Assembly: GCA_017469355.1 (NCBI GenBank)
Contig: JAFUGM010000018.1
Coordinates: forward strand, 1 to 34,085
Source of the DNA: Solobacterium sp.
Lineage (GTDB): Bacteria > Bacillota_I > Bacilli_A > Erysipelotrichales > Erysipelotrichaceae
Direction of reading: 5' to 3'
Length of the DNA stretch: 34,085 nucleotides
Each line of letters starts with the position of its first letter. Within the stretch, counting starts at the first letter, position 1. Positions 1 to 34,085 of this stretch are shown in pieces. The position numbers and the translations under genes are program-made. The notes under the pieces were generated by a model. The model did not search any database and had not been told where the DNA came from. It saw only the letters and a list, made by a program, of their open reading frames with translations.

Positions 1-204
1 AGATGAAACTGGACAGCTTTCTTCGAATCTGGGACTTCTACATGAAGCCACCTCGCCTCAATGTCAATATTTGGGGTTGGAATCCAATGGTTGTTTGAAG
101 AGCCGTATGCGGGAGAATCGCACGTACGGTTCTGTGAGGGGCGTCAGGCAAGCCTTTCACAAGTTTATTTTGTTTGAAAGGAGTGTCGAGAATGCCTACT
201 CGAC
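1..204 (+). mobile_element. 3' end of a group II intron (partial)
   Basis: The window opens inside a group II intron. A domain V helix is readable at 100-132, and a probable domain VI ends in CTACTCGAC near 204, the kind of 3' end seen in many bacterial introns. The maturase/reverse transcriptase gene, if there is one, lies before base 1, because no recognisable maturase motif is present in the first 99 bases. The exact 3' splice boundary is inferred, not proven. The intron points along the plus strand, toward the 3' end of hppA, and lies about 60 bases from the hppA terminator hairpin. Confidence 0.75.
100..132 (+). ncRNA. Group II intron domain V
   Basis: The sequence starts GAGCCGTATGCG and ends CGCACGTACGGTTC. 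These arms pair into the short conserved domain V hairpin with the AGC catalytic triad near its 5' base. This is the catalytic core of the intron ribozyme and the most conserved part of the element. Arm pairing and consensus are seen directly; activity is not known. Confidence 0.85.
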
Positions 205-264
205 AGTCAGGAACTACTCCGCCATCGATTACGTGAGGAGATCAGGACTCTTTCTTTATTAGAA

Positions 265-313
265 AAGTGTGCAGGTACTCCCAGGTTTACTTGGGAAGAT
301 TACCTGCACACTT
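265..313 (-). terminator. Hairpin terminator downstream of hppA
   Basis: AAGTGTGCAGGTA (265-277) pairs perfectly with TACCTGCACACTT (301-313), and an inner TCCCA/TGGGA stem extends the hairpin. Read on the minus strand the stem is followed by TTTTCT, so it fits an intrinsic terminator for hppA, whose stop codon lies about 85 bases upstream in that direction. On the plus strand there is no T-run. Confidence 0.65.
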
Positions 314-330
314 ACTATGTTATGAATGAG

Positions 331-377
331 GCAGAAGCCAGCGTGGTTCTTTTTCAGGAAAAGAACTGGCGATTCTG
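331..377. repeat. Long imperfect inverted repeat beyond the hppA stop
   Basis: GCAGAA...TTCTGC forms the outer arms and GTTCTTTT/AAAAGAAC (346-366) the inner arms of one long hairpin, with CCAG/CTGG pairs between. There is no adjacent T-run in either direction, so it is not a canonical terminator. It could stabilise the 3' end of the hppA transcript. Confidence 0.5.
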
Positions 378-396
378 CAGGTTCTTATCGGTTCAA

Positions 397-2532
397 TTAA
401 TGAATCAGCGTAATGTTGGAGAATACCACCGCAAGTGTATTGGCAACAGTAGACATCATTTTGATAAAGATATCCAGAGCGACGCCGACGACATCCTTAC
501 GGGTATCACCAACCGTATCACCAGTGACTGCAGCCTTATGGGCAGCGGAACCTTTTCCGTGTCCTTCCAGGTTTCCGCCTTCAATGTACTTCTTCGCGTT
601 ATCCCAGGCACCGCCGGAATTTCCCATGAAGATGGCGCGGGGAATCGCGCAGATTGTTGCACCGACTAACAGACCGCCGACAAACTCTGCTCCAAACAGG
701 AAACCTCCTACGACCGGAATTGCGATTGCGAGCATCGATGGCATTAACATACAGCGGATCGCTTCTTTCGCCGCAAGGTGAATCATATGGTTGTAATCGG
801 GTTTGACCGTTCCTTCAAGAACTCCCGGAATGGATAACATCTTGTCACCTTCATCCGCCATTTTACGGGCACTTTCAATGGTGTTGTCTGTAAGCACTGC
901 GGAGAAGTATTCGATGAGCGCACCGCCGATAATACCACCAGCGATTACGACAAAGCTGGCGATATTGAGAATCGGTTCGCTTCCGGATGTGGTGTAGTTA
1001 CCAACATAGGCAACAATCAGGGATACTGTCGCAAAGGCAGCGGAGCCAATAGCGAATCCTTTTCCGACTGCCGCAGTTGTATTTCCTACCGCATCGAGCT
1101 TATCCGTGATGGCGCGTACTTTTTCATCAAGATGACAGGATTCCGCAAAGCCGCCGGCGTTATCGGCGATCGGGCCGAACGCATCGATGGATACGGTAGC
1201 GCCGACAAATGCCAACATGCCCAGGGCAGAGATGGCAATGCCATAGGTGCCACAGAGCTTACCGGAGACAAATAGTGCGATGCCGATGACCAGAATGGGA
1301 GCTAAGCAGGATCTTGAACCGATCGCATCTCCCTTTGTAATGACGAAGGCTTCTCCTTCGGTTGCGATTTCCGCAAGCTTCTGGGTCGGGGAGTATTCCG
1401 TGGAGGTGTAGTACTCGGTAATGGAACCGATCGCTACACCGCTGGCAATACCAAGGACCGCGGAAAGCCATGGGCTGAGCCAGCCAAGGCGGAATTCATC
1501 ATAGAGCGGGACATCGCTTCGGAAGATGAGCCGGCATGCGAGCAGACTCAGCACGATCGTAAGACCAGCCGAGATCCAGGTGGAAAGATCAAGCTCATGG
1601 GCAGGGTTATCACCCATCTTCTTGAGCTGGGCGTAGCCAAGCCCCACAAGACATGACAACATTCCAAGCCCCGCAAGCGATACCGGGAAGGCCAGCGTCG
1701 CATTCAGGGTAGCCGAGGTGATTCCGCTGATTCCTTTTATAATGGCGGAATGATATACAGTAACCGAGATCATTAAGGAAGCGGTCATCGTCGCGACAAA
1801 GCTTTCCAGAAGGTCCGAGCAGTTGCCGGCGATATCGTTGACATTATCACCGATGAAATCAGCGATGGTATTGGGAACCCGGCTGTCATCTTCGGGAAGG
1901 TCATGACGAAGCTTGCCCAGAATATCGGAAGAGATATCCGCTGCTTTGGTGTAGTTTCCGCCCGCAACACGATTGAACATGGCGACGATGGAACAGCCAA
2001 GGGAATAGGTGGTCAGACGCATAATCCCCGGATTACATTCCAGATTCGCTACCAGACCATGACTGACCGCATCCGGGTTGATTCCGCCAAAGAGAATCAG
2101 CACCAGCACAAAGCCCAGAAGACCGAATGCCTGTACGGAAAGACCGGAAATGGATCCGCCCATTAACGCAACCTTGACGGTTTCGCCAATGGAGAGAGAT
2201 TCTCTGGCTTTATTGGCAGTACGAACATTTGCGTAGGTAGCGCTTCGCATACCGAGGACACAAACGATTGAACTCATCGCTGCCCCAAGCAGGAAGGTGA
2301 TGCCGGAAGTGGACTCAATAACCAGCGTGAATACCACTGCCAGTACCGCCACAACCATCGCAATACTGCGGAATTCTGTTTTCAGGAAGGTGGCTGCTCC
2401 TTCACGGATAATCAATCCAAGTTCCTGCATGTCTTCCGTTCCTTCTTCCAGGCGTTTGATGGCCTGATAATTCCAGAAGACATAGCCCACTGCGACAAGC
2501 GCAACACATAGTACCATCATCCATAGAGTCAT
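397..2532 (-). CDS. hppA: Membrane-bound ion-translocating pyrophosphatase (K+-dependent type)
   Basis: This gene encodes an integral membrane pyrophosphatase, which hydrolyses PPi in the cytosol and pumps Na+ and/or H+ across the membrane. The 711-residue length and roughly 16 hydrophobic segments fit the family. The substrate-binding loop begins near residue 196 (YTKAAD), followed by PEDDSR (213-218) and DNVNDIAG (229-236). The second catalytic region carries DAFGPIADNAGG (450-461) and GNTTAA (483-488). Alanine at the end of that last motif is the signature of the K+-dependent subfamily, where K+-independent pumps have lysine. Na+ versus H+ specificity cannot be settled by eye. The start is the ATG at 2530-2532, preceded by AAAGGGGG. 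The first motif departs from the usual DNVGD-AGMG form. The gene is transcribed alone, divergent from the amidohydrolase operon. Confidence 0.95.
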   Translation of the reverse strand: MTLWMMVLCVALVAVGYVFWNYQAIKRLEEGTEDMQELGLIIREGAATFLKTEFRSIAMVVAVLAVVFTLVIESTSGITFLLGAAMSSIVCVLGMRSATYANVRTANKARESLSIGETVKVALMGGSISGLSVQAFGLLGFVLVLILFGGINPDAVSHGLVANLECNPGIMRLTTYSLGCSIVAMFNRVAGGNYTKAADISSDILGKLRHDLPEDDSRVPNTIADFIGDNVNDIAGNCSDLLESFVATMTASLMISVTVYHSAIIKGISGITSATLNATLAFPVSLAGLGMLSCLVGLGYAQLKKMGDNPAHELDLSTWISAGLTIVLSLLACRLIFRSDVPLYDEFRLGWLSPWLSAVLGIASGVAIGSITEYYTSTEYSPTQKLAEIATEGEAFVITKGDAIGSRSCLAPILVIGIALFVSGKLCGTYGIAISALGMLAFVGATVSIDAFGPIADNAGGFAESCHLDEKVRAITDKLDAVGNTTAAVGKGFAIGSAAFATVSLIVAYVGNYTTSGSEPILNIASFVVIAGGIIGGALIEYFSAVLTDNTIESARKMADEGDKMLSIPGVLEGTVKPDYNHMIHLAAKEAIRCMLMPSMLAIAIPVVGGFLFGAEFVGGLLVGATICAIPRAIFMGNSGGAWDNAKKYIEGGNLEGHGKGSAAHKAAVTGDTVGDTRKDVVGVALDIFIKMMSTVANTLAVVFSNITLIH

Positions 2533-2565
2533 GAGATAACACCCCCTTTAACATCGTATTCACGA

Positions 2566-2593
2566 ATTATCTAAAGATGAACCTGCGGGCAAA
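2566..2593 (-). promoter_or_regulatory. Candidate hppA promoter
   Basis: On the minus strand TTTGCC (2588-2593) and GATAAT (2566-2571) are separated by 16 bases and lie about 33 bases before the hppA start codon. The -35 match is modest, and GGGCaaaGCCC at 2587-2597 overlaps it as a small hairpin. The whole divergent region is 2533-2750; no riboswitch was recognised in it. Confidence 0.35.
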
Positions 2594-2750
2594 GCCCAAT
2601 TCAAAGATATTGTATGTCTTGTGAAGCTTTTCACGCAAGGGATACGCATGAAAGTTCCTGAAAAAAGGCGGATTCGCGCTTCGGGGAATCTGGTGCTGTA
2701 TTTCGTCTGAGAAAGAGTGAATAATAAAGAAAGAACTGCCGGAGGTGGAC

Positions 2751-4304
2751 ATGAACATATTCATACATGGGAATCTATATGGAATGGACAGTGACGCATT
2801 TACCGTAGAGGATGGTATATTTACGTCCTTTGGGAACAGTGAGGATCTGGTTCTTGATGCGGGAGAAGATGATGAAATTATTGATCTGAATCATTCGTTT
2901 GTCTCACCCGGGTTTATAGACTCACATTTACATCTGGTGGAATATGGGGCATTTCTAAAGAACGTGCAGCTTCAGAACTGTTTCGGAGTAGAAGATATCC
3001 TTCGTAAACTCTCCCACCAGCTGGAGCGGGTGAAACAGGGAGAATGGCTGCTTGGCAGAGGATTCAATGAAGAATTCTTTGATGTCCCCGAACAGCTTGA
3101 AAAACGTCATCTGGATTCATTGAGCACAGTCGTTCCGATTGCGGTGACACGCAGCTGTGGCCATAAAATGGTCGTGAACTCCAAGGCGCTGGAACTGGCG
3201 GGAATTGATGAAGATACGCAGGTGGAAGGCGGCGTCATTGATTTTGAGAGGGGAATGCTGGAAGAAAATGCGGTGACCTTATTACATTCCGCCTGGCCTG
3301 AAGAAACCGAAGACTCCATTCGGGAATGTATTCTGCGGGCGCAGAAAGAACTGAATCGTTATGGCATCACCTCGGTGGGAAGTGATGACTTCGTATCACT
3401 GACTTCCGACTGGCGAATGGTTCTGCGGGTCTTTTCCCGCATGGCATATAAAGGAGAACTGACCGTTCGAGTCAACGAGCAGTGTGAGTTTCCTTCCCTG
3501 GAAGAGTTCGCGGAATTCCTGGATGAAGGAAATACATTTGATGATGGGGATGATTTCTTCCGTATTGGTCCATTGAAACTGATAACCGACGGGTCGCTTG
3601 GGGCGCGCACTGCCGCATTGAAACAACCATATTCCGATGATCCGACCCGATCTGGCTATATGACCTATTCCACGGAAGAAATGGAACAGTGGATCCAGCT
3701 GGCAACGAATTACAACATGCCGACGATATGTCATGCGATCGGGGATCGTGCGGTGGAAGAGGTACTGAATCTCTTTGATGAAGCTGTTCTGGAATCCAAT
3801 CCGCTTCATCATGGTCTGGTTCATTGTCAGATCATGGATAAGGAAGAGATTCGCCGTGCCATTGATCAGAAACTGATCTGTTATGTACAGTCGCTGTTTA
3901 TTGATACCGATGCCCCGATGCTGGAAGAGCGCGTCGGAACAGCCCGGGCAGAAACTTCCTATCCATTTCATACGCTGTATGAAGGAACCATTGTATGTAA
4001 TGGAAGTGATGCGCCGGTCGAAACCCCGGATGTCATGAAGGGAATTGAGCTTGCCGTCACAAGGACCATGATTCATGGAGATGCATCTATGAACCCAAAG
4101 GAATGCATGAATGTGGAAGAGGCGCTGGCTTCCTATACGATAAATGGCGCTAAAGCCATGTTTGCTGAAGATCGGCTGGGGAAGCTTCAGGAAGGAGCTC
4201 TGGCGGATTTTGCGGTGCTGAGTGAAGACCCGCGGACATGCGAACCAAAGGATATTCATAAGATTCGAGTATTGATGACCGTCATGAACGGGGAGATCGT
4301 ATAA
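2751..4304 (+). CDS. Amidohydrolase family 3 (YtcJ-like) metal-dependent hydrolase
   Basis: The 517-residue product is a cytosolic metallo-hydrolase of the amidohydrolase superfamily, subgroup 3. A small beta-sandwich (residues 1-53) leads into the TIM barrel, which begins with GFIDSHLHL carrying the HxH metal ligands (H59, H61). Later motifs are a DGSLGAR segment, CHAIGDRAVEEVL with a metal-site histidine, HHGLVHCQ, and NGSDAPVETPD with the catalytic aspartate; the C-terminal strand returns to the sandwich (LADFAVLS). Substrates of this subgroup are mostly unknown (N-substituted amides or cyclic amides). The ATG at 2751 is chosen because GGAGG (2741-2745) sits five bases before it; the GTG at 2745 overlaps that site. 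It opens a five-gene operon, 25 bases before the next gene. Confidence 0.88.
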   Translation: MNIFIHGNLYGMDSDAFTVEDGIFTSFGNSEDLVLDAGEDDEIIDLNHSFVSPGFIDSHLHLVEYGAFLKNVQLQNCFGVEDILRKLSHQLERVKQGEWLLGRGFNEEFFDVPEQLEKRHLDSLSTVVPIAVTRSCGHKMVVNSKALELAGIDEDTQVEGGVIDFERGMLEENAVTLLHSAWPEETEDSIRECILRAQKELNRYGITSVGSDDFVSLTSDWRMVLRVFSRMAYKGELTVRVNEQCEFPSLEEFAEFLDEGNTFDDGDDFFRIGPLKLITDGSLGARTAALKQPYSDDPTRSGYMTYSTEEMEQWIQLATNYNMPTICHAIGDRAVEEVLNLFDEAVLESNPLHHGLVHCQIMDKEEIRRAIDQKLICYVQSLFIDTDAPMLEERVGTARAETSYPFHTLYEGTIVCNGSDAPVETPDVMKGIELAVTRTMIHGDASMNPKECMNVEEALASYTINGAKAMFAEDRLGKLQEGALADFAVLSEDPRTCEPKDIHKIRVLMTVMNGEIV

Positions 4305-4329
4305 CTGCTTGGGAAAAGGAGGAAAACAG

Positions 4330-5781
4330 ATGATTCATTGGGGTATCCTTGGCGCGGGAAATATCGCCCATCGTTTTGCGAAAAGTCTTTCGCTTCATAA
4401 CGAGTGTGAACTTACCGCATTCAGCTGTCGGAACGAAGAAAAGGCGAAAGCCTTTATCAAAGCGTTCCCTTGTCAAACCTACTACGCAGGTGGAACCTGC
4501 CATGACGATCTTCTGAATGATCCGACAATCGATGCGATCTATCTCTGTCTTCCTCATGGCCTTCATGCGGAATGGGCCATCAAGGCACTGAATCAGGGAA
4601 AAGCGGTTTTATGCGAAAAACCAGCCGTGATCTCTGCGGAGGAAATGGAAGCGATCAAAGAAGCCGCCTTGAAGAATCAACGGCTGTTTGTGGAAGGGAT
4701 GAAGTCGCGTTTTCTTCCCTGTTACCGCAAGGTAAAGGAACTGGTTAAACAGGGGGAAATAGGCAGAATTACCCGTATTGACGCAGATCAGTGCCGGCTG
4801 ATGCCACAGGAACGTCTTTCCACAACCTATCTGCTGGATTCGGGGCAGGGTGGAATTACCCTGGATACGGGATGTTACTGCCTGACCTGGCTGGAAGATT
4901 TCCTGGATGGTGACATTGTCGTGAAAAAGGTGCGTGCCAGCTTTCAGAGCGGTGCCGATGCCTATGCCAAAGCCTGGTTTGAGATCGGCGGGATCCCCGC
5001 AACGATGGAAGCAGGGTGGGATCGCACTACACCAAATGCGGCCGTGCTTCATGGCGAGCGCGGGGAGATGGTCATCACCCCGGTCCATCGGCCAACGCAT
5101 ATCTCCATCAAAACCATTGATGGAAGCCAACAGGAACTGGAGCTTCCCTATGATCGGGATGACTTCTATTCCGAGATTGATGAAGTAGTGACCCTTCTGA
5201 ACGAGGGGAAGATAGAAAGCGAGATCATGTCATTAGATGATTCGATTCGTGAAGCGAAGCTGAATGATATGGTTCGAGAACAGTTTCACCCTTCGAAAAA
5301 AGATATCGAAGTACTCTTCAAACAGGAACAGAACCTTCAGTATAAGCAGTTCACTAATCAGGATGCATTGGCGCTTGGCAATAAGGTTATTGAACTGGAT
5401 GCCCATTATGATCGCCCGATTTCGGCTGCGATCTACCGGGAACCGGAAGGATTGCCGGTATTCCTTCATCTAATGGATGGGAAATCCAAAAGAAATATTG
5501 AATTCATGGAAGGGAAGCGGAAGGTGCTGTTAGAAACCGGACACAGTTCGCTGTATGCCTATCTTGATCATGCGGTAAATGGCAGCAGTGCGAAGTTCTT
5601 TGAGCAGTGGCCACCCTATATGCCAAGTGGCGGCGCGTTTCCGATTCATGCAGCTGGAGAACATGTGGCGACATTAATGGTCAGTGGAATTCATGAGGGT
5701 TACGACCATGATCTGATCATCGAAGCGTTGTCGCAGCTGCTTGAAACATCAACGGAGCCAATTGCCTGCGCCATTCAATAA
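4330..5781 (+). CDS. Gfo/Idh/MocA oxidoreductase fused to a C-terminal UPF0303 (HbpS/GlcG-like) domain
   Basis: Residues 1-315 form an NAD(P)-dependent oxidoreductase of the Gfo/Idh/MocA type: GILGAGNIA Rossmann loop (5-13), the CEKP motif (95-98) with the catalytic lysine, and LDTGCYCL (178-185) in the substrate domain. Residues about 326-470 then match a complete UPF0303 protein: KQEQNLQYKQFTNQDALALG, GKRKVLLETGHSS, GGAFPIHAAGEHVATLMVSG. That fold is shared with HbpS and GlcG and is often annotated as haem-degrading, without firm proof. The two parts are joined in one uninterrupted frame with no internal ribosome site seen. The ATG at 4330 follows AAAAGGAGG at 4314-4322; a TTG at 4309 lies before that site. 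Its neighbours suggest a small-molecule salvage or detoxification role, but the substrate is unknown. Confidence 0.88.
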   Translation: MIHWGILGAGNIAHRFAKSLSLHNECELTAFSCRNEEKAKAFIKAFPCQTYYAGGTCHDDLLNDPTIDAIYLCLPHGLHAEWAIKALNQGKAVLCEKPAVISAEEMEAIKEAALKNQRLFVEGMKSRFLPCYRKVKELVKQGEIGRITRIDADQCRLMPQERLSTTYLLDSGQGGITLDTGCYCLTWLEDFLDGDIVVKKVRASFQSGADAYAKAWFEIGGIPATMEAGWDRTTPNAAVLHGERGEMVITPVHRPTHISIKTIDGSQQELELPYDRDDFYSEIDEVVTLLNEGKIESEIMSLDDSIREAKLNDMVREQFHPSKKDIEVLFKQEQNLQYKQFTNQDALALGNKVIELDAHYDRPISAAIYREPEGLPVFLHLMDGKSKRNIEFMEGKRKVLLETGHSSLYAYLDHAVNGSSAKFFEQWPPYMPSGGAFPIHAAGEHVATLMVSGIHEGYDHDLIIEALSQLLETSTEPIACAIQ

Positions 5782-5798
5782 CAGAAAGGAGTCCCATC

Positions 5799-6338
5799 AT
5801 GACTGCTTCTTCCTTACAACTGGACGAACCTGTCATTCGTGATGTACAGGAAGCAGACCTTCCAGTCTGCGGTTCCTGGTATAACCATTACATTCTTTCG
5901 TCCACTGCGACATTTGAAGAAGCCCCGCTTACGGACGAGGAGTTTTCATTGCGGGCCGCAGAGATTACCGCTTCCTATCCCTGGATTGTGCTGGAACGAG
6001 ATGGGAAGCTCTGTGGGTATGCCTATCTATCTGCTTTTAACTTTCGCAGTGCGTATCGCTTTACCGCAGATGTAGCAGTCTATCTTAATCCGGAAGAAAC
6101 CGGCAAGGGATATGGACGTCTTCTTATGGAGGCGTTAGAAGAGCGGGCAAAGGAAAAAGGGATAAAGAAACTGGTCTCTTTAGTCACAGAAGGGAATACA
6201 GCCAGTGAACGGCTTCATCATTCCCTTGGCTATCGCAAGGTCGGGACATTAGAACGATCTGGGTATAAGTTTGGGAAATGGATTTCTGTTACCTTCTATG
6301 AGAAGGATATCGGCACGTTTTTGGAGGATGTACATTGA
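5799..6338 (+). CDS. GNAT N-acetyltransferase (phosphinothricin acetyltransferase/MnaT-like)
   Basis: The 179-residue product has the PAT/MnaT layout of the GNAT superfamily: the opening VIRDVQEADLP, the conserved WYNHYILSSTATFEE substrate helix region, and the acetyl-CoA pyrophosphate loop ETGKGYGRLL (near residues 98-107). It ends with NTASERLHHSLGYRKVG and a FGKW-type tail. Family members acetylate the amino group of amino-acid analogues such as methionine sulfoximine or phosphinothricin; the natural substrate here is not readable. An AAAGGAG at 5785-5791 supports the ATG at 5799. It lies 17 bases after the oxidoreductase and overlaps hflX by four bases, so translation of the two is probably coupled. 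Confidence 0.88.
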   Translation: MTASSLQLDEPVIRDVQEADLPVCGSWYNHYILSSTATFEEAPLTDEEFSLRAAEITASYPWIVLERDGKLCGYAYLSAFNFRSAYRFTADVAVYLNPEETGKGYGRLLMEALEERAKEKGIKKLVSLVTEGNTASERLHHSLGYRKVGTLERSGYKFGKWISVTFYEKDIGTFLEDVH

Positions 6339-7597
6339 GACGGGCGGTATTGGCGGGCGTCTGTCTTCAAAGTGAAGCAGATCGCTTTGATAATCGCATG
6401 AAGGAATGTGAGGCACTGTGTGTGGCATCTCAGATTGAAGTCGTTGGCACGGTGACACAACGATCCCGATCCATGGATCCCCGAACGGCTTTTCGACCGG
6501 GAAAGGTCAATGAGCTGACACTTATATGTGAAGAACTGGATGCGGATCTGATCATCTTCGCCCACGAACTCTCCTATGGAATGGTGGCACGGCTGCGGAA
6601 GGAAACAGGACGGGAAGTGATCGACCGCACTGCACTCATTCTTGATATCTTTTCCCTGCGGGCTCGCTCCCGTCAGGCAAAGCTTCAGGTGGAACTGGCC
6701 CGGCTGAATTATGAACTGCCTTCGGTTGCCCATACAGAAGATGCCTCGCAGCGCGCCCAGGGCGGTGGCTATATAACCCGTGGTGCCGGCGAAAGTCATA
6801 CCGCACGGGTAAGGCGTTCGGCAGGGCGTCGGATTGCGGTGATTCGTAAGGAGCTGAAGGAGAAAGAACAGGATGTTCGCTCCGCAGAACGGCGCCGATC
6901 CAAGTCGGAACTTGGCAGGGTCGCATTAGTCGGATATACCAATGCGGGCAAAAGCTCTCTGATGAATGCGATTCTTCGCTATAATCAAAGAGAAGAGCGC
7001 GGCGTATATGCGGATGATATGTTATTTGCGACGCTGGATTCCTCGGTGCGCAATATTACGTATGAAGGACTCCAGTTTCTTCTCTATGATACGGTCGGAT
7101 TTGTGTCGGAGCTTCCCCACACACTGATCGAAGCGTTTCAAAGCACGCTGGATTCTGCCCGCGGTGCAGATCTTCTCATTCATGTGATCGATGCCTCGGA
7201 CCCACTTCAGGAAGAAAAGGCACAGGTCACAAAGGAAACTCTGCAGACGATTGGTGCAGGAGCGATTCCGGTTCTCACGGTTTACTCCAAATGTGATCGT
7301 CTGAACTCTAAAGAACAAATGGAAGGGCTATATGTATCTTCGTTACGTGGGGATGGTGTGGAAGAAGTACTGCAGGAAGTGGTTCGTCTGCTTTATCCGA
7401 TGGAAGAAGAGATGCTATGTCGGATTCCCTATGAACGGTATTCTCTGATTGGGGAATATCGGAATACCGTGCGTGTACGTATCCTGCAGGAAGAAAATAC
7501 CGGCGTATTGGTTCAGGTATCCGGACCGCGTGTTCGAATGCGGCCGTTTAAAGCATATGAGGTAAAGGAAAATGAAAACAGTCTGGGACACTTATGA
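6335..7597 (+). CDS. hflX: Ribosome-associated GTPase HflX
   Basis: HflX binds the large ribosomal subunit and splits stalled or stress-inactivated ribosomes using GTP. The 420-residue protein has the N-terminal HflX domain (DPRTAFRPGKVNEL, then RARSRQAKLQVELA), the glycine-rich linker (GGGYITRGAGES, 143-154) and the G domain: G1 GYTNAGKSS (200-208), G3 DTVG (252-255), and G4 as YSKCD (317-321) in place of NKxD. The start is the TTG at 6335, because GGAGG at 6323-6327 is seven bases upstream and the family's opening residues (RRAVLAGV) begin there; no in-frame ATG fits. It overlaps the acetyltransferase by four bases and the aminopeptidase by 26. Confidence 0.95.
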   Translation: MRRAVLAGVCLQSEADRFDNRMKECEALCVASQIEVVGTVTQRSRSMDPRTAFRPGKVNELTLICEELDADLIIFAHELSYGMVARLRKETGREVIDRTALILDIFSLRARSRQAKLQVELARLNYELPSVAHTEDASQRAQGGGYITRGAGESHTARVRRSAGRRIAVIRKELKEKEQDVRSAERRRSKSELGRVALVGYTNAGKSSLMNAILRYNQREERGVYADDMLFATLDSSVRNITYEGLQFLLYDTVGFVSELPHTLIEAFQSTLDSARGADLLIHVIDASDPLQEEKAQVTKETLQTIGAGAIPVLTVYSKCDRLNSKEQMEGLYVSSLRGDGVEEVLQEVVRLLYPMEEEMLCRIPYERYSLIGEYRNTVRVRILQEENTGVLVQVSGPRVRMRPFKAYEVKENENSLGHL

Positions 7598-8942
7598 TGA
7601 GGTAAGACGGAGTGAAGCGGAAGAATTCGCGCAGGAATATCGAAGCTTCCTCGACCGCACAAAAACCGAACGGGAATTTGTGAAGGAGGCAATTGCCTTT
7701 GCGGAACAGGAAGGATTCACGAATGTGAATGACTCGGTAGGGGAACTGAATCCCGGAGACCGCCTGTATGCAGTAAACCGGGATAAGAATCTCTGCCTCT
7801 TCGTGATTGGCGAGCAGCCTCTGACCAAGGGAATGAATATCCTGGGAGCACATATCGACTCCCCGCGTCTGGATCTCAAACAGCATCCTATCTATGAAAA
7901 GGATGGATTTGTCTTACTTGATACGCATTATTACGGCGGAATCAAATACTATCAGTGGGTTGCCCGTCCCATGGCCCTGCATGGAGTGGTGGTGAAAAAG
8001 GACGGAACTGTGATTCCGATCTCCATTGGAGAAAAGGATGATGAACCGGTTGTCGGTGTCAGTGATATCCTGATTCACCTTGCGTCCAAGCAGCTGGCGA
8101 AAAAGGGCAGCGAAGTCATTGAAGGGGAAGCACTGGACCTCATTGCCGGTTCGATTCCCGCAAGCGGGGAAGAGAAGGAACCGATCCGGAAATATTTCCT
8201 GGAGTTACTGAAGGAAACCTATGATATCGAAGAAGATGACTTCCTCTCAGCTGAGATTGAAGTGGTTCCGGCAGATCATGCGCGCTTCTTTGGCCTGGAT
8301 CGGTCGATGATCATGGGATATGGGCAGGATGACCGTATCTGTGCATATACCTCACTTCGGGCAATTCTTGACATGGAAGTACCGAAGCGTACCTCCTGCT
8401 GTATTCTTACCGACAAGGAAGAAGTCGGTTCCATCGGTGCGACTGGAATGAAGTCCCGCTGGTTTGAAAACGTGGTCGTCAGTCTGCTGGATCGCTCCAA
8501 TGCGGCTACACTTCCTGGCCTGAATAAGACACTTACCGCATCAAAGATGTTATCTTCAGATGTTTCGGCTGGCGTTGACCCGAATTATGAATCTGTCTTT
8601 GAAAAGAAAAACGCGGCCTATCTTGGCCGGGGCATCTGTTTCAATAAATATACCGGTGCCCGGGGAAAGAGCGGATCAAATGATGCTTCGCCAGAACTGA
8701 TCGCGGAAATCCGCAGAATCATGGAAGAAGGAGATGTTCTCTTCCAGACAGGGGAACTCGGAGCTGTGGATGCCGGAGGCGGAGGAACCATTGCGTGTAT
8801 TCTGGCAGAGCTGAATATGGATGTTATTGATGCGGGCGTTCCTGTGCTCAATATGCATTCTCCTTCCGAGCTTTCCTCCGTTGCGGACCTGTATGAGGCA
8901 TATCGTGCCTATAAGGTATTCCTCGAACTGGCTGGAAAATAA
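7572..8942 (+). CDS. M18 family zinc aminopeptidase
   Basis: This is a cytosolic metallo-aminopeptidase of family M18, which forms tetrahedral dodecamers and trims N-terminal residues, often acidic or hydrophobic, from peptides. All family landmarks are visible in the 456 residues: GAHIDSPRLDLK with H94 as zinc ligand, GQDDR with bridging D253, DKEEVG (281-286) holding the catalytic glutamate, and MHSPSELSS with H429. The C-terminal GAVDAGGGGTIA segment is also typical. The ATG at 7572 lies inside the end of hflX (26-base overlap, different frame), and the AGGTAAAGGA just upstream serves as a ribosome site. It is the last gene of the operon and is followed by a terminator. Confidence 0.93.
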   Translation: MKTVWDTYDEVRRSEAEEFAQEYRSFLDRTKTEREFVKEAIAFAEQEGFTNVNDSVGELNPGDRLYAVNRDKNLCLFVIGEQPLTKGMNILGAHIDSPRLDLKQHPIYEKDGFVLLDTHYYGGIKYYQWVARPMALHGVVVKKDGTVIPISIGEKDDEPVVGVSDILIHLASKQLAKKGSEVIEGEALDLIAGSIPASGEEKEPIRKYFLELLKETYDIEEDDFLSAEIEVVPADHARFFGLDRSMIMGYGQDDRICAYTSLRAILDMEVPKRTSCCILTDKEEVGSIGATGMKSRWFENVVVSLLDRSNAATLPGLNKTLTASKMLSSDVSAGVDPNYESVFEKKNAAYLGRGICFNKYTGARGKSGSNDASPELIAEIRRIMEEGDVLFQTGELGAVDAGGGGTIACILAELNMDVIDAGVPVLNMHSPSELSSVADLYEAYRAYKVFLELAGK

Positions 8943-8984
8943 TTCGGGCGGGTATCATCCTTTCTTTGACAGGTAATGATAACG

Positions 8985-9036
8985 AAAATGCCGATATGAC
9001 CCATGAATCGAGGGCTTGCCGGCATTTTGTTTGTTG
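8985..9036 (+). terminator. Intrinsic terminator of the amidohydrolase-hflX-M18 operon
   Basis: AAAATGCCG (8985-8993) pairs with CGGCATTTT (9020-9028), followed by GTTTGTT. It lies about 43 bases after the aminopeptidase stop codon. Confidence 0.8.
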
Positions 9037-9102
9037 GTAAGAGTTTTAGCGTATAAAATACTTTTTTCTATTGCCAGTGGTCTCATGGGACGAAAAAGAA
9101 GG

Positions 9103-9108
9103 TATAAT
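9103..9108 (+). promoter_or_regulatory. -10 element before the DUF6110/P1B pair
   Basis: A perfect TATAAT stands 26 bases before the ATG of the small gene, within the gap between the upstream terminator and this operon. No good TTGACA-like -35 lies at 16-18 bases. GTCTCATGGGAC (9080-9091), just upstream, has a short inverted repeat and might bind an activator; that is speculative. Confidence 0.4.
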
Positions 9109-9134
9109 TCAGATGACTGAAAAGGAGATAAACT

Positions 9135-9422
9135 ATGAGCTGGTTAAGAACTAGATTTCTTGCGTATGGAGTCATTCTTGGGACGGCAGGTGTAAAGATT
9201 CTTTCTTCCGATGATGCGAAAAAGGTATACACGTCCGTTACTGCTGCAGCGCTTCGCTGTGCCGATGAAGTCATGAAAACAGCACAGAATATCCGCGAAA
9301 ACTGCGGCGATATTGCGGAAGATGCCCGTGTCATTAATGAAGAGCGCGCAAAGGCGAAAGAAGAAAAGCTGATTGCGGATGCGAAGGCATTACTTGCGTC
9401 AAAAGAAGAAAACGCAGAATAA
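9135..9422 (+). CDS. Small DUF6110-like membrane-anchored protein beside a P1B ATPase
   Basis: The 95-residue protein has one N-terminal hydrophobic segment (FLAYGVILGTAGVKIL, residues 8-23), then SSDDAKKVYTSVTAAALR, then a charged, alanine/glutamate-rich helical tail that could form a coiled coil. The GTAGVKxL...AKKVYxxxTAxALR pattern matches my recollection of DUF6110, a small family that repeatedly lies next to heavy-metal P-type ATPases in Firmicutes. An AAAGGAG at 9120-9126 sets the ATG at 9135. It is 33 bases from the ATPase and very probably cotranscribed, which suggests a partner or regulatory subunit. No metal-binding Cys/His cluster is visible. Confidence 0.75.
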   Translation: MSWLRTRFLAYGVILGTAGVKILSSDDAKKVYTSVTAAALRCADEVMKTAQNIRENCGDIAEDARVINEERAKAKEEKLIADAKALLASKEENAE

Positions 9423-9455
9423 CCAAGATAGAAACGGAAAGGCAGGGATGAATGT

Positions 9456-11534
9456 ATGAAGTGTACAATCCTGCATGAATCAAAGGGACGGATGCGGGTA
9501 CATCTCGAACAGTTCCGCATGACGATGGATCAGGCTGACATTGTCAGCCAGTATCTGAGCGGGCTGGATGGTGTCGCAGAGGTTTCGGTCAGTGAGCGTA
9601 CCGGGAATGCCGTCATTCGATACAGCACCAGCAGGGAAGCGATCATTCAGGCGCTTTCCGTTTTTCATTATGATGACTGCGGTATCGAACCTGATCCTTC
9701 CAGCGGTCGTGCCTTAACAAGAGAGTTTCAGGAGAAACTGTTCTTCCATGTGGCGGCGTTAGTCGGAAAGCGGCTGTTCCTGCCGCTGCCGGTACGGTCA
9801 GTTATTACTGCTGTCAACTCGGTTCCCTATATTATGGAAGGACTCAAGTCCCTTGTGAAGGGGAAGATTGAAGTGCCGCTTCTGGATGCGACTTCCATCA
9901 GTCTTTCCATGGCAACCGGAAGTTTCGATACTGCCGGATCTATCATGTTTCTGCTGGGATTGAGTGAAATTCTGGAAGAGTGGACGCATCGGAAATCCGT
10001 TGAAGATCTGGCTCGCTCGATGTCACTGAATATCGATCAGGTCTGGGTCAAATTACCGGATGGGGAAGAACTGCTGATGCCATTAAAGGATGTGCAGTCA
10101 CAGGATCATGTGATTGTCCGCACATCCAATACGATTCCGCTGGATGGAGTCGTTGTCTCTGGGGAGATGAGTGTCAATCAGTCTTCCATGACTGGAGAAT
10201 CCCTTCCTGTTGCGAAGGAAGCAGGCGATATGGTATATGCCGGTACTGTCGTGGAAGAAGGGGAATGTGTCATTGAGGTAAGGAATACTGCCGGAAGCGG
10301 ACGTTATGATCGGATTGTAAAGATGATTGAGGAGTCGGAACGATTAAAGTCCGATACGGAAAACCGGGCGGTGGCCTTGGCGGATGGGCTTGTTCCATAT
10401 AGTTTCCTGGCAACTGGGCTCACGTATCTCTTCACTCGGAATCTCACCCGTGCGATGGCTGTGCTTATGGTGGATTATTCCTGCGCATTGAAGCTGTCCA
10501 TGCCGATATCGGTGTTGTCTGCCATGCGTGAGGCAACCCGCTATAAGATTTCCGTCAAAGGCGGAAAGTTCATGGAACAGATCGCCAAGGCAGATACGAT
10601 CGTCTTCGATAAGACAGGCACCTTAACCTACTCCCAGCCGCAGGTAGCGGAAATCGTCACCTTTGGGGACTGGAATGAGACAGAAGTACTTCGTTTGGCT
10701 GCGTGCCTGGAAGAACATTATCCGCATTCCATTGCCAATGCGGTCGTGGAGGAAGCGAAGAAGCGCCATATCGATCATGAGGAAAAGCATTCCAAAGTGG
10801 AATATATCGTTGCCCATGGGATTGCCAGTTCGATTGATGGGATAAAGACCGTGATCGGAAGCTATCATTTCGTGTTTGAAGATGAACAGGTGAAGATTCC
10901 GGAGGGGGAACAGGAAAAATTCGATGCGATCGATGATTCCAACTCTCATCTGTATTTTGCGGTAGGCGGAATGCTGGCGGCAGTGATCTGTATCTCTGAT
11001 CCGGTACGGGCGGAGGCACCTTCCGTGATTCGAAAACTGAAAGAACTTGGATTCTCCCGGATTGTCATGATGACTGGGGACTCGGAGCGGACTGCGGCTT
11101 CCGTAGCACAGCAGGTGGGTGTCGATGCCTATTACTCTGAAGTGCTGCCGGAAGATAAAGCAAACTATGTGACAAAAGAACAGAAGGCAGGGCATACCGT
11201 TTTGATGCTGGGAGATGGAATCAATGATTCTCCCGCATTAGCGGAGGCAGATTGTGGAATCGCAGTAAGCGATGGGGCGATGATTGCCCGTGAGATCGCT
11301 GATGTGACGATCGCAGATGAAAATCTGAGTGCGCTTGTGACTCTGAAGACATTGTCCGATCGTTTGGAGGATCGAACACATCGCAACTATCGGGTCATTA
11401 TGGGATTCAACAGTGCACTTATTCTGCTTGGCATCTTTGGAATTCTGACGCCCAATATCACCGCATTGTTACATAACGGATCGACGCTGTTGATCAGTAT
11501 GAATGCGATGACGGATTATCTCAAGGATAACTAA
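9456..11534 (+). CDS. P1B-type heavy-metal translocating ATPase with a non-canonical membrane metal site
   Basis: The 692-residue transporter has the complete P-type engine: TGES actuator loop (246-249), phosphorylation motif DKTGT with D385, an HP-like PHS segment near 423, TGDSERT (540-546) and GDGIND (586-591). The N-terminal 60 residues look like a heavy-metal-associated fold (ESKGRMRVHL...VSERTGNAVIRY) but have no CxxC. In the sixth membrane helix, where copper/zinc pumps read CPCALGLATP, this protein reads YSCALKLSMP (341-350), so one cysteine and the proline are missing. Metal specificity therefore cannot be assigned. The start ATG has AGGG about eight bases upstream. It pairs with the DUF6110-like gene and ends before a shared convergent terminator. 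Confidence 0.9.
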   Translation: MKCTILHESKGRMRVHLEQFRMTMDQADIVSQYLSGLDGVAEVSVSERTGNAVIRYSTSREAIIQALSVFHYDDCGIEPDPSSGRALTREFQEKLFFHVAALVGKRLFLPLPVRSVITAVNSVPYIMEGLKSLVKGKIEVPLLDATSISLSMATGSFDTAGSIMFLLGLSEILEEWTHRKSVEDLARSMSLNIDQVWVKLPDGEELLMPLKDVQSQDHVIVRTSNTIPLDGVVVSGEMSVNQSSMTGESLPVAKEAGDMVYAGTVVEEGECVIEVRNTAGSGRYDRIVKMIEESERLKSDTENRAVALADGLVPYSFLATGLTYLFTRNLTRAMAVLMVDYSCALKLSMPISVLSAMREATRYKISVKGGKFMEQIAKADTIVFDKTGTLTYSQPQVAEIVTFGDWNETEVLRLAACLEEHYPHSIANAVVEEAKKRHIDHEEKHSKVEYIVAHGIASSIDGIKTVIGSYHFVFEDEQVKIPEGEQEKFDAIDDSNSHLYFAVGGMLAAVICISDPVRAEAPSVIRKLKELGFSRIVMMTGDSERTAASVAQQVGVDAYYSEVLPEDKANYVTKEQKAGHTVLMLGDGINDSPALAEADCGIAVSDGAMIAREIADVTIADENLSALVTLKTLSDRLEDRTHRNYRVIMGFNSALILLGIFGILTPNITALLHNGSTLLISMNAMTDYLKDN

Positions 11535-11546
11535 GCATCGTATTCC

Positions 11547-11628
11547 ACATCAAGAATTATAAAAACAGGCAATGTGCTTTCGGAGGTGTTCCTTCCATGG
11601 GTCATTGCCTGTTTTAAGTGCTTGATGT
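11547..11628. terminator. Bidirectional terminator between convergent genes
   Basis: AAAACAGGCAATG (11562-11574) pairs perfectly with CATTGCCTGTTTT (11603-11615), giving T-runs on both strands. An outer pair, ACATCAAG (11547-11554) and CTTGATGT (11621-11628), extends the stem. It serves the P1B ATPase on the plus strand and the DUF4367-like gene on the minus strand. Confidence 0.85.
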
Positions 11629-12041
11629 TATTCGATAAAGTATTGAAGCAGTCCCGCAAGATCTTCGGGTGTGAGCCCGGATCCCGGTCGACCAGGATTC
11701 ATGACCACGCTGACCTGGCACCCTAATGGGGAGAGTTCTGCAGTATTGATACGGTCCTCGGTTCCCCGACAATGAATGAGCGTGCCCCGTAATTCATAGT
11801 CATAGGAAGCAGGATAGGCATTGTAATCTCCGGACAGATGTTCGGCTAGCCGGGTTGTTTTACGAATCGCAAGACTGCCGCCACTTCCCTTACCGCTGCA
11901 TTCAATCAGGCGATCCATACAGAAGTATTCCACTGATTGAATCCCTTCCGGAAACATACCGGGAGGAATAATAGGGAATGGAATGCCCGCATAAAGCATT
12001 GCCTCATCAAGAGAAGCGGTGCGCTTCCATGGGTTGATCAT
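11628..12041 (-). CDS. DUF4367-like protein of unknown function
   Basis: The 137-residue product has no signal peptide or membrane segment. It shows a pattern I associate with small DUF4367-type proteins of Firmicutes: NPWKRTASLDEAMLYAG at the start, a proline-rich turn, LAIRKTT, then SGDYNAYPA and a C-terminal GLTPEDLAGLLQYF. The function of this family is not established. GGAGAA stands six bases before the ATG, inside the end of the esterase gene. The ATGA overlap with that gene (12038-12041) indicates coupled translation. The match is a recollected pattern, so the family name is tentative. Confidence 0.65.
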   Translation of the reverse strand: MINPWKRTASLDEAMLYAGIPFPIIPPGMFPEGIQSVEYFCMDRLIECSGKGSGGSLAIRKTTRLAEHLSGDYNAYPASYDYELRGTLIHCRGTEDRINTAELSPLGCQVSVVMNPGRPGSGLTPEDLAGLLQYFIE

Positions 12042-12829
12042 AACAGTTCTCCGATATGAAGCTCCGGATACAGATAATCCAGAAACAGCGGAACTACGGT
12101 TTCCCAGGTTGCTTCACTGTGATATCCGCCAACAATCACATTGGGCCAGGTATTCACATGGTGTCTCTGGAAGGCGTGATTGATTGTTAACATGCGGTCA
12201 AGAGACTTCGCAAATGCCTTCTTACTCTTTACTTCATTACTTCCATAATCCATATAGATACGGGTATTCTTCGCAAAGGGCGTTTCCTTAATCAGTTGAA
12301 CCAGTGGCTTCAGGTTGATATCCATGGTGGAAGAAAGGCACGCGGCTTTGGAATAGACATCGTTATACGCGGTGATGCAATACATGGACATAAGTCCACC
12401 CATGGAGGATCCGGCAATACCGGTATATTGACGTCCCTGCTTAATCCGATATCGTTTTTCGCAATATGGCTTCAGCTTATTCACAAACCAGTCTGCGGTT
12501 AGCTGCCCATAGACTTCACCCTCTGGAAACCAGGTTGGCCCTTGAGCTGGAAAGGGGCAGTATTCCATCAGACGCATATCTCCGGTATGGTTGCAGTCCT
12601 GACCGATGACAATCAGAGGAATTTGATGCTGGTCAAGAAACTCTTTGATTCCCCAGGACTTTCCATAGGTTGCGGTTTCATCAGAAAACAGATTATGTCC
12701 GTCAAACATATAAAGCACCGGATAATACCGGTCAGTCGTATCATATCCATCCGGAAGATAGACATATACCTTGCGGGGCCCCTGTTTCAGCGGGGCAATC
12801 CCGACTTTGATAATTTCTACGTTTCCCAT
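12038..12829 (-). CDS. Putative esterase, alpha/beta-hydrolase (esterase D/Fes-like)
   Basis: The 263-residue protein belongs to the putative esterase family (PF00756-like, as in enterochelin esterase and esterase D). It shows RKVYVYLPDGYD followed by YPVLYMFDGHNLF, the nucleophile elbow GSSMGG near residues 140-145, and a late GGYHSEATWE segment supplying the probable catalytic histidine. There is no signal peptide, so it acts in the cytosol; the substrate is unknown. The start at 12829 has no visible Shine-Dalgarno. Instead a perfect TATAAT ends seven bases before the ATG, so the message may start at or next to the start codon. It is the first gene of a two-gene minus-strand operon. Confidence 0.88.
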   Translation of the reverse strand: MGNVEIIKVGIAPLKQGPRKVYVYLPDGYDTTDRYYPVLYMFDGHNLFSDETATYGKSWGIKEFLDQHQIPLIVIGQDCNHTGDMRLMEYCPFPAQGPTWFPEGEVYGQLTADWFVNKLKPYCEKRYRIKQGRQYTGIAGSSMGGLMSMYCITAYNDVYSKAACLSSTMDINLKPLVQLIKETPFAKNTRIYMDYGSNEVKSKKAFAKSLDRMLTINHAFQRHHVNTWPNVIVGGYHSEATWETVVPLFLDYLYPELHIGELL

Positions 12830-12836
12830 AGACAGT

Positions 12837-12865
12837 ATTATACGCTTTTGTCTATTTCTTCATAA
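12837..12865 (-). promoter_or_regulatory. Promoter placing the transcript start at the esterase ATG
   Basis: On the minus strand TATAAT (12837-12842) has TTATGA (12860-12865) 17 bases upstream. Only seven bases separate the -10 from the ATG at 12829, which predicts a leaderless or nearly leaderless mRNA. Confidence 0.5.
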
Positions 12866-12902
12866 TCCAGGCATTCCAGCGGTGTTTCTGTTGATCGCGG
12901 GG

Positions 12903-12908
12903 TATAAT
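12903..12908 (+). promoter_or_regulatory. -10 element before the ABC exporter
   Basis: A perfect TATAAT lies 22 bases before the ATG at 12931. No convincing -35 hexamer stands 16-18 bases upstream. It shares the 100-base divergent region with the esterase promoter. Confidence 0.4.
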
Positions 12909-12930
12909 CGGAGGCGTTGCGGAGGAAATG

Positions 12931-14694
12931 ATGTTCAAACGCCTGATATCTTATTTCAAACCTCATATTGGATTATTTGTGCTGGATCTCATCTGCGCGT
13001 TTTTTGCGGGGCTTGCGGATGAGTTCATGCCGCTGATTGTGCGCAATATGATCAATGTCTATGTGCCGGATCGCAATCTTGCGATGATGGTGCGCTGGAG
13101 CTATGCGCTGGCAGTGATTTATATCATCAAGTTCTTTCTGAACCTTATGATCATGTATTGGGGTCATATCTTTGGCGTACGGGTACAGGCGGATATGCGG
13201 CGGGATATCTTCCGTCATATTGAAACATTGCCGATTTCCTACTTTGATGATCATAAGACCGGCTCTTTGATGAGCCGCATCACCAATGACCTTCAGGAAG
13301 TGTCAGAGATGGCACATCATGGACCGGAGAATCTGTTCATGTCAGGCGTCATGCTGGCAGTGAGTGCGGTGATGCTGGGGAGAATCAGCCCCAAACTCAC
13401 ACTCATTGTCTATGCCAGCCTTCCGATTGCGGTATTGTTTGTCATCCGTATTCGCAAGGGACAGATGAACGCATTTGCCAGAACCCGTAAGGAGATTTCG
13501 GAAATCAATGGTGAGACGGAGACCAGTATTGCCGGCGTTCGCATTACCCGTGCCTACAGTGGGATCCGGTTAGAAAGTGAGAAATTCGATAAAGCCAACC
13601 GGCGTTATGTGGAAGCTCGTTCCAGCGCATATCGGTATCTGGCGCTGTTTTCCAGCGGAATGACGTTCTTTACTGACATCATGTATGTCGTTGTGGTGAT
13701 CTTTGGCGGGCAGATGTTTTTCTATGGTGAGATCAGCGGTGGCGACTTCACCGCATATCTGCTCTATATTTCCATGTTTCTGACACCGGTAAAAAAACTG
13801 GTAGAGACGTATGAACAGATTGTGGAAGGGATGAGCGGCGTCCAGCGCTTTGAAGAAATCATGAATCTAAAACCGGAGGAAGATGATCCCGGAGCCAGAG
13901 ATATCGGAGATCTGGAAGGGCAGATTACCTTTGATCATGTGACATTCCATTATCGGAACCATCAGACCGATGGCCCGATTGTAATTAACGATATGAATTT
14001 TGTGATTAACGCTAAAGAAACCCTGGGCCTGGTTGGCCAAAGCGGCGGGGGAAAGACAACGATCTGTAATCTGATTCCGCGGTTTTATGAACCCGACAGC
14101 GGATCCATTCGAATTGATGGGATTGATGTCCGGGAGATGACCCGGGAATCTCTTCGCCGTAATATCGGCATCGTTTCGCAGGATGTGTTCCTCTTCCATG
14201 GGACCATCCGGGAGAATATCGCTTATGGAAACCCGGATGCCAGTCAGGAAGAGATTGAAGAAGCTGCCCGTCGGGCAAGAATTCATGAGGATATTCTGGC
14301 GATGCCGGAGGGCTATGACACCAACGTCGGAGAACGTGGTGTACATCTGTCTGGCGGACAGAGACAGCGGATTTCCATTGCCCGGGTATTCCTGAAGAAT
14401 CCCCGGATTCTGATTCTGGATGAGGCAACTTCCGCCCTGGACAATGCGACAGAGATGTCCATCCAGCAGAGCCTGGATGAACTGTCAAAAGGACGTACGG
14501 TTCTGGTTGTGGCCCACCGTCTCAGTACCCTTCGAAGTGCAGATCATATTGCGGTCATCACCCAGAAGGGAATTGAAGAATACGGCACGAAAGAAGAACT
14601 TCTTGCGCGAAACGGAATCTACAGTGAACTTTATCGATATCAGTTTGAGGATGATCGGCCCTTGGTTTCTCAGTCTGCTATAATTAGCAGTTGA
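12931..14694 (+). CDS. ABC transporter, fused permease/ATPase (MsbA/LmrA-type exporter half)
   Basis: This protein is a half-transporter with six membrane helices (about residues 15-290) followed by an ATPase domain, expected to work as a homo- or heterodimer exporting lipids, drugs or peptides. The ISYFDDHKTGSLMSRITND segment is typical of the exporter coupling region. Counting from the adjacent upstream ATG, Walker A is GQSGGGKT (370-377), the signature LSGGQ (474-478), Walker B ILILDE (494-499) and the switch histidine H530. Of two neighbouring ATGs (12928, 12931) the second has the better five-base spacing from GGAGG. All catalytic residues are canonical, so it could function as a homodimer; no partner half-transporter is adjacent. 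It is 14 bases upstream of parE and may be cotranscribed. Confidence 0.92.
   Translation: MFKRLISYFKPHIGLFVLDLICAFFAGLADEFMPLIVRNMINVYVPDRNLAMMVRWSYALAVIYIIKFFLNLMIMYWGHIFGVRVQADMRRDIFRHIETLPISYFDDHKTGSLMSRITNDLQEVSEMAHHGPENLFMSGVMLAVSAVMLGRISPKLTLIVYASLPIAVLFVIRIRKGQMNAFARTRKEISEINGETETSIAGVRITRAYSGIRLESEKFDKANRRYVEARSSAYRYLALFSSGMTFFTDIMYVVVVIFGGQMFFYGEISGGDFTAYLLYISMFLTPVKKLVETYEQIVEGMSGVQRFEEIMNLKPEEDDPGARDIGDLEGQITFDHVTFHYRNHQTDGPIVINDMNFVINAKETLGLVGQSGGGKTTICNLIPRFYEPDSGSIRIDGIDVREMTRESLRRNIGIVSQDVFLFHGTIRENIAYGNPDASQEEIEEAARRARIHEDILAMPEGYDTNVGERGVHLSGGQRQRISIARVFLKNPRILILDEATSALDNATEMSIQQSLDELSKGRTVLVVAHRLSTLRSADHIAVITQKGIEEYGTKEELLARNGIYSELYRYQFEDDRPLVSQSAIISS
14675..14690. promoter_or_regulatory. 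Palindrome containing a -10 hexamer, upstream of parE
   Basis: CTGCTATAATTAGCAG is a perfect inverted repeat (CTGCTA-TAAT-TAGCAG) and contains TATAAT at 14679-14684, 24 bases before the parE ATG. It lies within the last codons of the ABC exporter. No good -35 was found, so it may be an activator-dependent or repressed promoter, or a small RNA hairpin. Confidence 0.35.
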
Positions 14695-14708
14695 AAACGA
14701 GGTAAACA

Positions 14709-16637
14709 ATGGCAGTAACTCAGGCTTATGAAGACAACAGTATTCAGATTTTAAAAGGACTGGATCCGGTACGGAAGCGCCCGGGTATGTATATCGGTTC
14801 TACCGACAGTCATGGCCTTCATCATCTGATCTGGGAGATCGTAGACAATTCCGTTGATGAAGCGCTGAATGGCTTTGGAAAGAAGATTACGATCAGTTTG
14901 AATGAAGACGGTTCCTGTACCGTAGAGGATGAGGGCCGTGGTATGCCGATTGGCCAACATGCCAGCGGAAAGAATACGCTGGAAGTAATCTTTACCGTAC
15001 TTCATGCGGGAGGAAAATTCACCAGTGAAGGCGGATATAAGACCGCCGGCGGTCTTCATGGTGTCGGCGCTTCGGTCGTAAATGCGCTGTCCGAATGGCT
15101 CGTCGCTGAAGTTGCCCATGATGGGAAACTGGTGCGCATGCGGTTTGACCACGGCGATAAGAAGGTCGGGAAACTGGAAGAGCTCGGAAAGACGAATCGG
15201 AGCGGCTCCAAAGTTACATTCAAACCCGATCCCAAGATCTTCTCTACCGTGGATTTTAAATTTGATCTGGTATGCGAGCGGGCAAGGGAAGAAGCGTTTC
15301 TTTTGTCTGGGATTTCCATTACCGTCAAGGATCTGCGGGGAAAGAAAGCCCAGTCGGAAACCTTCTGTTATGAAGATGGCCTGACCGCGTTCCTGGATTA
15401 CCTTCATGAAGATCGCAACGTGCTGATGAAGCCGGTGAAATTTGAAGGGAATTCCAACGGAATTAAGGTACAGTGTGCCTTCCAGTATACGGATGACTAT
15501 TCAGAAAACACCTACAGTTTCGCTAACCTTGTCCGTACAGGAGATGGCGGATCCCATGAAGTGGGCTATAAGACCGCATTTACCAAAGCCGTAAATGATT
15601 ATGCAAGAAAATACGGGCTGTTAAAGGAAAAGGATAAGAACCTGGAAGGCTCGGATGTACGTGAAGGTCTGACCAGTATTATTACCGTTGAAGTTCCCGA
15701 GGAGCTCCTTCAGTTCGAAGGACAGACCAAGGGAAAGCTTGGAACCCCGCAGGCAAAGCCGGCGGTGGATTCTGTGGTCAGTGAGAAACTGACCTACTGG
15801 CTGGAAGAAAACCGTGAACTTTCTGATTCGCTTGTCCGCAAGATGATGAAGGCAAGCATTGCCCGGGAAGCTGCCCGTAAGGCAAGGGAAGAAGCCCGGA
15901 AGGGGAAGAAGACATCCAAGGGAGAAAAGCTGCTTTCTGGGAAACTTGCCCCCGCAAACTCCCGTGACAGTTCAATCAAAGAACTGTTTCTGGTAGAGGG
16001 TGATTCCGCCGGCGGCAGTGCCAAGCAGGGAAGGGATTCCCGTTTTCAGGCAATCCTTCCGCTGCGTGGTAAAGTGCTGAATACCGAAAAATGCACGATG
16101 TCCGACATTGAAAAGAATCTTGAGCTGAACACACTGATTCATGCGATTGACGCAGGCGTGGGGCCTGGTTTTGACTGGCAGGAATCCAACTATAACAAGA
16201 TCATTATCATGACCGATGCGGATGATGACGGATCGCATATTCAGATTCTGTTACTGACGTTCTTCTACCGCTATATGCGTCAATTGATTGAACATGGCAT
16301 GGTATATATTGCCTTACCGCCGCTGTACAAAGTGACCAAGGGAAAAAACAGCCAGTACTGCTATACCGATGAGGAACTCGACGCGCTGCGCAAGAAGCTT
16401 GGGAAAGTGGAAATTCAGCGCTACAAGGGTTTGGGTGAAATGAATGCGACACAGCTTTGGGAAACCACCATGGACCCGGCTTCCAGATCCTTGATTCGGG
16501 TTGGAATCAACGATGGAGTATTAGCGGAAAAGCGTGTCTCTGTTCTGATGGGTGAAAAGGCAGAACCGAGAAAACGCTGGATTGAGGACAACATCTCCTT
16601 TACCCTGGAAGATTCCTTTAAAGTGGAGGAGGCGTAG
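14709..16637 (+). CDS. parE: DNA topoisomerase IV subunit B
   Basis: ParE is the ATPase subunit of topoisomerase IV, which decatenates daughter chromosomes. The 642-residue protein begins with the GHKL ATPase domain: RPGMYIGS, WEIVDNSVDEA with the catalytic glutamate, DEGRGMP and GGLHGVGASVVNALS. The transducer domain follows. The TOPRIM domain has EGDSAGGSA near residue 428 and TDADDDGSH near 500, and RYKGLGEMN lies close to the end. Assignment as ParE, not GyrB, rests on the immediate downstream parC and the compact length without insertions. CGAGG at 14699-14703 precedes the ATG. Only two bases separate it from parC. Confidence 0.93.
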   Translation: MAVTQAYEDNSIQILKGLDPVRKRPGMYIGSTDSHGLHHLIWEIVDNSVDEALNGFGKKITISLNEDGSCTVEDEGRGMPIGQHASGKNTLEVIFTVLHAGGKFTSEGGYKTAGGLHGVGASVVNALSEWLVAEVAHDGKLVRMRFDHGDKKVGKLEELGKTNRSGSKVTFKPDPKIFSTVDFKFDLVCERAREEAFLLSGISITVKDLRGKKAQSETFCYEDGLTAFLDYLHEDRNVLMKPVKFEGNSNGIKVQCAFQYTDDYSENTYSFANLVRTGDGGSHEVGYKTAFTKAVNDYARKYGLLKEKDKNLEGSDVREGLTSIITVEVPEELLQFEGQTKGKLGTPQAKPAVDSVVSEKLTYWLEENRELSDSLVRKMMKASIAREAARKAREEARKGKKTSKGEKLLSGKLAPANSRDSSIKELFLVEGDSAGGSAKQGRDSRFQAILPLRGKVLNTEKCTMSDIEKNLELNTLIHAIDAGVGPGFDWQESNYNKIIIMTDADDDGSHIQILLLTFFYRYMRQLIEHGMVYIALPPLYKVTKGKNSQYCYTDEELDALRKKLGKVEIQRYKGLGEMNATQLWETTMDPASRSLIRVGINDGVLAEKRVSVLMGEKAEPRKRWIEDNISFTLEDSFKVEEA

Positions 16638-16639
16638 TT

Positions 16640-19153
16640 ATGGCAAAGAAGAAAGAATTTGTCGATCAGACAAACTACATTTCTTCCTTACTGGAAGATA
16701 TCATGGGAGACCGGTTTGGCCGCTATGCCAAATATGTCATTCAGGAACGTGCACTTCCTGACGCCAGAGATGGTCTGAAACCTGTTCAGCGCCGCATTCT
16801 CTATGCGATGTATCATGATGGGAATACCTGGGACCATGCCTACCGGAAATCTGCTAAGACCGTAGGTCTTGTCATCGGTAACTATCATCCCCACGGGGAT
16901 TCCTCGGTATATGACGCCATGGTTCGTATGTCCCAGGACTGGAAGGTGCGCCTTCCGTTAATTGATATGCACGGAAACAACGGCTCGATCGATGACGATC
17001 CGGCCGCGGCGATGCGATATACCGAAGTGCGTCTGGCCAAAGTGACCCAGGTCATGGAGGACGATCTCGACAAGGATACGGTTGAGATGGCACCGAACTT
17101 TGATGATACGGAAAATGAACCGACCGTACTGCCGGTTCCCTTTCCTGTCATGTTGGTAAATGGCGCAACCGGTATTGCGGCAGGATATGCGACAAATATG
17201 CCACCGCACAATCTCTCTGAATCTGTAGACGCTGCGATTTACCGGCTGAATAATCCTGACTGCACCCTGGAAGAAGTTATGGAATACCTCCCAGGGCCCG
17301 ATTTTCCCACGGGTGGAATTGTACAGGGTGCCGAGGGAATTCGTCAGGCATTTGAAACCGGACATGGACGGATTGTCATTCGAGGAAAGGCAGAAGTCGT
17401 TGAAGGCCGCTCCATCAATCAGATTGTGATTACGGAGGTCCCATATGAGGTGATCAAGTCCAACCTGGTCAAGCAGATGGATGACATTCGTCTTGGCAAG
17501 GATATTGATGGAATTCTTGATGTGAGAGATGAATCGGACCGCATGGGTCTCAAGATTGTCGCGGATATCCGTAAGGACAGCGATGCCAATATGATTCTGA
17601 ATTACTTTTACAAGAATACAGATCTTCAGATTTACTACAACTACAACAATGTCACGATCATAAACAAGCGTCCGGTTCAGGTTGGACTGCTTGGTCTGCT
17701 TGATGCGTTTGTGGAATTCCGCCGGGAAGTGGTTGGACGGCGTTCCCGGTATGAACTCGCAAAGATGGAAGCCCGCTGTCATGTGATTGAAGGTCTTATG
17801 AAGGCCGTTTCCATTCTGGATCAGGTGATTGCGGTAATCCGTGCCTCCAAGGATAAGGGAGACGCCAAACGCAATTTGATGCAGGAATTCGGGTTTGACG
17901 ATCCACAGGCAGAAGCGATTGTCACACTGCGTCTGTATCGTTTGACCAATACCGACATTACCCAGCTGCGGGCGGAGTTTGCGGAACTCGCCAACCGGAT
18001 TGAAGAAACCCGGGCAATTCTCGATAATCCCAATGTCATGAATCACGTCATCACAAAGGAACTCAAGGCTATCAAGGAAGAGTATGGCGATGAACGCCGC
18101 ACGAAACTGGAAGATGAAGTTTCCGAACTGGTGATTGACCGTACCAGCATGGTAGCCAATGAACGGGTGGTTGTTACGGTGAGCCGGGATGGCTATCTGA
18201 AACGTGTCAGTATGCGTTCCTATCAGGCAAGCGAAGGCACTCCGACTGGATTAAAGGCGGGGGATGAGCTGATCGGTACGCTGGAGTGCGATACGCTTGA
18301 TACACTGCTGTTATTTACTTCCCACGGCAACTATGCCTACCTTCCGGTATGGCAGTGTGATGAGGGAAAGTGGAAGGAAATCGGTTCCCATCTGAATAAG
18401 ACGGTTCGCATCGAAGGGGATGACAAGATCCGCAACGCGATTCTTGTGAAGAACTTCGATACCTGGGCCTGGGTCATTACCTTCTCTTCTGCCGGGCAGA
18501 TCAAAAAGACCCGCATCAAGGACTTTGTCGTACAGCGGAATAACCGCGTCATGCCGGCGATGTCCATGAAGAAGGGGGATGAACTGTTACGGGCGTTCCT
18601 TGTCTATCATGACGATCAGGTGATGGTTGTGAGCCGGGATGGCTTTGCGAACCGTTATTCCACGGATCAGATTCCAACCATGGGCGTAAAAACCCGTGGA
18701 GTTAAGGCTCAGAATTACGGAAAGGGTGATGGACCTGCCTATGCCTGTGCATTGAGCGCAGAAGATCAGACCGTATTGTTTACGACGACAAACGGAATGA
18801 TGAAGCGGGTGAAACTGGAAGAAATTCCGGAAAACAACCGTCCGGCCAAGGGAAATCTGATCTGTAAACGAATCAAGTCCAATCCGAGTGTCCTCTCTGG
18901 GGTCGATCCGATCTCTGCCGGAGATACCCTGGAGTTCTATGATCCGGAACTGCAGACTCTGCGGGCGGCGGAAGTACCGCTGAAGTCCGTTGCGAATACG
19001 TTCTCTGCACCGTTAGTTCTTAAACCGGGATGGTATCGTAAGAAAGGTATCAGTGAATGCCGCATCATTGATGTCCCGGAAGGATATGAAGATGAGGCAC
19101 ATCATGATGTGGAGACAGTTTCCCTGTTTGATGATGAGGGGGCAGACGCATGA
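16640..19153 (+). CDS. parC: DNA topoisomerase IV subunit A
   Basis: ParC is the cleavage subunit of topoisomerase IV. The 837 residues comprise the winged-helix/tower core with LPDARDGLKPVQRRILYAM, the quinolone-determining region HPHGDSSVYDAMV (83-95), and catalytic tyrosine Y127 in AMRYTEVRL. A C-terminal beta-pinwheel follows, with repeated segments around VVTVSRDGYLKRVS, VMVVSRDGFANRYS and VLFTTTNGMMKRVK. Serine S88 and acidic D92 at the classic resistance positions are the sensitive-type residues. GGAGGAGG at 16625-16632 stands seven bases before the ATG. It forms a two-gene unit with parE and overlaps yqeH by the four bases ATGA. Confidence 0.94.
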   Translation: MAKKKEFVDQTNYISSLLEDIMGDRFGRYAKYVIQERALPDARDGLKPVQRRILYAMYHDGNTWDHAYRKSAKTVGLVIGNYHPHGDSSVYDAMVRMSQDWKVRLPLIDMHGNNGSIDDDPAAAMRYTEVRLAKVTQVMEDDLDKDTVEMAPNFDDTENEPTVLPVPFPVMLVNGATGIAAGYATNMPPHNLSESVDAAIYRLNNPDCTLEEVMEYLPGPDFPTGGIVQGAEGIRQAFETGHGRIVIRGKAEVVEGRSINQIVITEVPYEVIKSNLVKQMDDIRLGKDIDGILDVRDESDRMGLKIVADIRKDSDANMILNYFYKNTDLQIYYNYNNVTIINKRPVQVGLLGLLDAFVEFRREVVGRRSRYELAKMEARCHVIEGLMKAVSILDQVIAVIRASKDKGDAKRNLMQEFGFDDPQAEAIVTLRLYRLTNTDITQLRAEFAELANRIEETRAILDNPNVMNHVITKELKAIKEEYGDERRTKLEDEVSELVIDRTSMVANERVVVTVSRDGYLKRVSMRSYQASEGTPTGLKAGDELIGTLECDTLDTLLLFTSHGNYAYLPVWQCDEGKWKEIGSHLNKTVRIEGDDKIRNAILVKNFDTWAWVITFSSAGQIKKTRIKDFVVQRNNRVMPAMSMKKGDELLRAFLVYHDDQVMVVSRDGFANRYSTDQIPTMGVKTRGVKAQNYGKGDGPAYACALSAEDQTVLFTTTNGMMKRVKLEEIPENNRPAKGNLICKRIKSNPSVLSGVDPISAGDTLEFYDPELQTLRAAEVPLKSVANTFSAPLVLKPGWYRKKGISECRIIDVPEGYEDEAHHDVETVSLFDDEGADA

Positions 19154-20199
19154 GTACGTGCAGAGGCTGCGGGGCAATCCTGCAGACAACAAACCCCAAT
19201 GCGGCAGGCTATACCCCCAAGGAGGGAAGTGCATATTGTAAACGATGCTTCCGGTTGATTCACTATGATGATCTTACGGTATCCATGAAGACCGGCATTG
19301 ATCCTGATCAGGTGCTTGATGGGATTGCACAGCTGAATGCGGCTGTATTGTATGTCACAGATCTCTTTGATTTTGAATCGGGAATGATTCCGGGTCTTTC
19401 AAGGAAGATCGGTGATCGCGATATCATTCTTGCCTGCACCAAGCGGGATCTTCTTCCTGAAACAGTATCGCATGATAAGATTGCCCGGTTTGTATTTGGA
19501 CGGCTCAAGGAATACGGCATTCATGTGAAGGCGCTTCATCTTGTCTCAGGAACGTCAAAGGAAGGCGTCGACGAGCTCCGGGAAGCCCTGCATGAACTTG
19601 CCAAAGAGCGTCCGATTGTCGTGATGGGGCGGGCAAACTCAGGAAAGAGCACATTGTTAAATGCGTTGGCAAACCAGGCGGTATTGACCAGTTCCCGGTA
19701 TCCGGGGACGACGCTTGAATTCAATGAGCTGGAGATCGATGGATTGAAGTTTGTCGATACTCCAGGTATTGAAGTCCAGCATTCCATGATCATGAAGGTG
19801 GCAGAGCGGGAACTGAAAACCATTCTTCCTTCCTCGACCATAAAGCCAACAGTCTTCCAGATTCATGAAGATCAAAGTTATGCGGTTGGGGGCCTGACAA
19901 GAGTGGATGTTCGATGTGAAGGAAAGGGGACAGTGACCTGGTATATCAGCGATCGTCTCTACCTCCATCGCTCCAAAGCGGAAACAGCGGATGACTTGTG
20001 GAAAAAACAGTATGGGAAGCTTCTCGTTCCGGTTCCGGAAACCAATCGGACGATAACCCGTACCTATAAACGAAACGAAGAGAAAACGGATGTGGTGGTC
20101 GACGGGCTTGGCTGGTGCTGCCTGAGCGGCGACATCACAACCATACGGGTCACGACACCCGAAGATGTGAATGTAACATTCAGAAAGGCGATGTTGTAA
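19150..20199 (+). CDS. yqeH: Ribosome biogenesis GTPase YqeH (circularly permuted)
   Basis: YqeH assists assembly of the 30S subunit. The 349-residue protein starts with a zinc finger (C4, C7, C30, C33 in CRGC and YCKRC). Its GTPase motifs are in permuted order: G4 TKRD (97-100), G5-like SGTS (133-136), G1 GRANSGKS (160-167), then G3 DTPG (203-206). The order G4-G5-G1-G3 is diagnostic of the circularly permuted YlqF/YqeH/YjeQ group, and the N-terminal zinc finger points to YqeH. GAGGGGG at 19136-19142 sets the start. It overlaps parC by four bases and yhbY by one base (TAATG). Confidence 0.95.
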   Translation: MSTCRGCGAILQTTNPNAAGYTPKEGSAYCKRCFRLIHYDDLTVSMKTGIDPDQVLDGIAQLNAAVLYVTDLFDFESGMIPGLSRKIGDRDIILACTKRDLLPETVSHDKIARFVFGRLKEYGIHVKALHLVSGTSKEGVDELREALHELAKERPIVVMGRANSGKSTLLNALANQAVLTSSRYPGTTLEFNELEIDGLKFVDTPGIEVQHSMIMKVAERELKTILPSSTIKPTVFQIHEDQSYAVGGLTRVDVRCEGKGTVTWYISDRLYLHRSKAETADDLWKKQYGKLLVPVPETNRTITRTYKRNEEKTDVVVDGLGWCCLSGDITTIRVTTPEDVNVTFRKAML

Positions 20200-20486
20200 T
20201 GCTTACAGGAAAACAGAAACGATATCTGCGCTCCCTTGCGGCAACGGAAAATGCGATGTTTCAGATTGGCAAGGACGCGTTGAGCGACAATCTGATTCGT
20301 ACCGTAGGGCAGTCGTTCAATACGCATGAACTGGTCAAGGTCAAAGTGCTGAAAACCTGCCCGGTGGATCCGAAGGAACTCGCGTTTGATCTTTCCATGA
20401 ATACCGGAAGTGAAATAGTTCAGATCATCGGTCATACGATCGTCCTTTATCGGCCACTGGATCATCCGGTCATATTACTGCCGTGA
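20199..20486 (+). CDS. yhbY: YhbY family CRM-domain RNA-binding protein
   Basis: The 95-residue protein is a single CRM domain that binds pre-50S ribosomal particles. It shows LTGKQKRYLRSLA at the start, FQIGKDALSDNLI in the middle, and a C-terminal IGHTIVLYRP strand; the GKxGL-type loop appears as IGKDAL. The start at 20199 is chosen because it matches the family's N-terminus; an open frame continues further upstream inside yqeH, but that would add residues the family lacks. It sits between yqeH and the nadD/yqeK gene, the usual Firmicutes position, and overlaps the next gene by four bases (GTGA). Confidence 0.93.
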   Translation: MLTGKQKRYLRSLAATENAMFQIGKDALSDNLIRTVGQSFNTHELVKVKVLKTCPVDPKELAFDLSMNTGSEIVQIIGHTIVLYRPLDHPVILLP

Positions 20487-21289
20487 GTACGCTGGTATTA
20501 CAGGCGCCCTTTGACCCGATTACCGCGGAAGAACTCGCCTATATCAGGGTTCGGCAGAAACAGCCTGGAGTTCATCGGATTCTGTTACAGGCAGAGCCAG
20601 AAGGCATCGCCTCATTACAGCGGCGTCATGAGTTTTTGAAACGGGCCGCAAAACCATATCGTCATATTGATGTAACTACCGATCAACAAAGCGCAGAACG
20701 TCTTCCCGAACAATTGATTCTCGGGGAAGCAGAAGTGCGCTCCGGTGTTTTCCGCAAGGGGGCCCCTGGCATCGTGCGGATGTTAGCGGAAGATGGGGAT
20801 TACTTTGAAACCATGGCTCAGGCATGTTGTAAGGAGTCACGCTTCAGGCACAGTCAGAGCGTTGCGGAAGTCTGTGCACTTCTTGCAAGAGCGCATCACA
20901 TGGATGAATCCCTTGCCTGGAAGGCAGGTATTCTTCATGATGTCACCAAGAAATGGAGTGCTGAAGAAGGACGGGCGCTGTTAGAGGTATATGAGCCGGA
21001 TGCGGTGGCATTTGCGGAGCCGGTATATCATAGTTTTACCTGTCCGATTGTGCTTCGTACCCAATGCGGAATCGTGAATCATAAGCTGCTTCATGCGATT
21101 GAAACCCATACCCTGGGAGATGGGAATGGGGATCTTGACCGGATTCTGTATATCGCCGATAAGATCGAACCGACACGCGGTTACGATACAACGCGCGAAA
21201 TGAACCTGGCATTGAAAGACCTGAAGGCGGCGTTTAAACTTGTATATGAAGAAGCAAGTGAATATCGAAAGAGGAAGAGTAATGGCTGA
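20483..21289 (+). CDS. yqeK: YqeK HD-domain hydrolase with a degenerate N-terminal NadD-like domain
   Basis: Residues about 108-268 form a YqeK HD domain, a family known to hydrolyse diadenosine tetraphosphate symmetrically: RHSQSVAEV with H123, GILHDVTKK with H152-D153, VYHSF with H183, IETHTLG, and ADKIEPTR with D226. The first 107 residues look like a collapsed nicotinate-nucleotide adenylyltransferase. APFDPITAEEL replaces the GxFDPxHxGHL signature, so both catalytic histidines are gone, and EVRSGVFRKGAPG resembles the SSTxIR end of NadD. Intact NadD is about 190 residues, so the middle is missing. The GTG start overlaps the yhbY stop. NAD synthesis must rely on a NadD elsewhere, if the organism makes it. 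Confidence 0.88.
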   Translation: MSTLVLQAPFDPITAEELAYIRVRQKQPGVHRILLQAEPEGIASLQRRHEFLKRAAKPYRHIDVTTDQQSAERLPEQLILGEAEVRSGVFRKGAPGIVRMLAEDGDYFETMAQACCKESRFRHSQSVAEVCALLARAHHMDESLAWKAGILHDVTKKWSAEEGRALLEVYEPDAVAFAEPVYHSFTCPIVLRTQCGIVNHKLLHAIETHTLGDGNGDLDRILYIADKIEPTRGYDTTREMNLALKDLKAAFKLVYEEASEYRKRKSNG

Positions 21290-21629
21290 ATTACTGGAAC
21301 TTACCGTTGATAAACTGACGGAAAAACTGGCAGAAGATATCCTGGTGATTGATATGAGTTCCGTCAATCCGTTTACGGATCACTTCGTGATTGCGACGGC
21401 GAGAAATCCTCGCCACGCCGCAAGCCTTGCGGATGAAGTGATTCAAACGGTGGAGAAGAACGGCTACTCCGTACGCACCCGGGAAGGGGCGGATGGAAGC
21501 ACATGGATTCTCGTAGATCTCAATGACGTGATTGTTCATATCTTTACTGAAGACGCAAGATCCACCTATAAACTGGAAAACCTCTGGGGTGATCTGCCGA
21601 TCACACGTCCGGAATCCAACAATGCCTGA
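21282..21629 (+). CDS. rsfS: Ribosomal silencing factor RsfS
   Basis: RsfS binds uL14 on the 50S subunit and blocks subunit joining during starvation. The 115 residues match the family throughout: AEDILVIDMSSVNPFTDHFVIATARNPRHAASLADEV in sequence, then GADGSTWILVDLNDVIVHIFTEDAR and YKLENLWGD. The start is the ATG at 21282, supported by GAGGA six bases upstream; a longer in-frame version would run back into yqeK. It overlaps yqeK by eight bases. The yqeK-rsfS pairing is conserved in Firmicutes. Confidence 0.95.
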   Translation: MAELLELTVDKLTEKLAEDILVIDMSSVNPFTDHFVIATARNPRHAASLADEVIQTVEKNGYSVRTREGADGSTWILVDLNDVIVHIFTEDARSTYKLENLWGDLPITRPESNNA

Positions 21630-21647
21630 ACATATGGAGGAATGATT

Positions 21648-22058
21648 ATGAAACGGCTGGAGCGAGAAGACAAAAACAGTATTGCCTACACCTACACCGA
21701 AACAAACCTGACAAAGGAAGAAATGCTGGGATATATCATCGATATTCTTAATGACGATGATATTACCCCAAACGGAATACTTCTTGTGGCACCGTTTGAC
21801 AATGAGACCGATTGGCCAGGAAATGTATTTGAGATTCCTGCTGTTCCTAAGAAAGAAGATTTCGTGGAAACCTATAAGGACGCCGCATTATCCGGAGTCA
21901 CCGCAGTCATGGAATACCATGGCCAGCAGCTGATGCTGACATATCGTCCTGCGGTTGGAACACTTACGGTGATTCTTCCGGAAGAATTCAAGGATACGAT
22001 TACCGATGTCGAACGCAATGTCATTCCGGATGCGATTGACGGTGTTCCTGAAGCTTAA
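21648..22058 (+). CDS. Hypothetical protein downstream of rsfS
   Basis: I do not recognise this 136-residue acidic cytosolic protein. It has no signal peptide or membrane segment. It begins MKRLEREDKNSIAYTYTETN and contains the hydrophobic stretches GYIIDILND, NGILLVAPF and GTLTVILPEEF, suggesting a small alpha/beta fold. The ATG at 21648 is preferred over that at 21642 because GGAGG (21636-21640) is seven bases from the first but only one from the second. It is the last gene of the housekeeping run, 18 bases after rsfS, and is followed by a terminator. Confidence 0.75.
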   Translation: MKRLEREDKNSIAYTYTETNLTKEEMLGYIIDILNDDDITPNGILLVAPFDNETDWPGNVFEIPAVPKKEDFVETYKDAALSGVTAVMEYHGQQLMLTYRPAVGTLTVILPEEFKDTITDVERNVIPDAIDGVPEA

Positions 22059-22070
22059 ATCATCAAATAC

Positions 22071-22097
22071 AGGGGTCTTGTCTAAGGCCCTTTTTTA
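22071..22097 (+). terminator. Intrinsic terminator after the rsfS cluster
   Basis: AGGG(G)TCTT pairs with AAGGCCCT across a GTCT loop and is followed by TTTTTT. It closes the parE-to-rsfS run. The 116 bases from here to the AraC gene hold a TGTCAG/CTGACA hairpin and no recognisable gene. Confidence 0.8.
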
Positions 22098-22213
22098 CTA
22101 TGGGACAGAAGAAAGCGAAACGCCTATTAACATAAGCGCCCGATGTGGTAAGACGTGGTTTTGTCAGCTTCGCCTGACACGATCATTCTGAAGCGTTTAT
22201 ATAAGCTTTTTTC

Positions 22214-23230
22214 TTATACAGTTTTTGTTTCCTGCTGTTTATGCCGGTATTCTTTTGGCGTGCATCCATATGCATTGAAAAATTTTCGATAGAAAAAATT
22301 CATATTTTCGTAGCCAGCTTCATGAGCGACTTCGACAATTGTCAGTTTTGTGTTTTTCAGAAGTGAGGTAGCGTAATAAAGCTTCTGCTTCTGTACAAGG
22401 TCTTTAAAAGTTATATTCAGCTTCTGCTTGATTAAGGTAGACAGATATGTGGGGTTCAGATTAAAGTGATCAGCTGTTTCTGAGAGTGTACATGTTTTGA
22501 AATGATCTTCTATATAGATAAGTACAGATGAAATGGAAGTGGTGTTCATTTTTCTGTCCCGTATTTCGTTATACTTTGAATAACAGAGAATTAGTTCGCA
22601 TAGAACGAGATTGAATAAACTGTTGGCTATATCATTTGAACAGTAGGACGGTTCGATCAGCTCACAGACCAGTTCATTCATGAAAGCAGAGAAACGACGG
22701 CTGTTTTCAGAATGAAAAAAGATATAATTCCGATGGTCTTTTTCCTCACTGATTGCGTTAATAAAGAATTCAGTGATGATACTGTCATGAGAGAGTCTTG
22801 AGAAAAATGAACTATTGAGATATTCCGGCTGGATCATAATGCTGTACAGAATATCTTCTTCCCGCAGGAAACTGATTTCATGAGGTGTGTCTTTGTCAAT
22901 CAAAACACATTGACCTTGTTTCATTCTGTATTCTCTGCCATTAATCGTCTGGACGCAGTTGCCGGAATACATATAGTTAAGCTCAATCCAGTCGTGAACA
23001 TGGTATGGTGTCACGCAGAAACGTGAATTCTTTTTGAAATACATGGTGGCGGATTCGTTTCTATGAGGATCATTTTTGACATTATTCAAAATATAAACAC
23101 TGCCGACAACGGGATTATCTGATTCCCGTTTTTCCAAAGTGTCAAAGAACGTGTTTCTTCCTTCTGCTTTGTATTTCTTCTCACTTTCTGTGACATGAAA
23201 AAGGTAATCATTTAATTGCTGTGGTGTCAT
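22214..23230 (-). CDS. AraC family transcriptional regulator
   Basis: The 338-residue regulator has an N-terminal cupin-like sensing domain (VTPYHVHDWIELNYMYSG, GQCVLIDKDTPHEISF) and a C-terminal AraC DNA-binding domain with two helix-turn-helix units: TLSETADHFNLNPTYLSTLIK, then TIVEVAHEAGYENMNFFYRKF ending in GCTPKEYR. HVHDWIEL places it with sugar-sensing AraC regulators of Firmicutes. GGAG precedes the ATG on the minus strand. It faces away from the PTS/glycosidase operon across a 134-base region and very probably controls it. Its DNA is clearly AT-richer than the housekeeping genes next to it. Confidence 0.93.
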   Translation of the reverse strand: MTPQQLNDYLFHVTESEKKYKAEGRNTFFDTLEKRESDNPVVGSVYILNNVKNDPHRNESATMYFKKNSRFCVTPYHVHDWIELNYMYSGNCVQTINGREYRMKQGQCVLIDKDTPHEISFLREEDILYSIMIQPEYLNSSFFSRLSHDSIITEFFINAISEEKDHRNYIFFHSENSRRFSAFMNELVCELIEPSYCSNDIANSLFNLVLCELILCYSKYNEIRDRKMNTTSISSVLIYIEDHFKTCTLSETADHFNLNPTYLSTLIKQKLNITFKDLVQKQKLYYATSLLKNTKLTIVEVAHEAGYENMNFFYRKFFNAYGCTPKEYRHKQQETKTV

Positions 23231-23279
23231 GTATCTCTCCTGATTTGTATGTACTTATATATTACAAGACACCTGAAAA

Positions 23280-23310
23280 AATGACATAAAATCAAAAAAC
23301 TATGGTCATT
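23280..23310. promoter_or_regulatory. Inverted repeat between araC-like gene and PTS operon
   Basis: AATGAC (23280-23285) and GTCATT (23305-23310) are perfect inverted arms 19 bases apart, and the right arm touches the candidate -35 of the PTS operon. It is a plausible operator for the divergent AraC protein, although AraC sites are often direct repeats. Confidence 0.35.
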
Positions 23311-23337
23311 CATGTGGTTTTTCCTGGCGACTATACT
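23309..23337 (+). promoter_or_regulatory. Candidate promoter of the PTS/glycosidase operon
   Basis: TATACT (23332-23337) follows TTCATG (23309-23314) at a 17-base spacing, 27 bases before the EIIBC start. The weak -35 suits activator dependence. No clear CcpA cre box was recognised. Confidence 0.4.
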
Positions 23338-23364
23338 CAAATCGTAATCAGGGAGGACAAACGG

Positions 23365-24738
23365 ATGAATTACAAAGAAACTGCGGAACAAATTGTCAAT
23401 GCAGTCGGCGGCAGATCGAATATCAGCGGCCTGACACACTGCGTAACAAGACTGAGGTTTGTGCTGGTAGACGAAGGAAAGGCCGACACGGAATTGATTA
23501 AATCATTACCTGGTGTTATGGGTGTTATTCGGCAAGGCGGTCAGTATCAGGTCGTGATTGGAAATGAAGTAACAAATGTTTTTGATGAAGTTGCGGAAAT
23601 AACCGATATTGGAAGTGCAGTAGATGGAACTAAAGAAGAAAAGTCGGAAGGAAGCAAGAAGGGGCTTTGGGAAAGAATCATTTCTGCTATATCCGGTATT
23701 TTCACTCCGCTGTTACCGGTATTCGCTGCATGCGGTATTTTAAAAGGATTGCTGAGCTTATGTACAGGTACGGGAATTCTTAATGGAACAGAAGGGGTCT
23801 ATACTGTTCTGTACGCAATTGCAGATTCTATTTTCTATTTCTTCCCAGTTGTGGTAGGTGCAGCTGCTGCAGAAAGATTCAAATTAAATAAATATGTTGG
23901 AATGATCATCGGGGCAGCTATGATGTACCCCAGTATCATTACAGCTGCTTCATCTGGAGAATCATTCAGCTTCCTTGGCATTCCAATGATGCTGTTCAAT
24001 TATTCATCTTCCATTTTCCCGGCAATACTCGCAGTATTTGCGGCATCTTATATCAATAAGCTGGCTAAGAAGATCTGCCCTAAAACCATTGCCTATTTTG
24101 GTGTGCCGTTTATCACAATCTCCATTACTGTAATTCTAGCGCTGTTGATTATCGGACCGGCAATGCTTGGTCTGTCGTATGTACTTGCGACAGCGATGAA
24201 CGCAGTATACAGCTTCTCACCTGTTCTCTGTGCACTTCTGCTTGGAGGACCATGGGTAGTTCTTGTTATGCTTGGTCTGCATTGGGCATTTATTCCGATC
24301 TTCCTGCTTGAACTGACAAGTAACGGCAGTTGCTCCATGATGGGACTTTTCGCCGCAAATCAGTTTGCCATGGCGGGAGCGATGTTCGCGGTTGCTCTGA
24401 AAGCGGGTAAGGATGCGAATATGAAGAATCTTGGAATCACTTCCGCAATCACCTGTATTCTTGGGATTTCTGAGCCTGGTATCTATGGTGTGCTGCTTCC
24501 TTTGAAAACACCATTTATTATGAGTATCATTGCTGGCAGTATTGGTGCTGTGCCGGCTGCGTTAATGGGCACAGCAGTTTATTCATTCAGTGCCAGCGGT
24601 ATATTCGGCATTCCTGGTTTTATCAACCCTGCGGGCATTGATGCTGGCTTCTATGGCGCAATCATTTCCTCTATTGCAGGTTTTGTTCTTGGATTTATCT
24701 TGACATATATCATTTCAAAAAACACAAAGGAGGCATAA
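23365..24738 (+). CDS. PTS glucoside-family EIIBC transporter
   Basis: The 457-residue protein imports and phosphorylates a sugar using the phosphotransferase system. Residues 1-80 are the EIIB domain, with the phosphocysteine C26 in [11 protein letters not shown] charged linker (EEKSEGSKK) leads to an EIIC domain of about ten membrane segments, containing the family motif [18 protein letters not shown]. This places it in the beta-glucoside/sucrose/trehalose group. There is no EIIA domain, so a separate glucose-type EIIA must donate phosphate. The ATG at 23365 follows GGGAGGA; the longer open frame starting upstream overlaps the promoter. It is the first gene of a four-gene operon, two bases from the next. 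Confidence 0.93.
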
Positions 24739-24740
24739 CA

Positions 24741-25577
24741 ATGAAGCAGACACAGAACGGACATTTCTATAAACAAGAAATAAGCGACGGATTCTATATG
24801 ATCAGCTGCCCGGAATGGGATATGGAAAAAGAAAAAAGCATCAATCTTTGGATGATCGAAGGATCTGAAATGTCGGTTCTGGTCGATGCTGGAATGAAAC
24901 TGGGTGGCCTCAAGGAGTTTTTGAAGGAAATTACGGACAAGCCGCTTCGAGTTGTTGTGAGTCATGGTCACTTTGACCATATTGGCAATATCGACGACTT
25001 TGATGAAATCTGGATGAATCATGAAGATATTCCGCTTCTGAGTGATCCGGTATTTGAGAAATATGGCGCTCATGGATACCACGGAACGATTCATGATATC
25101 AATGACGGTGAGGTATGGAATCTTGGTGACCGGTTAATCACACTGATACGCATCAGAGGTCATACTGGAGGAAGCGTATTGGTCCTTGATCACAAAAGCA
25201 GTGTTCTGATATCCGGAGATACCGTGGCCAGAGATCTTCTTTATATGACTGAGGATACCATTCCTCTGAATCAGTTCTTCGATGAGCTTCTCAAACTTGA
25301 TGCATATGAATATGATGCGGTTGCTTCTGCACATGATCGCTTCTTACTTCCTTCTTACCAGCATCACTACATGATGAAAACAATTATTCAGGGACTGAAA
25401 AATGATCAGAGTGACAGTGTCTGGCAGATGTGGGGACAGGAATTCTTTACGATACACGCCGGCAGCGGGCATAGTGATCCAAAGTATCTTTCCATCTCAC
25501 TTCCTACTGACAAAAAAGAACAGCTGAAAGATGAAATGATTGCCTGGGCAGAGAAAAATTGGGAGAAAATACAATGA
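24741..25577 (+). CDS. Metallo-beta-lactamase-fold hydrolase
   Basis: The 278-residue cytosolic enzyme has the MBL-fold metal signature SHGHFDH (H75, H77, D79, H80), a third ligand H141 in RGHTGGS, and bridging D160 in LISGDT, so a binuclear zinc or iron site is expected. GHTGGSVLVLD is typical of the glyoxalase II/lactonase-like branch. Its role in a sugar locus is uncertain; hydrolysis of an ester, thioester or lactone is possible. The ribosome site AAAGGAGG lies in the last codons of the PTS gene, and the 3' end overlaps the glycosidase start by ATGA, so the three genes are translationally linked. Confidence 0.87.
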   Translation: MKQTQNGHFYKQEISDGFYMISCPEWDMEKEKSINLWMIEGSEMSVLVDAGMKLGGLKEFLKEITDKPLRVVVSHGHFDHIGNIDDFDEIWMNHEDIPLLSDPVFEKYGAHGYHGTIHDINDGEVWNLGDRLITLIRIRGHTGGSVLVLDHKSSVLISGDTVARDLLYMTEDTIPLNQFFDELLKLDAYEYDAVASAHDRFLLPSYQHHYMMKTIIQGLKNDQSDSVWQMWGQEFFTIHAGSGHSDPKYLSISLPTDKKEQLKDEMIAWAEKNWEKIQ

Positions 25578-28219
25578 AGCGACTTCTGGATAATTTGAAT
25601 CATCAGGAGGATAGTCACGTATTGCCTTTCTTCTGGCTTCATGGCGAGGAAGAAAACGTCCTAAGAAGCTATATGGCCAGGATGGCAGAGAGCGGAATTC
25701 GCTCTCTTTGTCTTGAGGCTAGACCACATAAGGACTTTCTGAAAGATGGATGGTGGCATGATCTGGACATCATCTTCGATGAAGCTGAGAAACGTGGAAT
25801 GAAAGTGTGGATTCTCGATGATTCACACTTTCCGACCGGATATGCCAATGGCATGATCAAGGATGTATACCCACAATATCGCAAACGTTTTCTGGCTTGC
25901 AGACAGCTGGACTTTGCCGGTCCGCTCAAGTTCGGACAAGTCAATGTGAGTTATGCGTTTAAGGACAAAGAGGATGAATTGATTGGGGTGTATCTTGCAA
26001 AAAAGAAAGGTTTCAATGCGATTGATCCTGATACTCTGCGTGATATAACGGGTCAGGTCTATGATCTGAATGTTCATTCTGAAACGAACATACCGTTCGC
26101 TTCCATTGTTCACAAGGCTGTAAATGTAGATATACCGGAAGGTGAGTGGCGGATTCTTATACTGACTTCCACATTCATGGGATCTGAAAAAGAAACTGAA
26201 AATTATCTGAATCCGATTGACCCGCAGGCGGTAGATGTTTTGATCAATACTGTTTATGAAGCACATTATGCGCGATACCATCATTTGTTCGGAACTATTA
26301 TTCAAGGATTCTTTTCTGATGAACCGCGATTTGGCAATGTTCATGGTTCTGAAGGCTCTATTGGCCGTAAGGAAATGGTGCTTCCCTGGCGCAGGGATAT
26401 GAAAGATCTGCTCACAGAAGATATACGGAAGAAAAAAATAAACATTGATACATCACTGTATCTGCCGCTGCTGTTTGTGGATGGCGGAGAAAAATCACAT
26501 CAGATTCGTTATGCATACATGGATCTGGTCAGTGAACTTTACGCAGAAAACTTCTCGGTGCGCATTGGTAAATGGTGTGAAGACCGTGGTGTGAGATATA
26601 TCGGCCACACAATTGAAGATAATAACTCCCACGCCAGACTTGGTTATGGCGCAGGTCATTTTTATAAAGCAATGCGTGGTCAGCATTTTGCCGGTATTGA
26701 TGTTGTGATTCATCAGCTGATGCCGGGGATGGATCATACCTATAATCGGGCATTGACAGCCAATGGCTGGGATGGAGAATTCTTTCATTATATGCTTGGT
26801 AAACTGGGCGGCTCACTCAGCCAGCTGGATCCGAAGAAAAAAGGTAATGCAATGTGTGAAGTATTCGGTGCCTACGGCTGGGCAGAAGGGAACCGGCTGA
26901 TGAAATGGATTACTGATTATATGCTCGTAAGAGGGATCAATGAGTTTGTCCCGCATGCGTTCAATGCAGCAGCATATCCTGATCCTGATTGTCCTCCCCA
27001 TTTTTATGCCCATGGCAAAAACCCTCAATATGAAGATTTCGGACTGCTCATCAGATATATGAATCGAATGGCGCATCTGCTTCATGATGGGCGCCCGGAA
27101 GTCACTGCTGCGCTGCTATACCATGGAGAAGCGGAATGGTCGGGCGAATACATGCTTTCACAGAAACCGGCAGCTGAAATGGCAAGAAATCAAATTGATT
27201 ATCTCATCGTTCCATGTGCCGATCTTCTGAATGCCGAGATAAATGCGGATACCTTTACCATTTCCAACAATGCATTTTCCTGCCTTGTCATACCATATGC
27301 TGAAGCATTGCCATTTGCTCTTATCGAAAAAATCACTGAAATTGCTGAGCAGGGGATTCCCGTTTATTTCTGTGGAGAATTGATGGAACGAAGCAGTGAG
27401 GGACATGATATTTCCTCATTACGCAAGCGACTTGAAAAAACAGTGTGTTTTACATCGCCTGAGCAGCTTGCCACACATCAGAAAAAAGATGGATTCTGCC
27501 GTTATGAGCTTTCTTCTTATGAGCCTTATCTAAGAACATACCGCTATCATGAAACGGATGGGACCGTTCTGATGATTACAAATGAAGGGCTTAAAGAGAT
27601 TAACTGCACCATGAAAACAGATCTGAAATCCTATACTTATCGCTATGATGCATTTGAAAACAGACTGTTTCACCAAACTGTTCGTAACGGGTTAATTGAT
27701 ATCAATCTTTCACCGTATGAATCTCTTGTACTCATTCTTTGTGATGAGGAACTGTGTGCAGAAACAAATCGGTCAATTGATTCTGCAGATATTAAGAAGC
27801 TGAAGGGCCCATTCAGGCTTAGTTTCTGCGGCGCTGGAGAAAAGGAGTATCGAGATGAGCTGATTCTCGATCAGCTGAAACCTGTCAATCTGATCCCTGG
27901 CAAAGAGAATTTCTGTGGCAGAATTAAATATGAAGTATCGTTTGATATGAACGAACCCACACCCGCATATATCTGTCTTGATACTGTGTACGAAAGCGCA
28001 CATGTATGTTTGAATGGGCAAAAAGAACATATCAGAATTTCTCCGCCATATAGATTTGATATTACGGATGATCTTAGACCAGGAGAAAATAAGCTTGTCA
28101 TTGAAACTACAACAACCGCTGTTAGGGACAATTACGATTTTTTGTCACAATTCATTGCCCTTGAACCAACTGGTATCACGGAGTCAATCTATCTTGAGAC
28201 AGGAAGAAAGGACAAGTGA
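25574..28219 (+). CDS. Large cytosolic glycoside hydrolase, GH106-like (alpha-L-rhamnosidase-related)
   Basis: The 881-residue enzyme begins with a TIM-barrel domain: MAESGIRSLCLEARP, WWHDLDIIFDEAEKRGMKVWILDDSHFPTGYA in sequence, then FFSDEPRFG with D249-E250, GHTIEDN, and MCEVFGAYGW with E429, followed by VRGINEFVPHAFN. These acidic residues are catalytic candidates. The last 130 residues form a beta-sandwich of the GH2/GH106 type: YICLDTVYESAHVCLNGQ, then PPYRFDITDDLRPGENKLVIE. There is no signal peptide. The layout resembles GH106-like enzymes, but a GH106 name is provisional and the sugar specificity is unknown. The start at 25574 has GGGAGAA six bases upstream; a TTG at 25559 is rejected. 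It overlaps the MBL gene by four bases. Confidence 0.8.
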   Translation: MKRLLDNLNHQEDSHVLPFFWLHGEEENVLRSYMARMAESGIRSLCLEARPHKDFLKDGWWHDLDIIFDEAEKRGMKVWILDDSHFPTGYANGMIKDVYPQYRKRFLACRQLDFAGPLKFGQVNVSYAFKDKEDELIGVYLAKKKGFNAIDPDTLRDITGQVYDLNVHSETNIPFASIVHKAVNVDIPEGEWRILILTSTFMGSEKETENYLNPIDPQAVDVLINTVYEAHYARYHHLFGTIIQGFFSDEPRFGNVHGSEGSIGRKEMVLPWRRDMKDLLTEDIRKKKINIDTSLYLPLLFVDGGEKSHQIRYAYMDLVSELYAENFSVRIGKWCEDRGVRYIGHTIEDNNSHARLGYGAGHFYKAMRGQHFAGIDVVIHQLMPGMDHTYNRALTANGWDGEFFHYMLGKLGGSLSQLDPKKKGNAMCEVFGAYGWAEGNRLMKWITDYMLVRGINEFVPHAFNAAAYPDPDCPPHFYAHGKNPQYEDFGLLIRYMNRMAHLLHDGRPEVTAALLYHGEAEWSGEYMLSQKPAAEMARNQIDYLIVPCADLLNAEINADTFTISNNAFSCLVIPYAEALPFALIEKITEIAEQGIPVYFCGELMERSSEGHDISSLRKRLEKTVCFTSPEQLATHQKKDGFCRYELSSYEPYLRTYRYHETDGTVLMITNEGLKEINCTMKTDLKSYTYRYDAFENRLFHQTVRNGLIDINLSPYESLVLILCDEELCAETNRSIDSADIKKLKGPFRLSFCGAGEKEYRDELILDQLKPVNLIPGKENFCGRIKYEVSFDMNEPTPAYICLDTVYESAHVCLNGQKEHIRISPPYRFDITDDLRPGENKLVIETTTTAVRDNYDFLSQFIALEPTGITESIYLETGRKDK

Positions 28220-28220
28220 G

Positions 28221-29114
28221 ATGGATAGTGTGCATATTCTGAACGGGAATGAAAAGACATATCTGAAATTGTTTCTTCTTCCGAATGGACAAGAGAAGCA
28301 GAAACGGCCTCTGGTTCTTATCTGCCCGGGTGGTGGCTATTTGAATTGTTCAGATAATGAAGGGAAACCGGTAGCTGTGAAATTCAATACATTTGGCTTT
28401 CATGCGGCAGTTCTTTTCTATAGTACTCAATTCTCGAATCCTGGCGGTTCATACCGTGACGCACTCAATGATCTCGCGGAAGCAGTGTCATGGATCCACG
28501 AAAATGCTGAAACATCAGGAATTGATCCGGACAAAATTTTTCTGATGGGTTTTTCTGCCGGCGCCCATCTCAGCGCAATGTATGGCAACACATTTACTGA
28601 AGGAAACTTCGGAAATACATATGAATCGGGAAATCTGAGAATTGCTGGTTGTATTCTTGGCTATGGGCTGCTGGATACGGAGATGTTTGACGTAGATACT
28701 GCTCTCATGATCGCAAATGAGGAAGCTGCAGATATGAATCAGATTACTGGCGAGCAGAGTTTTATCAAATTCAAGCAATTTCGCGACTTATGTTACACAG
28801 CAATGTATTCAACTACCAAACCCGAGAAGGATATGTTGAAAGCAGCGTCGCCGTTAGAGCATATTCATTCCTCAAGCGCACCGTGCTTTATTTGGACTAC
28901 ATATCAGGATGATCTTGTGAATCCTATGCAGAGTATTCAATATGCCGAACGGCTTTATAAAAATCATGTGCCGTGTGAACTGCATTTGTTCCCATACGGA
29001 AGACACGGCTGGTCACTGTTTGATGAGACAACTGGAAATAGTGAAAAAGAAATCAATATCCATACTGCCCGATGGGCTTTTCTGGCAGCAGAGTGGATGC
29101 GTACACGAAATTGA
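28221..29114 (+). CDS. Alpha/beta-hydrolase carbohydrate esterase (acetylxylan esterase/BD-FAE-like)
   Basis: The 297-residue enzyme shows the oxyanion-hole segment LICPGGGYLNCS, the nucleophile elbow GFSAGAHLS with S112, a candidate acid in TTYQDDLVNP, and the terminal histidine in RHGWSLF. This pattern is typical of cytosolic esterases that remove acetyl or other acyl groups from oligosaccharides. The ATG at 28221 begins one base after the glycosidase stop codon, with GAAAGGAC upstream; an in-frame extension back to 28014 lies inside the glycosidase and is rejected. It closes the AraC-controlled operon. No terminator is obvious after it. Confidence 0.87.
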   Translation: MDSVHILNGNEKTYLKLFLLPNGQEKQKRPLVLICPGGGYLNCSDNEGKPVAVKFNTFGFHAAVLFYSTQFSNPGGSYRDALNDLAEAVSWIHENAETSGIDPDKIFLMGFSAGAHLSAMYGNTFTEGNFGNTYESGNLRIAGCILGYGLLDTEMFDVDTALMIANEEAADMNQITGEQSFIKFKQFRDLCYTAMYSTTKPEKDMLKAASPLEHIHSSSAPCFIWTTYQDDLVNPMQSIQYAERLYKNHVPCELHLFPYGRHGWSLFDETTGNSEKEINIHTARWAFLAAEWMRTRN

Positions 29115-29526
29115 TCAAAGCTAGGGAAGTGAGAGAACTGTTTTTGCGAAGATATTAGGAGAAGCTACATCTTTCCTGTTAAAAGAACCCTATCACGGTA
29201 AACAAGTTGAACGTATAATTCTATATTTTCGAGCGGCAGTTTCGGCTGCGGCCTTTTGTGGCAGGCTAGCTGCGAATATTGAAAATGTGGCACATATCAA
29301 CGAAGCGCAGCTCGGAATATTTTACCTGCCTTGAAGGCAAGGTCAAACTGTTAGACGTACAATTCGTGGGAAGTCGGCGAGGTTTTTGTGATATAAGTTA
29401 GTTATGTCTAACATCATTCACTAAGTGATGAGATTAAAGAAAGGGAACAGAGAAGAGTTTGCACAGCGAATCGCTTAGATGTCAGTTGTCATCAAGAGAA
29501 TCTGATTTGAATGGAGGGAATAAACC
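29115..29526. other. Gene-free stretch with inverted repeats
   Basis: These 412 bases hold no recognisable gene. Visible structure is a TGTTAGAC (29349-29356)/GTCTAACA (29406-29413) inverted pair 49 bases apart, a GTTAG/CTAAC palindrome at 29398-29413, small GC-rich hairpins near 29233 and 29330, and TATAAT at 29214-29219 without a good -35. It separates the sugar operon from the next operon and may contain the latter's promoter or decayed mobile DNA. Confidence 0.5.
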
Positions 29527-30033
29527 ATGTATAACATCGTTTTCACCATGTTTCTTACCGTTGTATTCTGTACAGCAATCGCCTTGATGTTGCTCTCCGC
29601 AGTAGCTTTTATCCAGGATAAGAGATTTTACTCTTCTGCCCCAAAGGAGGCACAGGCAGTGATTGAGAAGCGGCCGGAAGAACTGTTTCCGGGTGCCAGG
29701 GCAATCGGCTGGGTTCTCTTTACCCTGAGTTTACTCATCGCGTCTGGAGTTATGGTGTTTTCCATCTGGGATGGTGTCAGAAACAACTTCACGTTTCTGC
29801 AGTTCTTCCTACGCTTCGTGTTCATCACAACGGTTTATAAACTATGTGACATGATTCTGATCGATTATTTTCTGCTTTTGAAATTTGGCTTCTTTCAATA
29901 TTACTATCCCGAGGCGAAAGAGGTTATGAAGGGCAGGAAGTATGGGTTCAACATCAAAAGTCAGTTATGTAAACTTCTGGTCATTTTTCCTGCGATATCT
30001 GCACTTCTCGCCTGGATCTGTTCAGCGTTATAG
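29527..30033 (+). CDS. Four-helix membrane protein of unknown function
   Basis: The 168-residue protein has four predicted membrane segments, about residues 5-28, 60-82, 88-118 and 147-166, with a hydrophilic loop containing YSSAPKEAQAVIEKRPEELFPGARAIGW between the first two. The DMILIDYFLLLKFGFFQYYYPEAKE segment after the third helix recalls conserved uncharacterised membrane proteins of Clostridia and Erysipelotrichia. No transport or enzyme motif is visible. GGAGGG at 29513-29518 supports the ATG. It leads an operon with two alpha/beta hydrolases, starting 60 bases before the first, so its role may be tied to their substrate. Confidence 0.8.
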   Translation: MYNIVFTMFLTVVFCTAIALMLLSAVAFIQDKRFYSSAPKEAQAVIEKRPEELFPGARAIGWVLFTLSLLIASGVMVFSIWDGVRNNFTFLQFFLRFVFITTVYKLCDMILIDYFLLLKFGFFQYYYPEAKEVMKGRKYGFNIKSQLCKLLVIFPAISALLAWICSAL

Positions 30034-30093
30034 AAGAACCAGGCAGAATCGTGTGTACGCAATATGACTTACAAGTGCAACAGGAGGTATTCG

Positions 30094-31023
30094 ATGAGTG
30101 TCAGCGCAAAAGCTGCAGTAGCCGTGCTTCACCTGGCAAAGCGGCTGAGATTGATTCCTAATCCTGGGGATCTTGACAGTGAATTTGCTAAGGCAAGGGA
30201 ATATAACCGAAAGCATCCCTACCGTGAGCCCCATGATCAGAAGGCGCGGTATCGAACAGACTATGTCAGTGGTTATCCCGTTCTTTCGATCACACAACCT
30301 GGTATAACACCAGAACATGCCATCCTGTTTCTCCATGGCGGAGGAAATCAGGATACCTGGAAGCCGGAAGTATCCTTTGCCCGAAATTATGGAATGCGTA
30401 CCGGCACAGAGGTGTTTTATCCCATTTATCCGCCATTTACGGAGCGACCTGTTAAAGAAACGGCAGATCTTATCTATGCGGTTTATCAATCCATAGCGGT
30501 GAAGTATGGTGCCGCAAATATTGCGGTGGTCGGTGGTTCCTATGGCGGTTTTCTCGCAATGCAGTTAATTACGTGGATCAACCGGAATGGAACTGAGGTG
30601 GATATGCCGGGACTGCTGATCATGAATTCTCCCTTTGCGTTTCCGGAAACTGCGGAAGAATGGAAGCTGGCTGAGGCGTATGAAACAGATGATCTTATGG
30701 TACCGGAAGGCACCTTCCGATTGATGATGGATGGAATCATGCGGACAGATCCTCTGACGCCTGAATATGCCTTGTATCCGCGAAAAATGGATTTTCGCCA
30801 TGCGCCAGAGACATATATCTTCTATGCCAAGGAAGCCTGCGCCTGTGTAGCGGATGCGATACAACATGCCTATGAACGGGATGGGGCGGTGCTTCATATG
30901 CATAAAGAACCGGGTATGATGCATTGTTATGCCTGCGCTCCCGTATTTCCGGAGAGTAAGCGAGACTTTGACAGGCAGATTCATGCGATCAAGCAAAGCT
31001 TTGAAACAAAATCATCAGAATGA
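30094..31023 (+). CDS. Alpha/beta-hydrolase (HSL/esterase-lipase-like)
   Basis: The 309-residue enzyme has the oxyanion motif LFLHGGGNQDTW, the nucleophile elbow GGSYGG with S149, and a late GMMHCYACAPVFP supplying the probable histidine. LHGGG and the GxSxGG elbow place it near hormone-sensitive-lipase-type or tannase-like esterases; the substrate is unknown. The first 45 residues (KRLRLIPNPGDLDSEFAKAR) form an amphipathic cap region without a signal peptide. AGGAGG at 30082-30087 sets the ATG at 30094, six bases away. It is the middle gene of a three-gene operon. Confidence 0.86.
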   Translation: MSVSAKAAVAVLHLAKRLRLIPNPGDLDSEFAKAREYNRKHPYREPHDQKARYRTDYVSGYPVLSITQPGITPEHAILFLHGGGNQDTWKPEVSFARNYGMRTGTEVFYPIYPPFTERPVKETADLIYAVYQSIAVKYGAANIAVVGGSYGGFLAMQLITWINRNGTEVDMPGLLIMNSPFAFPETAEEWKLAEAYETDDLMVPEGTFRLMMDGIMRTDPLTPEYALYPRKMDFRHAPETYIFYAKEACACVADAIQHAYERDGAVLHMHKEPGMMHCYACAPVFPESKRDFDRQIHAIKQSFETKSSE

Positions 31024-31063
31024 AGTGAATGACATAACAACAGAAAGAAGGACAGCAGACAGT

Positions 31064-31957
31064 ATGAAAGAAAAATACACGATAGAACAGGATGGATTTG
31101 TGGGGTATTGGCATCCATCAGAAGGGCATAAGGATATGGCATTGATCGTATTTCCTGGCTCTGGGGCGGATTACGAACTTACACGTAAAGGTTCTGAGTT
31201 TCTTGGCAACGCTGGATGGAACAGACTGCTTGTGGCATTTGCGGGCTGGGATGGACTACCGGAAGATCCGGTTCTGGCTCCTGTGGAATATGCGGAGAGG
31301 GCGATCCTGGTATTGAAAGAAGCAGGATTTAAAAGAATTGGCGTATACGGTATCTCTGCCGGCGCAAAATTCGCTATCACAGCCGCATCATTACTGCCGG
31401 ATATCAGTCTTGTTATCGCCGCTTCCCCATTTGACTATACGACCGAAGCATTTCACGGGACAAAGGCATTGAATGAGTCAACGTTTTCATTTCGAGGGGA
31501 GCCATTGCCATTTGATCCGACGGTTACCCTGCATCGGAATATCATCAGTGTTCTGCTTCGAACCGCATGTTCCAGAAAGTATGGAATACGGCGTGTGCTG
31601 CGGGGATGTTATGAGGAAAATGTACAGACTGAGAATGCGCGCATCAAGGTAGAACATATGCATGCGGATATCCTGATGCAATGCCCTGGCTACGATGACT
31701 GCTGGCCATCGGATGAGGCTGTGCCAAGAATGGAGAAGATTTTAATGGAAGCAGGATATCCCTATAGACATAAAGCGACAGTATATGAGAAAGGCAGTCA
31801 TCTGTTGTGTGGGGATCTTTCTTCCAGCCCAGATTATCTGAAGTCCATGAAGAAGATCCTTCAGGCGGAATATGTAGATCAGGATGCCTGTAATCAGGCT
31901 CGTGCGGATAGTATGAAAGAGGCACTTGAGTTTCTGGAAGGATGGGACCGTCCCTGA
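31064..31957 (+). CDS. Alpha/beta-hydrolase, acyl-CoA thioesterase/BAAT C-terminal-like
   Basis: The 297-residue enzyme resembles the catalytic C-terminal domain of bile acid-CoA:amino acid acyltransferase and acyl-CoA thioesterases. It shows ALIVFPGSGADYE as oxyanion region, GVYGISAGAKFA with nucleophile S98, SLVIAASPFDY, and YEKGSHLLCGD with a late histidine. The BAAT family usually has Cys or Ser at the nucleophile; here it is Ser, so hydrolysis is likelier than conjugation. AAGGA stands about 11 bases before the ATG at 31064; the longer frame runs back into the previous gene. It is followed by a terminator at 32047. Confidence 0.82.
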   Translation: MKEKYTIEQDGFVGYWHPSEGHKDMALIVFPGSGADYELTRKGSEFLGNAGWNRLLVAFAGWDGLPEDPVLAPVEYAERAILVLKEAGFKRIGVYGISAGAKFAITAASLLPDISLVIAASPFDYTTEAFHGTKALNESTFSFRGEPLPFDPTVTLHRNIISVLLRTACSRKYGIRRVLRGCYEENVQTENARIKVEHMHADILMQCPGYDDCWPSDEAVPRMEKILMEAGYPYRHKATVYEKGSHLLCGDLSSSPDYLKSMKKILQAEYVDQDACNQARADSMKEALEFLEGWDRP

Positions 31958-32046
31958 TAACGATCGGGTCGAAACACAAACCGGTCCATACATGAGTAAT
32001 AGGAGTCTTCGGATTGGCGATAGGAAGGCTGTAATCATTGAAATGT

Positions 32047-32079
32047 AAAAAGCAGAACCAATTCGATTCTGCTTTTTTC
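32047..32079 (+). terminator. Intrinsic terminator after the two-hydrolase operon
   Basis: AGCAGAA (32051-32057) pairs with TTCTGCT (32067-32073) across a nine-base loop. AAAA before the stem and TTTTTT after it make it potentially bidirectional. Confidence 0.85.
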
Positions 32080-32145
32080 TATTATGAAATCAGGAACGAA
32101 CTGGACCTGATCAAAGTAGAAGGAATACCTTCACAATGCATATGA

Positions 32146-32265
32146 TTATGAGGTCAGGATCACCAGTGGTTCCTGGCCTTTCTTCTGTAGGCATACAGAA
32201 TGATTGGCCCGGGTAAAGTAAGGACGTAGCTTTTTATAGACCCGGTATAACCGCGAGTCAGTCAC
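32146..32265 (-). pseudogene. Possible 39-codon gene remnant in the IS110 left flank
   Basis: On the minus strand GTG at 32263-32265 opens a frame of 39 codons ending in TAA at 32146-32148. It carries LYRVYKKLRPYFTRANHS and then QKKGQEPLVILTS. The end loosely recalls the EPVVVLS region of Phd/YefM antitoxins. There is no ribosome site, and the frame overlaps the region where a bridge RNA is expected, so it may not be a gene at all. Confidence 0.2.
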
Positions 32266-32419
32266 TTAAAACGTTCTGCTTCCCTCTTGTGTCATAGTCC
32301 GTTTAATCGAAATGAGCACGCACAGGAAACATATTGCGATGCCGGATATAACCCAGAAAAATGGTCTGATACAGGGTGCAGGGAAGACTTACCGGGATTT
32401 ATGTAGGAAAGGAGTCCCT
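32150..32419 (+). ncRNA. Candidate bridge RNA region of the IS110 element
   Basis: IS110 transposases work with a structured non-coding RNA transcribed from the non-coding end of the element, with loops that pair to donor and target DNA. The approximately 270 bases upstream of the transposase are gene-poor and contain a CCGGGT (32209-32214)/ACCCGG (32240-32245) stem. The exact RNA ends and loops were not resolved. Confidence 0.35.
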
Positions 32420-33640
32420 ATGAGAGGACCAGTCATTACGGTGGATGTATCCAAAGGTACCTGCCACTATCAGCCTTTCTTCGAGAAAGGCAAACCGCTC
32501 CGCAAGCCGAAGGTATTAAACGATACTAATGAAGGGTTTGCGGAACTTATAGCAGCCGTCGAGAAACTGAAAGAAAAGAGCGGATGTGATATTGTACCGA
32601 TTATATTTGAAGCTACAGGTATTTATCATCGTTGCCTTCAGAAGTTCCTGGATGACCATGAAATACCTTATTACATCATTTCTCCGCTGCTATCTGCCGC
32701 ATATCGGAAGACTAATCTTCACGGTAATAAGACCGATGATCTTGACTGCGCGCACATCGCAAAAGCTTATTACGATGAAGATCATCTGGATACGTTTCAG
32801 AAGCAGTCGGACCGATTCATCAAACTTCAGCGTATGAATCGCTATTACGAAGTGGAGTTAAACCATCTGCGGATGCGCAAAGTCGCATTCAGAAACTCTC
32901 TGGATATCATCTATCCCCGAATGGATAAGTGCTTCAAAGGGCGTGCCAGCTTATACGATCCGGTGCCCATGGAGGTGCTGAAGAAGTATCCTCACCCATC
33001 ACTTCTGCTCAAGCATAAAGAAGAAACGATCGTCAAAGCGGTTGTAAAAAAGACTGACCATAAACCCGCATTTGTCAGTGAAGTAGTGCACAAGATGTAT
33101 GAATGCGCACAGCACTGCTATTCCGGAGCTGATATCAGTGACATAGAAGTTATCAAACTTCCAGGCATGATTGATGAGCTGCAGAGGCAGATGAAGCTAT
33201 GCGACGCTATTCTTGACGAGCTGATTGAAGAAGCACGGAATGTGCCATACTTCGAAAGTATTGTCTCAATCACTGGGATCGGAGCGAATCTGGCGGCCAG
33301 AATCATAGCAGAACTGGGAGATATGAGCAGATTTACAAGCAGGCGTGCAATTGCGGCATATGCAGGATTAAATCCCAAGATTCTTCAATCCGGTGATGTG
33401 GACGGCACACACTTACGGATATCGAAGAAAGGAAACCGTCATCTGCGATGTCTCTTGTACTTAGGAGCTTCGTGCAATTACCGCCTGAAGAAACATGATC
33501 CGATCTATGAATTCAATCAAAAGAAAAGGCAGCAGTCCCAATCACCATTACGGGCTAAAGCTGCCAATATCGCTGCGGCGCATAAGCTGTTGATCATCAT
33601 TTATGCGCTTTCCAAGAGCGGCGAGCTGTACCGCTCCTGA
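32420..33640 (+). CDS. IS110-family transposase (RuvC-like DEDD plus Transposase_20)
   Basis: The 406-residue enzyme has the N-terminal RuvC-like DEDD domain with D9 (TVDVSKG), E64 (FEATGIYH), and D106 and D109 in KTDDLD. A helical middle follows, then a C-terminal Transposase_20 domain: ITGIGANLAARIIAELGD, FTSRRAIAAYAGLNP, and SKKGNRHLR with S335, the expected nucleophile. These are the hallmarks of serine-dependent, RNA-guided IS110 recombinases. The ATG at 32420 follows GGAAAGGAG by five bases; the open frame extends 36 codons upstream but has no family match there. The reading frame is intact, so the element may be active. Confidence 0.95.
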   Translation: MRGPVITVDVSKGTCHYQPFFEKGKPLRKPKVLNDTNEGFAELIAAVEKLKEKSGCDIVPIIFEATGIYHRCLQKFLDDHEIPYYIISPLLSAAYRKTNLHGNKTDDLDCAHIAKAYYDEDHLDTFQKQSDRFIKLQRMNRYYEVELNHLRMRKVAFRNSLDIIYPRMDKCFKGRASLYDPVPMEVLKKYPHPSLLLKHKEETIVKAVVKKTDHKPAFVSEVVHKMYECAQHCYSGADISDIEVIKLPGMIDELQRQMKLCDAILDELIEEARNVPYFESIVSITGIGANLAARIIAELGDMSRFTSRRAIAAYAGLNPKILQSGDVDGTHLRISKKGNRHLRCLLYLGASCNYRLKKHDPIYEFNQKKRQQSQSPLRAKAANIAAAHKLLIIIYALSKSGELYRS

Positions 33641-33729
33641 ACACATCATACCTCAAACTGAATGAAGATGGTCAGGAATTGAAAATAAGTTTAAAGAACC
33701 ATGGAAGTATACACCTGTAGGAGGGAATG

Positions 33730-33945
33730 ATGTCTAAATGGGGCTGGGGAGAAACGAGCGAAGCGAAGCTGAGAGCGAATAAGAAATATGATTCGGAGCA
33801 TACAAGACAATACCATTTGAAGCTGAATCTTCATACAGATATGGATATTATCGAATGGCTGAATTGGAAAAGCGGTGAGCGCTCGATACAAGGATACATA
33901 AAACGTTTAGTACGGGAAGATATGGCGAAGCGAAAAGCCAAGTAA
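33730..33945 (+). CDS. Small ribbon-helix-helix-like protein
   Basis: The 71-residue basic protein has ANKKYDSEHTRQYHLKLN, then a predicted beta strand followed by helices (DMDIIEWLN and IQGYIKRLVREDM). This strand-helix-helix order and the QGYIKxLxREDM end recall a widespread small protein of Clostridia-type genomes, often beside mobile DNA, with an Arc/MetJ-like DNA-binding fold. The second ATG at 33730 is preferred over 33727 because GGAGG is five bases from it. No partner gene is visible in the window, and a terminator follows. Confidence 0.7.
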   Translation: MSKWGWGETSEAKLRANKKYDSEHTRQYHLKLNLHTDMDIIEWLNWKSGERSIQGYIKRLVREDMAKRKAK

Positions 33946-33985
33946 GGATTCGACAACCCAAAGCATAATCTGATTATTTTCTTAA

Positions 33986-34010
33986 ACAGGAATCCAAAAG
34001 CCTGTGTTTT
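33986..34010 (+). terminator. Intrinsic terminator after the small DNA-binding protein
   Basis: ACAGG (33986-33990) pairs with CCTGT (34001-34005) across a ten-base loop, followed by GTTTT. The remaining 75 bases of the window show no gene. Confidence 0.6.
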
Positions 34011-34085
34011 CATAACGCCTATTTCGATATTCAGGAAGAGGCTTAAATTTCATTAAATTAGGGGTTGATTTCAGTTATCGAATTT

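Follow-up and report, generated by a model that had tools for sequence, protein, structure and literature searches.

The AraC-PTS-GH106 combination carried by a Solobacterium genome is a common module of Firmicutes and not a one-off. The copy studied here likely forms an operon under AraC control whose substrate is a rhamnosyl-beta-glucoside, probably acylated, which would be imported by the PTS, de-rhamnosylated in the cell by a GH106 enzyme and completed by GH1 enzymes acting in trans. The parts are of known kinds and the module is undescribed in the literature found, while the set that includes an MBL-fold enzyme and an esterase was found only in the window, i.e., the whole stretch of 34,085 nucleotides that was analyzed (Solobacterium sp. 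GCA_017469355.1, contig JAFUGM010000018.1, positions 1-34,085, forward strand). The sequences show which genes are present, how the operon is laid out, that the core is conserved, and that the genome carries rhamnose genes.

All five genes named in the preliminary description are present at 22214-29114, with the AraC gene on the minus strand followed by four genes on the plus strand. The features are as follows:

22214..23230, minus strand: AraC-family regulator with a cupin-type N-terminal domain and HTH, divergent (Pfam HTH_18 66 bits, AraC_binding 41 bits)
23365..24738, plus strand: PTS EIIBC of the beta-glucoside type without an EIIA domain, 457 aa (PTS_EIIC 93 bits, PTS_EIIB 53 bits)
24741..25577, plus strand: MBL-fold metallo-hydrolase (Lactamase_B 68 bits)
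25574..28219, plus strand: predicted GH106 (Ram106B-like) alpha-L-rhamnosidase, 881 aa (PF17132, profile matches, fold)
28221..29114, plus strand: BD-FAE / lp_1002-like alpha/beta-hydrolase esterase, 297 aa (BD-FAE 87 bits, GFSAGAH)
29233..29249, plus strand: weak terminator-like hairpin 3' of the esterase gene (consensus scan only)

The EIIBC open reading frame was listed as 23302-24738. AGGGAGG precedes the ATG at 23365 and the EIIB profile begins at residue 22 of the reading frame, which makes 23365, and not 23302, the almost certain start. The glycosidase starts with the ATG at 25574, downstream of the listed TTG start at 25559, and the esterase starts at 28221 with GAAAGGA ahead of its ATG; the listed ATG of the latter (28014) falls within the glycosidase gene. 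The tight spacing reported earlier for the plus-strand genes was confirmed, with +2 bp between EIIBC and MBL, -4 bp (an ATGA overlap) between MBL and glycosidase, and +1 bp between glycosidase and esterase, so that these four genes look like a single transcription unit. Each enzyme of the locus retains its usual catalytic motifs. No signal peptide was seen on the locus enzymes upon inspection by eye, which places the breakdown in the cytosol. Outside the operon, two more alpha/beta-hydrolase genes (Abhydrolase_3 and BAAT_C-like) occur at window positions 30064-31957, 3' of a small membrane protein, and an IS110-family transposase lies near the window end at 32312-33640.

The GH106-like assignment made earlier for the glycosidase held against PF17132, a profile search, and the fold. 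PF17132 was matched with 30.2 bits, just over its gathering score of 29.0 bits, and the match covers profile positions 450-623 only. Searching the PDB by phmmer with the single glycosidase sequence returned chance matches (WbgU) and GH106 only weakly; the link by sequence needed a multi-homologue profile. Built from 30 homologues, this profile matched RHA-P (6q2f, 3e-25) and BT_0986 (5mqm, 3e-23), the two solved GH106 rhamnosidases. The comparison of a structure model with GH106 structures, which the preliminary description had proposed, pointed to the same two proteins: Foldseek matched the AlphaFold model (pLDDT 89) over its full length best to 6q2f and 5mqm, with 1e-36 and 2e-32, respectively. 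Superposition gave a Z of 27.3 over 785 residues (rmsd 5.1) for 6q2f and of 24.8 over 735 residues (rmsd 4.6) for 5mqm, and the next family by fold was GH42 with a Z of 20.9 over ~540 residues. The barrel and its following domains span residues ~10-725 and a C-terminal jelly-roll spans ~735-881. On the strength of this model, the 881-aa glycosidase is assigned the GH106 alpha-L-rhamnosidase fold.

Four GH106 enzymes of thermophiles have been described, all four of which hydrolyse pNP-rhamnoside, and the Ram106B subfamily among them, proven in Thermotoga and Thermoclostridium, differs from BT_0986 by Asp-Glu in place of Asp458-Ser, His in place of Glu538, and Asp in place of Glu561, while the base Glu593 is retained (PMC6828813). 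In the window enzyme and 29 relatives, D249-E250, H345, D376, and E429 are invariant. E429 falls near the BT_0986 general base E593 in a weak profile alignment that is not residue-exact, and an extension of this alignment by three residues places H345 on E538; the correspondence of the remaining residues is less precise. Set against the published description of the subfamily and not against its sequences, the residue pattern is consistent with Ram106B without proving it. Tm_Ram106B, Ts_Ram106B, and Cb_Ram106B (PMC6828813) share with the locus enzyme the GH106 type and the lack of a signal peptide, and the invariant residues of the locus enzyme are consistent with the Asp-Glu/His/base-Glu pattern described for them. 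TM1074 was discussed there together with ABC transporters, whereas the locus enzyme goes with a PTS and an AraC regulator.

Identity to the solved GH106 structures is only ~16%, which, together with the marginal PF17132 score and GH42 as the best non-GH106 folds, would fit an enzyme whose specificity has shifted away from rhamnose (e.g., to L-fucose, L-arabinopyranose, or some other deoxy sugar) in an operon that takes a different disaccharide. We regard such a shift as improbable, as the Ram106B-like residues are invariant and rhamnose genes adjoin the module in seven loci.

EIIs of the beta-glucoside/glucose family as a rule import their substrate with phosphorylation at glucose C6, and the PTS is usually tied to GH1 or GH4. 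The locus EIIBC has the EIIB and EIIC domains and the EIIB cysteine (GLTHC) of a beta-glucoside-type PTS EII. It scored 464.5 bits against TIGR01995 (beta-glucoside PTS IIABC), below the cut-off of 614.7 bits, and aligned with positions 1-452 of 618 as the EIIA part is absent. EIIA must therefore be supplied from elsewhere, and three EIIA-Glc domains are encoded elsewhere in the genome. The source genome encodes 20 GH1 enzymes and 22 glucose-family EIIB domains. Judged by coordinates, a GH1 gene lies within ~3 kb of 12 of these 22 EIIB genes, and the locus EIIBC is not one of the 12. Neither GH1 nor GH4 was found in the window cluster, and the gap noted in the preliminary description is thus a real feature compared to the other EIIB genes of this genome.

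The regulator scored 56 bits against the RhaS equivalog (cut-off 288) and 49 bits against RhaR (cut-off 525), missing both, and by these scores is taken to be of the AraC type but other than the rhamnose activators RhaS and RhaR. Near-matches to catabolite (cre) sites numbered 21 in the window against a chance expectation of 18.7, with none in the AraC-EIIBC gap. The same gap held only weak inverted repeats as candidate operators, and the promoter scan gave a result not above chance.

Homologues of the glycosidase were scanned for in 84,980 species genomes (GTDB), yielding 37 loci with 38-52% identity. Nearly all were from Firmicutes, including Clostridia, Bacilli, Paenibacillus, Enterococcus, Listeria, and others. 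Within a few genes of GH106, 33 of the 37 loci had a glucose-family EIIBC, in many cases fused to an EIIA. Relatives of the AraC regulator (28-50% identity) were likewise found at 33 of the 37 and in most cases pointed away from the PTS/GH106 genes. If the probability of an EIIBC at most three genes away is roughly set at 5%, a rate taken from 22 EIIB domains in an estimated ~2,500 genes, co-occurrence in 33 of 36 loci has a P of ~4e-39. No description of the AraC-EIIBC-GH106 combination was found in the literature searched, the coverage of which was partial.

Ten loci from the source genome's own family were added to the scan loci, giving a set of 47. GH1 occurred nearby in 16 of these and was missing from 31, some of which are short or cut contigs; the two GH1 enzymes tested (L033 and L054) both matched 6-phospho-beta-glucosidase models. 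RhaB with RhaA and/or RhaD adjoined the module in 7 of the 47 loci, which belong to Enterococcus, Paenibacillus, Robertmurraya, and three genomes of the same family. The module context lends strong support to a predicted alpha-L-rhamnosidase that works inside the cell on a beta-glucoside imported by the PTS. The earlier view of PTS plus GH106 as an unusual replacement for GH1 was not supported by this comparison, with the pairing present in 33 of 37 loci, several of them with an adjacent GH1, and 20 GH1 genes elsewhere in the genome. Two same-family loci carried further sugar genes, namely GH106 and GH1 with apiose-type catabolic genes (L056:679-10364) and GH106 and GH1 with an apiosidase and GH43 (L051:1642-11739). 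Their gene sets suggest branched apiosyl/rhamnosyl glucosides as substrates.

We infer the substrate, the order of the steps, and the role of the MBL-fold enzyme as follows. The EIIBC, fed by a general EIIA-Glc, would import the glycoside and phosphorylate its glucose at C6, as expected from its family. The cytosolic Ram106B-type GH106 would then strip alpha-L-rhamnose from the phosphorylated glycoside, an activity predicted from its family, fold, and operon context. Judging by context, the esterase and possibly also the MBL-fold enzyme would take off acyl groups, or else other ester/lactone groups, either ahead of this step or following it. One of the 20 GH1 enzymes encoded elsewhere in the genome would finally split the remaining 6-phospho-beta-glucoside. 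Rutinose lacks a free C6-OH on its glucose, for which reason rhamnosyl(1-2, 1-3 or 1-4)glucosides, and not rutinosides, are predicted as substrates, with neohesperidosides or phenylethanoid glycosides as candidates. Nothing on point for rutinose or neohesperidose with PTS was found in the literature searched. Of the earlier proposal that an acylated, perhaps rhamnose-containing glycoside is imported, PTS import, rhamnose, breakdown in the cell, and an esterase pointing to acyl groups are supported, while GH106 as an unusual GH1 substitute is not. The Lactobacillus acidophilus loci LBA0225-0227 and LBA0725-0726 (PMC5698550) likewise import and phosphorylate plant glucosides by an EII. They have a GH1 phospho-beta-glucosidase in the locus and handle mainly undecorated glucosides, whereas the window locus has decoration-removing enzymes instead.

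The lack of GH1 in the operon and in those 31 loci, short or cut contigs included, would also fit uptake of a free rhamnosyl disaccharide (e.g., neohesperidose from other microbes), which GH106 alone would convert to rhamnose and glucose-6-phosphate with no GH1 required. This is on the unlikely side, as it leaves the esterase and the MBL-fold enzyme with little to do and GH1 does occur near 16 of the 47 modules.

For the favored glycoside pathway, the released rhamnose would enter an operon on contig 76 of the source genome that encodes the rhamnulokinase RhaB (over its cut-off), RhaD (over the PRK03634 cut-off), and a FucI/AraA-like isomerase. RhaA is absent from this genome, and rhamnose use would thus depend on the putative FucI/AraA-like isomerase. 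A genome without rhamnose catabolism, first read from the missing RhaA, was rejected once this operon was found. The sole relative of the isomerase among the fetched loci (L003:6542-8035, 32% identity) lies directly 3' of a GH106 gene, which links the contig 76 isomerase to rhamnose. Rhamnose and rhamnoside regulons described before (Rodionova et al. 2013, PMC3870299) share a hydrolase and a transporter feeding RhaA/RhaI-RhaB-RhaD; they differ in that a text search of that paper finds neither PTS nor GH106, and the isomerases described are RhaA and RhaI only. On contig 76 (L103:6948-10626), RhaB and RhaD are accompanied by an isomerase of the FucI/AraA fold instead of RhaA/RhaI, and this enzyme may represent a third kind of L-rhamnose isomerase.

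The MBL superfamily spans thioesterases, lactonases, nucleases, and others. The metal ligands of the locus MBL are canonical (HGHFDH...GHTGG...SGDT...SAHD), and its single-sequence structure model (pLDDT 43) was left unused. The esterase carries its catalytic motifs (GFSAGAH for Ser, DDLV for D, GRHGWS for H) and scored 86.7 bits against BD-FAE (PF20434), above the gathering score of 26.8, and 148.5 bits against the lp_1002 arylesterase (NF052620), below the cut-off of 300. Its PDB relatives are 3hxk and 4bzw (Cest-2923). The lp_1002 and Cest-2923 esterases of L. plantarum thus belong to the same wider alpha/beta-hydrolase family, from which the locus esterase differs by remaining under the lp_1002 equivalog cut-off and by its tie to a PTS operon.

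Relatives of the MBL or esterase were absent from the 37 other core loci, so that both lie outside the core module, and conservation among those loci gives no guide to their role. The exact order EIIBC-MBL-GH106-esterase, which the preliminary description had proposed to look for, was found nowhere besides the window. Strong relatives of the MBL amounted to one among 195 same-family genomes, and a search of 392 genomes of the phylum at E<1e-35 returned only the window's own copy. The two genes look like lineage-specific additions to the core. In L056, from a same-genus genome, an MBL gene is placed between a kinase gene and GH1-GH106, but its product resembles the locus MBL no more closely than housekeeping MBLs do.

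The nearest MBL relative (39-40% identity) forms the N-terminal half of a protein in L097, from one same-family genome, in which it is fused to a BD-FAE domain. This locus reads RpiR-EIIBC-[MBL-BD-FAE fusion]-esterase, its contig has no GH106, and its EIIBC and esterase are 43% and 38-41% identical to those of the window. The fusion (L097:2456-4189, 577 aa) joins an MBL fold and a BD-FAE esterase domain inside a PTS operon and, by its sequence, ties the two predicted functions together in a PTS setting. Another esterase relative lies in the L106 operon with EIIA, a putative antiterminator, EIIBC, the esterase, a second hydrolase, a GH32 sucrose-6-phosphate hydrolase, and fructokinase; GH32 and fructokinase after the hydrolases suggest PTS uptake of acylated sucrose. 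The order EIIBC, BD-FAE-like esterase, and second alpha/beta-hydrolase was observed at both L106:3218-10123 and L107:5436-8646. Esterase relatives also adjoin apiose-type sets (apiosidase, split transketolase, kinase, isomerase) in L099, L100, and L109, and a similar set with no visible apiosidase in L108. The apiosidase is Pfam-confirmed in L051 and L099 only and was read from N-terminal sequence similarity in the others.

Intracellular deacylation of PTS-imported acyl glycosides by the predicted esterase is plausible but unproven, and the MBL-fold enzyme possibly shares in it. More specifically, and only tentatively, an acyl-rhamnosyl-glucoside would be imported intact, phosphorylated, and deacylated by the MBL/BD-FAE pair, with GH106 acting on the phosphorylated form, as one of a wider group of PTS operons with built-in deacylases (for acyl-sucrose, apiosides, and rhamnosides) in the family of Solobacterium. 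The core could instead handle a rhamnosyl glucoside with the MBL and esterase as general detoxifying or chance-recruited hydrolases that have no role on an acyl substrate. Their absence from the 37 other core loci and the rarity of MBL relatives in the family and phylum would fit such bystanders, but the tight junctions on either side and the L097 operon argue for a shared substrate and make this rather doubtful.

Gut bacteria release rhamnose-capped flavonoids and other plant phenolics by means of alpha-L-rhamnosidases. In a survey of gut rhamnosidases, Erysipelotrichaceae responded to rutin and genomes were screened with the GH78 model PF17389 only (PMC7779528), a screen that would therefore miss GH106 enzymes. 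An AraC-PTS-GH106 module widespread in Firmicutes would add a phosphorylating route that starts with import. It would also mean that the PTS, mostly associated with GH1/GH4, supplies enzymes that strip decorations as well. Genes for HAD-type phosphatases, which could dephosphorylate a product, were also observed near GH106-PTS modules at L034:10707-11564, L020:4547-5356, L027:8514-9323, L009:12244-13068, and L011:12249-13073.

What the first reader, a model, noticed from the sequence alone, without database searches (positions are those of the whole stretch)
32100..32419. Bridge RNA candidate upstream of an intact IS110 transposase
The transposase keeps D9, E64, D106, D109 and S335, the residues expected for RNA-guided recombination. 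The upstream non-coding end is long, gene-poor and has a six-pair stem. This could be a new programmable pair.
Basis: partly seen in the sequence, partly recalled or inferred. Interest (0 to 1): 0.58.

Follow-up and report, generated by a model that had tools for sequence, protein, structure and literature searches.

The report
Terminator-homing IS110 with bridge RNA
This is a small jumping DNA element that appears to carry its own guide RNA, whose loops match both its own ends and the gene-end signals (transcription terminators) where its copies sit, so it probably parks itself there without breaking genes.

Summary
The finding holds up and can be made more precise. The window's last 2 kb is an IS110-group element (32079-34085). 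Its 341-nt left end contains a bridge RNA (about 32088-32390) with a target-binding loop and a donor-binding loop.

Support from relatives: the structure covaries (19 of 36 pairs changed on both sides). A covariance model finds it in 21 of 23 sources not used to build it; the two misses have truncated left ends. Target guides match each copy's own flanks better than shuffled guides (0 of 20,000, left and right). The donor guide changes together with the right end. A related genome holds the uninterrupted target. Targets are mostly rho-independent terminators: 32 of 39 left flanks have a hairpin abutting the T-tract, against 80 of 400 background T-runs.

Corrections: the catalytic serine is S324, not S335. 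The window's own left guide matches its flank only weakly; its right guide matches well, but its right flank is on other contigs. The right end also carries a 71-aa ORF that relatives lack.

Nothing was tested at the bench. A new member of the known IS110 bridge-RNA kind, with a target class not found in the held papers.

The parts
32050..32078 (+). left target: terminator-like hairpin (AAGCAGAA..TTCTGCTT) with 6-T tract, last two T = presumed core (32077-32078)
   Evidence: sequence; hairpin -5.5 kcal/mol abutting the T-run; junction defined by C61 copy and relatives
32079..32419 (+). left end (LE), 341 nt, holding the bridge RNA
   Evidence: copy at C61 and relatives share the left boundary with different flanks
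32080..32085 (+). TATTAT, -10 box that is completed by TTGATT of the right end only in the circle (16-nt spacer)
   Evidence: junction joined; same geometry in relatives
32088..32390 (+). predicted bridge RNA (ends approximate)
32091..32109 (+). 5' hairpin CAGG/CCTG (ATCAGG/CCTGAT)
32149..32181 (+). second hairpin GGTCAGG/CCTGGCC
   Evidence: compensatory changes
32185..32198 (+). third hairpin CTGTA/TACAG
   Evidence: compensatory changes
32211..32227 (+). target-loop outer stem, 5' strand (pairs with 32271-32284)
   Evidence: helix 1, 97.1% of cells paired
32227..32237 (+). left target guide (LTG) TAGCTTTTTAT
32239..32259 (+). hairpin at the tip of the target loop
   Evidence: helix 2
32260..32270 (+). 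right target guide (RTG) AGTCACTTAAA; predicts right flank TTTAAGTG
   Evidence: C29 flank TTTAAGTGG, C25 TTTGAGTGG, C26 TTTAATTGA
32271..32284 (+). target-loop outer stem, 3' strand
32285..32301 (+). donor-loop outer stem, 5' strand (pairs with 32362-32376)
   Evidence: helices 3-4, 96.7% and 91.7% paired
32302..32313 (+). left donor guide (LDG), within GTTTAATCGAAAT; matches right-end TTATCGAAT
32316..32342 (+). hairpin at the tip of the donor loop
   Evidence: helix 5, 73.4% paired
32355..32361 (+). right donor guide (RDG) AGAAAAA, complementary to TTTTTCT at the left junction
   Evidence: L031/L032 change together
32362..32376 (+). donor-loop outer stem, 3' strand
32420..33640 (+). IS110 DEDD/serine recombinase, 406 aa; D9 E64 D106 D109 S324
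   Evidence: fold close to IS621/ISCro4
33730..33945 (+). passenger ORF (71 aa) inside a segment of roughly 325 bp that relatives lack
33968..34085 (+). conserved right end (RE), ends in TTATCGAATTT (left donor + core TT at 34084-34085)
34065..34070 (+). TTGATT, -35 box of the junction promoter

Best explanation
The element is an autonomous IS110-group insertion sequence whose left end encodes a bridge RNA of about 300 nt. (1) After excision as a circle, a -35 box in the right end and a -10 box in the left end join into a promoter that drives the bridge RNA (inferred). (2) The donor loop pairs with the element's own joined ends: the left donor guide with TTATCGAAT, the right donor guide with TTTTTCT (shown as sequence matching and covariation). 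(3) The target loop pairs with a target made of the 3' arm of a terminator hairpin, its T-tract (which holds the TT core) and a few bases beyond (shown as matching and covariation). (4) The DEDD/serine recombinase then exchanges strands at the TT core (inferred from IS621). (5) Insertion leaves the upstream hairpin and a T-tract in place (shown); this should keep host termination working and shield the silent element from read-through (inferred).
For: Ends: copies in G000, 10 bridge RNAs in complete genome G014, 24 left junctions. Structure: 55 consensus pairs, 31 with compensatory changes; a hand-drawn structure is 92.1% paired, 19 of 36 pairs changed on both sides, 0 of 500 shuffles as high for percentage paired or covariation score; the model hits 21 of 23 sources other than the window, including transposases only about 35-45% identical. 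Guides: left target guide mean score 1.04 versus -0.65 shuffled, 0 of 20,000, and in the CM-aligned distant set 1 of 20,000; right target guide 3.07 of 4 versus 1.82, 0 of 20,000, distant set 213 of 20,000. Donor guide types CGAA, CAAA, CGGA, CAAG and CTAA track the right end in 20 of 21 loci where both were read; the exception, L051, is a possible wobble. Target: empty site in G048, orthologous to a filled site in G014; hairpin abutting the T-run at 32 of 39 flanks versus 80 of 400 background T-runs. Protein: predicted fold closest to ISCro4 and IS621.
Against: For the window's own copy the left target guide is a weak match: 3 of 16 other guides score better on its flank, and it carries an A at a presumed core position. 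The C61 copy and six other flanks of 39 lack a hairpin at -5 kcal/mol. Seven further close copies taken alone were not significant for the left guide: 3,052 of 20,000. L057, L015 and L028 match poorly. Right-guide matches score 0 of 4 in L033, L016, L017 and L038 by the simple measure. T-run lengths on guide and flank often differ by 1-2, so the exact register is ambiguous. The window's right flank is not in its contig. Permutation tests do not correct for shared ancestry of elements. No RNA or activity data exist here.
Confidence: 0.92

Rival explanations
1. The element recognises terminators through the protein or the DNA shape of hairpin plus T-tract. The left-end RNA is only a regulatory leader of the transposase mRNA.
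For: Hairpins are strongly enriched at targets, and the left end precedes the transposase start directly.
Against: Flank bases outside the T-tract follow each copy's own guide. L038 and L040 have guides matching other flanks (GGGTAGTCA, TAGTCATTT) and sit at them. The donor guide covaries with the right end.
Confidence: 0.04
2. It is an IS1111-type element with the guide RNA downstream of the transposase.
For: The window copy has an 8-bp sub-terminal inverted repeat (TGAAATCA) and a long right end.
Against: Relatives have only 4-6 bp, about the shuffled level. The extra right-end length is a passenger segment; relatives have 125-151 nt after the stop. The covarying two-loop RNA is upstream.
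Confidence: 0.02
3. The bridge RNA is real, but the terminator preference is only a by-product: T-rich guides find T-runs, and terminators are where T-runs with matching upstream bases are common. There was no selection for terminators as a safe site. (This is an alternative to the safe-site reading, not to the bridge RNA, so its confidence is not additive with the others.)
For: The guide contains the T-tract and some hits are not hairpins (L030, C61, L059, L040).
Against: The hairpin rate at targets is higher than at T-runs in general (32 of 39 versus 80 of 400), and many distinct guides keep both a T-tract and a stem arm.
Confidence: 0.35

Closest known systems
IS621 (IS110 group) and its bridge RNA (PMC11208160; PDB 8WT6)
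   Different: Core TT (CT in L038) instead of CT; RNA about 300 nt with two extra hairpins instead of the 177 nt recalled for IS621; targets are mostly terminator T-tracts; protein 406 aa, 16-19% identity in the fold alignment
ISCro4 (PDB 9T56)
   Same: Best Foldseek match of the predicted model (TM 0.61/0.78)
   Different: Sequence identity about 16%; its target was not examined here
ISEc21 / seekRNA elements (PMC11187229, passages only)
   Same: IS110-family element whose non-coding-region RNA holds target-matching stretches
   Different: The ISEc21 RNA is 74 nt and a 58-nt form works, according to passages read; here the structured RNA is several times longer
Class C group II introns (recalled, no call)
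   Same: Insert next to rho-independent terminators, a likely harmless site
   Different: Retroelement, splicing-based; no shared parts
TIGR-Tas (PMC12045711, passages only)
   Same: Shares the Nop-like RNA-binding fold (rank 19; NF052498 hit below its cut-off)
   Different: Nuclease with tandem guide arrays, not a recombinase

Membership tests
IS110 group (bridge-RNA elements) | RuvC-like DEDD domain | tested here: met
   PF01548 3.4e-22; D9 E64 D106 D109 invariant in 22 of 22
IS110 group (bridge-RNA elements) | C-terminal Tnp domain with catalytic serine | tested here: met
   PF02371 9.8e-23; S324 aligned to the IS621 ESG serine, invariant
IS110 group (bridge-RNA elements) | Long non-coding left end upstream of the transposase | tested here: met
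   LE 292-354 nt in 24 copies; RE 125-151 nt in relatives
IS110 group (bridge-RNA elements) | Structured RNA with target loop and donor loop | tested here: met
IS110 group (bridge-RNA elements) | Loops complementary to target and donor | tested here: met
   met for the family, but the window's own left target guide is weak
IS110 group (bridge-RNA elements) | Scarless insertion at a fixed core without target duplication | tested here: met
   One filled/empty pair, G014 L054 versus G048 L112; T-run length leaves the register uncertain
IS110 group (bridge-RNA elements) | Promoter across the RE-LE junction | tested here: inconclusive
   TTGATT-16-TATTAT in the joined ends; consensus match only
IS110 group (bridge-RNA elements) | RNA bound by the recombinase and recombination activity | not testable with these tools
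   needs bench work
IS1111 group | Conserved sub-terminal inverted repeats of 7-17 bp | tested here: not met
   8 bp in the window only; 4-6 bp in the other 20 copies read, about the shuffled level
IS1111 group | Guide RNA downstream of the transposase | tested here: not met
   Covarying two-loop RNA is upstream; the right end was not modelled separately

The most novel reading that the evidence does not exclude
A lineage of bridge-RNA elements in Erysipelotrichales whose target loops are built to read 'hairpin arm plus T-tract'. The elements colonise intrinsic terminators as a class. They re-point from terminator to terminator, and sometimes away (L038, L040), by natural guide changes, with natural core switching (TT to CT in L038). 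Insertion keeps the upstream terminator and silences the integrated element.
Probability: 0.6. Interest if true: 0.62.

Novelty: new member of a known kind. Interest (0 to 1): 0.5.

Why it matters
It adds a natural recombinase/bridge-RNA family with readable guides, many natural guide-target pairs and at least one natural core change. These are useful for learning how bridge RNAs are re-programmed in nature. A preference for terminators would also explain how such elements reach 10 copies in one small genome without breaking genes. It makes a testable claim that guide RNAs can specialise in a functional class of sites.

Tried and rejected
Rfam on the element: nothing credible above chance. Viral contigs: no relative found. 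Empty site for the window's own insertion: no other genome of 70 in the genus had the left flank. IS1111 membership: rejected. S335 as catalytic residue: rejected. Simple promoter/terminator scan of the element region: below shuffled level. Seven extra close copies as an independent left-guide test: not significant. A first terminator measure with a 30-nt fold was repeated with a longer window because hairpins longer than 30 nt were cut; both are reported.

Literature: nine searches gave no paper describing IS110 elements that target terminators. This rests on search listings plus passages of five papers; subscription papers and bioRxiv are mostly outside the library.

Full report
1. What the element is. 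The transposase at 32420-33640 matches PF01548 and PF02371 and NCBIfam NF033542. A predicted model (mean pLDDT 87) has ISCro4 and IS621 as its best solved neighbours. D9, E64, D106, D109 and S324 are invariant in 22 of 22 aligned relatives, and S335 is not. S324 aligns with the IS621 'ESG' serine (the number S241 for IS621 is recalled). S324 lies in the only low-confidence stretch of the model, 319-336.

2. Ends. The left end recurs at the end of contig C61 of the same genome: the matching stretch covers window 32073-32216 at 99% identity. The right end recurs on C29, C25 and C26 with three different flanks. The window contig stops exactly at the right end, which is what an assembler does at a repeated element. 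Relatives share both ends with different flanks. In the complete genome G014 the element is 1,696 bp in each of the 10 copies (six, four more). In the window it is 2,007 bp because of roughly 325 extra bp in the right end.

3. Bridge RNA structure. Twenty left ends were aligned. RNAalifold gave 55 pairs, 31 with at least one compensatory change. A structure drawn for the target and donor loops (36 pairs) is 92.1% paired. Nineteen of its 36 pairs changed on both sides. None of 500 shuffles reached the percentage paired, the number of pairs or cells changed on both sides, or the covariation score; 121 of 500 reached the count of pair types. Slid controls gave 32-50% paired. The structure was drawn with these sequences in view, so it leans towards them. 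The covariance model R1 was run on 24 sources. It found the window (which was in the training set) and 21 of the 23 others at E up to 0.012. In 70 genomes of the genus, 12 have a hit, and G014 has 10.

4. Guides. In each RNA the 5' side of the target loop resembles the left flank, and the 3' side is the reverse complement of the right flank. For 24 copies with 17 distinct left guides, the mean score is 1.04 against -0.65 after shuffling guides (0 of 20,000; T-T positions were not counted). For 23 right flanks with 11 distinct guides, 3.07 of 4 bases match against 1.82 (0 of 20,000). Examples: L018 guide TGCGGTTTTTT and flank TGCGGTTTTTT; L025 predicted TTTAGTTA and observed TTTTAGTTA; the window predicted TTAAGTG and C29 shows TTTAAGTGG. 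Distant relatives, with guides read from the model alignment, gave 1 of 20,000 for the left guide (14 copies) and 213 of 20,000 for the right guide (11 loci). Seven further close copies alone gave 3,052 of 20,000, not significant; all 45 together gave 0 of 20,000. These shuffles do not correct for shared ancestry. The window's own left guide is one of the weaker cases: 3 of 16 other guides do better on its flank.

5. Donor. The left donor guide follows the right end through five types (CGAA, CAAA, CGGA, CAAG, CTAA), exact in 20 of 21 loci with both read (of 24 in the call), the exception L051 being a possible wobble. The right donor guide AGAAAAA (complement of TTTTTCT) is replaced by CGAAAA in L031 and L032, whose left ends begin TTTTCG. 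In L038 the junction reads CT instead of TT on both sides, and its right target guide and right donor guide carry the matching change by eye. This supports the dinucleotide just before CTATT/CGTATT as the core.

6. Target. Of 40 left flanks, 39 are distinct. Thirty-two have a hairpin of -5 kcal/mol or better abutting the T-run, against 80 of 400 sampled background T-runs; at -9 it is 21 of 39 against 30 of 400. A cruder measure gave 26 of 39 against 463 of 3,180. G048 has the uninterrupted site GGTCCTATATAGGACCTTATTTTTATGCAAATTC where G014 (L054) has GGACCTTATTTT, then the element, then TTTTTATTCAAATTC. The G014 guides together predict about TACCTTC-TTTTT-ATGACG (read by eye). Cases without a qualifying hairpin exist: L030, C61, L059 and L040 score 0, and L038 has no T-tract.

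7. How it likely works. In the circle TTGATT of the right end and TATTAT of the left end come together with a 16-nt spacer (relatives, where rows showing spacer 2 are a script artefact from a second TATTAT in the right end). Transcription would start at the first hairpin of the RNA. This parallels the IS621 account (sections 4, 6 and 12 and passages of PMC11208160). When integrated, the -10 box lies directly behind a terminator and without its -35 box, so the RNA should be silent (inference).

8. Novelty. The mechanism and family are known (PMC11208160; PMC11187229, passages only). I found no held paper that describes IS110 elements aimed at terminators, but the library is partial. The lineage is frequent in this bacterial family (29 of 272 genomes), and more distant transposase relatives occur in other families of the class (16 of 395 sampled genomes; their guides were not read). 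The window's genus includes G033, which shares a contig length (168,821) with the Solobacterium MAG RGIG4449.

Noticed in passing
33730-33945: A 71-aa ORF preceded by a ribosome-site-like AGGAGGG sits inside the element's right end. No Pfam match; 58 of 272 family genomes, this one included, hold a match to it. Looks like a passenger gene carried by the insertion sequence.
   Followed up: partly
98-204: 3' part of a group II intron (Rfam RF00029, 58.2 bits) at the window's left edge.
   Followed up: no
L038 (G010), left and right element ends: Core appears to be CT instead of TT, with right target guide and right donor guide changed to match; its target GGGTAGTCA is not a T-tract.
   Followed up: partly
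L066 (G291) 2571-2795: The region where the target loop should be is filled with imperfect repeats of an ACTTCAATAAAA-like unit. The donor loop is still recognisable; no left guide could be read.
   Followed up: no
L062 (G172), right flank: After the right end the sequence continues with another piece of the element's own right end, as if one copy had inserted into or beside another.
   Followed up: no
L040 (G249), both flanks: GTATAGTCA occurs on both sides of the element, matching left and right guides; possibly a repeated target or a tandem event.
   Followed up: no
32085-32092 and 34066-34073: The window copy has an 8-bp sub-terminal inverted repeat (TGAAATCA) not shared by relatives.
   Followed up: yes
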